Source of the DNA: Thiobacillus sp.
Lineage (GTDB): Bacteria; Pseudomonadota; Gammaproteobacteria; Burkholderiales; Thiobacillaceae
NCBI RefSeq assembly: GCF_030696885.1
Contig: NZ_JAUYRI010000003.1
Span: 1-64,000, forward strand
Reading direction: 5' to 3'
Length of the DNA: 64,000 nt
The position numbers were made by a program, and so were the translations under genes. This document shows positions 1 through 64,000 of this stretch, piece after piece (the stretch's first letter is position 1; each line of letters starts with the position of its first letter). The notes below the pieces were generated by a model. It was not told the DNA's origin. It was given only the letters and a program-made list of their open reading frames with translations, and searched no databases.

Positions 1-2
1 TT

Positions 3-128
3 ATAGTCAAGATGGAGGAGCAGAAGGCTAACTGCGGAATTCATGAGATAAAGCCTGATATCTGCCGCGACTACCCAACTCTGGCGCATGGGCATCGGTG
101 TTTAAGCGGTGTGTTTCTGAGGAAGTAA
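3..128 (+). CDS. YkgJ-family cysteine-cluster protein, C-terminal fragment (cut by window edge)
   Basis: The frame is open from the window edge to a TAA at 126-128, giving 41 residues. It contains C-G-I-H-x4-P-D-I-C-R-D-Y-P and a later H-x-R-C, which is the C-terminal signature of YkgJ-type zinc/iron-chelating proteins (C-x-I-(Y/H)-x4-P-x2-C-R-x-(Y/F)-P). The start lies outside the window. No function is known for this copy. A second, longer cysteine-cluster protein lies at 9346. The call rests on the short motif only. Confidence 0.6.
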   Translation: MVKMEEQKANCGIHEIKPDICRDYPTLAHGHRCLSGVFLRK

Positions 129-286
129 GCGATATCGAAAACGGCGATTAACCGCCGATAAAACGGATACACGCCGATAAAACCAGATCTTACTACAAAA
201 AATGACATGCCTTTTTGGTTAAACCAGTATTTTAAACAAGCCTTTGATTGCTCTGTGTGCATCTGCGTTCATCGGCGGTTGAGAAA
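129..286. repeat. Inverted-repeat element abutting the dxs start codon
   Basis: A perfect 10-bp inverted repeat, aaccgccgat at 150-159 and atcggcggtt at 271-280, brackets about 110 bp. Inside the left end the sequence nearly repeats itself (cgccgataaaacggata and cgccgataaaacc), and the right end reads tgtgcatctgcgttcatcgg. This resembles a family of degenerate intergenic repeats seen in many bacterial genomes (recollection, not searched). The right arm ends only 6 bases before the dxs ATG at 287, so it supplies the dxs translation start region, which has no good Shine-Dalgarno sequence. Confidence 0.5.
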
Positions 287-2140
287 ATGTACAAACTACT
301 CGAAACCATCAACGACCCCACTGAGTTGCGCGCCCTCGACCGCAAGCAGCTGCCCCAGCTCGCCGAGGAACTGCGCAGCTTCCTGATCGAGAGCGTGAGC
401 AAGTCCGGCGGCCATCTGGCCTCCAATCTGGGTGCGGTTGAGCTGACCATCGCCCTGCATTACGTGTTCAACACGCCGGACGACCGGCTGGTGTGGGATG
501 TCGGCCACCAGACCTATTCGCACAAGATTCTGACCGGGCGGCGCGAGGCCATGTCCACCCTGCGCCAGCTCGGCGGCATCGCCGGGTTCCCCAAGCGCGC
601 CGAGAGCGAATACGACGCTTTCGGCACCGGCCATTCCAGCACCTCGATCAGCGCCGCGCTCGGCATGGCGGTTGCGGCTCAGGCAGAAGGCAGCGATCGG
701 CGCGCGGTGGCGATCATCGGCGACGGTGCCATGACCGGGGGCATGGCGTTCGAGGCGCTCAACAACGCCGGAGCGATGGACGCCAATCTGCTGGTGGTGC
801 TGAACGACAACGATATGTCGATCTCGGAAAATGTTGGCGCGCTCAACAATTATCTCGCCAAGCTCATGTCGGGGCGCTTTTATGCCGCGATGCGCAAAGG
901 CGGCGAGAAGGTGCTGGGGGCGGTGCCGCCGATTCTGGAACTGGCCAAGCGCGCCGAAGAGCACATGAAGGGCATGGTCATCCCCGGTACCCTGTTCGAG
1001 GAATTCGGCTTCAACTACATCGGCCCGATCGACGGCCACGATCTCGACGTGCTGATCGACACGTTGACCAACATCAAGCGCCTGAGCGGCCCGCAGTTTC
1101 TGCACGTGGTCACCAAAAAAGGCAAGGGCTACGAACCGGCCGAAGCCAACCCCTGCCTGTATCACGGCGTGTCGCGCTTCGATCCGGAAAACGGCATCGC
1201 CGAAAAAACCGGCGGCAAGCCGACCTACACCCAGGTGTTCGGCAACTGGCTGTGCGACATGGCGGCCGCCGACGCCCGGCTGGTCGGCATCACGCCGGCG
1301 ATGCGCGAAGGTTCCGGTCTGGTGCGCTTCTCGCAGGAATTTCCCAAGCGCTATTTCGACGTCGGCATCGCCGAGCAGCACGCGCTGACCTTTGCCGCGG
1401 GCCTTGCCTGCGAGGGGGTCAAACCCGTGGTGGCGATCTACTCGACCTTCCTGCAGCGTGCCTACGACCAGCTGGTCCACGATGTGGCGCTGCAGAACCT
1501 GCCCGTGATGCTGGCGATCGACCGCGCCGGCCTGGTCGGCGCCGACGGCCCGACCCATGCCGGCAGCTTCGACCTCACTTTCCTGCGCTGCATCCCCAAC
1601 ATGCTGATCGCAGCGCCGTCGGACGAGAACGAATGCCGCCGCCTGCTAACCACGGCCTTCCTGCACGACGGACCGTCGGCCGTGCGCTACCCGCGCGGCA
1701 GCGGCGTCGGCGCCACGATCGACGCCGGACTCGAACCCGTTGAAATCGGCAAGGGCGTGCTGCGCCGGCGCGGCCATGGCGTGGCCTTCATCGCCTTCGG
1801 TAGCCTGGTCGCGCCGGCGCTGACCGCGGCCGAAGCGCTTGACGCCAGCGTCGCAGACATGCGCTTCGTCAAGCCACTGGACGTCGACCTGCTGCGCGAA
1901 CTAGCGCACAGCCATCGCCTGCTGGTCACGCTGGAAGAAAACGCGGTGGCCGGCGGCGCCGGTGCGGGCGTGGCCGAAGTGCTGGCCGAACTCGGTATCG
2001 ACGTACCGGTTTTTCATCTGGGCCTGCCCGACCGCTTCATCGAACATGGCGACGCGGTCAGGATGCTGGCGGACTGCGGGCTCGACGCAGCCGGGATTGA
2101 GCACGCGGTGCGTCAGCGGATAACCCCATTACCCGAGTAG
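287..2140 (+). CDS. dxs: 1-deoxy-D-xylulose-5-phosphate synthase
   Basis: This is the first enzyme of the MEP isoprenoid pathway. It condenses pyruvate and glyceraldehyde-3-phosphate with thiamine diphosphate and Mg2+, in the cytoplasm. The 617-residue length is normal. The catalytic-type His is in the GGH motif near residue 43, the ThDP/Mg motif GDGAMTGG begins at residue 145, and a transketolase pyrimidine domain (DVGIAEQHA) follows. An in-frame ATG at 248 would add 13 residues unlike the family, so the ATG at 287 ([10 protein letters not shown]) is preferred. The ribosome binding site is weak because the start abuts a repeat. ispB, which acts downstream in the pathway, is at 15.9 kb. Confidence 0.97.
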
Positions 2141-2163
2141 TTTACTCAACTATTCGCGCAGTG

Positions 2164-2176
2164 TAGACTCAGTCTA
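2164..2176. promoter_or_regulatory. Dyad upstream of folE2, possible operator
   Basis: The sequence tagactcagtcta is a perfect 6-bp palindrome around one central base, 30 bp before the folE2 start and 23 bp after the dxs stop. In other bacteria folE2 is often controlled by zinc through Zur, so an operator here is plausible. I cannot match this dyad to a known Zur consensus. A good ribosome site (aaggag) lies 7-8 bases before the folE2 ATG. Confidence 0.3.
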
Positions 2177-2205
2177 AACTGCAAAAAGACCACAAGGAGC
2201 CTGCC

Positions 2206-3021
2206 ATGAACCAGATTTGCGATAACGCCGTTTGCATGCCCGACGTGCAAAGTTCGGCTGATACCCGGCAAATCGCCATCAACAAGGTCGGCATCAAGAG
2301 CATTCGCCATCCGGTTCGCGTGGCCGACAAGAGCGCGGGCGTCCAGCACACCATCGCCACCTTCAACATGTACGTGTACCTGCCGCACAATTTCAAGGGC
2401 ACGCACATGTCGCGTTTCATCGAAATCCTCAACACGCGCGAGCGCGAGATTTCGGTCGAAAACTTCGAGGGCATGCTGCGCCAGATGGTCGAGCGCCTGG
2501 AAGCTGAATCGGGCTACATCGAGATGAGCTTCCCCTACTTCATCAACAAGTCGGCGCCCATTTCCGGCGTGCAGAGCCTACTCGACTACGAAGTCACCTT
2601 CATCGGTGCAATCGAGAACGGGCACTACACTCAGACTACCCGGGTGCAGGTGCCGGTGACCAGCCTATGCCCCTGCTCGAAGAAAATCTCCGACTACGGC
2701 GCGCACAACCAGCGTTCGCACGTCACCGTCACCGCGAAAACCAACGGCTTCCTGTGGATCGAGGATCTGGTGCGCAAGGTGGAAGACCAGGCGTCGTGCG
2801 AACTCTTTGGCCTGTTGAAGCGGCCGGACGAGAAATACGTCACAGAACGCGCCTACGACAATCCGAAGTTCGTCGAGGACATCGTGCGCGACGTCGCCGC
2901 TGCGATGAACGCAGAGCCGCTGATCGACGCCTACGTGGTGGAAGCGGAAAATTTCGAGTCCATCCACAACCACTCGGCCTATGCGCTGATCGAGCGCAAC
3001 AAACTCAGCACAGCTGCCTAA
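2206..3021 (+). CDS. folE2: GTP cyclohydrolase FolE2 (type IB)
   Basis: The enzyme converts GTP to 7,8-dihydroneopterin triphosphate, the first step to folate (and to queuosine precursors). It is the metal-promiscuous alternative to zinc-dependent FolE. It has 271 residues, normal for the family. The CPC motif at residues 155-157 supplies the conserved metal-ligand/active-site cysteine, and the GVQ and [14 protein letters not shown] segments are typical of COG1469. It follows dxs by 65 bp with its own aaggag ribosome site. A bidirectional terminator separates it from the convergent gene downstream. Confidence 0.95.
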
Positions 3022-3040
3022 CGCTGCGTCACCCAAAAAA

Positions 3041-3070
3041 ACAAGGCCTGCAATCGCAGGCCTTGTTGCT
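3041..3070. terminator. Bidirectional Rho-independent terminator
   Basis: An 11-bp perfect stem (acaaggcctgc / gcaggccttgt, loop aatc) has A-rich sequence on its left and ttgctttt on its right. It lies between the convergent ends of folE2 (+) and the aspartic protease (-) and can serve both. Confidence 0.85.
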
Positions 3071-3095
3071 TTTCACTTGCAGCAATCCGTATTGC

Positions 3096-3746
3096 TCAGT
3101 AGCGTTGGATCAGCGTCATCGTCTGTCCGTCGCGCCGCATTTCCATCCTGTTGAGAAAGCTCATTCCAAGAAGCGGCATGCTCAGCCCGGATTCCACCAC
3201 CATACCCTCGACCTGGTTGACGGTAATGCTGCCGACCTTGACCGTATTGAACTTGACGCGCCAGGCCGGCATGACACCGGCGGCCGTACCAACCGCGACG
3301 GCCTGCCCGGCCCGGTAGTCGAGTCCCATTCGCCGGGCTTCGTCGGCACTGATGGCGATGCTGGTGGCGCCGGTGTCCACCATGAAGCTCACCGGGTAGC
3401 CGTTGAGCGAGCCCGCCGCGGTGAAATGGCCCCGCACGTCGGCGGTGAGCGACACGCTCTGCCGATCACCGTTTGACGTCCCGCCGGAAAATGACTGCCC
3501 CATGCCCAGGGTACGACGCTTGCCGTCGACATCGAAACTGGCGCTGTCCGAATCTGCGGCGAGCAGTTTCACGCCACCCATCGTCTGACCGACACTCAGC
3601 GTGCGCGGCTTGCCGCCGTCGATGCTGACGATGGCCTTGTCCTTGAACAGTCCCACCACCGATACGCTGGTGGCCCACGCTGTCGTGCCGAAAAGCATCC
3701 CGGCGGTTATGATGGACACAGCCAGATTTCGTTTGAGTACGTTCAT
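3096..3746 (-). CDS. Periplasmic retropepsin-like aspartic protease (TIGR02281 type)
   Basis: The protein has 216 residues. A signal peptide (MNVLKRN followed by a hydrophobic run ending TTAWA, about residues 1-25) directs export. The C-terminal half carries the single-domain clan AA motif D124-T-G-A-T-S, followed by a hydrophobic segment and a second MPLLGMSFL motif, as in TIGR02281 proteins that dimerise to form the active site. Substrate is unknown. The frame extends upstream to 4223, but that part is antisense to the neighbouring amidotransferase, so the start before the signal peptide is chosen. This ATG overlaps the ATG of the divergent amidotransferase by two bases. Confidence 0.85.
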   Translation of the reverse strand: MNVLKRNLAVSIITAGMLFGTTAWATSVSVVGLFKDKAIVSIDGGKPRTLSVGQTMGGVKLLAADSDSASFDVDGKRRTLGMGQSFSGGTSNGDRQSVSLTADVRGHFTAAGSLNGYPVSFMVDTGATSIAISADEARRMGLDYRAGQAVAVGTAAGVMPAWRVKFNTVKVGSITVNQVEGMVVESGLSMPLLGMSFLNRMEMRRDGQTMTLIQRY

Positions 3747-4455
3747 GCATCCTGTCCTAATATTTCGCCATTCCCCCACCGAGGGACCGGGGTATTTCAC
3801 CACATTCCTCGATCGCCACGGCATTCCGTGGAGACTGGTGCGCATCGACGCCGGCGACGCCGTGCCTGAAAATCTTAACGGCGTTTCCGGCCTCTGCTTG
3901 ATGGGCGGCCCGATGAGCGTGAACGACGACCTGCCCTGGATCCCGCCGCTGCTGGCGCTGATCCGCGAGGCCGTCGCATCAGACATTCCGGTGATCGGCC
4001 ACTGCCTGGGCGGACAACTGATGTCGAAAGCGCTCGGCGGCACCGTCGGCGCCAATCCGGACAAGGAAATCGGCTGGGCCGATGTACGCATCACCGACGC
4101 CGACGCCGCGCGCCCCTGGCTTGGCGAGGCTGCGGCCCCCATGCAGGCGTTCCACTGGCACGGTGAAACCTTCAGCCTGCCGCCGGGCGCCACCCGCATC
4201 CTCGACAGCGCCCTGTGTGCCAACCAGGCCTATGTGCTGAACGGCCGCCACATCGGCATGCAATGCCACGTCGAAATGACGCCGGAGCTCGTCGCCAGCT
4301 GGTGCGACGCCGGCGCCGCCGAAATCGCCACCAGCGACAGCCCCGGGGTACAGTCGCCCGAGGCGATCCAGACGGACCTCGCGGCCCGCGCCGCGCACCT
4401 GCACCAGCTGGCCGACAAAATTTATTCCCGCTGGATTCAAGGGCTTAGGAAATAA
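3745..4455 (+). CDS. Class I glutamine amidotransferase (GMP-synthase-like GATase1 domain)
   Basis: A stand-alone 236-residue GATase1 domain protein. The nucleophile elbow is G-H-C87-L-G-G and the His/Glu pair is Q-C-H175-V-E177, so a full Cys-His-Glu triad is present. Such proteins release ammonia from glutamine or hydrolyse gamma-glutamyl bonds; the substrate here cannot be told. The start MHPVLIFRHS fits homologues. The frame runs further upstream to 3601, but that portion is antisense to the protease signal peptide. The 3' end is followed by 124 bp without a gene. Confidence 0.85.
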   Translation: MHPVLIFRHSPTEGPGYFTTFLDRHGIPWRLVRIDAGDAVPENLNGVSGLCLMGGPMSVNDDLPWIPPLLALIREAVASDIPVIGHCLGGQLMSKALGGTVGANPDKEIGWADVRITDADAARPWLGEAAAPMQAFHWHGETFSLPPGATRILDSALCANQAYVLNGRHIGMQCHVEMTPELVASWCDAGAAEIATSDSPGVQSPEAIQTDLAARAAHLHQLADKIYSRWIQGLRK

Positions 4456-4579
4456 TCCCGACACTGCGCCAAAAGGACGGCTGGACAGCCGCATCGCGCG
4501 GCGTAGGATAGGAGCCGGACTCACACCAGTCTGAAACGCAGCTCGCGAATACCGGTAACAGGAAACATTTGGAGGATTT

Positions 4580-4993
4580 ATGCAAAACGTCGACTATGCC
4601 AACTTCGACTTCGGCGAACGTCTCAACAGCTTTATCCAGGAAGTCATGAACTTTGGCGGGGCGCCCCGTACCGAAGCCGATCTCACCGAAGGCCAGAAAG
4701 TCTTCGTGCGCGCCGTCAAGCGTGAAATGGTCAAATATGCCGATCCCAATCGCCAGGGCTATCCGCACAATCTCTTGGAGCAGATGGAATCCTTCACCCG
4801 CACCATCGGCGACCTGCACAATTCCTACTTTGACTCGGGCATGCGCAAGGTTAGCGACTGCCTGTACAACCGCTGGAAGATGCTTTACGAAGAGACCAAA
4901 AAGCTGGCTGCCGCCGGTGCCGACACCAAACCCGCCTGGGTCGACGTGATCAAGACCGAGCAAAGCGACATGCCGGCATTTTTCGACGCCTAA
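4580..4993 (+). CDS. 137-residue protein of unknown function upstream of sat
   Basis: I do not recognise the family. It is a soluble, mostly helical-looking protein (137 aa) with many charged residues and no signal peptide or membrane segment. It contains a single cysteine in the KVSDCLYNRW segment. A strong ribosome site (ggagga) stands 7 bases before the ATG, so it is very likely expressed. It is transcribed in the same direction as sat but separated from it by a strong terminator, so it is probably its own transcription unit. A role in sulfur oxidation is only suggested by position. Confidence 0.75.
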   Translation: MQNVDYANFDFGERLNSFIQEVMNFGGAPRTEADLTEGQKVFVRAVKREMVKYADPNRQGYPHNLLEQMESFTRTIGDLHNSYFDSGMRKVSDCLYNRWKMLYEETKKLAAAGADTKPAWVDVIKTEQSDMPAFFDA

Positions 4994-5010
4994 GTTATTG
5001 TTGTGAAAAC

Positions 5011-5039
5011 AAAAAAGCCCGGTTATGCCGGGCTTTTTT
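5011..5039 (+). terminator. Rho-independent terminator
   Basis: A 6-bp G+C stem (gcccgg / ccgggc, loop ttatg) is extended by flanking A and T runs (aaaaaa ... tttttt). It sits 17 bp after the 137-aa gene and can work in both directions. Confidence 0.9.
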
Positions 5040-5160
5040 GTTTCTGCCCCGCAATATCAAACCCGCTTATCCTCAAATAAAAATAAAGGATTATTCAGGC
5101 ACAGGGCCGGGTGCTATCCTGCCCGGACTCTAATACCCACATCTAGTCTGAGGAGACGGC

Positions 5161-6378
5161 ATGTCCAAACTGGTACGCCCGCACGGTGGCGGCGAACTCA
5201 AACCCCTGCTACTGACGGGTGACGCACTCGCCGCCGAAAAAGCACGCGCCGACGCAATGCCCAAAGTTCGCATGAGCTCACGCGAAACCGGCGACCTCAT
5301 CATGATGGGCATCGGCGGCTTCACCCCGCTGGAAGGCTTCATGACCCATGCCGACTGGCAGGGCGTCTGCGACGGCTACAAGATGGCCAACGGCCTGTTC
5401 TGGCCGATCCCGGTCACCCTCTCCACCGACGAAGTCACCAGCCAGGGCATCAAGGTGGGCGACAGCGTGGCGTTGGTCGACGGCGAATCCGGCGAGATCA
5501 TGGGCACCATGAAAATCACCGAAAAGTACGCCATCGACAAGGCGCACGAGTGCATGCAGGTCTACAAGACCACCGACCTCGAGCACCCCGGCGTCAAAAT
5601 GGTGATGGATCAGGGCCCGGTCAACCTCGCCGGCCCGGTCAAGGTCCTTTCCACCGGTAGCTTCAAGGAAGAATACGGCGACCAGTTCATGACCCCGGCC
5701 GAGACCCGCGCCAAGTTCGAGCAGATGGGCTGGTCCAGGATCGCCGCGTTCCAGACCCGCAACCCAATGCACCGCAGCCACGAATACCTGGCCAAGATCG
5801 CCATCGAAACCATGGACGGCGTGCTGGTCCATTCGCTGCTGGGCGCGCTGAAGCCGGGCGACATTCCGGCCGAGGTCCGCTCCGAAGCAATCAGCGTGCT
5901 GGTCGACAACTACTTTGCCCCCAACACCGTGATCCAGGCCGGATACCCGCTCGACATGCGCTATGCAGGTCCGCGCGAAGCGCTGCTGCATGCGCTGTTC
6001 CGCCAGAACTACGGCTGCTCGCACCTGATCGTCGGCCGTGACCACGCCGGTGTCGGCGACTACTACGGCCCGTTCGACGCGCAGAAGATCTTCGACGAGA
6101 TCCCCAAGGGCTCGCTCGAAACCGTCAACATGAACATCGACTGGACCTTCTGGTGTAACAAGTGCGGCGGCATGGCCAGCCAGCGCACCTGCCCGCACAC
6201 CAAGGACGACCGCATCCTGCTGTCCGGCACCAAAGTGCGCTCGATGCTCTCCGAAGGACAGGACCTGCCGGTCGAATTCAGCCGTCCGGAAGTCGCCAAG
6301 GTGCTGCAGAAGTACTACGCAGGCCTCTCCGCCGAGCAGAACGTCAAGATCGAACTGAAAGGCCACTCGGCTGCATGA
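5161..6378 (+). CDS. sat: Sulfate adenylyltransferase (ATP sulfurylase), dissimilatory type
   Basis: In sulfur oxidisers this enzyme runs APS + pyrophosphate to sulfate + ATP, giving substrate-level phosphorylation. It has 405 residues and is of the homo-oligomeric Sat type, not CysDN. Motifs visible are [13 protein letters not shown] (the QxRN and HxxH nucleotide-binding motif, about residues 198-210) and [14 protein letters not shown] zinc-ribbon-like set of cysteines (CNKCGG and RTC) lies near residues 331-345. The ribosome site gaggag precedes the ATG. A 180-bp gap separates it from aprB. Confidence 0.97.
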
Positions 6379-6558
6379 ATTTTTCTCCGGCTGCGAGGCC
6401 GGAGGCACCGCCCTGATCGCATCAAACCCAACAGGGCAAGGGTTTTAGGACACGAGCCTACCGGAAGCGGATTCGCGATACGCCCCGGCCAAGGACGGGT
6501 TCAGTTCTAGACGGACCGCGACGTACGCGGATTGTTAGCTAACTTTTAGGAGACATTA

Positions 6559-7032
6559 ATGCCAACCTATGTTCGTACCGACAAGTGCGACGGCTGCAAG
6601 GGTCAGGACAAGACCGCCTGCATGTACATCTGCCCGCACGACCTGATGAAGCTGGACAAAGACGGTTCGGAAACCGGCCATGCCATGCGCGCGTTCAACC
6701 AGGAGCCCGAGCAGTGCTGGGAGTGCTATTCCTGCGTGAAGATCTGCCCGCAGCAAGCCATCGAAGTCCGTCACTACGCCGACGTCGTGCCGCTGGGTGG
6801 CATGGTGCAGCCGCTGCGTGGTTCCGATTCCATCATGTGGACGATCAAGTTCCGCAACGGCACGCTGAAGCGCTTCAAGTTCCCGATCCGCACCACGCCC
6901 GAAGGCTCGATCGACCCCTATGGCAACAAACCCATGCCCAAGATGGCCGAAATCGAATCCACGGGCTCGTTCACGCGCGACATGATGGGCGGCTACCGCG
7001 CCGGTAACCCTGCCGAACTGATCCGTAAGTAA
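6559..7032 (+). CDS. aprB: Adenylylsulfate reductase, beta (iron-sulfur) subunit
   Basis: AprB is the electron-transfer subunit of cytoplasmic APS reductase. Two [4Fe-4S] clusters are bound by C10-x2-C13-x7-C21-x3-C25 and C53-x2-C56-x2-C59-x3-C63. The 157-residue length and the C-terminal tail, which wraps AprA in known structures, are normal. The start has a taggaga ribosome site. It is followed after 27 bp by aprA. In this organism the enzyme probably oxidises sulfite with AMP to APS. Confidence 0.97.
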   Translation: MPTYVRTDKCDGCKGQDKTACMYICPHDLMKLDKDGSETGHAMRAFNQEPEQCWECYSCVKICPQQAIEVRHYADVVPLGGMVQPLRGSDSIMWTIKFRNGTLKRFKFPIRTTPEGSIDPYGNKPMPKMAEIESTGSFTRDMMGGYRAGNPAELIRK

Positions 7033-7059
7033 TCCAGATTTAATTGAAAGAGGTGTGAA

Positions 7060-9081
7060 ATGGCTGGAGAATTTGGTAATCCCGAAGTTGTCCAGGAGGA
7101 TGTCGACGTCCTCCTGATCGGTGGTGGCATGGCATGTTGCGGTGCTGGCTACGAAATCATGCGCTGGGCAGATGCTGCCAAGGCCGAGATGGGCATCGAT
7201 CTTAAAATCAAGCTGGTCGACAAGGCTGCGATGGACCGTTCCGGCGCCGTAGCGCAGGGTCTGTCCGCGATCAACACCTACATCGGCTCCGAACAGGATC
7301 CCGCCGACTACGCCCGCATGGTCTCCAACGACCTGATGGGCATCACCCGCGACGACCTGGCCTATGACCTGGGCCGCAACGTGGATGATTCCGTGCATCT
7401 GTTCGAAGAATGGGGCCTGCCGATCTGGAAGACCGACGAAAACGGCGAGCGTCATGACGGCGCCCAGGGCCTGCCCGCGCTGAAGGACGGCGGCAAGCCC
7501 GTGCGTTCCGGCAAGTGGCAGATCATGATCAACGGCGAATCCTACAAATGGATCGTTGCTGAAGCCACCAAAAAAGCACTCGGCATGGACCGCATCGAAG
7601 AGCGTATCTTCATCGTCAAGCTGGTCAACGACAAGAACGACCCGCAGCGCATCGCCGGTGCCGTCGGCTTCTCGACCCGTGACCATAAAGTTGTGGTGTA
7701 CAAGGCCAAGGCGATTCTGCTGGCCGCCGGTGGTTGCGTGAACATCTTCCGTCCGCGTTCCGTCGGTGAAGGTACCGGCCGTGCTTGGTACCCGGTGTGG
7801 AACGCAGGCTCGACCTACGCGATGGCCGCCGAAGCCGGCGCTGAGCTGACCATGATGGAAAACCGCTTCGTTCCCGCCCGCTTCAAGGACGGCTACGGCC
7901 CGGTCGGCGCCTGGTTCCTGCTGTTCAAAGCGCAAGCTGTGAACGCCTACGGCGAAGTCTACATGGTGAAAAACAAGGAACTGCTGAACGACTACCCCCC
8001 CTACGGGCAGGCAGCCGTTCCCGCATCGTGCCTGCGTAACCACCTGATGCTGAAGGAAATGAAGGACGGCCGCGGCCCCATTTACATGGACACCGTGACC
8101 GCTCTCGCGAAACTGCGTGAGACCCTGACCCCGCGCGAAGTGAAGCACCTGGAAGCCGAAGCCTGGGAAGACTTCCTCGACATGTGCGTCGGCCAGTGCG
8201 GCATCTGGGTGGGCGAGAACATCGAGCCGGAGAAGAAGAACTCCGAACTGATGCCGACCGAGCCCTACCTGCTGGGTTCGCACTCCGGTTGCTGCGGCAT
8301 CTGGGTGTCGGGTCCGACCGACCTCGGCGCACCGACCTCCGAAGACCACGCCGACGCGGACAAGATCCCGGCACACCTGCCCAAGGGCTGGAGCTGGGGC
8401 TACCGCTCGATGACCACGGTCAAGGGTCTGTTCACCGCCGGCGACGGCGTGGGCGCATCCGGCCACAAGTTCTCCTCCGGCTCGCATGCCGAAGGCCGCA
8501 TGTGCGCCAAGTCCATGGTCAAGTACTGCATCGACAACAAGGACTGGAAACCCGAACTCGACACCTCCGTCGAGCAGCTGGTGGAAGACATCTACAAGCC
8601 GGTGCGTACCTTCCTGGAGCACAAGGACTACACCACGGCAATCGACGTCAACCCCAACTACATCACGCCCAAGATGCTGCAGTTCCGTCTGCAGAAGATC
8701 ATGGACGAGTATGTGGCCGGTGTCGCGACCTACTACACGACCAACGCCAACATGCTGGGCGTCGCTGAAGAAAAGCTGAACATGCTGAAGGAAGACGCGG
8801 AGAAGATGCGTGCGAAGGACCTGCACGAGCTGCTGCGCGCGTGGGAAAACTACCACCGCATCCTGACCGCCGAAGCCCACATGAAGCACATCCAGTTCCG
8901 CCAGGAAAGCCGTTACCCCGGCTTCTACTACCGCATGGACAAGAACTTTGTCGATGAGGAAAACTGGCACTGTTTCGTGAACTCGGTGTACGACAAGAAC
9001 TCCAAACAGTGGAACTGCTTCAAGCGCGCCCACGTGGATCTGGTCGACAAGTCCAAGCTGTTCAAGCCCGCTGCCCACTAA
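7060..9081 (+). CDS. aprA: Adenylylsulfate reductase, alpha (FAD) subunit
   Basis: AprA is the catalytic flavoprotein of APS reductase, of the fumarate-reductase/succinate-dehydrogenase flavoprotein superfamily. It has 673 residues. An FAD-binding GGGMACCG motif is near residue 23 and a DRSGAVAQGLSAIN segment near residue 65. The C-terminal helical domain is present. It pairs with AprB just upstream. No aprM or qmoABC follows; the next gene is a cysteine-cluster protein after a strong terminator. The electron acceptor partner is therefore encoded elsewhere. Confidence 0.97.
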   Translation: MAGEFGNPEVVQEDVDVLLIGGGMACCGAGYEIMRWADAAKAEMGIDLKIKLVDKAAMDRSGAVAQGLSAINTYIGSEQDPADYARMVSNDLMGITRDDLAYDLGRNVDDSVHLFEEWGLPIWKTDENGERHDGAQGLPALKDGGKPVRSGKWQIMINGESYKWIVAEATKKALGMDRIEERIFIVKLVNDKNDPQRIAGAVGFSTRDHKVVVYKAKAILLAAGGCVNIFRPRSVGEGTGRAWYPVWNAGSTYAMAAEAGAELTMMENRFVPARFKDGYGPVGAWFLLFKAQAVNAYGEVYMVKNKELLNDYPPYGQAAVPASCLRNHLMLKEMKDGRGPIYMDTVTALAKLRETLTPREVKHLEAEAWEDFLDMCVGQCGIWVGENIEPEKKNSELMPTEPYLLGSHSGCCGIWVSGPTDLGAPTSEDHADADKIPAHLPKGWSWGYRSMTTVKGLFTAGDGVGASGHKFSSGSHAEGRMCAKSMVKYCIDNKDWKPELDTSVEQLVEDIYKPVRTFLEHKDYTTAIDVNPNYITPKMLQFRLQKIMDEYVAGVATYYTTNANMLGVAEEKLNMLKEDAEKMRAKDLHELLRAWENYHRILTAEAHMKHIQFRQESRYPGFYYRMDKNFVDEENWHCFVNSVYDKNSKQWNCFKRAHVDLVDKSKLFKPAAH

Positions 9082-9137
9082 GTCACCAGTGAAGCAGTAA
9101 ACGCCGGGCGCCGCTGTTTTTAATCGGCGCCCTTTAA

Positions 9138-9168
9138 AACCGGGCGCCACCAGGCGCCCGGTTTTTTT
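9138..9168 (+). terminator. Rho-independent terminator after aprA
   Basis: A 9-bp stem ccgggcgcc / ggcgcccgg (loop acca) is followed by seven T. It lies about 57 bp after the aprA stop and ends the aprBA transcript. Confidence 0.93.
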
Positions 9169-9345
9169 CCGGATTCAATAGCAGCAAGGCATGCAGGGTT
9201 GTTCAGCATCCAGTCGAAAGCGCGTACCCTAAAGGACTCCGATCTGCTATACGCTAAAGCGCATGCAGAGTCGTATGCCCTACGCACTCCCGACTGTGTG
9301 TTATCGATTTTTGAAGTGAGGGGCCACGCCCCACGAGGTTGAACC

Positions 9346-10257
9346 ATGAACGAAGCTGAATTCAAAGACATGATCGAAGACTCCCCCTTCGCGGGCAGTC
9401 CGGTCAAACCCATCATGCTGACGGAAGATGCGACGCTGCAATTCCGCTGCCATCGCAACGTCAAGTGCTGGAATGCGTGCTGCAGCAACATCGACATTCC
9501 GCTGACCCCCTATGACATCCTGCGCCTGAAGAAGCGCCTGGACATGTCGTCCGGCGAGTTTCTCAACCAGTATTCGGTGCCGTTCGAGATGGACAAGGAC
9601 GGCATGCCCGGCGTCAAGCTGAAGCCGGTCGAAGGCGGCACCGCCTGCCAGTTCATGACCCCGGAAGGCTGCGGCGTCTACGAAGACCGCCCGACTGCCT
9701 GCCGTTATTATCCGGTGGCGCTGCTGACCATGCGTCGCTCGGACGAATACGTCGACCGCAGCGCCTATGCCATGGTGAGAGAGCCCCATTGCCTCGGTCA
9801 TTTAGAGGACAAGACGCAGACCATCGAGCAATACCGCGCCGAACAGGGCGTCGCCGAATACGACGAGAAGGCGCATGCCTGGCGCCAGCTCGTGGTCAAG
9901 CGCAAGTCGGCCGGCCCCGCCATCGGCAAGCCCACCCCCATTTCCAACCAGTTGTTCTTCATGGCGAGCTACGACGTCGACCGTTTCCGCGCGTTTGTGA
10001 TGAGCCCGAGCTTCAACGACACCTACAACATTCCGGTCGAGGTCATGGCGCTGCTGATCGCCGATGACGAAGCCCTGCTCGACTTCGGCCTGAATTTCCT
10101 GCGCCACGCGCTGTTCGGCGAAGATTTCATCGAACAGCACCCGGGGGCGTATGAAAAACGTCTGGCACGCAAGCGCGCCCTGGCCGAGCAGAACCAGGAA
10201 GCCGAATTCCAGAAAAAATTGGCCATTGAAGACGACAAGTACTCCGGCGAGCACTGA
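9346..10257 (+). CDS. YkgJ-family cysteine-cluster protein
   Basis: The 303-residue protein has the YkgJ (zinc/iron-chelating) core. The cysteines are C35, C41, C45 and C46 in the FRCHRNVKCWNACC segment and C101, C109 and C119 in the segment ending DRPTACRYYP. The C-terminal half, rich in acidic and Lys residues, is not recognised. The family may bind Fe or Zn, but function is unproven. It follows the aprA terminator by about 180 bp and is 4 bp before the DUF4124 gene, so it probably heads a new operon running to 14055. Confidence 0.85.
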   Translation: MNEAEFKDMIEDSPFAGSPVKPIMLTEDATLQFRCHRNVKCWNACCSNIDIPLTPYDILRLKKRLDMSSGEFLNQYSVPFEMDKDGMPGVKLKPVEGGTACQFMTPEGCGVYEDRPTACRYYPVALLTMRRSDEYVDRSAYAMVREPHCLGHLEDKTQTIEQYRAEQGVAEYDEKAHAWRQLVVKRKSAGPAIGKPTPISNQLFFMASYDVDRFRAFVMSPSFNDTYNIPVEVMALLIADDEALLDFGLNFLRHALFGEDFIEQHPGAYEKRLARKRALAEQNQEAEFQKKLAIEDDKYSGEH

Positions 10258-10261
10258 TCAC

Positions 10262-10834
10262 ATGCGACTCCCTGCGCTTGTCCTGCTGGTCCTGCCGATC
10301 CTGTTTTCCACAGGCGCATCGGCACAGGCCACGCTCAACAAGTGCATCGATGCGGAGGGCCGGATCACCTATTCCAACCTGCCCTGCCGCAATGCCCAGG
10401 CGGTCCGCCGCATTGAAATCGATCCGCCGCCGCCGGTCCCGGTTGTCGTGCCTCCGCCGATGCCTGCGCCTGCGCCCATTCCAGCACAGACAGCTGGACC
10501 GTTACCCGCGCCCACGCCAGTCCCGGTCGCCGTTCCTGCGCCGGCCCCCGCGCCCGCACCCCCACCGATTGCTCAACCCACACCTGCGCCGCTGCCGACA
10601 CTGACGCCTGCACCCGTGGCGCCGCCCGCCACCCCGCGCCGCCCCGCCGGCATCAGTCCGCCCGCTGTGCGTTCCTCGGTGCGCCAATGCGACACCCTGA
10701 CCGAACAACTGGGCCGCGTGTTCGACAAGATGGACCGGGCGCGCGGCAAGGGCGCCACGCAAAAGCAGATGGACGAGTGGAATCAGGAAATCAAGGCGCT
10801 CGAACTGAAAAAACAGCAATCCGGCTGCTTCTGA
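10262..10834 (+). CDS. DUF4124 exported protein with proline-rich linker
   Basis: The 190-residue protein has a signal peptide ([15 protein letters not shown]... ending ASA, about residues 1-21). A DUF4124-like segment follows, with [16 protein letters not shown] around residues 28-43. A long Pro/Ala/Val linker (about residues 57-140) precedes a charged C-terminal helix. It probably lies in the periplasm. The start directly after the previous stop is preferred over a longer frame from 10151 because it begins the signal peptide. Function unknown. Confidence 0.8.
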
Positions 10835-10850
10835 CCCCCTCATCACGCCC

Positions 10851-11663
10851 ATGAACGCACGCACCCTCGACCCCGCCCATCACCTGATCGAAAAGGAGCC
10901 GTATTACGAAGCGGTCGGCGAGGAAATCCAGCTGTTCGAATCCGCCTACCGCCAGCGCATCCCGGTGCTGCTGAAAGGCCCCACCGGCTGCGGCAAGACA
11001 CGCTTCATGGAACATATGGCGTGGCGGTTGAAGCGCCCGCTGATCACCGTGTCATGCCACGACGACCTCACCGCCTCCGACCTGGTCGGGCGTTATCTGG
11101 TCAAGGGCGGCGAAACCGTCTGGGTCGACGGCCCGCTCACCCGCGCGGTGCGCTGCGGCGGCATCTGCTATCTCGATGAAATCGTCGAGGCGCGCAAGGA
11201 CACCATGGTGGTGATCCACCCGCTGGCCGACGACCGCCGCGCCCTGCCGATGGAAAAGCTCGGCCAGATGGTCGAGGCCCCGCCCGAATTCTGTCTCGCC
11301 ATTTCCTACAACCCCGGTTACCAGAGCGTGCTGAAGGACCTGAAGCAGTCGACCCGGCAACGTTTCGTCGCACTGGAATTCGATTACCCGTCGGCCGCGC
11401 TCGAGCGCCGCATCGTCGCCACCGAATCCGGCGTGTCCGACGCCATCGCCGACAGCCTGGTGCGCTTCGCCCAGATGACGCGCAACCTCAAGGGCAGCGG
11501 ACTGGAAGAAGGCGCCTCCACCCGGCTGCTGGTCCATGCCGGCAAGCTGATCGCCGACGGCGTGAGCCCGGTCACCGCCTGCAAGTCCGCGGTCGCGCAG
11601 GCGGTCACCGACGACGCCGACATGCTGAAGGCGATCCAGGAGCTGTCCTCCTCCATCTTCTGA
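10851..11663 (+). CDS. cbbQ: MoxR-type AAA+ ATPase, CbbQ/NirQ/NorQ family
   Basis: The 270-residue AAA+ protein has Walker A GPTGCGKT at residues 43-50, Walker B GGICYLDE at 103-110, and strong CbbQ/NirQ-type blocks ([35 protein letters not shown]). CbbQ works with CbbO to reactivate inhibited RuBisCO; NorQ/NirQ work with NorD to mature nitric oxide reductase. No RuBisCO or nor gene is in the window, so the symbol is tentative. It is joined to the next gene by a TGATG overlap. Confidence 0.8.
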
Positions 11664-13779
11664 TGGCGCAGAAACCATTAACAGCAGTTGAGATGGAGGC
11701 CAGCCTCCACGTCTGGCTGGATACCGAATTCACCTTCTTCAAGGTCGAGCAGCTCGCCGCCGAACTGGCACCGCTGGCACGCGACGAGCAGGACTTCATC
11801 CTCGGCTGGATCCGTCGCATCGCCTCCACCCACATCACGCTGGCCTGGCAGTTCGGCCGCCGCGCGCCGGCGCTGCTACCGCGCATGGAACGCCGCCTGC
11901 TGGAAGCGTGGGCGGTGCACACCTGCGACATCTTCGACCGCACCGGGCTGCAGACTGCGTTGAGGGTGATGGAAGAAGTCGACAGTTTCGACGACGCACA
12001 GCACGCAAACGACGCGGCGGGCGCGCTGTTCGAGGACATCGCGCCGGTGCTCGGCAACTTCGTCTGCGGCCTGTCCGGACGCCGTTTGAAGCTGGAGGAA
12101 GGCGATGCCGCGTGGACCGACGGCGAGCGCATCGTGCTGCCGCCGCTAATCGCCGCGCTACCGAACCTGGACGACAATTTCCAGCTCGCCAAGATCACGG
12201 TCGCGCTGCTGTGGGCACAGACCCGTTTCGGCACCCTGCGCATCGACCATGCCGGTATTGCCGCCGGCTACGCCGATCCCGAGCGCGCGCTGACCCGCCT
12301 GCATGCGCTGGAAACTTTGCGGCTCTCCGCGCGCATCGCGCGCGAGCTGCCCGGCCTGTCGCGTGAAATGAAGCGCCTGCGCGCCCAGCTCGATTCCGCG
12401 CTGCCGCCGAGCTGGCAGCGCTACGAGGCCGCGCTGGCCGCCGAGCAGGCCACACCCGAGGACAGCTTGGCGCTGCTCGGCGCTGCCTACAACGAAGTCG
12501 ACTGTCCGCAGTGGAGCGACCAGGGCTGTCTGCGTCCGGATGCGATTGCCGCCGCCCGCGCCGCCCGGCTGGATAAGGAAAAGGCGCGGCTGCGCATCAA
12601 GCTGGCCGAACTGCTGGAAGAACATCAAGCTGCGCAGGCCGATCCGCAGGCCGCACCGGAACCCCCGCCCGAGCTGGATGTGACGCCACGCGACGAAAAC
12701 GGCCTGCTCGACTTCGACATCACGCTCGACGATGCCCCGATCGCCCCGCCCGAGGGCGTCAAGCAACTGTTGACCTCGGTCTATCTCGATTTCGGCGAGA
12801 TTCCCCCGGACTATCTCGTCCCGGCGGGCGACGGCGAATACGACGCGAACCGCGTGTTCGACCAGCCCGAGGACCCCGACGCGGTGTGGCACGGCACCTA
12901 TCATGAGAAAGGCGCGGAGCTGTTTCCCGAGTGGGATCACGGCCGCCAGCATTACCGCAAGAACTGGTGCGTGATGCGGGAGAAAACCGTCGCTCCGGTT
13001 CACGACAGCTTCTATCGCGATACGCTCGACAAATACGCCGGCGTGATCAAGCAGCTGCGTCGCAAGTTCGAGGCGTTGCGCGACGAAAACCGTCTCGACA
13101 AGCGGCAGACCCAGGGTGACGAAATCGACCTCGACGCGCTGATCGAGGCGCTGGCCGACGCGAAAGACGGCCGCGAAATGAGCGATCGCCTGTTCGTCCG
13201 AATGCACCGTGCCGAGCGCAACATCGCGGTGGCTTTTCTGGTCGACATGAGCGGCTCGACCAAGGGCTGGATCAACGAGGCCGAGCGCGAGGCACTGATC
13301 CTCTTGTGCGAGGCGCTGGAGCTATTGGGCGATCGCTACGCGATCTACGGCTTTTCCGGGACGACCCGAAAAAGGTGTGAGCTGTTCCGCATCAAGACCT
13401 TCGACGAACGCTACGACAACGAGGTGAAGGCGCGCATCTCCGGCATCCGCCCGCAGGAATACACCCGCATGGGCTTTGCGCTGCGCCACATGACCAAGCT
13501 CTTGAACCAGGTCGAAGCCAAGACCCGCGTGCTGGTGACACTATCGGACGGCCGCCCGGACGACTATTTCGATGTCTACCGCGGCCAGTATGGCGTCGAG
13601 GACACACGCATGGCGTTGCAGGAAGCGGCGCGCACCGGGATTCACCCCTTCTGCGTTACGCTCGACCGCGACGCGCGCGACTACCTGCCGCACATGTACG
13701 GCGCGGCGCGTTACATCATTCTGGATGACGTGCGACAATTGCCGGTGAAAGTCACCGACATTTACCGACGCATCACGAC

Positions 13780-13783
<4 letters not shown>
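11663..13783 (+). CDS. cbbO: VWA-domain protein, CbbO/NorD family
   Basis: The 706-residue protein has a helical N-terminal region and a C-terminal von Willebrand A domain. Its MIDAS motif is D528-M-S-G-S, followed by TLSDGRPDD (about residue 628). In CbbQO complexes the VWA protein is the adaptor that carries the AAA+ ring to its target. Its start overlaps the cbbQ-like stop (TGATG) and its own stop overlaps the start of the 91-aa gene (ATGA), so the three are translationally coupled. The target is not encoded here, so a non-RuBisCO client is possible. Confidence 0.8.
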
Positions 13784-15146
<1,363 letters not shown>

Positions 15147-15162
15147 TTAAATTCCGCACAAA

Positions 15163-15192
15163 CAAAAAAGCCCCATCCGCGGACAGGGCTTT
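15163..15192 (-). terminator. Rho-independent terminator after rpmA
   Basis: On the minus strand agccctgtccgc pairs with ggatggggct, allowing mismatches, and is followed by six T and gttt. It separates rplU-rpmA from obgE and may be partly read through to supply Obg. Confidence 0.75.
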
Positions 15193-15225
15193 CTGGCGAG
15201 CGAGTCGGACTCAGCTCAAATCAAT

Positions 15226-15489
15226 TCAAACCGCAACCGGCTCGATGCGAACCACGCGGCGGCGGGCAGCGCCCTTGATCTCGAACTTGACGGTGCCGTG
15301 CGCCTTGGCGAAAAGGGTGTGGTCCTTGCCGATGCCGACGTTGTCGCCGGGGTGGAACTGGGTGCCGCGCTGACGCACGATGATGTTGCCTGCCAGAACC
15401 AGCTCGCCGCCGTAGCGCTTGACGCCCAGACGTTTCGACTCCGAATCGCGACCGTTACGCGAACTGCCGCCTGCTTTCTTGTGTGCCAT
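15226..15489 (-). CDS. rpmA: 50S ribosomal protein L27
   Basis: The 87-residue protein begins [16 protein letters not shown], the strongly conserved L27 N-terminus that reaches the peptidyl transferase centre. The remaining blocks ([22 protein letters not shown]) match the family. It lies 12 bp after rplU in the same operon. Confidence 0.98.
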
Positions 15490-15501
15490 GGTATGTGCTC
15501 C

Positions 15502-15813
15502 TTATGCGGTGATGCCGCCGATTTGCACTTCGGTGAAGTACTGGCGATGGCCTTGGCTCTTGCGATAGTGCTTGCGGCGGCGCATCTTGAAAATCATGAT
15601 CTTGTCGCCGCGTGCCTGGTTCAGCACCGTGGCCGTCACCGTGGCGCCGCGCAGCATGGGCGCGCCCATCTTGATGTCGGCGCCATCGCCCACCATCAGC
15701 ACCTGATCAAAGGTGATCTCGCTGCCGATCTCGGCTTCGAGTTTTTCAATTTTAAGTTTGTCACCGGCGCTCACGCGATATTGCTTGCCGCCGGTTTTGA
15801 TGACTGCGTACAT
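15502..15813 (-). CDS. rplU: 50S ribosomal protein L21
   Basis: The 103-residue protein starts [15 protein letters not shown], the canonical L21 start. A longer frame from 15870 adds 19 residues not found in L21. The C-terminal [16 protein letters not shown] block contacts 23S rRNA. It is first in the rplU-rpmA operon, divergent from ispB. Confidence 0.98.
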
Positions 15814-15940
15814 GGGGGGTCTCCAACCATACGAACCCAGGAAAGCGCGAGATTTTAGCGGCCCCGCCACATTAAGTCAAACCATTTGGCAGGCTGCATC
15901 CAAAAAGGGGATCGTGAAAAACCCCGGCGGGGCTGCTACC

Positions 15941-16951
15941 ATGCGTGATTATCCAATAACAAGCTCGAACCGAGCCCCCATCGTGTCCCTGGAGCGTCTG
16001 CAATCCTACCTGGCCGACGACATGAGCGCCGTCGATCATGTCATCCGCCAAAGCCTCTATTCCGACGTTGTCCTGATCCGCCAGGTCTCCGAATACATCA
16101 TCAACAGCGGCGGCAAGCGGCTGCGGCCGGCCCTGGTGCTGCTGTCGGCGGGCTGCTTCAATTATCAGGGACGCGCCCACCACGAGCTCGCCGCGGTGGT
16201 CGAATTCATCCACACCGCGACCCTGCTGCACGATGATGTGGTCGACGAATCCGAATTGCGCCGTGGCCGCAAAACCGCCAACGCGCTGTTCGGCAATGCC
16301 GCCAGCGTGCTGGTCGGCGATTTTCTCTACTCGCGCGCCTTCCAGATGATGGTGACGATCGACAACATGGAAGTCATGCGCATCCTGTCGGATGCCACCA
16401 ACACCATTGCCGAAGGCGAAGTGCTGCAGCTCCTGAACTGCCACGATCCAGACATCGACGAAGAGAACTACCTGCGCGTGATCCGCTACAAAACCGCCAA
16501 GCTATTCGAGGCTGCAGGCCGGCTCGGCGCCGTCATCGGCGGCGGCAGCGCAGCGGAAAAAGAGGCGCTCGCCCACTACGGCATGCACCTCGGCACCGCG
16601 TTCCAACTGGTGGACGACGTGCTCGACTATTCCGGCGACTTTCTCAAGACCGGCAAGAACATTGGCGATGACCTCGCCGAAGGCAAGCCCACCCTGCCGC
16701 TGCTGTACGCGATGAAGCACGGCACCGCCGAGCAGGCCGCCAGCATTCGCCAGGCCATCGAGCACGGGGGCCTCACCGAATTCCAGAGCGTGCTCGCTGC
16801 AATCAAGGACACAAGCGCCCTGCAATACACCCGCGACGTCGCGCGCAAAGAAATTCAGGCCGCCAATGCAGCAATTTCTTCTTTGCCGGATTCAAATTCC
16901 AAATCAGCTTTGTTACAATTAGCGGCTTTCGCGGTTGACCGTAGTTTCTGA
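15941..16951 (+). CDS. ispB: Octaprenyl (polyprenyl) diphosphate synthase
   Basis: Trans-prenyl chain elongation enzyme that makes the quinone side chain from FPP and IPP. It has 336 residues from the ATG at 15941; a GTG at 15982 is a possible alternative. The first aspartate-rich motif LLHDDVVDE (about residue 97) and the second FQLVDDVLDYSG (about residue 223) are intact, as is GGKRLRP. It sits divergently from rplU, as usual in betaproteobacteria. The frame continues upstream to 15713 but that overlaps rplU. Confidence 0.95.
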   Translation: MRDYPITSSNRAPIVSLERLQSYLADDMSAVDHVIRQSLYSDVVLIRQVSEYIINSGGKRLRPALVLLSAGCFNYQGRAHHELAAVVEFIHTATLLHDDVVDESELRRGRKTANALFGNAASVLVGDFLYSRAFQMMVTIDNMEVMRILSDATNTIAEGEVLQLLNCHDPDIDEENYLRVIRYKTAKLFEAAGRLGAVIGGGSAAEKEALAHYGMHLGTAFQLVDDVLDYSGDFLKTGKNIGDDLAEGKPTLPLLYAMKHGTAEQAASIRQAIEHGGLTEFQSVLAAIKDTSALQYTRDVARKEIQAANAAISSLPDSNSKSALLQLAAFAVDRSF

Positions 16952-17025
16952 CGGCGCCGCGTCGGTCGTTATCCCGGTAGTTTTTCAAATGGGGTTCAGC
17001 ACATCACTGAGCCCGCCATCTGCCT

Positions 17026-17102
<77 letters not shown>

Positions 17103-17167
17103 TCATTCCTTACACATGCACCCCATTCGGTACCGGAAGCGTTCTTCCCGGCGCAGCTCGAATGCGC

Positions 17168-17494
17168 TTAGCGATTGGTGTCGGTAAAGCCATAGCTGAC
17201 CAGCGGCTTGGCCTGCAGGAAGTCATAGCTGACCAGGGCCGTCGAATCATTGAAGGTGTAGCCCCCGCCGACATCCAGACCCAGCTTGCGGTCCGCCCAC
17301 GGGAACAGCGAGACGCCTGCCGCCCCCACCCATTTGTCTTCCCGATCCGAGGTCAGGATCTTGGCACTGAAGCCCAGGTTCTTCATTGAAGCCTGGCCGT
17401 CCAGGCTGTAAGTGACGCCCAGCATGTAGCCGGGATCGGCGTGCGCGCCCATGGCAAATATGCTGAGCGATGCTGCGAGTAGAGTCTTTTTCAT
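17168..17494 (-). CDS. Small exported protein, possible outer-membrane beta-barrel fragment
   Basis: The 108-residue protein has a clear signal peptide (MKKTLLAASLSIFAMGAHA). The mature part has alternating strands and glycine-rich turns (MLGVTYSLDG, VGAAGVSLFPWADRKLG, LDVGGGYTF), suggesting a small beta-sheet or porin-like protein. I do not recognise the family. The start is placed at the signal peptide; a longer frame from 17599 adds 35 unlikely residues. It converges on tRNA-Pro. Confidence 0.65.
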   Translation of the reverse strand: MKKTLLAASLSIFAMGAHADPGYMLGVTYSLDGQASMKNLGFSAKILTSDREDKWVGAAGVSLFPWADRKLGLDVGGGYTFNDSTALVSYDFLQAKPLVSYGFTDTNR

Positions 17495-17809
17495 GTCAAT
17501 TTTCCTTTGAGAATGGATGTAAATGGAGGCCATGCAAGCACGCGGCAAGCGCGCAGACCATGAGTTGCATGCGCCGAGAACGACCAGTCGATTGGCCATT
17601 CATGCAGGAGTGACCCAGGCACATGCAGAACGTTCTAAAAAGTGGAGGGGATCCACATCCAGCATGGCAGCCTGCGACTCGATACCCATTGTCTGGAGAG
17701 TCGACCACCAGCGATGCCGTCGCGTGCCGAATGCTCTGTAGGAAGAGGCTGAGTCGGGTGTGGGCGCTGCGAGACGTTCCGGGTGCGCGACCCGGCTTGT
17801 TTTTACTTT
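17495..17809. other. Gap with no recognised gene (315 bp)
   Basis: The stretch lies between the starts of the small exported protein (minus) and the end of the FMN protein (minus). Short open frames occur on both strands, but none has a ribosome site, a signal or a family I know. I see no clear repeat or terminator. It must hold the promoter for the exported protein. Confidence 0.5.
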
Positions 17810-19330
17810 TTAATCAAGAGCCTGAGGCGAGTGTGGTCCCTGCTCCGGATGCAGCACCACGAGCGGCACCGACAGGCCAGACGCCCCCACCACCCGGCAG
17901 TGGCGCCTGTTCAGCGCACGCGGTTCGCGCACGCCACAGGCATGGGCGATGACGCCCACCTCATAGGTCAGGTTGCGATGGTAATTGGCCACGCGCTCCG
18001 CCTTGTCTTCGGGCACCAGCCCGCGTTGCAGGCGGCGGTCGTGCGTGGTGATGCCGGTGGGACAGGTATTGCGGTTGCATTGCAAGGCCTGAATGCAGCC
18101 CAGCGCAAACATGAAACCACGCGCGGAATTCACGAAATCTGCCCCCATGCACAGCGCCCATGCCGCATCCGCGGGCGTGATGAGCTTGCCTGCCGCAACA
18201 ACCTTGATCCGCTCGCGCAGGCCATGCTTCACCAGCATGTCGACCAGCATCGGCAGGGCTTCGCGCAAGGGCAGCCCCATGTCATCGATCAGTGCCTGCG
18301 GCGCCGCGCCGGTGCCACCCTCGGCGCCATCGAGCGAAATGAAGTCGGGCGCGCAGGCCGCACCGCGCTGGTTGATTTCGGCAAACAGCTGGTCCAGCCA
18401 GTCCGGCCCGCCCAGCGCCGTCTTGAGTCCGGTGGGTTTGCCGGTCAGCGTACGGATATGCGCAATCCGGTCGAGCAGTTGCGCATTGTTGGCGATCTCG
18501 GGATGGCGATTGGGGCTGATCGCATCCTCGCCCACGCGGATGTTGCGGATGGCCGCAATGTCGGGCGTGACCTTGGCGCCGGGCAGGATGCCGCCCTTGC
18601 CCGGTTTGGCACCCTGCGACAGTTTGAGCTCGAACATCCGGACTTGCGGATGGGCGGCCATCGCGCGCAGCCGGTCGTCGTCCAACCGGCCTTCCAGATC
18701 GCGCACGCCGTTTTTGGCGGTGCCGATCTGGAACACGATGTCGGCGCCGCCTTCCAGATGCCAGGGCGACAAGCCGCCCTCTCCCGTGTTCATCCAGCAT
18801 CCCGCCCGCTTGGCACCCTTGGACAGCGCCAGCACGGCGGGCCGGGAAATCGCGCCGTAGCTCATGCCCGAAATGTTGAAGATCGAATGCGTGACATAGG
18901 GATGCGGACAATCCGGCCCGATCGTCACCGCGTGCGGGGGCACGGCATCCTCGTTCAGCGTGGGAAAAGGCGTGTTGACGAACAGGATGGAGCCGGGCGG
19001 ACGCAGGTCGCGCGTCGAGCCGAAGGCCACCGTGTTGTCGATATTCTTGGCCGCGCGATACACCCATGCCCGCTGCGCGCGGTTGAACGGCATTTCCTCG
19101 CGATCCATCGCAGAAAAATACTGGCGGAAAAATCCGCCCAAATGCTCCAACGCATAGCGAAAATGCACGATGACCGGATAGTTCCGGCGCAAGGCCTGCT
19201 TGGTCTGCGTCACATCGAGCAGATAGACGACGATGACGACCAGCGTGGCCAGGCCCAGCATCAGGACGAACAATGCCGCCAGCAATTCCAGCAGCGGCAC
19301 CACCCAGTCAAGATCGGCGATACGATTCAT
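17810..19330 (-). CDS. FMN-binding glutamate-synthase-like protein, membrane-anchored
   Basis: The 506-residue protein has one N-terminal membrane segment (about residues 10-38) and a GltB-type alpha/beta-barrel synthase domain. FMN-site blocks are visible (NTGEGGLSPWHLEGG, FISLDGAEGGTGAAP). C-x5-C-x4-C in the CIQALQCNRNTCPTG segment (about residue 426) would bind a 3Fe-4S cluster. No amidotransferase domain is present, so it is the stand-alone type. Its physiological reaction is not known. Confidence 0.85.
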   Translation of the reverse strand: MNRIADLDWVVPLLELLAALFVLMLGLATLVVIVVYLLDVTQTKQALRRNYPVIVHFRYALEHLGGFFRQYFSAMDREEMPFNRAQRAWVYRAAKNIDNTVAFGSTRDLRPPGSILFVNTPFPTLNEDAVPPHAVTIGPDCPHPYVTHSIFNISGMSYGAISRPAVLALSKGAKRAGCWMNTGEGGLSPWHLEGGADIVFQIGTAKNGVRDLEGRLDDDRLRAMAAHPQVRMFELKLSQGAKPGKGGILPGAKVTPDIAAIRNIRVGEDAISPNRHPEIANNAQLLDRIAHIRTLTGKPTGLKTALGGPDWLDQLFAEINQRGAACAPDFISLDGAEGGTGAAPQALIDDMGLPLREALPMLVDMLVKHGLRERIKVVAAGKLITPADAAWALCMGADFVNSARGFMFALGCIQALQCNRNTCPTGITTHDRRLQRGLVPEDKAERVANYHRNLTYEVGVIAHACGVREPRALNRRHCRVVGASGLSVPLVVLHPEQGPHSPQALD

Positions 19331-19473
19331 GAGGCCTCACTTTTTTGCGCGCGGACATTTCCTGGAACCAGAATGCACAGTCCCGTGCATGCCCACCCGG
19401 ATTGCCACACACCGCGTACGGACTTCTGTTCGCCGAAGCGGCTAGAATCATGCCTTTTCGCAGGAGACTTTTC

Positions 19474-19725
19474 ATGTCCGATCCCGTTGTGTACGACCGC
19501 AATCCCGCCGAACTTGAGCTCGAACCCGGTGAATACTGGTGGTGTTCATGCGGCCGCTCGATGACGCAGCCCTTCTGCGACGGCTCGCACGAAGGCACCG
19601 GACTGGAGCCGCAACCGTTCGTCATCAAGGAAAAGACCACGGTGTGGCTGTGCAACTGCAAGCACACCAAGGACAAGCCCTTCTGCGACGGCAGCCACAA
19701 CGACCTGCCCGACGACATTTTCTGA
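19474..19725 (+). CDS. CDGSH iron-sulfur domain protein (two CDGSH motifs)
   Basis: The 83-residue protein has two complete C-x-C-x6-P-F-C-D-G-S-H motifs (residues about 30-46 and 67-83). Each can bind a [2Fe-2S] cluster through three Cys and one His, as in CISD3-like monomeric proteins. The ATG at 19474 follows a caggaga ribosome site; a slightly longer start at 19450 is less likely. Role probably redox or cluster transfer. Confidence 0.88.
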   Translation: MSDPVVYDRNPAELELEPGEYWWCSCGRSMTQPFCDGSHEGTGLEPQPFVIKEKTTVWLCNCKHTKDKPFCDGSHNDLPDDIF

Positions 19726-19732
19726 GCCATTC

Positions 19733-20344
19733 ATGTCCGCCCTGCCTGCCCCGCCCGAAAGCGTGCTCGACTTCTGGTTCGGCGCGTCGGGCAGCGCGGC
19801 CGAGATCGCCGGCCGGCAAAGCAAGCTGTGGTTCGGCAAATCGCTCGCCAACGACCAGGCGGTCATCGATCGCTTCGCCGATACGCTGACCGCCGCCACC
19901 GCAGGCCGGCTCGATCACTGGGCGCACACACCGCGCGGACGGCTGGCACTGGTGATCGTGCTCGACCAGTTTCCGCACCACATCCATCGCGACCAACCAC
20001 AGGCCTTTGCCACCGACCCGCAGTCGCTGGCGCTGAGTCTCGCCGCACTGGAATCCGGCGAGGACAGAAAACTGGCGCCGATTGAGCGCGTGTTTCTCTA
20101 CCTGCCGCTGGAGCATGCCGAGTCGATTGAAATGCAGGAGCAGTCCGTATCGCTCTATGAGCAACTGGCGAATGAAGCAGCCACTGACGAACGTGCATTA
20201 TTCGACAACTTCCTCGACTACGCGCGCAAGCATCTCGACGTGGTGGCACGCTTCGGCCGCTTTCCGCATCGCAATGAAATTCTGGGGCGGCCATCCACGC
20301 CCGAAGAGCTTGAATTCCTGAAACAGCCTGGATCGCGTTTTTAG
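19733..20344 (+). CDS. DUF924 family protein
   Basis: The 203-residue protein matches the DUF924 family by VLDFWFGA at the start, LALVIVLDQFPHHIHRDQPQAF in the middle, and the later FLYLPLEHAES segment. It is all-helical and TPR-like in related structures; function is unknown. It is 7 bp after the CDGSH gene, so the two form an operon. The accessory island begins after it. Confidence 0.9.
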   Translation: MSALPAPPESVLDFWFGASGSAAEIAGRQSKLWFGKSLANDQAVIDRFADTLTAATAGRLDHWAHTPRGRLALVIVLDQFPHHIHRDQPQAFATDPQSLALSLAALESGEDRKLAPIERVFLYLPLEHAESIEMQEQSVSLYEQLANEAATDERALFDNFLDYARKHLDVVARFGRFPHRNEILGRPSTPEELEFLKQPGSRF

Positions 20345-20562
20345 CCCACGGCCCCGCCGGTCGGGGGATGTGGACTCGCTGCCTCCACCGGTCTAGTCCG
20401 CAGCCCATTGCGGGTAGTTAGACTGAAAAATTGAAGTTCTGCTTATCGGCCTGAGCGGACGGTTGAAGCCACCCTACTGAGCGTTCGCACCGACCCTGAG
20501 CAAGTCATTCGCCCCACCCACTCAAATGTCGGGTGTGTGCCACTTGTGGCCGTTGGCGAGCG

Positions 20563-22275
20563 TCAGCTTTTGGAGGCCGCGTTGCCCGTTAGCCAATCTC
20601 TGAGTTCTAACATTGACGAACTGACCCGCAGATTCGGCTTTACAAACGCTAGGGTTCGTTCCTCGCTTGAATACACCGCGAAGGGGGAACACACAACCCC
20701 GATGATTTCGTCAAATTTGGAAAGATCAAAGTTCTCGCCTATCGGCTGCCGCCTTAACTCCGCGACGATCCCCTCCCACGCTTCAACCGCACCATCAATG
20801 GTAGCCTGGGCGTTCCTGATGACGCGGAATACCCCCTGATCGTAGTCGCGGTCGTAGATGACGCTCTTGCATGACACGATCAGCAGAGTTCGTTCCCTGA
20901 CGCCAATAGCATCAATGTCGGTCAGTACCCCGCCACTCTGGCGCAGCGGCCGTCCACGAAGGGATTTCACTTCAGGCGGTGGCTCCCAAGACGTACCGTC
21001 GATTAGGTCCTGGCACTGCAACTCGAACTCCCTCCCCCTCATATTGCCGATCGCCGGCGAACGATTGAGCTCAAGTCGATGCAGTAGTGCATGTGAGGCC
21101 CCAGTGGTATCGATGAGGAAATTTCCGCGGAACCGCCGCATAACATTTCCGCTGGAGAGTGGCCATACGGATGCGGTGACAGCCAGCAAGGAGTCGCGCC
21201 ACTGGATGAAGTTCGCAGGCCAGGCGAAGCCCGGTGTCAACGGTGCTAATTGCTCGACAATCCCGTGTATATGGTGATCGACGATGTCACGCAGCCGCTC
21301 TTCGCCCACGAAAACATATCCCTGTTGAGTAATCGAGCTGAGTGCCCATGGCACGTGCACACAGATCGCCGGCACCAACATCAATAATTGGGCCAGAGCT
21401 GCAATGCCGGGCAAGTAGTGCGGGATACCTGCTTCGACACCCACGGGATTCAGGATTCGAGCCAAGCTCAGTTTCGATATCACGTGCTGAACGCTTACCG
21501 TGGCGATGGAGAGACCGCCAGCCCCATCTGGATAGGTTATGGGCGCTTGAAAGCTGGGCGTGCAGCCCATCGACAGAAATGCCATTGGTTCCCTGTTTAA
21601 CTGCTCGTTAACGAGCAATTGGAAATCAGGTTCTATAGTGACCATCCCCAGCCCCGCCCCACTAAACTCGTGGTGGCGGTCGTGCCGCTGGTCGTATATC
21701 TGAATTGCACGCTCAATAGCCTCACTGGTGTTGGCCATGAGAAGCGGACGGCTTGCATCGAGAACTGCGCCTTTGCCAACGCGCCGGTATAAGGAGTGCA
21801 GGTGCGACAAGAGCTTCACGCGTCCGACATAACGGACAAGGTGCCGAAAGACCGCGTCATCGACGCGAAATGCGACGCGATCCGCCATTCCGCTAGCATC
21901 GCTTGCCGTGAATTTCGACGAAAGCATCTCGGCCAAGATCCGATCATAACCAAGCGTGGTCCGATAGCCCCCTTCAAAGAGGCTGTTAGGTGTACGCCGC
22001 AGGTACCAAAGCCATCGGACCGGTCCGTAGCTGCCGTGTTGTTCAAGAACATCTGCTTGAATTTGCGGTATGACCGCCTGCAGGTAGTTCGCCGCGTCGA
22101 TACCAGCAAGCTTGCGCTGTTGCGGTGGACATCTCGCATAGACTCTCGAAGCCGTCTCGATCGCGCTACGTGCGGAAAGTGTTAGCCAATCAGTCGAGAT
22201 GGCTAGCTCTTGGAGCTTCTGGGCAGCTGCATCTATCACTAGCGGTGGCATAGCTTGTTGGCCGGAAGCGTCCAT
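20563..22275 (-). CDS. Large protein with C-terminal PD-(D/E)xK nuclease-like domain
   Basis: A 570-residue protein not recognised as a named family. The N-terminal 400 residues are mostly helical. At the C-terminus, residues 411-475 show a nuclease-fold pattern: E416 in a helix (GREFELQ), D453 and D455 in T-D-I-D-A-I, then a hydrophobic strand ending S468-C-K470. This follows the E / D / (E/S)xK arrangement of Mrr- and NERD-like nucleases, with Ser in place of the usual Glu. It is the last of three same-strand genes in an island between housekeeping genes, with lower GC than its neighbours. Confidence 0.6.
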   Translation of the reverse strand: MDASGQQAMPPLVIDAAAQKLQELAISTDWLTLSARSAIETASRVYARCPPQQRKLAGIDAANYLQAVIPQIQADVLEQHGSYGPVRWLWYLRRTPNSLFEGGYRTTLGYDRILAEMLSSKFTASDASGMADRVAFRVDDAVFRHLVRYVGRVKLLSHLHSLYRRVGKGAVLDASRPLLMANTSEAIERAIQIYDQRHDRHHEFSGAGLGMVTIEPDFQLLVNEQLNREPMAFLSMGCTPSFQAPITYPDGAGGLSIATVSVQHVISKLSLARILNPVGVEAGIPHYLPGIAALAQLLMLVPAICVHVPWALSSITQQGYVFVGEERLRDIVDHHIHGIVEQLAPLTPGFAWPANFIQWRDSLLAVTASVWPLSSGNVMRRFRGNFLIDTTGASHALLHRLELNRSPAIGNMRGREFELQCQDLIDGTSWEPPPEVKSLRGRPLRQSGGVLTDIDAIGVRERTLLIVSCKSVIYDRDYDQGVFRVIRNAQATIDGAVEAWEGIVAELRRQPIGENFDLSKFDEIIGVVCSPFAVYSSEERTLAFVKPNLRVSSSMLELRDWLTGNAASKS

Positions 22276-22314
22276 TAAGTCATTCAGCGTGCTTAGATTG
22301 TCGCCACACGGTGA

Positions 22315-22794
22315 CTATGGCCCCCACTTGGCTAGAAGAGCCACAAGACCGGTGATGGTGCCGATCAGGCCACTAAGTGCAGTGATATAGGGAATGCGCC
22401 TCGCCCAACGCTCCGACCGATATTTTTCCTCCTCGCGGATAGCCGAGCGAACTTTTTGCTCACCGGCGAGTGACAAGTAATAGCGGTGGCCATCCAATCC
22501 ACTACGCTGGTAATCAGCGGACAAAACATCTCCCTCGAACACTGGCGGCGTTGGAATTCGAAGTTCACGAGCGCGCCCCAATAGCTGCTTGGAATGGAAG
22601 CTGGCCTCGTCCTCTTCGAGCAACTGGTACTCGAACTGCCAACTACCGTCTTCCCAAATGTCTGCTGCATTTCCCCCGTTCTTGACGATGCGGCGGCGCT
22701 CTCGGTCAACTTCGCGGTCCATAAGGTATCGGCGAAGCCGTAACCGTATTCCTTCCGCCATTGGTGCGATGTGTAGAAACCGGTGGATGTTCAT
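22315..22794 (-). CDS. Tail-anchored protein of unknown function in the island
   Basis: The 159-residue protein is charged and helical, with a single C-terminal hydrophobic segment (about residues 134-156, ITALSGLIGTITGLVALLA), so it probably sits in the inner membrane facing the cytoplasm. The repeated acidic-basic region before it (IREEEKYRSERWARR) is typical of small tail-anchored proteins. It starts 39 bp before the nuclease-like gene and is probably co-transcribed. Not recognised. Confidence 0.55.
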   Translation of the reverse strand: MNIHRFLHIAPMAEGIRLRLRRYLMDREVDRERRRIVKNGGNAADIWEDGSWQFEYQLLEEDEASFHSKQLLGRARELRIPTPPVFEGDVLSADYQRSGLDGHRYYLSLAGEQKVRSAIREEEKYRSERWARRIPYITALSGLIGTITGLVALLAKWGP

Positions 22795-22930
22795 CGTTTG
22801 TCAGTCAACGTCTCGATGCGAACGCTGCAATCAAATATTGAAGTAAGTGGCGCCGGAGCGCCCAGCGTGGAGGGAAGCCAACAAGCGCAGCTTGTTGAGC
22901 TTCCGGTGGACCGAGATGCTAGGCGCAAAA

Positions 22931-23368
22931 CTACCAGCCGCCATTCTCTTCGCACCAGTCATACAAAATGATTATTTGCTCAAGCTCGTAGACTGCACGG
23001 AACAAGTCGCCATACAACTTGCGCTGACTGAGGTCTGCAATTGACCGTGTGATTGCGTTATTTACTAGGAACTCATGGGCCATGTTGTTGCGATAGTCAA
23101 CCAAGCTATCCAATAAAGAAATGAAATCGGCTCGCAATCCTCTGTCTCTGAGTTCGTTTCTTGTTATACCGAGGGTCCATCGCTCCATATCTTCAGGAGG
23201 AATGTTGTATCTGCGTGTGAGTAAGCCTTTTAGCCCAAATTCCAATATCTGAGCTTTGCCCATAAACATAGCGTACTGCTCCAGCATGCTCAGTTGTTTG
23301 TATTCGTCTAGCTTGGCATGGACCTTTGCTTGTATCTCTTCTTTGGAGAGAGATGGGGCGTCGCTCAT
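22931..23368 (-). CDS. HEPN-like helical protein
   Basis: The 145-residue all-helical protein contains R93-N-N-M-A-H98 in DYRNNMAHEF, matching the R-x4-6-H motif of HEPN RNases and nucleotidyltransferase partners. The layout resembles a family of orphan HEPN-like proteins (LEFGLKGLL, YELEQ near the C-terminus). HEPN domains occur in toxin-antitoxin, abortive infection and CRISPR effector proteins. It is the first gene of the island on the minus strand and lies just inside the inverted-repeat element. Confidence 0.6.
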   Translation of the reverse strand: MSDAPSLSKEEIQAKVHAKLDEYKQLSMLEQYAMFMGKAQILEFGLKGLLTRRYNIPPEDMERWTLGITRNELRDRGLRADFISLLDSLVDYRNNMAHEFLVNNAITRSIADLSQRKLYGDLFRAVYELEQIIILYDWCEENGGW

Positions 23369-23399
23369 TTCCGCTTCCTTGATATTTCAGACGGCGCTA

Positions 23400-23511
23400 A
23401 CAGTAATTAGACGGACCCCACGGGTCCGGACTTCTTTACGGAAGCCATCGTAGCACCCCTCCCCACATCATTATCAGAGATGTTTTGATTCCTGGGTCCG
23501 TCTATTACTGT
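23400..23511. repeat. 112-bp element with terminal inverted repeats (MITE-like)
   Basis: acagtaattagacggaccc at 23400-23418 and its inverse gggtccgtctattactgt at 23494-23511 match over 18 bases with one extra T in the left copy. The inside contains gtccggac and other short palindromes but no coding potential. The ends resemble those of a small non-autonomous transposon, or an attachment or terminator site. No target duplication is obvious (left flank ggcgcta, right flank gaaaaaa). It sits at the right edge of the accessory island, where the rest of the 393-bp gap up to metG shows no gene. Confidence 0.5.
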
Positions 23512-23761
23512 GAAAAAACGGACGCAGCGTGAGTACAGTGCAACCCTTGGTAGCTAGCTAACTAGCATAGCGTCGCGAGCGTCCGCTTTGTCCGAACAAC
23601 GGCCATTCCGAGAAACTGTGATGCGTCTTCACGCTGATATCGTAAGAAATCCACGTGCGCGCGTTCAAACTTGAGGAGGCCGAAAGCAGCCGGGCTCGCG
23701 TTTCTAGCCGGCATTCGCGCCCCCCGGGTAAAATGGCGGTTTTGCGCCTTCCGGCCTTTCC

Positions 23762-25816
23762 ATGTCCCGCCAGATCCTCGTCACCTCCGCCCTGCCCTAC
23801 GCCAACGGCAGCATCCACCTCGGCCACCTGGTCGAATACATCCAGACCGACATTTGGGTGCGCTTCCAGAAAATTCGCGGCCACGACTGCCGCTACATGT
23901 GCGCCGACGACACCCACGGCACCGCGATCATGCTGCGCGCGGAGAAGGAAGGCATCACGCCGGAGGCGCTGATCGGCCGGGTGTGGGACGAGCACACGCG
24001 CGACTTCGCGGGTTTTCACATTGGCTTCGACCATTACTACTCGACGCATTCGGATGAGAACCGCGAGCTGGCTTCGAAAATCTACCTGCGCCTGAAAGAC
24101 GCCGGGCTGATCGAAGTCAAGACGATCGCCCAGTTGTACGACCCGGTGAAGAACCTGTTTCTGCCGGACCGTTTCATCAAGGGCGAATGCCCGAAGTGCG
24201 GCGCGGCGGACCAGTACGGCGACAACTGCGAGGTGTGCGGCGCAACCTACAGCCCGACCGAGTTGAAGAACCCGGTGTCGGCGGTGTCGGGCGCAACGCC
24301 GGTGCACAAGGATTCCGAGCATTACTTCTTCAAGCTCGGCGCCTGCGAGGCCTTCCTGCGCGAGTGGACCAAGTCGGGCGCGCTGCAGGACGAAGCCGCC
24401 AACAAAATGCAGGAATGGTTCGCCTCGGGCCTGAACAACTGGGACATCAGCCGCGACGCGCCCTACTTCGGCTTCGAGATTCCCGATGCGCCGGGCAAAT
24501 ATTTTTATGTGTGGCTCGACGCGCCGGTGGGCTACATGGCGAGCTTCGCCAAATACGCCAAGGACAACGGCCTCGACTTCGACGCCTGGTGGGGTGCGGA
24601 ATCGAAAACCGAGCTGGTGCACTTCATCGGCAAGGACATCCTGTATTTCCATGCGCTATTCTGGCCGGCGATGCTCAAATTTTCCGGCCACCGCCTGCCG
24701 ACCGCGGTGTACGCGCACGGCTTTTTGACGGTGAACGGGCAGAAGATGTCGAAGTCGCGCGGCACCTTCATCACCGCCGAAAGCTACCTCGCGCAGAAGC
24801 TGAATCCCGAGTGGCTGCGTTATTACTACGCGGCCAAGCTCAACGGCTCGATGGAGGATATCGATCTGAACCTCGACGACTTCGTCGCGCGGGTGAATTC
24901 GGACCTGGTCGGCAAGTTCATCAACATCGCCAGCCGCACCGCCGGCTTTATCCACAAGAATTTCGAGGGCAAGCTCGCCGACGGCGTGGCCAACCTCGAA
25001 CTGATCGGCGATTTCCAGGCCGCGGCCGGCACCATCGCCGCGCATTACGAGGCACGCGATTATGCCAAGGCTTTAAGGGAAATCATGGCGCTGGCCGACC
25101 GCGCCAACCAGTACGTCGCCGACGAAAAACCCTGGGAGCTCGCCAAGAAGCCCGAAGCGGTCTATCGACTGCACGAAGTGTGCACGGTCGCGCTGAACTG
25201 CTTCCGCCTGCTGACGCTGTACCTGAAGCCGGTGCTGCCGAAGCTCGCCGGCGAGGTCGAAGCTTTCCTCAATATTGATCCGCTCGCCTGGGATGATTCC
25301 CAGAGCCTGTTTATCCGCCACCGCATCAACGCGTACAACCACCTGATGACCCGTATCGACCCGAAAGCAATTGAAGCCATGGTAGAAGCCAACAAACAGA
25401 ACCTCGAACCGACTCCGGCCCCTGCACCTGCACGCCACGCCGAAGCGCAGGCGCACGCTGCGCAGCCGGCCGCCGCCCCGGTTGCCGACACGATCAGCAT
25501 CGACGACTTCGCCAAGATCGATCTGCGCATCGCGCGCATCGCCAACGCCGAGCACGTCGAGGGGGCCGACAAGCTGTTGCGGCTGACGCTCGACCTCGGC
25601 GAACTCGGCACGCGCCAGGTGTTCGCCGGCATCAAGTCGGCCTATGCGCCTGAAGCGCTGGTGGGGCGGATGACGGTGATGGTCGCCAACCTGGCGCCGC
25701 GCAAGATGAAGTTCGGCATGAGCGAAGGCATGGTGCTGGCCGCCTCGGGCGACGCGCCCGGCCTCTTCATCCTGTCGCCCGACAGCGGCGCGCAGCCGGG
25801 CATGAAGGTGAAGTGA
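23762..25816 (+). CDS. metG: Methionyl-tRNA synthetase
   Basis: Class I synthetase charging tRNA-Met, 684 residues. The HIGH-type motif HLGH is at about residue 20, a CPKCGA...CEVCGA zinc site is near residues 143-161, and KMSKS follows at about 331. A C-terminal tRNA-binding (Arc1p/Trbp111-like) domain ([12 protein letters not shown]) supports dimerisation. It has a normal start. The accessory island ends upstream of it. Confidence 0.98.
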
Positions 25817-25823
25817 TCGCGCA

Positions 25824-26099
25824 ATGAAAACGCAGCACCTGCTCATTCATGGCCGGGTGCAGGGGGTGTGGTTTCGCGAATCCATGCGCAGCGAGGCCCT
25901 GCGGCTGAACGTGACAGGCTGGGTGCGCAATACGCCGGACGGCACGGTCGAGGCGGTGGTCCAGGGTGAAGAGGCCGCCGTCGACGCGCTCATCGAATGG
26001 GCGCACCGTGGCCCGCCACAGGCGCGGGTCGACCGGGTCGAGGTCGAGTCGGACGAGTCGCTCGGGCCTTTCAGCGGATTCGACAAGCGGGTCGATTAA
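25824..26099 (+). CDS. acyP: Acylphosphatase
   Basis: The 91-residue enzyme hydrolyses acyl phosphates. The phosphate-binding loop [13 protein letters not shown] (catalytic Arg in WFR) and the second motif [12 protein letters not shown] (catalytic Asn) are intact. It starts 7 bp after metG and is probably co-transcribed with it. Confidence 0.95.
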
Positions 26100-26167
26100 G
26101 TACGGCGGATGTGGCGTGTGATCAGGTCGGGCGTTGCCTGCCTTTGCGGCGGGCCACTTCGTACAGA

Positions 26168-26200
26168 CAAAAAAATGCCCAGCTCAGTGAAGAGCCGGGC
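26168..26200 (-). terminator. Rho-independent terminator of a minus-strand transcript
   Basis: On the minus strand gcccggctc / gagctgggc (one mismatch, loop ttcact) is followed by a T run of seven (plus-strand A at 26169-26175). No protein gene lies just upstream on that strand, so it ends a small RNA. Confidence 0.85.
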
Positions 26201-26267
26201 AGAGTATCCACCAAAGGAGGAGGATTGGAGGAGACAACACCAAGTGCCATTGCGGCGACCTCAGTGT
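26168..26267 (-). ncRNA. Candidate small regulatory RNA with anti-Shine-Dalgarno motifs
   Basis: A predicted transcript of about 100 nt runs from a promoter at 26275-26303 to the terminator at 26168-26200. It carries CCTCCTCC (26216-26223) and CTCCTCC (26227-26233) on the minus strand, motifs of sRNAs that bind mRNA ribosome sites. It lies between acyP and the convergent end of dnaE. A 42-codon frame (26122-26250, minus) runs through it and past the terminator, so a small protein is not excluded but is less likely. Confidence 0.55.
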
Positions 26268-26303
26268 TATTAGAATAGTCTAATATAACGGAACTCATGT
26301 CAA
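26265..26303 (-). promoter_or_regulatory. Promoter and dyad for the small-RNA candidate
   Basis: The minus strand has a perfect -35 TTGACA at 26298-26303 and, 17 bases on, GACTAT at 26275-26280 as a weak -10. Across the -10 lies the dyad attaga-ctat-tctaat, a perfect 6-bp palindrome, looking like an operator. It shares ttagact and tcta with the dyad before folE2 (2164-2176), with different spacing. Confidence 0.45.
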
Positions 26304-26372
26304 CACTTTGTTACACAAAACCCGCCTAAGCGTCGTTTTGTACCAGGCCGTTGCCTGGGAATCCGCAATGAA

Positions 26373-29813
<3,441 letters not shown>

Positions 29814-29865
29814 GGTGGCGCAACGAAAAAGCAGGGGGCTATTTTAACGCTGCGCGAGGGTGAGC

Positions 29866-29898
29866 CAAAAAACAAAAAGGCAGCCTCGGCTGCCTTTT
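29866..29898 (-). terminator. Rho-independent terminator downstream of efp
   Basis: ggcagc / gctgcc with loop ctcg is flanked by A runs on the left and T on the right. On the minus strand it reads into TTTTTGTTTTTT. It lies between efp and dnaE and ends the earP-efp transcript. Confidence 0.8.
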
Positions 29899-29938
29899 GT
29901 CCGAATCACGCACAGCACTCCACCCGCAAGGGGCAGGC

Positions 29939-29974
29939 CGTGGTTGTAAAGCCGATAAATCGGCAACAACCACG
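29939..29974. other. Nested hairpin directly after the efp stop codon
   Basis: cgtggttgt pairs with acaaccacg (9 bp), and inside it gccga pairs with tcggc around taaa. The outer stem begins 1 bp after the efp stop (29976-29978). It has no T run, so it is probably an mRNA 3'-end structure upstream of the true terminator. Confidence 0.5.
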
Positions 29975-29975
29975 C

Positions 29976-30536
29976 TCAGTTGGCGCGGCGCTTGAACTCG
30001 TTGGTGCGGGTGTCGATCTCGATCATGTCGCCGATTTCGACGAAAGCCGCGACCGGCAACTCATACCCGGTGGGCTTGATGCGGGCCGGCTTCATGACCT
30101 TGCCCGAGGTGTCGCCGCGCACGGCAGGTTCGGTGTATTCGACTTCGCGCACGACGGTGGTGGGCATCTCGACCGAGATCGCCTTGCCGTCGTAGAACAC
30201 CACTTCGACCGGCATGCCGTCGTCGAGGTAGTTCAGCGCGTCGCCGAGGTTGTCGCCTTCGACTTCATACTGGTTGTATTCGCTGTCCATGAACACGTAC
30301 AGCGGATCGGCAAAGTAAGAATAGGTGCATTCCTTGCGCTCGAGGTTGACGGTTTCAAACTTGTCGTCGGCACGGTAGACGCTTTCCGTGCCGGAACCGG
30401 TCAGCAGGTTCTTCAGTTTCATTTTGACGACGGAGGAATTGCGGCCCGACTTCGAGAATTCGGCCCTTTGCACCACCATCGGGTCTTTGCCGATCATCAC
30501 GACGTTGCCGGCGCGGAGTTCCTGTGCGATTTTCAT
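29976..30536 (-). CDS. efp: Elongation factor P
   Basis: EF-P relieves ribosome stalling at polyproline. It has 186 residues in three beta domains. The tip of domain I is FSKSGR32NSS, with Arg at position 32 where E. coli has the modified Lys34. This Arg is the substrate of EarP rhamnosyltransferase, whose gene is just upstream on the same strand. The proline-rich DUF4124 protein in this window could be a client. Confidence 0.97.
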
Positions 30537-30561
30537 GAGTGTGTGTCCTGCTGCGAGAGCG

Positions 30562-31728
30562 CTAAGGGTTTGAGAAAACCCGGGATTTTAACTTATTTTC
30601 AGCAAAATCAACCAGCTTCGCAGTAAGTCGGCCAGCCCGCTCCAGCCGCCCGCACCAGGCTTCGGCATGGCGTTCGATCGCGGCCTCTTGCGCACGCCAG
30701 GCCGCCCAACTGGCGGCGACGCCCTCCTCGGCCGGCATGCCGTTCCAGTGCCGCCATAGATCGCTGACCGCGCGCGCCGCGTCGTCAGGCAAGCCCTCGA
30801 TGTAATGCGCCAGCAGCGCGTGGGTCTTGTCCCAGTGCGCCGCGTCGGCCTGCGGATAGGCCTGCCACACCAGCGGGCGCGCCGCCCACTGCGCACGCAC
30901 GCACGAATCCTCGCCGCGCACGAAATTCAGGTTGCACGCCCACAACAGCTGGTCGTAGGTGTCCTGATCCACAAACGGCAGGACATGCAGCCGCACCGCT
31001 CCGCGCTGATGCATTTCGCCCGCCTGCAAGCCGGCAACCGACAGCCACGCTGCCAGTTGCGGAATGACCCGGCCTTCCGGAACCAGGCAGGTGACAGGCC
31101 GCGGGTCGGCGGCCCAGGCGTCGAGCAGAGCGGGCAGCGCCGGATTCTCGTAGGCGAACAGCGACACCCGCAGTTCATCTGGCTGCGGCGACGCAAGCCC
31201 CAGCGTGCGCCAGAATGCCGGGCAGCCGTCCTGCACGAATGCGGCGCGCCGCGTGGCAAGGTCGGCCTCGGCCAGCAGGCCGCCAGTATCCGCCGTGTAG
31301 CCGGGGAAAAAGAAATACCGCGTCAGCGGCAGCCGCGGATGCGGCGACGGCAGGCCGTGGTGTTCGGCCACCCACGGTTCGGCAGACAGGTATTCGAGAT
31401 TGATCCAGACCGGCGGCGGCGACTGCGCGCCCATTGCATCCAGATAGGCGTCCGGCAGCGCGCAGCCAAAGGCGTCGATCACCACCTGCGCCGGTTCGGC
31501 TGCCCCAAACGGCGTGCGCCATGCGCAGACCGTCACGCCCTCGCGAAGCTGCGTGTCGGCATCCGGATCGATTGCCGGCCAGAGATGCCGGAAAGCCTGC
31601 AGGTCGTCCACCCACAGCCGCACGGCGAGGTCGTGTTCGCGCGCCAGTCCGCGCGCCAGTCGCCAGGCGATGCCGATGTCGCCATAGTTGTCGATGACGG
31701 TGCAGAAAATGTCCCAGCGGGTGCGCAT
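30562..31728 (-). CDS. earP: EF-P arginine rhamnosyltransferase EarP
   Basis: A GT104-family glycosyltransferase that adds rhamnose from TDP-rhamnose to Arg32 of EF-P. It has 388 residues with the EarP (DUF2331) signature start [17 protein letters not shown]. The conserved [13 protein letters not shown] and PLVWQAYPQ blocks (about residues 270-295) bind the nucleotide sugar. The second ATG (31728) is chosen because agga lies 8 bases before it; the first at 31737 is possible. Neighbouring efp confirms the assignment. Confidence 0.95.
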
Positions 31729-32021
31729 GGCCCGCATCCTACCGTATCGACATCATGAAAATCCGGGGTTGGAATGAAACCACAGTCGGGCCAGTCCCTT
31801 GTTTATTCACGCTTTCCCTCTTGTAAAAACCGATACGCGGGAGTAAAAAGCAATCAGTTTGGTTTCAAGAACCGTACAGGTTTGGCATTACCGCTGGGGC
31901 ATTACCGGGTAGCGCGCTTGAATTCAGACCGACGGCCAAAAAAATCACGCCGTCATGTCATCCGCAGACGCAATTGCGCTCACCGCGGTTATGTTCGTGT
32001 CTCGCCAAGGAGGGAGTTTGA
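31729..32021 (+). promoter_or_regulatory. Long leader region before the cold-shock gene
   Basis: There is no gene in these 293 bp between the divergent starts of earP and the cold-shock gene. Cold-shock mRNAs commonly have long structured leaders, which fits. A ribosome site aaggaggg precedes the ATG at 32022. I cannot name the exact promoter. Confidence 0.4.
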
Positions 32022-32228
32022 ATGGCAACAGGTACCGTCAAGTGGTTCAGCGACGCCAAGGGTTTTGGCTTTATCACCCCGGATGACGGCGGTGAGGATG
32101 TGTTCGCACATTTTTCCGCCATCCAGTCCAACGGCTTCAAGACCCTGAAAGAAGGTCAAAAAGTCACGTTCGAAGTCAGCCAGGGCCCCAAGGGAAAGCA
32201 GGCTTCCAACATCCAGCCGCAGGGTTGA
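32022..32228 (+). CDS. Cold-shock (CspA-family) protein
   Basis: The 68-residue single-stranded nucleic acid-binding OB-fold protein has RNP1 KGFGFI and RNP2 DVFAHF motifs (about residues 13 and 26). It acts as an RNA chaperone at low temperature or in general growth. It has a strong ribosome site and a strong terminator just after it, so it is a single-gene transcript. Confidence 0.96.
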
Positions 32229-32246
32229 GTTGTTGAATTGAATCAG

Positions 32247-32275
32247 GAAACCCCGCCTTGGCGGGGTTTCTTTTT
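32247..32275 (+). terminator. Rho-independent terminator after the cold-shock gene
   Basis: A 10-bp perfect stem gaaaccccgc / gcggggtttc (loop cttg) followed by five T. A second, weaker hairpin (ccccg-ctacga-cggggttttt, 32284-32304) follows at once. Confidence 0.92.
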
Positions 32276-32320
32276 GATGCAGCCCCGCTACGACGGGGTT
32301 TTTATTGGCCGGAAGCCGGC

Positions 32321-33562
32321 TTACATCTTGGCGACCATCGCCTCGGCAAACGCCGAGCACTTCACCTCGGTCGCGCCGTCCATCAGGCGTGCGAAGTCGT
32401 AGGTCACGGATTTCGCCGCGATGGCTTTTTCCATGCTGGCGACGATCAGGTCGGCCGCCTCGACCCAGCCCAGGTGGCGCAGCATCATCTCGGCCGACAG
32501 GATCAGCGAGCCCGGGTTGACGTAGTCCTTGCCGGCGTACTTCGGCGCGGTGCCGTGGGTGGCTTCGAACATCGCCACGGTGTCGGACAGGTTGGCGCCC
32601 GGCGCGATGCCGATGCCGCCGACTTCGGCCGCCAGCGCGTCGGAAATGTAGTCGCCGTTCAGGTTCAGCGTGGCGATCACGTCGTACTCATCGGGACGCA
32701 GCAGGATCTGCTGCAGGAAGGCATCGGCGATCACATCCTTGATGACGATGCCGTTGGGCAATTCCATCCACGGACCTTCGCCGATCAGCTTGGCGCCGAA
32801 CTCGCGCGCGGCGAGCTCATAGCCCCACTTCTTGAAGCCGCCCTCGGTGAACTTCATGATGTTGCCCTTGTGAACCAGGGTCACCGAACGGCGCTTGTTG
32901 TCGATCGCGTACTGGATCGCCTTGCGGATCAGCCGCTCGGAGCCTTCGACCGACACCGGCTTGATGCCGATCGCCGACGACTCGGGGAAGCGGATCTTGG
33001 TCACGCCCATTTCCTTTTGCAGGAATTCGATGACCTTTTTCACCTGGTCGGAGTTGGCCTCCCACTCGACGCCGGCGTAGATGTCCTCGGTGTTCTCGCG
33101 GAAGATCACCATGTCGACCTTTTCCGGCGCCTTGACCGGGCTGGGCACGCCGGTGAAGTAGCGCACCGGACGCAGACACACATAGAGGTCGAGCATCTGG
33201 CGCAACGCGACGTTGAGCGAGCGCATGCCGCCCGAAGTCGGCGTGGTGAGCGGGCCCTTGATCGAGATCACATACTCCTTCACCGCCTGCACGGTCTCGT
33301 CCGGCAGCCACTGGTCGCCGCCGTAGACCTTGACTGACTTCTCGCCGGCGAACACTTCCATCCAGGCGATCTGCTTTTTGCCGCCATAGGCCTTGGCCAC
33401 CGCGGCATCGACGACGCGGCGCATCGCCGGCGTGATGTCAACGCCGGTGCCGTCGCCCTCGATGAAGGGGATGATGGGCGTGTCGGGCACGTTCAGCGAA
33501 TTGTCGGCGTTGACAGTGATTTTCTGGCCGTTGGCGGGGATCTGGATGTGCTGATAAGTCAT
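32321..33562 (-). CDS. icd: NADP-dependent isocitrate dehydrogenase
   Basis: A TCA cycle enzyme converting isocitrate to 2-oxoglutarate and CO2 with NADPH. It has 413 residues from [13 protein letters not shown]. The substrate loop [12 protein letters not shown] and the conserved [15 protein letters not shown]-terminus mark the homodimeric NADP type. The frame continues upstream to 33718 but overlaps the divergent rluE, so the start at 33562 is used. Confidence 0.97.
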
Positions 33563-33601
33563 GGCGGGATAAATTAAGGTGAGTGCTCGGGTAACGTTAA
33601 A

Positions 33602-34174
33602 ATGGCGGCTTTTACGACGTTCGTCTCCAGCGTGGCGCGATTGATCCTGTTCAACAAACCCTACGGCGTGCTGAGCCAGTTCACCCCCGAGGGGCGCTGG
33701 CAGGGCCTGCGCGACCACCTCAGCGTACCCGGCGTGTATGCGGCCGGGCGGCTGGACGCCGACAGCGAAGGCCTGCTGATTTTAACCGATGACGGCCCGA
33801 CCCAGAGCCGGATCGCCGATCCGAAGCACAAGCTGCCCAAAACCTACTGGGCGCAGGTCGAAGGTGCGCCAACCGATGCCAACCTGGAGCCGCTGCGCCG
33901 CGGCGTCGATCTCGGCGATTTCGTCACCCGCCCGGCCACGGCCCGACTCATCGATGAACCCGCCGGGCTGTGGCCGCGCACTCCACCGGTCCGTTTTCGC
34001 GCCCTGATCCCCACCGCCTGGATCGAACTCACGATCAGCGAAGGCAAGAACCGCCAGGTGCGGCGGATGACGGCGAAGATCGGTTTCCCCACGCTGCGGC
34101 TGATCCGCGCCGCCGTCGGCGAATGGCCGCTGGGCACGCTTCTGCCCGGAGAATGGAAAGAGACTCATGTCTGA
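33602..34174 (+). CDS. rluE: 23S rRNA pseudouridine synthase, RluE type
   Basis: An RsuA-family pseudouridine synthase of 190 residues. The catalytic Asp lies in [15 protein letters not shown] (about residue 51). NRQVRRM near residue 153 is the RNA-binding signature. There is no S4 domain, as in RluE/RluF-like short enzymes. A GTG at 33632 is an alternative start matching the usual N-terminus ([10 protein letters not shown]). The end overlaps nudJ by 8 bp. Confidence 0.88.
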
Positions 34175-34622
34175 CACCGAAACCTGGCTGCCCCATGTCG
34201 TCGTCGCCGCCATCGTCGAACGCGACGGCAAATTCCTGCTTGTCGAGGAACACACGGCCGAAGGCCTGCGCCTCAACCAGCCGGCCGGCCACTGGGAACG
34301 AGGTGAGACGCTGATCGAGGCGGTGCGGCGCGAGACGCTGGAGGAAACCGCGCACCACGTCGAACCGATCGCGCTGCTGGGCTGCTACACCACGCACTAC
34401 CCGCAGCGCGACATCACCTACCTGCGCTTTGCCTACGTCTGCAGCGTGACCGGCTTCGACGCCGAACGTGCGCTGGATACCGGCATCGTGCGTGCCGTAT
34501 GGCTGACGCCGGATGAAATCGCTGCCAGCCTCGTTCCTCACCGCAGTCCGCTGGTGATGCGCTGCATGCAGGATTATCTGGCCGGTCGGCGCTTTCCGCT
34601 CGACTTCGTGAATCACGCATGA
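34167..34622 (+). CDS. nudJ: Nudix hydrolase, NudJ-like
   Basis: The 151-residue protein has a complete Nudix box (G-H-W-x-x-G-E-T-x7-R-E-T-x-E-E-T, about residues 41-60). NudJ hydrolyses thiamine precursor phosphates and nucleoside di/triphosphates. The same gene order, rluE-nudJ-mnmA, is found in gammaproteobacteria and supports the symbol. Starts and stops overlap on both sides, indicating an operon. Confidence 0.88.
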
Positions 34623-35695
34623 GCACCAAGGTTGTCGTCGGCATGTCGGGCGGCGTCGATTCCGCCGTCGCCGCCTATCTGCTGAAACAGCAGGGCTATG
34701 ACGTGCTCGGCGTCTTCATGAAAAACTGGGACGACGACGACAACACCGAGCAGTGCACCGCGCGCCAGGATTTTCTCGACGTGCTGGCAGTGGCCGACGT
34801 GCTCGGCATCGAGGTCGAGGCGGTCAACTTCGCCGCCGAATACAAGGAACGCGTGTTCAGCTATTTCCTCGCCGAATACCAGGCCGGCCGCACCCCCAAC
34901 CCCGACGTGCTGTGCAACGCCGAAATCAAGTTCAAGGCCTTCCTCGACGACGCCATCGCGCGCGGCGCCGAATACATCGCCACCGGGCATTACGTTGGCA
35001 AGGGAACGGACGCGGCCGGCCGTGCCACGCTGTTGCGCGCGGCGGACACTAACAAGGACCAGAGCTATTTTCTCTACCGCCTGAGCCTGGCGCAACTCTC
35101 CCCTTCCCTGTTTCCGCTCGCTCATCTGCCCAAGCCCGAGGTGCGTGCGCTGGCGCAAAAAATCGGCCTGCCCAACGCCGCCAAGAAGGACAGCACGGGA
35201 ATTTGTTTCATCGGCGAGCGCAACTTTCGCGAATTCCTCGAGCGTTACCTGCCGCGCAACCCCGGCGACATGAAAACGCCCGAAGGCCACGTGGTCGGCC
35301 AGCACCAGGGCCTGATGTATTACACCCTCGGCCAGCGCCAGGGCCTCGGCATCGGCGGACAGAAGGACGGCAACGATGAACCGTGGTTCGTCGCCGCCAA
35401 GGACATGGCCAGAAACACGCTGGTCGTGGTGCAGGGTCACGACCACCCGCTGCTCAAACGCATGACGCTGGCCGCCGGCCAGCTCAACTGGATCAGCGGC
35501 CTCGCCCCCGATCCGACCAAACCCTATACCGCCAAGACCCGCTACCGGCAGACCGATGCGCCCTGCCACATCACGCGGCTCGACGATGACACGCTGGAGC
35601 TCGCCTTCGAACAGCCGCAATGGGCCGTCACGCCCGGACAATCTGTGGTTTTATATGATGGCGAAGTGTGTCTCGGCGGCGGCATCATCGCCTGA
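34619..35695 (+). CDS. mnmA: tRNA-specific 2-thiouridylase MnmA
   Basis: It thiolates U34 of tRNA Glu, Gln and Lys using ATP and sulfur from the Tus relay. It has 358 residues, with the PP-loop [15 protein letters not shown] near residue 8. The catalytic Cys residues are those in NPDVLC and TGICF (about residues 98 and 196). It overlaps nudJ by 4 bp (ATGA). An AT-richer accessory gene follows. Confidence 0.97.
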
Positions 35696-35732
35696 CACAA
35701 CGCGTACTCACCCCCCCAAGGAGTAATGAATT

Positions 35733-36866
35733 ATGGGTGTTGCAGGTTTAATCGTTCTTTATGTCGCCCTCAAATTCTTGGCCATTTGGTCTGCCTTCTC
35801 GGGCTTGGCGTTAGGTGCAAGCGTGCTAGCTGCACGATTCCCTCGACGTTCTGGCAATACACTGCCCCAGCCGCAAAAAATAATTGCAGCTGTGCTCATA
35901 TTTGCACTTCAGGTTTTTGGTGCCGGGATTACAACCTTGATATTAGGTGTAGTCCTGTCCACACAAATAGACGATAGAAAAATACTCAACGCACTTACTG
36001 GAGGACTCTTCCTCTTGATGTGCCTCCTATTGGCACAAAGACAGGTATGGAAGCTATTCAAGCTGCCATTTTGGCAACCCCACCTGTTGAAATTGCCATT
36101 GGGCGTAACAAGCCAGCTTTTTCTGGTCATGGTTTTTTTATCTGGTTTCTGGCTGAACTCTAAAATGTGGCCAGAAAGACATGAGAGTCAGCGCACGGCA
36201 ACCCCAAATGATCAATTTTCTGCGCGAGTTGAGACCATCCGACTGCGTCCCAGTAATGTTTGGTTGTCGATTCCGTCCAATCACATCGGTTCAATACGGG
36301 AGGACTATTTACCTAAATATATGCAGACCTTTTCCAGCCGCATGCAAACAGAAGTCACTGTGGAGTTTCTATTTCCAGATTACGCCAATCGCAATCTAGA
36401 AAATGAACAAGCATTCAAGAATCTCGGCAATAGGGACCGGCTCAATATCAGAATCAAATCATCCGCAGTACGCCAAGGCCTAAGCCTCAAAAAGGAATGG
36501 GAAATCCAGACTGGCTTGGATACCAATTCATCTCCAGCCGTCGAAGCTGGGCAAATGGCTCTGGAAGCAAGTGGTGGTCGAAGAAATGTTCTCGCCACGT
36601 ACGACGATGTAATGCAACTCACCACGTATTCAACAGAAGGCCGTGTATGGAAATGGTTTGTCTCTGGCGAGCACGTTATACGCTGCATGAACAAAGCTTC
36701 TTCCGTCTCACTCATTGGACAACCATGTGACGTAGAGAAAGACCTGCCGAATGGTGTCAGCCTGATGTACACATTCCCTTTTTCCAGGCTTTCCCAATGG
36801 AAAGAAATTGACGATTTTGTTCAAAAGACGTATGCGAGTTACAACAGGGTAAGTAAAACGCACTAA
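35733..36866 (+). CDS. Membrane protein of unknown function, AT-richer than its neighbours
   Basis: The 377-residue protein has about four hydrophobic segments in the first 140 residues and a soluble C-terminal half. Base and codon use are clearly less GC-rich than those of mnmA or glnS, suggesting recent acquisition. The start is the first ATG after aaggagtaatga. I see no known domain. It lies in a stretch with a toxin-antitoxin pair, consistent with an accessory insertion between mnmA and glnS. Confidence 0.6.
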   Translation: MGVAGLIVLYVALKFLAIWSAFSGLALGASVLAARFPRRSGNTLPQPQKIIAAVLIFALQVFGAGITTLILGVVLSTQIDDRKILNALTGGLFLLMCLLLAQRQVWKLFKLPFWQPHLLKLPLGVTSQLFLVMVFLSGFWLNSKMWPERHESQRTATPNDQFSARVETIRLRPSNVWLSIPSNHIGSIREDYLPKYMQTFSSRMQTEVTVEFLFPDYANRNLENEQAFKNLGNRDRLNIRIKSSAVRQGLSLKKEWEIQTGLDTNSSPAVEAGQMALEASGGRRNVLATYDDVMQLTTYSTEGRVWKWFVSGEHVIRCMNKASSVSLIGQPCDVEKDLPNGVSLMYTFPFSRLSQWKEIDDFVQKTYASYNRVSKTH

Positions 36867-36935
36867 GGCTCATTGGCTCATTGCAGCACAACCGATAAAG
36901 GACTATATTCAGTCTCATCTATTCAGGAGCCCACC

Positions 36936-37205
36936 ATGCGCTACTCGACCCAAGTTAAACCCATCAGCTATCTGAAAGCCAATGCCGCCGAAGTGCTGCA
37001 GCAACTTACCGATCAGCGCGAAGCCATGATCATCACGCAGAACGGCGAAGCCAAGGCGGTCATCCAGGACGTGGCCAGCTACGAGGAAACCCAGGAAACG
37101 CTGGCCTTGTTGAAGCTGCTGGCGCTAGGCAACCAGGACGTCGAGGCTGGCAGGACACGCCCGCTGGGCGATGTCGTCAAGCGGCTACGCGCCAAGCAAG
37201 CCTGA
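36936..37205 (+). CDS. Antitoxin, Phd/YefM family
   Basis: The 89-residue protein has the Phd/YefM DNA-binding fold start (TQVKPISYLKANAAEVLQQL) and the middle AMIITQNGEAKAVIQD block, with a charged C-terminal tail that wraps the toxin. A ribosome site (caggag) precedes the ATG at 36936. It lies 4 bp upstream of the toxin gene. It probably represses its own promoter. Confidence 0.9.
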   Translation: MRYSTQVKPISYLKANAAEVLQQLTDQREAMIITQNGEAKAVIQDVASYEETQETLALLKLLALGNQDVEAGRTRPLGDVVKRLRAKQA

Positions 37206-37209
37206 GCCC

Positions 37210-37542
37210 ATGCCCTACAAGGTCCTGCTGACCGCAGGCGCGGAGCGCGATCTGGAAGCGCTCCACGACTACATCGCGCATCACGATTCCAAAGCGGCCG
37301 CCGACCGTGTGCTGGACAGGCTGCTGAAAGTCGCCGGCGATCTGACAACCTTTCCCGAGCGCGGCTCACACCCCCGGGAGTTGCTGGTGCTGGGCATTCA
37401 TCAATACCGCCAGGTGTTTTTCAAGCCCTACCGGCTGATTTACCGGATAATCCGCACCGAGGTTGTCGTGTATCTGATTGCCGATGGCCGTCGTGACATG
37501 CAGACCCTGCTCGCGCAGCGGCTGCTCGGCGGGCCAAACTGA
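37210..37542 (+). CDS. Toxin, RelE/ParE family
   Basis: The 110-residue protein has the RelE/ParE-type layout: [19 protein letters not shown] at the start, then a middle [12 protein letters not shown] and a terminal [13 protein letters not shown]-type strand. It inhibits translation or gyrase when freed from its antitoxin. Start at 37210, 4 bp after the antitoxin stop, favours the short form over a longer frame from 37171. The pair is complete and likely active. Confidence 0.88.
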
Positions 37543-37582
37543 GACACGATTTTTCGACCGACTTTCTCCCTACGCACCGCAT

Positions 37583-39280
37583 ATGAGCAATTCCCCCATC
37601 ACCGCGCCCGCTGCCAACTTCATCCGAAACATCATCGACGAGCAGAACGCCGCCGGGAAATGGGGCGGCCGAGTCGAGACACGCTTTCCGCCCGAGCCCA
37701 ACGGCTACCTGCATCTGGGCCACGCCAAGTCGATCTTTCTGAACTTTGGCCTGGCGCGCGACTACGGCGGCGTGTGCCACCTACGTTTCGACGACACCAA
37801 CCCGGAAAAGGAAAGCCAGGAATACGTCGACGCGATCACCGAATCGGTGAAATGGCTGGGCTTCGACTGGGGCAAGCATCTCTATTTCGCGTCGAACTAT
37901 TTCGACACCATGTACGCCTGCGCCGAGTACTTGATTACGGCCGGCCACGCCTACGTCGATTCGCTGAGCGCTGACGAGATGCGCGAATACCGCGGCACGC
38001 TGACTGAAAAAGGAAAAGACAGCCCGCACCGCAGCCGCAGCGTCGAAGAAAACCTCGACCTCTTCCGCAGGATGCGCGCCGGCGAATTCCCCGACGGCAC
38101 CCACGTGCTGCGCGCGAAGATCGACATGGCCTCGCCCAACATCAACCTGCGCGACCCCGCGATCTACCGTATCAAGCGCGCGCATCATCACAACACCGGC
38201 GACACCTGGTGCATCTACCCGATGTACACCTACGCCCACCCGATCGAGGACGCGATCGAGCACATCACCCACTCGATCTGCACGCTGGAATTCGAGGACC
38301 AGCGGCCGTTCTACGACTGGCTGCTCGACAAGCTTGCCGACGGCGGATTCTTCACCCGCCCGGTTCCGCAGCAGATCGAGTTCGCGCGGCTGAACCTGAC
38401 CTACGTCGTGCTCTCCAAGCGCAAGCTCATCCAACTGGTCGACGAAAAACACGTCAGCGGCTGGGACGACCCGCGCCTGCCCACGCTCGTCGGCGCGCGC
38501 CGCCGCGGCTACACGGCAGAAGGTTTCCAGCGCTTCACCGACCAGATCGGCGTGTCGAAGTCCGACGGCTGGATCGACTACAGCGTGTTCGAGGCCTGCC
38601 AGCGCGATGTATTGAATGATTCCGCGCTGCGCCGCATCGCCGTGCTCGACCCGGTCAAGCTCGTCATCGACAACTACCCGGAAGGCCAGTCAGAAGACTG
38701 CTTCGCCCCCAACCACCCGCAACAGCCCGACCTGGGCAAACGCGCAGTGCCGTTTTCACGCGAGCTGTGGATCGAGCGCGAGGATTTCATGGAGACCCCG
38801 TCCAAGGGCTATTTCAGGCTATTCCCCGGCAACTCGGTGCGGCTACGCTACGGCTACGTCGTCACCTGCACCGGCTGCGACAAGGACGCCGACGGCACCA
38901 TCACCGCCGTCCACTGCGACTACCTGCCCGACACCAAGTCCGGCACGCCGGGGGCCGACTCAGTCAAGGTCAAGGGCAACATCCATTGGGTGAGCGCGGA
39001 CCATGCGTACGAAGCCGAGGTGCGTCTGTACGACCGCCTGTTCACTACCGCCCAGCCGGGCGGCGAAAGTGGCGATTTCCTGAATGATCTGAATGCCGAT
39101 TCGGTACGCCTCATCCGCGCACAACTGGAACCTGCGCTGAAAGACGCCGCGGCGGAAGACCGCTTCCAATTCGAGCGCCACGGCTACTTCGTCGCCGATC
39201 GCGTCGACTCGAAACTCGGCGCGCCGGTGTTCAACCGTACGGTGACGTTGAAGGATTCGTGGATTAAGGCAGGTAATTAA
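37583..39280 (+). CDS. glnS: Glutaminyl-tRNA synthetase
   Basis: Class I synthetase for tRNA-Gln, 565 residues. HIGH-type motif HLGH lies in [15 protein letters not shown] (about residue 41) and the KMSKS-like VLSKRKL later. It begins [13 protein letters not shown] at 37583; a longer frame from 37478 overlaps the toxin gene. It is likely co-transcribed with or downstream of the TA pair. Confidence 0.97.
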
Positions 39281-39286
39281 CTATCA

Positions 39287-39376
39287 ATGACTATTAGAAC
39301 TGGGGCAGCTCAGCCTAGCGCCTTTGATCCTAGAGATGATCCGAATTACTTGGGAGAGCGATGTTCAATCTATTGA
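39287..39376 (+). other. Short 29-codon frame before the deoxyribosyltransferase-like gene
   Basis: The frame from ATG 39287 to TGA 39374-39376 encodes a protein-like peptide (FDPRDDPNYLGERC) and overlaps the next gene's start in another frame. It could be a leader peptide, or the N-terminus of that gene separated by a frameshift. It has no strong ribosome site. I list it as unresolved. Confidence 0.25.
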
Positions 39377-40200
39377 TGTTTAACGTTGATTGGTCATCAG
39401 GACGGGCTACTGTCCCAATGGGGCGAATGTTCGAGTACACCGATGAACACATCGCAACCCAATTTCGGGATGGTGGCAATCCTCTGCTGGACCGCCTTAC
39501 CTCCCTCCCATGCCTTTTCTGCGAAGAAGGCATTACGGACGAAATCGCCTACGTTGGTCAGATCAACCGAGCGAGGATCGCTGGCAGAGACTTGTTATTG
39601 GAGATCAGTTTCGACGCGGAGGTGCCTCCACTACAGAACAGCATGATCTACACGAGCCGAACAGAACTAGACATGCCTCATGACTTCGAGTTTTCGAGGA
39701 ACCATTGGGCAGTAAAGGATGTAGATCTTTATCGCTTCCTACTCCGAAACGTTCACCCCCGCAGACAGCGTCCTACGGTATTCCATATCCCCGAGCACGA
39801 GAATATCGAGACAACCCTTGCGTCCGCAATGATGCCTTTCGACGCGGGCTTCAACGCGATCTATGACAGCATTCGTCAGGCCGCTGACAACGCGGGGCTT
39901 AGGTGCAGGCGAGCTGACGACATTTGGGAGCACGCCGCGATCATCCAGGATGTGGTCTCACTTATTGACCGCTCTCGCATTGTTATCTGCGACTGCACGG
40001 GTCGAAACCCGAACGTGTTTTACGAGGCCGGCATCGCCCACACGCTGGGGCGTGACGTAATCCTAATTACTCAGAGCGAACATGACATTCCCTTCGACCT
40101 TCGTCATCTTCGTTATGTTCGATACCTCAACAATGCTGAAGGACTTGCCGCGCTAACACAGGCATTGCAGGCAAGAATGCAGACCTTACTTGGGCATTAG
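39361..40200 (+). CDS. Nucleoside deoxyribosyltransferase/TIR-like protein
   Basis: A 279-residue two-domain protein. The C-terminal domain (about residues 160-278) has a Rossmann-like fold pattern with the conserved block D211-C-T-G-R-N-P-N-V-F-Y-E222-A-G-I-A-H227, followed by a strand VILITQS. Proteins with this block are annotated as nucleotide-binding or deoxyribosyltransferase-like, and related TIR/NDT domains degrade NAD or nucleotides in antiphage systems. The N-terminal domain is not recognised. It sits between glnS and msrA with lower GC than both. Confidence 0.65.
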   Translation: MFNLLMFNVDWSSGRATVPMGRMFEYTDEHIATQFRDGGNPLLDRLTSLPCLFCEEGITDEIAYVGQINRARIAGRDLLLEISFDAEVPPLQNSMIYTSRTELDMPHDFEFSRNHWAVKDVDLYRFLLRNVHPRRQRPTVFHIPEHENIETTLASAMMPFDAGFNAIYDSIRQAADNAGLRCRRADDIWEHAAIIQDVVSLIDRSRIVICDCTGRNPNVFYEAGIAHTLGRDVILITQSEHDIPFDLRHLRYVRYLNNAEGLAALTQALQARMQTLLGH

Positions 40201-40254
40201 CCACGCTTCAGAAATCAGGTCTTGCAAAGTCACGTACGATAGATGATTTCCAAA

Positions 40255-40788
40255 TTACTTTAGGCGTTCCCCAAACTTCCCCTCCGCCTTCGCTACCTTC
40301 GGCGCCACCACGAACTGGCAATAGGGCTGATGCGGGTTCTGCTCGAAGTAGCGCTGGTGGTAATCCTCGGCGGGATAGAAGGTCGTCGCCTCGCTCACTT
40401 CCGTCACGATGGACGCGCCGAACTGCTTTGAAGCATTCAGCTCGGCGATCACCGCTTCCGCTTCAGCCTTCTGCTCGGGCGTGTGCCAGAAGATCGCCGA
40501 TCGATACTGGGTGCCGACGTCGTTGCCCTGGCGGTTGAGTTGAGTGGGGTCGTGCAGGGTGAAGAAGACGTCGAGCAATTCCCGAAACGACATCACATCC
40601 GGATCGAACGTCACCTGCACCACTTCGGCGTGGCCGGTGTCGCCGTTGCAGATGTCATTGTAGGTCGGGTTGAGGGTGTGGCCGCCCATGTAGCCCGAGA
40701 CCGCGGACTCGACGCCGCGCAGGCGATTGAACACGGTTTCGATGCACCAGAAACAGCCGCCTGCGAGAGTTGCTACTGCGTGGGCCAT
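40255..40788 (-). CDS. msrA: Peptide-methionine (S)-S-oxide reductase MsrA
   Basis: The 177-residue repair enzyme reduces methionine sulfoxide. The catalytic Cys is in the LAGGCFWC motif (about residues 8-15) and the downstream NPHQPYC segment holds the likely resolving region. Start MAHAVATLAGG is normal. It is transcribed against the upstream accessory gene. Confidence 0.97.
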   Translation of the reverse strand: MAHAVATLAGGCFWCIETVFNRLRGVESAVSGYMGGHTLNPTYNDICNGDTGHAEVVQVTFDPDVMSFRELLDVFFTLHDPTQLNRQGNDVGTQYRSAIFWHTPEQKAEAEAVIAELNASKQFGASIVTEVSEATTFYPAEDYHQRYFEQNPHQPYCQFVVAPKVAKAEGKFGERLK

Positions 40789-40845
40789 GATGCTCGTCCT
40801 TAATATCGAGGGGGGATTGCTTCGACCGGGGCTCGCAATGACGGT

Positions 40846-41454
40846 TCAGACGACGGGCACGGTGTCCTGGAACGACGCACGCGTCATCAACTTGTCGAAG
40901 AGTTTCGCCAGGTTGGGGTGGGCGGCACGCCAGTCGATGTCGGCAAAGCGCAGCCCCAGGTAGCCGAGCGTGCAGCCGCAGGCGACATCGGCCAGGGTCA
41001 TGCTGTTGCCGAGGTACCAGGGCTTTTCGCCGAGTGCTTCGGACAGGGCTTCGAGGCCGCGGAACAGGGTTTTCTCCTGCAGCACCAGCCAGTCGGCGCT
41101 CTGCTGTTCGGGCGCGCGCTTCTTCTCCAGAAACACGGCCACCGCAGCATCGGTGACGCCATCAGCCAGTGCCTCGACGCCGCGCACCATCATGCGGGCT
41201 TTCGGTTCGCTGGGGATCAGGTGCGCCACCGGGCTGACATGGTCGAGGTATTCGACGATGACGCGCGAATCGAATACGGAAACGCCATCCTCCAGCACCA
41301 GCACCGGCACCTTGCCGAGCGGGTTGACGCTGGCAACGGGGCTGTCGGGCAGCCAGGGGTTTTCGACCTGGAGCTGAAACGGGATTTTCTTTTCCGCCAG
41401 TACGACACGGACCTTGCGGCCGTAGGGGCTGGTGAGCGAGGTGACGAGTTTCAT
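40846..41454 (-). CDS. Glutathione S-transferase family protein (YibF-like)
   Basis: The 202-residue protein begins MKLVTSLTSPYGRKVRVVLAEK with a thioredoxin-fold N-terminus and the NPLGKVPVL block that contacts glutathione. The C-terminal domain is helical. This fits the YibF-like subgroup. The start at 41454 is chosen over a longer frame from 41505 because the family starts at MKLV. Confidence 0.9.
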   Translation of the reverse strand: MKLVTSLTSPYGRKVRVVLAEKKIPFQLQVENPWLPDSPVASVNPLGKVPVLVLEDGVSVFDSRVIVEYLDHVSPVAHLIPSEPKARMMVRGVEALADGVTDAAVAVFLEKKRAPEQQSADWLVLQEKTLFRGLEALSEALGEKPWYLGNSMTLADVACGCTLGYLGLRFADIDWRAAHPNLAKLFDKLMTRASFQDTVPVV

Positions 41455-41479
41455 ACGGGTTCCCTGAAGGTCTTCTTGA

Positions 41480-41650
41480 TTAGGATGGCTTGCGAGCGCT
41501 GCCATTATCGCCTGCCGTCATCGCGGCTCCAACCCGTTCGCGCAACAGGGGGAGAATTTCGGCCTCGAACCCGGGATGGCGCTTGAACCATAGACGATTG
41601 CGCGGGCTGGGATGCGGCAGTGGCAGCACATCGGGGGCGGCCATGGATAC
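41480..41650 (-). pseudogene. Truncated C-terminus of a uracil-DNA glycosylase family protein
   Basis: Reading the minus strand, the last 56 codons encode APDVLPLPHPSPRN, then RLWFKRHPGFEAEILPLLRERV, which is the C-terminal signature of short uracil-DNA glycosylase family proteins (HPSPRN is the DNA-binding motif). The remaining N-terminal part is missing: upstream the same frame runs into the end of the PAP2 gene. The fragment therefore looks like a relic left by a deletion or insertion. Confidence 0.7.
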
Positions 41651-41673
41651 ATGGCTAGCGCCAAACGCGACGG

Positions 41674-42468
41674 TCAGCTTCCGGGTGGCGTGTCGACCCG
41701 CTTGATTGGCAGGCGTGCGGCGGCACGTTCCCGCCGGTAAAACCAGGCATGCGTCCCCAGCGCGATCATCCAGCACAGATAGGCCGAAGTCAGGTCGTGC
41801 GACGGGAAATGCGCGCCACGCATCCATTGGTCGACGGCAAACACGCTACCGATCAGCAGACCGGGGAGCAACAGCAACCCGCTACGCGACCGCCCCCCGC
41901 CGCCCGCGAAATAGAGTGCCAGCAACGCAAAGCCGCCCGAGCTGTGGCCGCCCGGAAAGCAGTGCCCCCGTGGCAGCGTGTCCGGCTTGTCGTCGAACAG
42001 CCCGAGGTGCGGCCGCTGTCCGCCGAACTCGGCGACATCCCAAGGGCAATCCATATTCGTCCACTGCTTTCCCTGGTGCACCGCCACGACGGAAAGCGTG
42101 ATGGCCACCAGCAGGTAGGCCAGGGACTTGCGCCGGCTGCGCAGCGCCTGCACCGGCCAGGACAGCAGCCACAGGGCGAGGATGGCGACAGCGAAGACCA
42201 CGAGCACCTCGCGTGCGCCCTCGTGCAGGACCTGGCTGGTCCAGAAGTTGTCCCTGAGCGGAAAGCCGCCGAGGGCGGGATCATGGAAGCGGGCCGCCAC
42301 CCACGCATCGAACCCGGTCTCTTGCATCAACCCGAACAGCACGACAAAGGCGAGCGTCGGCCAGACGGCCAGGGCGACAAGGCGCGCCCGGGAAAGCGGC
42401 GCGGGTGAAACCGCAGGGGGGATGGGGCTCGGCACGTACAGGTCGCTCGATATGTCGCAGGAATCCAC
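41674..42468 (-). CDS. PAP2 superfamily phosphatase, membrane protein
   Basis: The 264-residue membrane phosphatase has about 5-6 transmembrane segments. The three acid-phosphatase motifs are visible: K-Q-W-T-N-M-D-C-P around residue 130, then FPGGHSSGGF near residue 168 and RGAHFPSHD near residue 217. It likely dephosphorylates lipid phosphates such as undecaprenyl diphosphate or phosphatidate. Its 3' end abuts the uracil glycosylase relic. Confidence 0.88.
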   Translation of the reverse strand: MDSCDISSDLYVPSPIPPAVSPAPLSRARLVALAVWPTLAFVVLFGLMQETGFDAWVAARFHDPALGGFPLRDNFWTSQVLHEGAREVLVVFAVAILALWLLSWPVQALRSRRKSLAYLLVAITLSVVAVHQGKQWTNMDCPWDVAEFGGQRPHLGLFDDKPDTLPRGHCFPGGHSSGGFALLALYFAGGGGRSRSGLLLLPGLLIGSVFAVDQWMRGAHFPSHDLTSAYLCWMIALGTHAWFYRRERAAARLPIKRVDTPPGS

Positions 42469-42533
42469 GGCAGCTCGCCGCGGAGTCCATGCTCGCAGGG
42501 CAGGCTTAAGTAAGCCTTAACCCGGCCGGGCGG

Positions 42534-43973
42534 TCAGACGTGTTCGACGATGAAGCGCTTGACCGCAGCGACGTCGGCCTCCAGCACGTGCTTTTTCTGC
42601 GGCTGCGCTTCGAGGTCGGCGAGTTCGGTCGGTCGCACCGGCTCGATGCCGAGCGCCTCATGGATCGCATCCTCGAACTTGGCAGGCTGCGCGGTTTCCA
42701 TGCAGATCAGCGGTACGCCCGGTTCGCGGTGCTCCAGGCCCACCTTCAGGCCGTCGGCGGTATGCGGGTCGATCATCGTGCCGTACACCTCGTAGACGGT
42801 GCGGATGGTGTCGATGCGGTTGGCATGGTTGCTCGATCCCGAGACCACGCCAAAGTCGGCGACGTGGTCGAACAGGCTGCCGCCTTTGGGATCGGCATGG
42901 GTATTCAGATCGAAACTGCCGCCGGATTCGACCGCGCTCCACAGGCTGCGTACCTGGGCGGCGTCGCGCCCGGCGAGGTCGAACACGAAACGCTCGAAGT
43001 TGGACGCCTTCGAAATATCCATGCTCGGGCTCGACGTGTGTTTTGTTTCCGGACGCGGGCGGTAGACGCCGGTGCGGAAGAATTCGTCGAGCACATCATT
43101 CTCGTTGGTGGCGACGATCAGCTTGGCAATCGGCAGGCCCATCTGGCGCGCGATATGGCCGGCGCAGACGTTGCCGAAGTTGCCCGACGGCACCGAAAAC
43201 GACACCTGCTGGTCGTTGTCGTGCGTCGCCGCGAAATAGGCCTTGAAGTAGTACACGCTCTGCGCCGCGACGCGTGCCCAGTTGATCGAGTTGACCACGC
43301 CGATGTGATGCCTGGCCTTGAAGTCGAGGTCGTTCGATACGGCCTTGACCATATCCTGGCACTGGTCGAACACGCCGCGGATCACCAGGTTGTGGATGTT
43401 GGCATCCGTCAGCGCGTACATCTGCGCCTGCTGGAAGCGCGTCATGCCGTGCTCGGGCGACAGCATGAAGACGCGCACGCCGTGCTTGCCGCGCATCGCG
43501 TATTCGGCGGCGGAGCCGGTGTCGCCGGAGGTCGCGCCGAGGATGTTGAGCTCGCCCTGGGTCTTGTCGAGCACATACTCGAACAGGTTGCCGAGCAGCT
43601 GCATCGCCATGTCCTTGAACGCCAGCGTCGGGCCGTTCGACAGCGCCAGCACGTGCAGGCCGGGCTCCAGCGTTTTCAGCGGGGTGATGTCCTCGGCGTT
43701 TTCCTTGTCGGTGGTGTAGCGGTAGACGTCGGCGACATAGGTCTTGTCGATCAGGCGACGCAGATCGTCGTGCGGGATGTCGTCGATCAGGCGCGACAGC
43801 ACCGCGAACGCCAGCTCGCGATAATTCATGCCGCGCATCGCGGCCAGTTCGGCGGCGGTAAAGCGCGGGTACGCTTCAGGCACATAGAGGCCGCCGTCGC
43901 TGGCCAGCCCGCCGAGCAGGATTTCCGAGAAGCGGAGTCGCGGCGCCAGGCCGCGGGTGCTGAGGTAGTTCAT
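42534..43973 (-). CDS. thrC: Threonine synthase
   Basis: The last step of threonine synthesis, converting O-phosphohomoserine to threonine with PLP. It has 479 residues, the longer subgroup. The PLP lysine is in GPTLAFKDMA (about residue 111). It overlaps hom by 4 bp (ATGA) and is translated after it. Confidence 0.97.
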   Translation of the reverse strand: MNYLSTRGLAPRLRFSEILLGGLASDGGLYVPEAYPRFTAAELAAMRGMNYRELAFAVLSRLIDDIPHDDLRRLIDKTYVADVYRYTTDKENAEDITPLKTLEPGLHVLALSNGPTLAFKDMAMQLLGNLFEYVLDKTQGELNILGATSGDTGSAAEYAMRGKHGVRVFMLSPEHGMTRFQQAQMYALTDANIHNLVIRGVFDQCQDMVKAVSNDLDFKARHHIGVVNSINWARVAAQSVYYFKAYFAATHDNDQQVSFSVPSGNFGNVCAGHIARQMGLPIAKLIVATNENDVLDEFFRTGVYRPRPETKHTSSPSMDISKASNFERFVFDLAGRDAAQVRSLWSAVESGGSFDLNTHADPKGGSLFDHVADFGVVSGSSNHANRIDTIRTVYEVYGTMIDPHTADGLKVGLEHREPGVPLICMETAQPAKFEDAIHEALGIEPVRPTELADLEAQPQKKHVLEADVAAVKRFIVEHV

Positions 43974-45283
43974 TTGGCTGCCAGTTCTTCGAGGCGAATG
44001 CGCATCACCTGCCCCGCCACCGCATCGAGCGCCTCGATTTTGGCGATGGCCGCATTGACGTTCTTTTCCACTGTGATGTGGGTCAACAGGATGATGTTCA
44101 CCTGCTCCTCACCCTCGGCCGGTTCCTTCTGCACCATCGCATCGATGGAGATGTGGCTGTCGGCCAGGATGCGGGTGATGTCGGCCAGCACACCGGGGCG
44201 GTCGAACGCGCGCAGGCGCAGGTAATACGCGGTGCGCACTTCGTCCATCGGCAGGATCGGGGTGTCAGACAGTTGGTCGGGCTGGAAGGCCAGATGCGGC
44301 ACGCGATGGTGCGGGTCGGCGGTGTGCAGCCGCGTGACATCGACCAGGTCGGCGACCACCGCGGACGCGGTCGGCTCGGCCCCGGCGCCGGCGCCGTAAT
44401 ACAGCGTCGGGCCGACAGCGTCGCCCTTCACCAGCACGGCATTCATCGCACCATCCACATTCGCGATCAGCCGGCGCTCGGGTATCAGGGTCGGATGCAC
44501 GCGCAGCTCAATGCCGTTTTCGGCGCGGCGCGCAATGCCCAAGAGCTTGATGCGATAACCCAGTTCCTCGGCGTATTGCACGTCTTCGCGCGTCAGCTTG
44601 GAGATGCCTTCGGTGTAGGCGCGGTCAAACTGCATCGGGATGCCGAAGGCGATCGCCGACAGGATGGTGAGCTTGTGCGCGGCGTCGATGCCCTCGATGT
44701 CGAAGGTCGGGTCGGCTTCCGCATAACCCAGTTCCTGCGCCTGCTTCAGCACGTCCTCGAAGGCGGCGCCCTTGTCGCGCATCTCGGTCAGGATGAAGTT
44801 GCTGGTGCCGTTGATGATGCCGGCCAGCCACTCGATGCGGTTGGCGCTCAGTCCTTCGCGCAGCGCCTTGATGATCGGTATGCCGCCCGCCACCGCCGCC
44901 TCGAACGCGACCATCACGCCCTTGGCCTGCGCCGCGGCGAAAATTTCGTTGCCGTGCTTGGCGATCAGGTGCTTGTTGGCGGTAACCACGTGCTTGCCGT
45001 TGGCGATCGCCTGCATCACCAGTTCACGCGCAGGCTCCAGGCCGCCGATCAGTTCCACCACGATGTCGATTTCGGGATCGTCGACCACGTCGAACGGGTT
45101 GGTCGACAACGGCAGATCGCCCGCCAGCAATTTGGCCTTGTCGAGATTGCGCACCGCTGCGCGCAGCACGCGGATTTCGCGTCCGGCACGACGGGTGATT
45201 TCCGTGGCGTTGCGGCGCAGCACGGTCAGGGTGCCGCCGCCGACTGTCCCCAGGCCCAGCAGGCCGACGTTGATGGGTTTCAT
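43970..45283 (-). CDS. hom: Homoserine dehydrogenase
   Basis: It reduces aspartate semialdehyde to homoserine. It has 437 residues with an N-terminal NAD(P) Rossmann motif (GLGTVGGGT) and a C-terminal ACT domain (about residues 355-430) for threonine feedback inhibition. The catalytic Lys in SKLTREDVQYAEE-type block and GTSNFIL are present. It precedes thrC, and alaA lies upstream on the same strand. Confidence 0.97.
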   Translation of the reverse strand: MKPINVGLLGLGTVGGGTLTVLRRNATEITRRAGREIRVLRAAVRNLDKAKLLAGDLPLSTNPFDVVDDPEIDIVVELIGGLEPARELVMQAIANGKHVVTANKHLIAKHGNEIFAAAQAKGVMVAFEAAVAGGIPIIKALREGLSANRIEWLAGIINGTSNFILTEMRDKGAAFEDVLKQAQELGYAEADPTFDIEGIDAAHKLTILSAIAFGIPMQFDRAYTEGISKLTREDVQYAEELGYRIKLLGIARRAENGIELRVHPTLIPERRLIANVDGAMNAVLVKGDAVGPTLYYGAGAGAEPTASAVVADLVDVTRLHTADPHHRVPHLAFQPDQLSDTPILPMDEVRTAYYLRLRAFDRPGVLADITRILADSHISIDAMVQKEPAEGEEQVNIILLTHITVEKNVNAAIAKIEALDAVAGQVMRIRLEELAAK

Positions 45284-45322
45284 TTAAATAATCTCAATTA
45301 AAAATCCGTGTCCACAAAAGGC

Positions 45323-45341
45323 AAAAACGACGCGTTCGCGT
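45323..45341 (-). terminator. Probable Rho-independent terminator after the aminotransferase
   Basis: Minus-strand acgcg / cgcgt with a 2-base loop precedes a T-run (plus-strand aaaaa at 45323-45327). It is short but well placed, between the aminotransferase stop and hom. Confidence 0.5.
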
Positions 45342-45366
45342 GACATCACTTCGTGGAAAAAAACAA

Positions 45367-46611
45367 TCAGCGATGCGCACGCTGGCGGTCGAGGAACTTA
45401 CCCATGCGCGTAATCGCCTCGGTCAACTCTTCTTCGTGCGGCAGGAACACCACCCGGATATGGTCGGGGTGATGCCAGTTGAAGCCGCTGCCCTGCACCA
45501 CCAGCACACGCTCCTCTTCCAGCAGGTTGAGGATGAACTTCTGGTCGTCGTGGATGTGATAGAGCTTGGGGTCCAGCTTCGGAAACAGATACATCGCCGC
45601 CTTCGGCTTGACGCAGCTGACGCCGGGAATCAGCGTCAGCAGTTCGTGCGCGAGATCGCGCTGGCGTGTCAGCCGGCCGCTCGGCGCGACCAGGTCGTTG
45701 ATGCTCTGGTAACCGCCGAGCGCAGTCTGGATGCCGTACTGTCCCGGTACATTGGAACACAGCCGCATCGACGCCAGCATGTTCAGCCCTTCCAGATAAT
45801 CCCTGGCGTGGCGTTTGTCGCCCGACACGATCAGCCAGCCCGCACGGTAGCCGCAGGCACGGTAGTTTTTCGACAGGCCGTTGAAGGTGACGATCAGCAC
45901 GTCTTCGGCAAGCGCGGCGATCGAGGTGTGCACCACGCCGTCGTACAGCACCTTGTCGTAGATCTCGTCGGCATAGATGATCAGCTGGTGCTGACGCGCG
46001 ATCTCGATGATCTCCTGCAGCAGTTCGGTGGGATACAGCGCCCCGGTCGGGTTGTTCGGGTTGATGACGACTATGGCGCGCGTGTTGGGCGTGATCTTGG
46101 CGCGGATATCGTCCAGGTCCGGCAGCCAGCCGGCGCCCTCGTCGCACAGGTAATGGCACGGTTTGCCGCCGCCCAGGCTCACCGCCGCGGTCCAGAGCGG
46201 ATAATCCGGCGCCGGCACCAGCACCTCGTCGCCGTTGTTCAGCAGCGCCTGCATCGACATCACGATCAGCTCGGAGACGCCGTTGCCGATGAAGATGTCG
46301 TCGATCTGCACCCCCGCGATCCCCTTGCGCTGGGTCTCGTGCATGATCGCCTTGCGCGCCGCGAACAGGCCCTTGGAATCGCTGTAGCCGGACGCATTCG
46401 GCAGGTTCAGGATCACGTCCTGCACGATTTCCTCCGGCGCCTCGAAGCCGAACGGCGCCGGGTTTCCGATGTTCAGCTTGATGATGCGGTGGCCTTCCTC
46501 TTCCATCTGCCGCGCGCGCGCCATGACGGGTCCGCGAATGTCATAGCAGACCCGGTCGAGCTTGGTCGATTTGTGGATGGTGCGTAAGCGTGGCCTGTTG
46601 TCAGCCGTCAC
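45367..46611 (-). CDS. alaA: Aminotransferase, AlaA-type
   Basis: A PLP fold-type I aminotransferase of 414 residues making alanine from pyruvate and glutamate. The PLP Lys is in FNGLSKNYRACGYR (about residue 240), and the NPNNPTGA motif is present. It lies upstream of hom and thrC on the same strand, as in many betaproteobacteria. Confidence 0.93.
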   Translation of the reverse strand: MTADNRPRLRTIHKSTKLDRVCYDIRGPVMARARQMEEEGHRIIKLNIGNPAPFGFEAPEEIVQDVILNLPNASGYSDSKGLFAARKAIMHETQRKGIAGVQIDDIFIGNGVSELIVMSMQALLNNGDEVLVPAPDYPLWTAAVSLGGGKPCHYLCDEGAGWLPDLDDIRAKITPNTRAIVVINPNNPTGALYPTELLQEIIEIARQHQLIIYADEIYDKVLYDGVVHTSIAALAEDVLIVTFNGLSKNYRACGYRAGWLIVSGDKRHARDYLEGLNMLASMRLCSNVPGQYGIQTALGGYQSINDLVAPSGRLTRQRDLAHELLTLIPGVSCVKPKAAMYLFPKLDPKLYHIHDDQKFILNLLEEERVLVVQGSGFNWHHPDHIRVVFLPHEEELTEAITRMGKFLDRQRAHR

Positions 46612-46770
46612 GGTGAGTTCCCGGTGCGTAAATCAAGGCAAAACAAAGCCTTGGAAAGCAGGCGATTTTACCGGAGGCGCCCCGCCCCGGCAAACGAAAC
46701 CCGGCGCCGCGGCGCGCACAGGAGGCCGCGGCGGGCCCGCCCGGCGGGAATCTGCTAAGGTTCCAGAAAT

Positions 46771-47184
46771 ATGAAACTGCACCTCAACACCGACGCCGGC
46801 CAGCTGCTCTTCACCGGCTATGGCGCCGACCACGTCCTGATCAACGGCCACCGCTTCGATGCCGGCCTGCTGCTGACCGCGCGCGGCGTCGAGATCGCCC
46901 CCTGGGCAGGGCAGGACTTTGCGGCGCTGACCCCGGCCCATTTCGAATGGGTCGCCAGTCGCGAACTCGACATCCTGCTGCTCGGCACCGGCGCCCGCCT
47001 GCGCTTTCCCCATCCTTCGCTCACGCGCGCGCTGGTGGAGGCGCAGATCGGGCTGGAAGTGATGGACACGGGGGCGCTGTGCCGCACCTACAACATTCTG
47101 GCGGCGGAGGGGCGGAGTGTGGGGGCGGCGGTGCTGATCGAGCCGGGGGCTGGGGAATTGGGCCCGTCGGTGCGAGGCGCATAA
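46771..47184 (+). CDS. Mth938-like (DUF498) domain protein
   Basis: The 137-residue protein has the Mth938 fold signature (GVEIAPWAG, LLGTGARLRFPHPSL, GLEVMDTGALCRTYNIL). Homologues exist in mitochondria (NDUFAF3) and bacteria; function in bacteria is unclear. Its transcription runs into the palindromic repeat at 47252. Confidence 0.9.
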   Translation: MKLHLNTDAGQLLFTGYGADHVLINGHRFDAGLLLTARGVEIAPWAGQDFAALTPAHFEWVASRELDILLLGTGARLRFPHPSLTRALVEAQIGLEVMDTGALCRTYNILAAEGRSVGAAVLIEPGAGELGPSVRGA

Positions 47185-47251
47185 CACCGAAGCATCCAGC
47201 CTTTGGTTTGGTGCGGAGTACGACCGAGTAGTTACTGGCTTTGCGGAACCA

Positions 47252-47893
47252 CTGACCGTTGGCCGGGGGTAGCCCGGCGGCTAGTTGCTCGGTTCCCTCG
47301 CCTGCCTCGCCGCTGCCTTAAGGATGAACATGCCAAGGCACGTTCATCAAAGTAACCAAAGAAAAAGCGACCCCGCTCATCCCCGAAACCCCGGAAATTG
47401 AGCCTGCCGGGCGGGCGGCAAAGAACTCGCCCCGCTTTCGTAGGCATTCGAAGGTGAGCGGGGCTCAAACACCTTTGCCGCTGATCCGCCCGGCAGGCTC
47501 AATTTCCGGTGGGACTGAGAGGGGCGGCAAGTCAAAATCAGGGCAGTGATGACGGGGCGGTTTGTGTACTTGGGCGAGGACCCTATAGCTCCACTGCGAA
47601 GCCTTCGATCTGGTTCGCAATGGTGCTCAACGTCAAACTGGTTTTGACGTTCTTCCCCTTACAGACCCGCCGAAGATCAAGTGCGTCGGGTGGATCAGCG
47701 GCAAAGGTGTTTGAGCCCCGCCCACAAAAAACCAATTAAAAACAACAAGGCGGGGCGAGTTCTTTGCCGCCCACCCGACGCGCTTGATCTTCGGGAATTC
47801 GGGGCTGTCGGGGTCGCCTTTTCTTTGGTTACTTTCTTTTGGCGAGACAAAAGAAAGTGACTTGCCGCCGGGCAACCCCCGGCCAACGGTCAG
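47252..47893. repeat. Nested palindromic repeat with variable stems and constant cores
   Basis: Outer 33-base arms at 47252-47284 and 47861-47893 are inverted with 31/33 match, and next to them 27-base blocks at 47349-47375 and 47809-47835 match 26/27. Inside are two opposed modules. Each has a 24-bp stem (47391-47414/47486-47509, perfect; 47670-47693/47771-47794, one mismatch) around a constant core, whose 30-base block is identical at 47458-47487 and 47692-47721. The stem sequences differ between modules. Near each outer arm is a hairpin, 47323-47348 on the left and 47831-47858 on the right, again of different sequence. The gap 47185-47946 otherwise has no gene. Confidence 0.85.
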
Positions 47894-47946
47894 CAGCCCC
47901 GCGAAGGTTTAACCACTAAACGTGCTTCGCGCCTAGCAACAACAAC

Positions 47947-48603
47947 TCACCTATCCGGCATCACCTCCTCAAAACTCGTAATCGCCTGAAACCCCCCACA
48001 ATCTTTATGCGGCTGCCTCGAATCCGGATTGCACACCGCCAGCAACTGCCCAATGCCATAAGCCTGTGCGCTTTCCAGCACTGGCAGGCTGTCGTCGACA
48101 AACAGCGTGCGCGCCTTGTCGTACGGCTCGATCGTCTGCAATCCCTGCCAGAAATCCGGGTGCTCCTTCGGCAGGCCGACCTGGTGGGACGAGATCAGCG
48201 CGTCGAAATAGGTTTCGATCCCGGTCTCGCGCATTTTCAGGCCGAGGCTCTTGGGGTGAGCGTTGGTGACCATCACCACTCGCCGACCCGAGTGTCGCAG
48301 GGCCTTCAGGAAGGCCGGCACGTCGGGGCGCACCGCAATCAGGTGCACGACTTCTTCCTTTAGCTGCACGATGTCGAGCGCGAGTTCGCTGCTCCAGAAA
48401 TCCAGGCAGTACCAGTTGAGCGTGCCGGCGTGGCGTTCGTAGTGCTGGTCGAGGTGCGCGCGCGCCACCGCCTCGTCGAGGCCGTGGTATTCGGCATAGC
48501 GGCGCGGCATGTGCTCGCGCCAGAAATGGTTGTCGAAATGGAGATCGAGCAGGGTGCCGTCCATGTCGAGAAAGACGGTGTCGATGTGCGACCAGTTGAT
48601 CAT
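47947..48603 (-). CDS. yrfG: HAD-superfamily IMP/GMP nucleotidase, YrfG-like
   Basis: The 218-residue HAD phosphatase has motif I F-L-D-M-D-G-T-L (about residue 11), the motif III Lys (VGLPKEHPDF) and a motif IV VDD (about residue 180). The N-terminal block and FDNHFWREHMPRRYAE match YrfG (5'-nucleotidase of GMP and IMP). The start at 48603 is chosen before the HAD motif, over a longer frame from 48744 that is antisense to rpoS. Confidence 0.88.
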   Translation of the reverse strand: MINWSHIDTVFLDMDGTLLDLHFDNHFWREHMPRRYAEYHGLDEAVARAHLDQHYERHAGTLNWYCLDFWSSELALDIVQLKEEVVHLIAVRPDVPAFLKALRHSGRRVVMVTNAHPKSLGLKMRETGIETYFDALISSHQVGLPKEHPDFWQGLQTIEPYDKARTLFVDDSLPVLESAQAYGIGQLLAVCNPDSRQPHKDCGGFQAITSFEEVMPDR

Positions 48604-48652
48604 GGCGATGTCTTCATGCGCCGGCCCCCGAGCGAGGGGTCGGCGCCCCCGG

Positions 48653-49594
48653 CTAGAACAGTTCGTCCTTGGATACGCCGCGCCGGCGCAGCAGCTGCCG
48701 CAGCACGCGCAGGGATTCCATCTGGATCTGCCGCACGCGCTCACGCGTCACCTGCAGCTCCAGCGCCAGGTCTTCCAGCGTGCAGGCTTCGCAGCCGTTG
48801 AGGCCAAAGCGCCGTTCGATCACCCAGCGCTGCTTGTCGTTGAGCTGCTTGAGCCATTCATGGACGTGGTGCTCGATCTCTTCGATCTGCAGCATTTCGT
48901 CGGGCAGGTGGGCATTGTCGTCGGCGATGGCCTCACCCAGCGATAGCGTGGGATCGACGTCGAGCGGCGCGTCGAGCGAGGCGACCCGTTCGTTCAACTG
49001 CATGATGCGGCGCACGTCCTCGACCGTATGCCCGGTCAGCGCGGCGATGTCGTCCGAGCTGGCGTCGGTGACGCCATGGGTTTCCAGATGGCGCTTGGCG
49101 CGCAGGTAGATGTTGAGTTCCTTGATGATGTGCACCGGCAGCCGGATGGTGCGCGACTGGTTCATGATCGCGCGCTCGATGTTCTGGCGGATCCACCAGG
49201 TTGCGTAGGTGGAAAAACGAAAGCCGCGTTCGGGATCGAATTTTTCCAGCGCGTGGATCAGGCCAAGGTTGCCCTCCTCCACCAGGTCGAGCAGGGTCAG
49301 CCCCCGGTTGGCGTAGTGCTTGGCGATGTTGACCACCAGCCGCAGGTTGCGCTCGATCATGGTCTGGCGCGCCTCGAAGTCGCCTTCCACCACGCGCCGT
49401 GCCAGCGCCACTTCTTCGGTCGCCGTCAGCAGCGGGGCCTGGCCGATTTCGTTGAGGTAGAGCTGGGTGACGTCGACCTGCGGCTCGTCGAGAATGGCCG
49501 ACGCCAGTTCCTCGTTGGTGTCCTGCGCCTGCAGCTCGGCTTCGGCTTCTTCCTGTGGCAGGTCTTCCTGTTCGTCTTGGGGTTCGGTGCTCAT
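48653..49594 (-). CDS. rpoS: RNA polymerase sigma factor RpoS
   Basis: The general stress and stationary-phase sigma factor. It has 313 residues with region 1.2, region 2 (RNLRLVVNIAKHYANRGL, LDLVEEGNLGLIHALEKFD), region 3 and region 4 with the DNA-binding helix (TRERVRQIQMESL). It overlaps nlpD by 4 bp; the main rpoS promoter is often inside nlpD in proteobacteria. Confidence 0.96.
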   Translation of the reverse strand: MSTEPQDEQEDLPQEEAEAELQAQDTNEELASAILDEPQVDVTQLYLNEIGQAPLLTATEEVALARRVVEGDFEARQTMIERNLRLVVNIAKHYANRGLTLLDLVEEGNLGLIHALEKFDPERGFRFSTYATWWIRQNIERAIMNQSRTIRLPVHIIKELNIYLRAKRHLETHGVTDASSDDIAALTGHTVEDVRRIMQLNERVASLDAPLDVDPTLSLGEAIADDNAHLPDEMLQIEEIEHHVHEWLKQLNDKQRWVIERRFGLNGCEACTLEDLALELQVTRERVRQIQMESLRVLRQLLRRRGVSKDELF

Positions 49595-50508
49595 GAACGT
49601 TCCGGCAAATAATTCAGAGGATCGAGCGGCTTGCCGTAACGGCGGATCTCGAAATGGAGTTTAACGCGGTCGGCATCGCTGTCTCCCATCAGGGCGATCT
49701 TCTGGCCTGCGGCCACGGTGTCGCCCTCCTTCACCAGGATCGATTCGTTGTGCGCGTAAGCCGACAGGTATTCGTCCGCATGCTTGACGATCAGCAGGCG
49801 GCCGTAGCCGCGCAGTCCGCTGCCGCTGTAGACCACCTTGCCGGGCGCAATGGCGATCACCGGTGCGTTGCGTTCCCCGGCGATGTCGATGCCCTTGCCA
49901 CCCGCTGCGCCGAAGCGGCCCAGCACGGTGCCTTCGGCCGGCCACATCCAGGCGACGGCACCGGCGTTCGCAGGCGGCGCAGGCGGCTTCGGCAGCGGGG
50001 CTGAAACGGGCGCAGGTGCGGGTAGTGGCGCCACGGCAACGGCCGGCGGACGCGGTGCCGTCGCCTGCGCCCAGTTGGCTTCGGAATACGGCAGCAGCAC
50101 TGCCTGCGGTTCACGCAGCACCTGCTCCTCAACCAACGGGCGCGCGCTCGGCGCAGCCTCGTCGTCGAGCGGCATGACTTCCACCGCGCCCGGCGGCGGC
50201 GTCAGGCGCAGCACCTGGCCGACCAGGATGCGGTCGGCCGATTCGAGCTGGTTCCAGATGGCGACCTCGCGATGATCGAGGCCGTTGGCAAAGGCGATCG
50301 CATACAGCGTGTCGCCGCGCTGCACGGTGTGCAGGCCAGTGGTCGACGGCGCGATCTGCGACGGGCGCGGCGTCTCGGCTTTGGCTGCGGTGCGTGTCCC
50401 GGTGCGCTCGCTCACCGGCGCCGGTCCGGTCGAGGTGCAGCCCGCCAGCGCCAGCAGCGCGCCCAGCAAGGCGGCCCGAATCGGGAATACAGTGACGCGT
50501 CCGCTCAT
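49591..50508 (-). CDS. nlpD: LysM/M23 lipoprotein NlpD
   Basis: The 305-residue protein has a lipoprotein signal (LLALAGC lipobox, about residue 23), a LysM domain ([14 protein letters not shown], about residue 60) and a C-terminal LytM (M23) domain. In the LytM domain the active-site His residues are absent (GKGIDIAG and KLHFEIRR), as expected for an NlpD that activates the amidase AmiC rather than cutting itself. Start at 50508 gives the lipoprotein signal. Confidence 0.93.
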
Positions 50509-51185
50509 GCCACCCCCGGCAGCAGAGGCACAAACTTCACCCCTTCGAGCAGACGCTCGTTGTATGCGTCGCCCTGGCGTTCCATCACGCACAGCGTCTG
50601 GCTGCTGTTGCCAAGCGGCATCACCAGGCGGCCGCCGTCGGCCAGCTGCGCCAGCAGTTCCTGCGGCACTTCGGCGAACGCGGCCGCGATCACGATGGCA
50701 TCGAAGGGCGCGAAGTCCTTGGCGCCATGCATGCCGTCGCCGTGCTTGGGCTTGACGTTGTTGATCCTGAGTTCGCGCAGCCGCACGCGCGTCTTGCCGA
50801 CCAGCGCGGCGATGCGCTCCATCGACACCACTTCGCGCGCCAGCTTGGCCAGCACCGCGGCCTGGTAGCCGCAACCCAGGCCGATTTCGAGCACGCGACC
50901 GAGCGCGCGGCCGTGCCCGTTCTCGCCGTGGCGCGCGAGCTCAGCCATGCGCGCAACGATATGGGGATTGGAAATGGTCTGGCCGAAACCGATCGGGAGC
51001 GCGTTGTCCTCGTAGGCGCGCGACTCCAGTGCCTGATCGACGAACAGGTGGCGCGGCACCGTGCCCATGGCCGACAGCACGGTCTCGTCCCGGATGCCCT
51101 GCTCGCGCAGGCGTTCGACCATGCGGCCACGCGTGCGCGCCGAGGTCATGCCGATGCCGCCGCGCAGATTCAAAGTTTCAGCCAT
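50505..51185 (-). CDS. pcm: Protein-L-isoaspartate O-methyltransferase
   Basis: A 226-residue SAM-dependent repair enzyme for damaged Asp/Asn residues. The SAM motif [13 protein letters not shown] (about residue 100) and the PCMT block ([10 protein letters not shown]) are present. It overlaps surE by 16 bp and nlpD by 4 bp, the classic surE-pcm-nlpD-rpoS order. Confidence 0.95.
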
Positions 51186-51913
51186 GCATTCACGCTGTCC
51201 ATCTGGCTGAAACGGGTGAGGTCCATTTGCAGCGGGGTGATCGATACATAGCCGTTGTCGACGGCATGGAAGTCGGTGCCTTCGCCCGCATCCTGCGCCA
51301 GCCCCGCCGCGCCCACCCAGTAGACGACCTGGCCACGCGGATTGGTCGTCTTCACCACCGACTCGGCCTTGTGACGCTTGCCCAGCCGGGTCACGGTGAG
51401 GCCGGCGAGATCGGTCCAGGCGCGGTCCGGCACGTTGACGTTGAGCAGCATCGGCTCGGTCGGCGGCTGCGTCTGGATACGCTGCACCAGCTCGGCCACC
51501 ACACGCGCCGCAGTGTCGAAATACTTGGCGTTGTGATTGGCGAGTGATACCGCGATCGACGGAATCCCCAGCAGATAGCCCTCAGTGGCGGCGGCCACGG
51601 TGCCGGAATAAATCGTGTCGTCGCCCATGTTGGCGCCGTGGTTGATGCCGGAAATCACCATGTCGGGCATGTGATCGAGCATGCCGGTAACGGCCAGGTG
51701 CACGCAATCGGTAGGGGTGCCGTTGACGTAATAGAAGCCGCTGGGTGCCTGTCGCAGCATCAGCGGACGGTCGAGCGTGAGTGAATTGGAGGCGCCGCTG
51801 CGGTCGCGCTCGGGCGCCACCACGGTGATGTCGGCCAGCGGCGCAAGTGCCTGCGCCAGCGCGGCGAGGCCGGGGGCGAAATAACCGTCGTCGTTGGACA
51901 GCAGGATGCGCAT
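51170..51913 (-). CDS. surE: 5'/3'-nucleotidase SurE
   Basis: The 247-residue phosphatase removes phosphate from nucleoside monophosphates and polyphosphate. The metal-binding [15 protein letters not shown] (DD motif) at the N-terminus and [12 protein letters not shown] (about residue 90) are intact. It heads the surE-pcm-nlpD-rpoS operon. Confidence 0.97.
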
Positions 51914-52016
51914 CAGCGGTAGCCTCCGGGCAGAGCCGGCATTCGGCGCGGGAATATCATGGCGATGATGCGTACGTCGAACATGGGCCCGATTCTACCA
52001 TCGGGATTTGATCGAT

Positions 52017-55000
52017 TCAGTCGTATTCGCGGGTGTAAAACGCATCGAAACTGCTCGGCTGGCCGGCTTGGGCTTCCAGCCGCACGCGCGGCGACAGCTG
52101 ATACAGCACCTTCACCACCTGGTTCAGTCCATCCAGGCTTTGCTCGTAGCTCAGCGTGGCGCGCGAGGACAGCCGCTTGCCGACGCTGACCACAGTGGTG
52201 GCAAGGTCATCGCCCTCGCCGCCGCGCACACCGAAGCTGTCGATGCGCAAAGTCTCGGCCAGCTGTGCCTGCATGCTGACCGACTCGGCCTGCGACAGCA
52301 GCGCGCCGGCGGCAATCTGCAGCAAGGCGAATTCCTGCTGGCCGCCGTTTTCCAGCCCGTGCCCCAGCACCAGCCAGGCGAGTTTCTCGGTGTCCGGCAG
52401 CGGCGGATCGGAATACAGCGTCACCAGCGGCCGCTGCACCGTGCCGCGGACCTGCACGCCGACCTTGACCGTGGGCGTCTTGCGCACCGCCAGGATGTCG
52501 AGTCCAGGATTCTCGATCGGACCGATGAAGTTGAGCACACCGCGCTCGATGTCGAGCGTCTGCGCATAGGCGGCATAGCGACCTTCCTCTACTTGGATGC
52601 GGCCTTCGCCGCGCAGCACGGTATTGACTGTGAACACGCGCAGCTGGCCGCCGAGGCGCGCATCCAGCCCGCCCCCCTTGAACAGGAAATCCTTGCCCAG
52701 GTTGAGCTTGAGGTCGAGCTCCAGCGGGATGCGCTGGGCCGCCGTTTTTTCGGGCGGCGGCCGGCCGACGACGACGACGTCGCTCGACAGCGTGGGCCGG
52801 CTGGCTTCGGGCATTTCCAGGCGGGCGCGGTCGGCGGTGAGTTCGCCGGTCAGTTGCAGCCGCTTGGGATCGAGCTGGAGCCGGGTGGCGCCGGACACCA
52901 CGACGCGGCGATCGCTGCGGTTGGTGACGGCGAATTTCTCGAAGTTGAGCGTGAGCCCCGCCTGCGGGTTTTTCCACTGCGCCTCGCCGCTCACCACGAT
53001 GCGGCCGCCCCCGCCCTGGATTTCACTGGGCCCGATCAGCTCGCCTTCCTGCACCCGCACGCGGTCGTCGGCCAGCAGCAGCTTCAGCGTGCCATCGCTG
53101 ATCGCAATGCCCGCTTCCGGCATCGCAAAGCGAATCTGGCTGGCATCGATGCGGCCGTCGATCCGCGGTGCCGCCAGGCTGCCGCTGCCGGTGAGGTTGG
53201 CGTTGAGACGCGCGTCGGCACGCATGGTGACCGGCAGGAAGGGACGCAGCAACCGCAGATCGGACACATCGAACTGCGCGGTCCAGGCCAGCGGCGCGCT
53301 GCGCGGCAGGGTAAAGCCGGCGCCTACGCGGGCCAGCGTGGCCTGCCCTTCGGCGCGCAACTGGCCGGCTTCGCGGCTGGTCGCCTCGACACGCGCGCTA
53401 ACCCGGCTGGCCACCGCATCGAGATCGAGTTCGACCGTGGTGAGGCCCAGGTTCAGCACCGGGTCCTTCATCCGCACGTCGCCCGAGTGGCGACGCAGCC
53501 GCAGCGTGCCGTCGAGCGTGGTGCCGGCGCGCAGGTTCCAGTTGCCGTTGACCCGGAGATCGGTGGTGAAAGGCGGCGCGGTGTCCAGCAGCGTCAACAG
53601 CGGCGCCAGCGGCAGGTTGGCGAGCGTGCCGCTGCTCGCCCACTGCGCGTCTTGCAGGTTGAACTGTTCGACCGTGAGCCGGCCGCCGGCTACCGTCAGC
53701 GCCAGCTGGCTCACCTGCTGTTGTTCGCGCGACAGCAACAGCGTGGCCGGCGCCGTCAGAAGCATCGGCCACGGCCCTTCCGCGCGGGCCTGGTTCAGCT
53801 GGCCGCGCCAGACCTGCTGTGCATCGAGTCCGCCGGCCAGGCTCGCGGTCACCTGCCAGTCGGGCAGGCGGGCGTCGAGCGTCAACGTATGGGCATTGCG
53901 GCGGCCCTGCAGCTTGGCGCGCACGGCGCTCAGGCGCTGCCCGGCCAGCGTGACGCCGCGCGCGTCGAGCTGGCCGGTGAATGCGCCGGTGGCGGCGGCC
54001 TGCAAATTGAGTTCCAGGTTCAACGTGTCGGCGGCGATGTCGCCCGGCAGGCGCAGACCGCTGGCCGCGACGGTCGCTTCGATCTGCGGCGCCGCGGGGT
54101 CGCCGCTCACGCTGCCGCGGCTGGTCAGGCGCCCGGCCAGGCCCAGGTTCAGCCGTGCCAGCGCCGGCGCATCGATGTCCCAGTTGAGGCGGTCGCCGGC
54201 GCGGCCATAGGCGCCGAGCAGTTTCGCCCGGTTGCCGGCCAGATTCAGATCGACGTCGGCGTCGGCGAGATGTTGATTTTCGTAACGCACCCGGCCTTTG
54301 CCGCTGACCGGACGTCCGTCGAGATCGCCCGGCGGCAGCGTGAACTGCGCCTGCAGACGCAGCTTGGGTGCCAGCGAACCACTTGCCTCGCCGCGCGCAT
54401 TGAGCTGCCCGCGCGGAAATTTGCCGAAGCGGGCGGGATTGATTTGCGAAGCATCGAACTCGGCCGAGAACGCACGTCCGGCATCCAGCTGCAGCACGCC
54501 CTTCGCCGTCAGGCGGCCGGCCTGGCCGCTGAAGTTCGCCGACTCCAGCCGCAGCGCCGCATCGGCATGGCTCAGCGTGAAGCGGCCCTGGCCCCAGGTT
54601 TCGCTGACGTCGGCGTCGAGCGTCTGACGTGTGGCGTCGCCCGCCAGTTTCAAATTCGCCTTGATCCGCGTGGAATTCAGGTCGCGGTGCAGGCCGGCCA
54701 GGTTCACGCGTGGGCTGGCGAGGTTCACGCTAAAGCGTCCATCGCGCCATTGCCCGTCGCCGACAAATTGCCCGGCCGCGCCAAGATCGATCGACAGCGC
54801 GCTGAAGTCGGCGTGGCGGGCGTCGCCCAGCACCGCGCCGGTGAGGTTGGCGAGCGGCAGCCGATCCTGGTCGACGCGCCCGGCCAGCCGGTTCGACAGG
54901 CTGAAGGTGCCGAGCAGGCGCTCGTCGGGCCGGCCTTCGAACACGCCGGAAAACGCAAGGTCGGCGCGCGGCGCATCCGCCGCAAATTGGCGCGGGTCGA

Positions 55001-55757
55001 TGCCCTCGCCCGCCACCAGCAGGCGCGGCAGGCGCACCGGCTCGAAGGGCGCCGCCTGTCCGTCGGCCATCACGGTCATGCCTTCGGCCAGCGCGTCCAG
55101 CCTGAAATCGATCGCCGCCAGTTCGCCGGTCAGTCCGAGCGTGGCCTCGGTCGGTACCGGCGTGCTGCGAGTGGCGTTGAACTGCCCCTGCAATTTGAAC
55201 GGCGCGTCCTTGTGGATGCCGAATTTTCCCGCCACGTCCGCCCACGGCGTGCGGGCTGCAGCCGTGAAGTCGAAGCGCTCGCCGCGGCCATCCACGGTGC
55301 CGCGCAGCGCGCTGAACTGCAGCGTCTGCCCGGCGTCGACGACATCGAGCGTGGCCACGTCCCACGCGGCCACGCGGATGTCGAACAGCCAGCGCAGCGT
55401 GACGGGATAAGCGGGTGGCGTCGGGTCCTTGGCCAGCGTCTCCACCTGCGCGTGTTGCGCTGCCAGCAGGTCGATCTCGATCAGGCGGTGCCACAGCGAG
55501 CGCGGCTGCCACTCCAGCTTCACCTGCTGCAGGGTGATGCGCTGGGTGTCCGTGGTGAGCGTCATTTTCCGGATATGAACCGACGTGGCCAGATGGCCTT
55601 CCACGCCTTCGAGCACCAGGCGACCCTCGCTTAGCGGGGTGGCCTGTTTCGCCAGCCAGACAAAGCCGGTGGTCGTCGTGGTCAGCCACAGCATCAGCAA
55701 ACCCAGCAGCGTCACGCCGGCCAGCAGCGCCCCCAGTGCCCAGGCCGCGCGCTTCAA
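52017..55757 (-). CDS. tamB: Translocation and assembly module inner-membrane subunit TamB
   Basis: The 1246-residue protein has one N-terminal membrane anchor (about residues 4-25), a very long beta-helical periplasmic repeat region and a C-terminal DUF490 domain (about the last 350 residues). With TamA it helps insert outer-membrane proteins or carry lipids. The start is a TTG at 55757-55755 that overlaps the tamA stop (TTTTGAAG), chosen because it places the membrane anchor first; no ATG fits. Confidence 0.9.
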   Translation of the reverse strand: MKRAAWALGALLAGVTLLGLLMLWLTTTTTGFVWLAKQATPLSEGRLVLEGVEGHLATSVHIRKMTLTTDTQRITLQQVKLEWQPRSLWHRLIEIDLLAAQHAQVETLAKDPTPPAYPVTLRWLFDIRVAAWDVATLDVVDAGQTLQFSALRGTVDGRGERFDFTAAARTPWADVAGKFGIHKDAPFKLQGQFNATRSTPVPTEATLGLTGELAAIDFRLDALAEGMTVMADGQAAPFEPVRLPRLLVAGEGIDPRQFAADAPRADLAFSGVFEGRPDERLLGTFSLSNRLAGRVDQDRLPLANLTGAVLGDARHADFSALSIDLGAAGQFVGDGQWRDGRFSVNLASPRVNLAGLHRDLNSTRIKANLKLAGDATRQTLDADVSETWGQGRFTLSHADAALRLESANFSGQAGRLTAKGVLQLDAGRAFSAEFDASQINPARFGKFPRGQLNARGEASGSLAPKLRLQAQFTLPPGDLDGRPVSGKGRVRYENQHLADADVDLNLAGNRAKLLGAYGRAGDRLNWDIDAPALARLNLGLAGRLTSRGSVSGDPAAPQIEATVAASGLRLPGDIAADTLNLELNLQAAATGAFTGQLDARGVTLAGQRLSAVRAKLQGRRNAHTLTLDARLPDWQVTASLAGGLDAQQVWRGQLNQARAEGPWPMLLTAPATLLLSREQQQVSQLALTVAGGRLTVEQFNLQDAQWASSGTLANLPLAPLLTLLDTAPPFTTDLRVNGNWNLRAGTTLDGTLRLRRHSGDVRMKDPVLNLGLTTVELDLDAVASRVSARVEATSREAGQLRAEGQATLARVGAGFTLPRSAPLAWTAQFDVSDLRLLRPFLPVTMRADARLNANLTGSGSLAAPRIDGRIDASQIRFAMPEAGIAISDGTLKLLLADDRVRVQEGELIGPSEIQGGGGRIVVSGEAQWKNPQAGLTLNFEKFAVTNRSDRRVVVSGATRLQLDPKRLQLTGELTADRARLEMPEASRPTLSSDVVVVGRPPPEKTAAQRIPLELDLKLNLGKDFLFKGGGLDARLGGQLRVFTVNTVLRGEGRIQVEEGRYAAYAQTLDIERGVLNFIGPIENPGLDILAVRKTPTVKVGVQVRGTVQRPLVTLYSDPPLPDTEKLAWLVLGHGLENGGQQEFALLQIAAGALLSQAESVSMQAQLAETLRIDSFGVRGGEGDDLATTVVSVGKRLSSRATLSYEQSLDGLNQVVKVLYQLSPRVRLEAQAGQPSSFDAFYTREYD

Positions 55758-57514
55758 AACAGCACCCCGAGCGAGAAATGCAGGCGGAATTTTCCGGTGG
55801 CTTCGCCGTAGGCCAGGTCGAGGTTGATCGGCCCTACCGGCGAACGGTAGCGCGCGCCGACGCCGTAGCCGAACACCGGCGACAGCGCGGCCGGGGTGTC
55901 GGCCGCGTCGCCCGCGTCGACGAACACGGCCATGCCCCAGTTGCCTTCGAAGAAATGGTTGTATTCGACGCTGCCGGTGGCCAGGTGCCGCACCGAGGCC
56001 ACGCCCCCTGCCAGCGTGCGTCCCAGGCTCTGGTAAGCGTAGCCGCGCACCGAGTTGTCGCCGCCGGCGCGGAACAGGAAATCGGTGGGGATGCCGTCGC
56101 GCGTGTCGGCCAGCACGCTGCCCCATTCGCCGCGCAGGATCAGCCGGCCGTTGTCGCCGGCGCGGAAATACTGGGTATGACGGCCATACAGACGAACAAA
56201 GCTGGTGTCGGACAGCAGCGCCTCGCTCGCGCCGCCGCCCTGCAGCGTCAGCACATAGCCACGACGCGGATAGAATGCGCGCCCGACCGTGCGCTGGGTC
56301 CATGCATAGTTGGCGGTCAGCGCCTGATTGTTCGAACTGACCACATCGCCGATGGTCTGTTCTTCCGTCTGGTATTGCAGGGACAGCGTGGTTTCGATCT
56401 GGCCGCGCGTACGGGTGCGCTTGGCGACCAGCACATTGCCGCGCGTCTCCTGGCCTTCGATGTCTTCATGCTTGATCTGCGCGCCGAGGCTGTTTTCATA
56501 GCCGCGTGCGTTGCGCGGCCAGGCCAGTTCCACCGCACCGGTCTGGCGGTCGGTTTCCAGGCGCCCATCGAGCTTCAGGCGCAGCCCGCGGTTCGCAACG
56601 TCGCGATGTTCCCACGCCGCCTGCACCCGCGCGCCGGTGTCGGTGCTGACCCCGACGCCCACGCTGAACAGTTTTTGCGGCCGCTCCCTCACCTCGACAA
56701 TCACCGGCACCGCTGCCGCCAGCGCCGGATCGGTTTCGATGCGCACCGTGGCCTGCGCGTAGTAGCCGCTCGTTTCCAGCGCCATCTGATAATCCAGCAG
56801 ATCCTGCTGGCGATACGGCTGGCCGGGTTTCATCGGGCTCAGGTTGCGAACGATCGATTCGGGATAACGCTGGCTGCCGCTGATGACCGGCTCGCCATAA
56901 AAAAACGCCGGGCCGCTGTCGACCCGCACGCTCAGGTCCGCCGACTGCGTCTCCGGATCGATGCGCGCCTCGCTCGCCGCCAGTTGCGCCGCCGGATAAC
57001 GGATCGTCAGCAGCGGGCCCAGCAGCGCGACCTTGGCGGCATTCCAGTCGGCCTGGCGAAACGGCATGCCGACTTCCAGCGTGAAACTGCGCTCGGCACG
57101 CGTGCGCAACCACGAGCGGTCCGTCTCGGCCAGCGCGCCAATGAAGTCGATCGTCACCGAACGCACGTGGGTGCGTGGCCCCGGCGTCACCGCATAGCGC
57201 AGCACCCCGTCGTCACCCACCCGTGTCAGCGTGCTGTCGATCTGCGGCGAAAAATAGCCTTCCGTCGCCAGCAGTTCGCGCGCCGTGTCCGCACTCACGC
57301 TGCGCAGCCGTTCCAGTTCTGCCTCGTCCAGCGTCTCGCCCTGCCGTGCCGCCCGTGCGGTTTCCAGGTGCTGCGTCAGCAGCGCCTTGAGTTCTTCCGG
57401 TGCGTCCACCTCCACCGTCAGGGCGTGCGCCGGCAGCGCTGCGAGCGCGGCAAGAATCAGCAGGACGTGGAAAAGGCGGGCAGGCAAGGGAAATCCAGCG
57501 GGGGTGATCGTCAA
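55754..57514 (-). CDS. tamA: Translocation and assembly module outer-membrane subunit TamA
   Basis: The 586-residue BamA-like protein has a signal peptide (cut after the AHA near residue 31), POTRA domains (about residues 35-270) and a C-terminal 16-strand barrel with the terminal FSLGVLF strand that guides insertion. The RGYAYQSLG segment (about residue 497) matches the conserved barrel loop motif. tamB follows with an overlapping start. Confidence 0.92.
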   Translation of the reverse strand: MTITPAGFPLPARLFHVLLILAALAALPAHALTVEVDAPEELKALLTQHLETARAARQGETLDEAELERLRSVSADTARELLATEGYFSPQIDSTLTRVGDDGVLRYAVTPGPRTHVRSVTIDFIGALAETDRSWLRTRAERSFTLEVGMPFRQADWNAAKVALLGPLLTIRYPAAQLAASEARIDPETQSADLSVRVDSGPAFFYGEPVISGSQRYPESIVRNLSPMKPGQPYRQQDLLDYQMALETSGYYAQATVRIETDPALAAAVPVIVEVRERPQKLFSVGVGVSTDTGARVQAAWEHRDVANRGLRLKLDGRLETDRQTGAVELAWPRNARGYENSLGAQIKHEDIEGQETRGNVLVAKRTRTRGQIETTLSLQYQTEEQTIGDVVSSNNQALTANYAWTQRTVGRAFYPRRGYVLTLQGGGASEALLSDTSFVRLYGRHTQYFRAGDNGRLILRGEWGSVLADTRDGIPTDFLFRAGGDNSVRGYAYQSLGRTLAGGVASVRHLATGSVEYNHFFEGNWGMAVFVDAGDAADTPAALSPVFGYGVGARYRSPVGPINLDLAYGEATGKFRLHFSLGVLF

Positions 57515-58013
57515 GTCATTCTAGGGGGTGCGGTGATTCGGACAAAGTCATGACCGAAGCAGCCGGCGACTTCCACCGAGGCAGAGCCGGCTCATAAATT
57601 GACATGACCCCGATACGTGCCAGGTTCAGACAGACCCGTTTTTCCTGCCGGTGACGCAGAAGCGCTGCCGCTGCAAGCCACGCCATCCCATGCAAGCGTT
57701 GCCTGCGAAACCCCGGTGCCTCGGTCATTCCGGGGCGGCCGCTGGTAGGGAGAAAAATCAGGTTCACCACCCATCCGTCTATTCCGCTGACCGATTGGAT
57801 GCCCCCTGCCGTCCTGCAGGGTGACATCGTCCTGATGGGCTCGCGCTTGCCATCGGAGCGGTGTTCGATCTCCTCCCCATACAGAAAATCAGATTTTTCC
57901 TACAAGCCCGGCAGCAGGCCAAGGCGGCCGCCACGCAGACGCCCGGCGGCGTCCAAAGCGCACAACGGGGTCATGGTGACCCCGCTGCGGTAGATGCGAC
58001 CTGCCGAGCCTGA
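57515..58013. other. Intergenic region with no recognised gene (499 bp)
   Basis: The stretch between the starts of tamA and the end of clpB has several short open frames on both strands, none with a ribosome site or known family. A perfect 8-bp hairpin cggggtca-tgg-tgaccccg at 57966-57984 lies 30 bp after the clpB stop and may be its terminator, though the T run is weak. A repeated-looking cggggtcatgtcaa-type word occurs near 57602-57615 on the minus strand. Confidence 0.4.
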
Positions 58014-60605
<2,592 letters not shown>

Positions 60606-60674
60606 GGGGGGCCTCGTGCTAAGGTATATTCTTACCACGCCAAATAGTGGCGTTTTTGCTCATTTCAACCCGCC

Positions 60675-61517
60675 ATGTCCGAATTGAACGAAGAAAAGGT
60701 CCTGACCGACGTCACACGCGCGCTGGAAGAAGACGTCGGCAGCGGCGACCTCACCGCCCGCCTGATCCCGCCGTCGCGCACCGCGCACGCCCGCGTGATC
60801 ACCCGCGAAGCCGCCGTGATCGCCGGCCGGCCGTGGTTCGACGCCTGCTTCAAGGCGCTCGACCTCGGCGCCATCATCGACTGGCGGATCAACGAGGGCG
60901 ACAGCGTGGAAGCCGGCAGCGTGCTGGTCGAAATCAGCGGCAACGCCCGCGCCCTGCTGACCGCCGAGCGGCCCGCGCTGAATTTTCTGCAGACGCTGTC
61001 GGGCGTGGCCACCGCCACCCGGCCCTATGTCGACGCGGTGCAGCGCACCCAGGCCGCCGTGATGGACACCCGCAAGACCCTGCCCGGACTGCGCATCGCC
61101 GAAAAATACGCGGTGCGAATGGGCGGCGGACAGAACCAGCGCACCGGGCTGTACGACGGCATCCTGATCAAGGAAAACCACATCGCGGCGGCAGGCGGCA
61201 TTGCGCCGGTGCTGCAGGCCGCCTTCAGCCTGGCTGAAGGCAAGGCCAGCGTGCAGATCGAAGTGGAGACGCTGACACAACTGGGCGAAGCGCTGGATGC
61301 CGGCGCAACCCTGATCCTGCTCGACAACTTCAGCCTCGATGCGATGCGCGAAGCGGTGGCGCTGAACGCCGGCCGCGCGCAGCTGGAGGCCTCGGGCAAT
61401 GTCACGCTGGACAATGTGCGCGCGGTGGCGGACACCGGTGTCGACCGCATTTCCATCGGCAGCCTCACCAAGCATGTCCGCGCGGTGGATCTGTCGATGC
61501 GCATCGACACGCTGTAA
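60675..61517 (+). CDS. nadC: Nicotinate-nucleotide pyrophosphorylase (quinolinate phosphoribosyltransferase)
   Basis: De novo NAD synthesis: quinolinate + PRPP to nicotinate mononucleotide. It has 280 residues, with the phosphate-binding DTRKT...GLR (about residue 133), HIAAAGG and a C-terminal barrel end (RISIGSLTKH). It is divergent from clpB. Confidence 0.96.
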   Translation: MSELNEEKVLTDVTRALEEDVGSGDLTARLIPPSRTAHARVITREAAVIAGRPWFDACFKALDLGAIIDWRINEGDSVEAGSVLVEISGNARALLTAERPALNFLQTLSGVATATRPYVDAVQRTQAAVMDTRKTLPGLRIAEKYAVRMGGGQNQRTGLYDGILIKENHIAAAGGIAPVLQAAFSLAEGKASVQIEVETLTQLGEALDAGATLILLDNFSLDAMREAVALNAGRAQLEASGNVTLDNVRAVADTGVDRISIGSLTKHVRAVDLSMRIDTL

Positions 61518-61552
61518 GCCGGACGCGCGCGCCACTGCAACGTCCGGCCGAC

Positions 61553-62035
61553 ATGATCGAAGTCGTGCGCGCCCGCTACGACGACCCGGCGCACGCCGCC
61601 GCGCTGGTCGAGCTGCTCGACCATTACGCGCGCGACCCGGCGGGCGGCGGCCACCCGCTGTCCGATTTCGCCCGCGCCCACCTCGCCGAAGCGCTCGCCG
61701 CGCGGCCCTTCGTCTTTAGCGTTCTGGCCTGGGGCGATGGTGCCCCGGTCGGCCTCATCAACGCGATCGAAGGCTTTTCCACGTTCGCCTGCGCCCCGCT
61801 CGTCAACGTGCACGACGTGGTCGTCATCGACAGCCACCGCGGACGCGGCATCGCAGCGCGACTCTTCGCCGAGGTGGAAGCGATCGCACGCGAACGTGAC
61901 GCGTGCAAGCTCACACTCGAAGTGCTTGCCGGCAACGCTGCTGCGCGCGCGCTCTACGAAAAACTGGGATTTGACGACTACCGGCTCGACCCGGCACTGG
62001 GCGAGGCGCGGTTCATGCAGAAGTGGCTGCGCTAA
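61553..62035 (+). CDS. GNAT-family N-acetyltransferase
   Basis: The 160-residue protein has the acetyl-CoA motif A segment (VVVIDSHRGRGIAARLFAEVE, R-G-R-G-I-A near residue 101) and motif B (ALYEKLGFDDY, near residue 137). Substrate unknown. It follows nadC by 35 bp and is probably co-transcribed. Confidence 0.88.
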   Translation: MIEVVRARYDDPAHAAALVELLDHYARDPAGGGHPLSDFARAHLAEALAARPFVFSVLAWGDGAPVGLINAIEGFSTFACAPLVNVHDVVVIDSHRGRGIAARLFAEVEAIARERDACKLTLEVLAGNAAARALYEKLGFDDYRLDPALGEARFMQKWLR

Positions 62036-62058
62036 GTACACGCTGATTAATTCAAAAA

Positions 62059-62153
62059 GTGTCATTGCGAGTGCAGCGAAGCAATCCAGAAAGCCAGCGG
62101 AATCAACGAACGCTGGATCGCCACGGCCCTGCGAGCCTCGCGATGACAGAAAA
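62059..62153. repeat. Dispersed inverted-repeat element (gtcattgcgag ... ctcgcgatgac)
   Basis: gtcattgcgag at 62060-62070 pairs with ctcgcgatgac at 62143-62153 with one mismatch. The inside reads agcgaagcaatccag and ctggatcgccacgg. This is one of the widely dispersed bacterial intergenic repeats that I recognise from many genomes. It has no gene; short frames through it are artefacts. Confidence 0.7.
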
Positions 62154-62175
62154 AATCAGCGCTTTCCTGAGCTAA

Positions 62176-62889
62176 TCAGCCCAGCCAGATCAAGGACGCC
62201 ATACGCCCGGTCACGCCATCGCGGCGATAGGAATAGAAGGCGTCCGCTTCATTGAAGGTGCAGCGTCCGCCGCCGTACACCGCCTCCACCCCGGTGTGGC
62301 CGAGACGGATGCGCGCGAGGGCATAGATATCGGCCAGCCATTTGCCCGGCGCGTGCGGCACAAAGGCGGCGGCCGCCTCGGGATGCTGCGCGACGAAGGC
62401 CGCGCGCACCTCGTCACCCACTTCGAATGCCTGCGGGCCGATGGCCGCGCCCATCCAGGCCATCACCTCGCCCGGTGGCACCTGCATTGCAGCGACCGTG
62501 GCTTCCAGCACCCCGTCTGCCAGCCCGCGCCAGCCGGCATGCGCGGCCGCCACCACGCTGCCGGCCCGGTCGCAGAACAGCACCGGCAGGCAGTCGGCAG
62601 TGAGCACCACGCAGACCTGCCCGGTTTCGCGGCTAAACGATGCATCGGCTTCGGGAGTGGGATCACGTCCGGCTTCGATCACGCGGGCGCTGTGAACCTG
62701 GCGCAGCCAGGCCGGCTCGGCCGGCAACTGCCGGCGCAGCTGTGCGCGGTTGGCCGCTATATGGGCCGGCTCGTCGCCGACGTGATCGCCGAGGTTGAAA
62801 CTGGCCCACGGCGCCTGACTGACGCCGCCTGTGCGCACCGTCATCAGGCCATGCACCCGTGCGGGCGCGGGCCAGTCCGGCAGGATCAC
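62176..62889 (-). CDS. pgeF: Polyphenol oxidase/purine nucleoside phosphorylase PgeF (YfiH, laccase-domain)
   Basis: The 237-residue enzyme of the YfiH family acts on purine nucleosides and may edit peptidoglycan precursors. The Zn/active-site residues lie in CVVLTADCLPVLFCD (about residue 109) and HAGWRGL (about residue 137). A GTG at 62889, 1 bp after the rluD stop, matches the family start (ILPDWPAPARV); an ATG at 62940 would overlap rluD by 50 bp. Position after rluD is typical. Confidence 0.9.
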   Translation of the reverse strand: MILPDWPAPARVHGLMTVRTGGVSQAPWASFNLGDHVGDEPAHIAANRAQLRRQLPAEPAWLRQVHSARVIEAGRDPTPEADASFSRETGQVCVVLTADCLPVLFCDRAGSVVAAAHAGWRGLADGVLEATVAAMQVPPGEVMAWMGAAIGPQAFEVGDEVRAAFVAQHPEAAAAFVPHAPGKWLADIYALARIRLGHTGVEAVYGGGRCTFNEADAFYSYRRDGVTGRMASLIWLG

Positions 62890-62890
62890 C

Positions 62891-63868
62891 CTATTTGGCC
62901 CAGATCGTGTTGTCGCGCAGGGCAGCAAGCAGCGAGGCAAAATCCGGCGGCAACGGGCATTCCCAGTGCATGGATTCCTGGGTCACCGGATGGATCAGGC
63001 CCAGTCGTTCGGCGTGCAATGCCTGGCGCGGGAAGGGAATCTTGTGATGGCTGCGTCGGCTGGCGCTGTAGACCGTCTCGCCCACCAGCGGATGGCCGAT
63101 GTGCTGCATGTGCACCCGGATCTGGTGGGTACGCCCGGTTTCCAGCTTGCAGCGCAGCAGCGTAAAGCCGGGGAAGCGCTCGACCACGTCGTAATGCGTG
63201 ATGGCTTCCTTGCCCATGCTGTGTACGGTGCGCTTGGTGCGGTTGTGCGGGTCGCGCGCCAGCGGCGCATTGACGGTGCCCGGCCGGTCGACCTCGCCAT
63301 ACACCAGGGCAAGATATTCGCGTTTGACCGTGCGCGCCTGCAACTGGCGCACCAGGTCGGTATGCGCCCGGATCGTCTTGGCGACGACCAGCAGGCCGGA
63401 GGTGTCCTTGTCCAGCCGGTGCACAATGCCGGCACGCGGCAGCTCGGCCACCTGCGGCACCCGGTGCAGCAGCGCGTTCAGCAGCGTGCCGTGGCGGTTG
63501 CCGCTGCCGGGATGCACCACCAGGCCCACCGGCTTGTTGATGACCAGCAGCATCGAATCCTCGAACACCACGTCGAGCGGGATCGCCTCCGGCGCATCCG
63601 GCGTGGCGTCCGGATCGGGCTCGACCTCGACCCGCACCGACTCGCCGCCGTTGACCTTCATCCGGGTGGTGCCCCAGGCGTCGTCCACCGCGATCTTGCG
63701 CGCGCGGATCCAGTTCTGGATGCGATTGCGCGAGAACTCGGGCAGCATGGTCGCCAGCGCCTGGTCCAGGCGCTGGCCGCCCTGGGCGTCCGGAATCACC
63801 AGCTCGCGGACGCCGGTTTCCGTATTTCCCTTATAATCGTCGGACAAATTTTCCGTGTCTGTTCCCAT
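62891..63868 (-). CDS. rluD: 23S rRNA pseudouridine synthase RluD
   Basis: It makes pseudouridines 1911, 1915 and 1917 in helix 69. The 325-residue protein has an N-terminal S4 domain, the catalytic motif HRLDKDTSGLLV (about residue 142) and the later GRTHQIRVHM. The start at 63868 is used. It is divergent from bamD, the usual order, and followed by pgeF. Confidence 0.96.
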   Translation of the reverse strand: MGTDTENLSDDYKGNTETGVRELVIPDAQGGQRLDQALATMLPEFSRNRIQNWIRARKIAVDDAWGTTRMKVNGGESVRVEVEPDPDATPDAPEAIPLDVVFEDSMLLVINKPVGLVVHPGSGNRHGTLLNALLHRVPQVAELPRAGIVHRLDKDTSGLLVVAKTIRAHTDLVRQLQARTVKREYLALVYGEVDRPGTVNAPLARDPHNRTKRTVHSMGKEAITHYDVVERFPGFTLLRCKLETGRTHQIRVHMQHIGHPLVGETVYSASRRSHHKIPFPRQALHAERLGLIHPVTQESMHWECPLPPDFASLLAALRDNTIWAK

Positions 63869-63902
63869 GCTCAAGCAATGCTTTTCCGGTTTTAATGCGT
63901 TC

Positions 63903-64000
63903 ATGCAGGCGCCTGGTCTCAAACGGGCGTGCGGAGGTGCCCTGCTCGTCGCCACGCTGGCCCTGGGCGGCTGCGGCCTGCTACCCGAGGTTCAGGATGA
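63903..64000 (+). CDS. bamD: Outer membrane assembly lipoprotein BamD, N-terminal fragment (cut by window edge)
   Basis: The visible part has a lipoprotein signal peptide with lipobox LGGC followed by GLLPEVQDE, matching BamD starts (C-G-L-x-P-E-x-x-D-E). An ATG at 63867 would add 12 residues; that ATG overlaps the rluD ATG (63866-63868) on the other strand. BamD is the essential TPR lipoprotein of the BAM complex. The rest lies outside the window. Confidence 0.8.
   Translation, partial: MQAPGLKRACGGALLVATLALGGCGLLPEVQD

Follow-up and report, generated by a model that had tools for sequence, protein, structure and literature searches.

Integron attC sites work as a folded single strand in which the stem letters vary and certain unpaired features stay fixed, and their cargo consists of single genes of mixed kind. 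The element analysed here, from a 64,000-nucleotide stretch of Thiobacillus DNA (the window, that is, the whole stretch under analysis), shares both traits and differs in that its Thiobacillus-type modules are inverted, not direct, with one cassette per site. In the minimal mobile elements of Neisseria, different genes lie between the same neighbours and are proposed to be exchanged by homologous recombination after DNA uptake; our element also places different genes between the same neighbours, but its cargo is bounded by structured repeats that are found empty elsewhere as well. Mobile insertion cassettes (MICs) have inverted ends, dispersed copies and no transposase of their own, and some of them hold passenger genes. 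Inverted ends, dispersed copies and the lack of an own transposase are likewise given for MITEs in PMC10969869.

The element resembles MICs and MITEs in its terminal inverted repeats (47239-47285/47860-47906 in the window) and its dispersed near-identical copies, and MICs also in that a passenger gene without a transposase occurs in 26 of 48 Thiobacillus-type elements, the window copy being empty. Unlike in MICs and MITEs, both ends are large half-elements that seem to fold strand-specifically and whose stems vary yet pair, and one site exchanges several cargos; no target duplication was seen, with the outer border uncertain by about 10 bases. REP sequences, which TnpA-REP binds in one strand only according to PMC8266576, offer a further comparison. 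Inverted pairs of hairpins with a stem irregularity are common to our element and to REP, BIME and REPIN repeats, and strand-specific recognition of single-stranded DNA is the known REP mechanism, according to the same paper. Here, however, inspection found neither GTAG nor GTGG at the foot of the module (the GTAG of hairpin 1 lies in its loop), each half comprises about 250 nt as opposed to 20-50, cargo genes are present and there is no association with REP-associated tyrosine transposases (RAYTs). A literature search, chiefly of openly accessible journals without preprints, yielded no description that we recognised as this element, and six 15-letter forms of its core had no occurrence in full article texts of the same scope.

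In our reading, which we give about an even chance of being right, the window copy is a mobile cassette without cargo that is non-autonomous, has ends folding on one specific strand and is moved by an enzyme supplied in trans. If true, Gammaproteobacteria would have a further widespread means of carrying single accessory genes, one whose structural signature allows a direct search.

Layout of the window copy

The window copy is a nested palindrome of 668 bases (47239-47906) that encloses two opposed modules with different stems, each pairing with itself. This is the architecture that a sequence-only reading of the window had put forward; the outer inverted arms, 85% complementary, reach slightly beyond the bounds given there. 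From the outside in, each half-element consists of hairpin 1, hairpin 2, a tail AAAGTAACCAAAGAAA and the module, which itself runs through stem A (24 bp), a short bulge, stem B (9 bp), an internal loop AACTC / TCAAACA and stem C. No cargo gene lies between the modules. The features are as follows.

47256-47285, no strand: left outer hairpin 1 (CCGTTGGCCGGG-GGTAG-CCCGGC...), inverted repeat I3, with its inverted copy at the right end
47323-47334/47337-47348, no strand: left side hairpin GATGAACATGCC/GGCACGTTCATC, in the place of the hairpin-2 arm TNACTTTCTTTTG of other copies
47349-47375, no strand: left conserved tail AAAGTAACCAAAGAAAAAGCGACCCCG, inverted repeat I5, with a 96% complementary inverted copy at 47809-47835
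47391-47509, outward strand, inferred to fold, is the minus strand: left module, core motif on the plus strand at 47424-47471
47391-47414/47486-47509, 47415-47423/47473-47481 and 47482-47485: stem A, stem B and bulge of the left module
47530-47561, no strand: left inner end (GTCAAAATCAG at 47531-47541), the cargo border in cargo-bearing relatives
47638-47659, no strand: right inner end (CTGGTTTTGAC at 47638-47648, then ..CCCC)
47670-47794, outward strand is the plus strand: right module, core motif on the minus strand at 47708-47761
47670-47693/47771-47794, 47698-47706/47762-47770 and 47694-47697: stem A, stem B and bulge of the right module
47809-47835, no strand: right conserved tail CGGGGTCGCCTTTTCTTTGGTTACTTT, inverted repeat I5
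47828-47841/47848-47861, no strand: right hairpin 2 (GTTACTTTCTTTTG..CAAAAGAAAGTGAC), inverted repeat I9
47862-47889, no strand: right outer hairpin 1, inverted repeat

The different 24-bp stems were correctly read as self-complementary: stem A pairs at 24 of 24 positions on the left and at 23 of 24 on the right, where the sole exception is a T.G pair on the plus strand, which at this end is the outward one. The modules are identical in stem B (GCGGCAAAG), in the bulge (TGAT) and in the core letters AACTCGCCCCGC..GCGGGGCTCAAACA, and differ in the loop of stem C. The hairpins beside the outer arms also lie where they had been placed. Compared with three other copies (L029, L030 and L038), hairpin 2 on the left lacks its first part and is partly replaced by the other hairpin listed above; a GAACATGCC..GGCATGTTC-like hairpin within the hairpin-2 region occurs in two copies of the own genome, at 47323-47348 of the window and, of the same kind and in the same place, in L038.

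Folding, which the earlier reading had suggested as a check, placed the whole element far below shuffled sequences: none of 20 shuffles came as low either for RNA, at -426.5 kcal/mol (z -32), or for DNA (z -17). The window copy matches no described RNA family among the Rfam 15 covariance models at gathering score. Elsewhere in the window, the same models give matches to a Betaproteobacteria toxic small RNA (RF02278; 26169-26236, minus strand, 53.1 bits against a cut-off of 50) and a cspA thermoregulator (RF01766; 31960-32274, plus strand, 79.2 bits against 78).

The copy sits between a plus-strand ORF that ends at 47184 and a minus-strand ORF that ends at 47947, and such a convergent setting is what a bidirectional terminator of the two genes, one of the functions first suggested, would have. 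Terminator-like sites (a G+C-rich hairpin followed by a T run) are, however, no more frequent in the window copy than by chance (2 found, 1.7 expected), and the setting is not general, with convergent neighbours at 13 of 29 Thiobacillus-type and 7 of 37 other elements by a crude longest-open-frame estimate. The strand inferred to fold is, moreover, not the one that inward transcription would read. We therefore rejected this function, which we regard as extremely improbable.

A repeat family with compensatory change in its stems

The window element is one member of a repeat family. About 11 places of the own genome carry it, of which at least four lie where a contig ends, and 33 of 35 further genomes of the genus have matches. 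The core of hairpin 1 has 12 exact matches in the own genome, all of which adjoin hairpin 2, a module or the end of a contig. A second, divergent subfamily is present in the own genome (L037, G000:C28:196800-201200; L038, G000:C2:28000-32400; L036, G000:C7); its stem C follows the type CCTGGCAGGGC../..GCCCTGCTG, and the outer arms of L037 and L038 differ as well. A further repeat, likewise dispersed and built around CATTGCGAGCGCAGCGAAGCAATCC, is located close to elements or at the site where no element is present (L030, L031, L035 and L198).

The sequence-only reading had named further copies with different but self-complementary stems as what would support it, and these exist. In a genus alignment of 52 of 59 modules (seven removed by hand), 13 of 34 stem pairs have changes on both sides. 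Paired cells amount to 96.3%, which 0 of 500 shuffles reach (shuffled value 90.4%), and covariation is 0.223, compared to 0.116 in shuffles and to values no higher than 0.094 when the partners are slid. Compensatory change in the Thiobacillus stems thus exceeds both the shuffled and the slid controls; the number of further pair types in these 52 modules (21, against 22.3 in shuffles) is not above control.

The earlier statement that structure rather than sequence is kept therefore applies to the stems and not to the whole module, as the internal loop and core (AACTC, TCARACA) and the short 3' bulge are also conserved as letters; by inspection, AACTC and GCTC..CA are invariant around the internal loop. 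Stem B is nearly purely Watson-Crick, at 1142 of 1200 pairs in 150 modules that had been selected for at least six of eight pairs.

Copies are dispersed. In one genome (G171), seven copies can be aligned across some 540 columns; their flanks are unrelated, and their ends are abrupt and inverted (GCTRGTG..GTTTCGGCC). No target-site duplication was seen by eye in these seven, in which the position of the outermost border is known to within about 10 bases. The site of the window copy is itself variable among 30 loci of different Thiobacillus: a full pair is found in four (the window's included), one module in five, outer hairpin 1 alone in two (L191 and L194), part of hairpin 1 in one, hairpins 1 and 2 in one and a short, element-free intergenic space in five, and the other 12 are not comparable or have a longer spacer in which the pattern found no module. 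Since all 12 own-genome places of hairpin 1 lie beside element parts, the lone outer hairpins look like remnants. Dispersal, presence and absence at one site and the strand-biased mismatches described below all favour the first two functions that had been considered from the window, a mobile palindrome or an element that folds as single-stranded DNA or RNA.

The strand that seems to fold

A G.T (or G.U) pair is tolerated on the strand that is used as structure, and the opposite strand then reads A.C, so that the imperfect pairs of a stem can suggest the folding strand of a repeat from genome sequence alone. We counted stem A cells in the AACTCGC direction over 154 Thiobacillus-type modules (11 of 165 were left out as their register did not fit) and found 3220 Watson-Crick, 327 A.C, 36 G.T and 113 other combinations. 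A.C is ahead at 19 of the 24 positions, G.T at three, and two are tied. Modules share ancestry, so that mismatch counts are not independent; after they were collapsed to 15 clusters at 85%, A.C still leads G.T by 34 to 11. At positions with one dominant pair, the counts are 48 to 9 where this is G-C and 31 to 7 where it is A-T, and the latter is not what a plain C-to-T bias would give.

Outside the Thiobacillus type the bias is weaker. Among 262 other modules, a set that includes the divergent copies of the own genome and viral contigs, helices were accepted by their Watson-Crick count (116 for stem B, 81 for stem A and 23 for stem C), and these contain 40 A.C and 23 G.T, with 5 of each in stem C alone. 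Given the excess of A.C over G.T in the AACTCGC direction, the opposite strand seems to be the one that folds; at either end of the element, this strand points away from the centre.

These counts weigh on the idea that compensatory change is mechanical, with replication or repair copying one arm of a quasi-palindrome onto the other and no selection on structure. The almost purely Watson-Crick stem B would agree with such copying, but it offers no reason for nine times more A.C than G.T, nor for sparing the same internal loop and bulge across genera, and we consider it improbable.

The strand bias fits RNA equally to single-stranded DNA. The folded molecule could be an outward-transcribed structured RNA, such as a 3' UTR of the cargo, an insulator or a processing signal, that persists as a relic in empty copies: G.U would be tolerated on the outward strand, as RNA, the right half-element folds very stably (z -10.3, with none of 200 shuffles as low) and the unpaired letters of the internal loop are conserved. 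Yet structure is kept at both ends, while a cargo mRNA would use one, both modules are retained in the empty elements (22 of 48), and the window copy has neither a promoter-like site that we could find nor an Rfam family. We regard an RNA as a possible but rather doubtful answer.

Cargo genes and exchange at one site

The two modules of relatives are often further apart than those of the window copy, and the genes found between them were beyond what the window sequence alone could reveal. We found 86 paired Thiobacillus-type elements, 48 of them unique after removal of 38 duplicates. Their core spacing is bimodal, at 197-233 bp in 22 (empty) and 471-1326 bp in 26 (with cargo). The 26 cargos fall into 22 sequence clusters, and 24 include an ORF of at least 60 codons. 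On its inner side, the cargo is bordered by GTCAAAACCAG, and beyond it conservation declines within about 35 bases; this anchor was chosen by us and matched 40 of 52 ends, the other 12 being left out, so that its conservation is partly one of choice.

Among 17 cargo proteins scanned, two of them from a genome outside Thiobacillus (G093), HEPN_AbiU2, DUF3592, DUF2971, RDD, DUF4145 and SHOCT were matched above the Pfam cut-off and Trypsin_2 below it. PADLOC gave weak matches to LmuA, PDC-S31, PDC-S45, PD-T7-4 and CsaX among 10 cargo proteins, and none for the AbiU2-like one. By these searches, some cargo genes resemble candidate defence genes (HEPN_AbiU2 by Pfam; LmuA, PDC-S31 and PD-T7-4 by weak matches), and others are without an assigned function.

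One chromosomal site holds different cargo genes in different species. Eight loci have one flank in common, a gene that we read as an Mpl-like ligase; five of them contain genes of four kinds (L068 and L069 share the same cargo), L081 has a short insert without a 50-codon ORF, and L077 and L086 have none. At three other loci both flanks are common and the three cargos different, and the first flank cluster unites nine elements, three empty and six with cargo from five clusters.

Different cargo at the same site between conserved neighbours is also what homologous recombination after DNA uptake would produce, with the modules as passive homology blocks: modules are alike within a genome, and crossovers in the repeats or in the flanking genes could exchange the cargo. 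It would leave unexplained the dispersed copies at unrelated flanks, the strand-biased folding and the same layout across the class, and we think it a possible though somewhat unlikely account. The explanations weighed in this work are not mutually exclusive.

The two ends of an element differ most when it is empty. None of the 22 empty elements has the same stem type at both ends, compared to 13 of the 26 with cargo; an unassigned end was counted as different (one such end in six of the empty and nine of the cargo-bearing elements), and elements with a damaged, shifted or N-filled arm were kept (at least E12, E27, E37 and E46). Stem A identity between ends has a median of 0.65 and a maximum of 0.71 in the 22 empty elements and a median of 0.86 in the 26 with cargo (Mann-Whitney p = 3e-5, nominal, since ancestry is shared), and stem B and the bulge are near-identical between the ends of empty elements. 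We also examined 36 pairs from 13 other genomes: in 32, each end resembles an end of another copy more closely than it does its own partner, while three pairs lacked a comparator and one failed. The difference is partly due to descent, the copies going back to a single ancestor whose left and right ends were already distinct. That it is relaxed when cargo is present suggests that a long palindrome, or mispairing of one end with the other, is being avoided. The comparison of empty and cargo-bearing elements ties stem divergence to spacing and, with the strand test, makes the movement of structured repeats testable.

A proposed mobile cassette moved in trans

For the mobile cassette, we propose that each end acts as a large half-element (hairpin 1, hairpin 2 and module) that would fold on the outward strand, where a trans-acting enzyme would recognise it in single-stranded DNA form, comparable to IS200/IS605-like transposases or to the handling of integron attC. 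Cargo would be gained and lost between the inner ends GTCAAAACCAG. When the ends are close, their different stems would let each fold on itself, so that the whole does not form one long, unstable palindrome, and a cargo between them would relax this need.

Our search for the mobilising enzyme found none, and we recognised no autonomous relative of the element; RAYTs, the one candidate family tested, had no association. In that reading, the element would be a giant REP, REPIN or BIME mobilised by a RAYT. RAYTs use folded single-stranded DNA strand-specifically, according to PMC8266576, and the idea looked promising after a RAYT (NF047646) was found between two modules in one genome (L497, G586), with another beside a module in a second (L528, G212). 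RAYTs (E value at most 1e-20) are nevertheless no more frequent among the module-rich genomes (6 of 21) than overall (101 of 369), and the own genome has none. A module lies near 1 of 30 RAYT loci, where the RAYT has repeats of its own and so looks like cargo. Genome association and neighbourhood thus led us to reject RAYTs as mobilisers, and we hold this explanation to be very improbable. In L497 (975-1496) and L528, the RAYT genes, with their own repeats, are cargo of modules or adjoin them.

Occurrence across Gammaproteobacteria

The core AACTCGC-[variable hairpin]-GCTCARACA recurs across Gammaproteobacteria with the same layout of stems, loop and bulge, often as inverted pairs. The pattern AACTCGC-N(3-45)-GCTCARACA matched 95 of 369 genomes of the class, 21 of them at least five times by our own count, and the reversed control never had more than three matches per genome. 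With a gap of 3-33, 74 of 398 genomes in a phylum-wide sample matched, and no genome of this sample from outside Gammaproteobacteria had more than two matches. Matches fetched from other genera have the same layout and unrelated stem letters. In one genome, G540, a similar loop is enclosed by stem C in five distinct self-complementary versions and an imperfect one, and hairpins 1 and 2 are also present in L112, which we read as Pasteurellaceae-like. We take the motif AAGTGCGGT for the uptake signal of Pasteurellaceae; it is found within the element of L112 (at 1592) and close to the module of L237 (at 4501).

We tentatively consider a class-wide gene-cassette system other than integrons, in which inverted pairs of large, strand-specifically folding ends would serve as docking sites and a recombinase would insert, remove and swap single accessory genes; that some of these genes resemble phage-defence genes, and that the recombinase acts on folded single strands, are equally tentative parts of the proposal.

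The order of paired modules is not uniform. Opposed pairs in the first seven genomes were +/- in 35 of 35 cases within 600 bp (hand count), with same-strand neighbours also occurring, and the rule that pairs are always in this order then failed in two genomes, G803 and G767. The fetched pairs from outside Thiobacillus comprise 64 in +/- order, seven in -/+, one in ++ and one in --, and in G803 all 15 adjacent pairs have the opposite order (hand count). Given the order in G803, the unit may be the half-element rather than the pair. Under the exact pattern, many matches lack a partner, as in G131, with 36 matches and five pairs within 600 bp. Inside-out modules with hairpin 2 between them are found in L494 (G803) and L472 (G767), one G803 pair having been read, and three wider G803 pairs (L491-L493) hold ORFs that by our reading resemble IS transposases.

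Searches with the element gave one weak match among plasmids, covering 11% of the query, and none among phages; of the viral-contig stretches, L237 had no match to phages and L340 none to plasmids. In viral contigs, a core match with at least seven of eight stem B pairs occurs in 10 of at least 120 stretches when matches within 15 bases of a locus end are left out; among the stretches listed, these are L237, L257, L264, L272, L320, L336, L337, L340, L349 and L351, of which L320 is chance-like. A nearly identical module is present in L237, L257, L336 and L349, and L340 (1961-2384) contains two inverted modules that share one stem C sequence.
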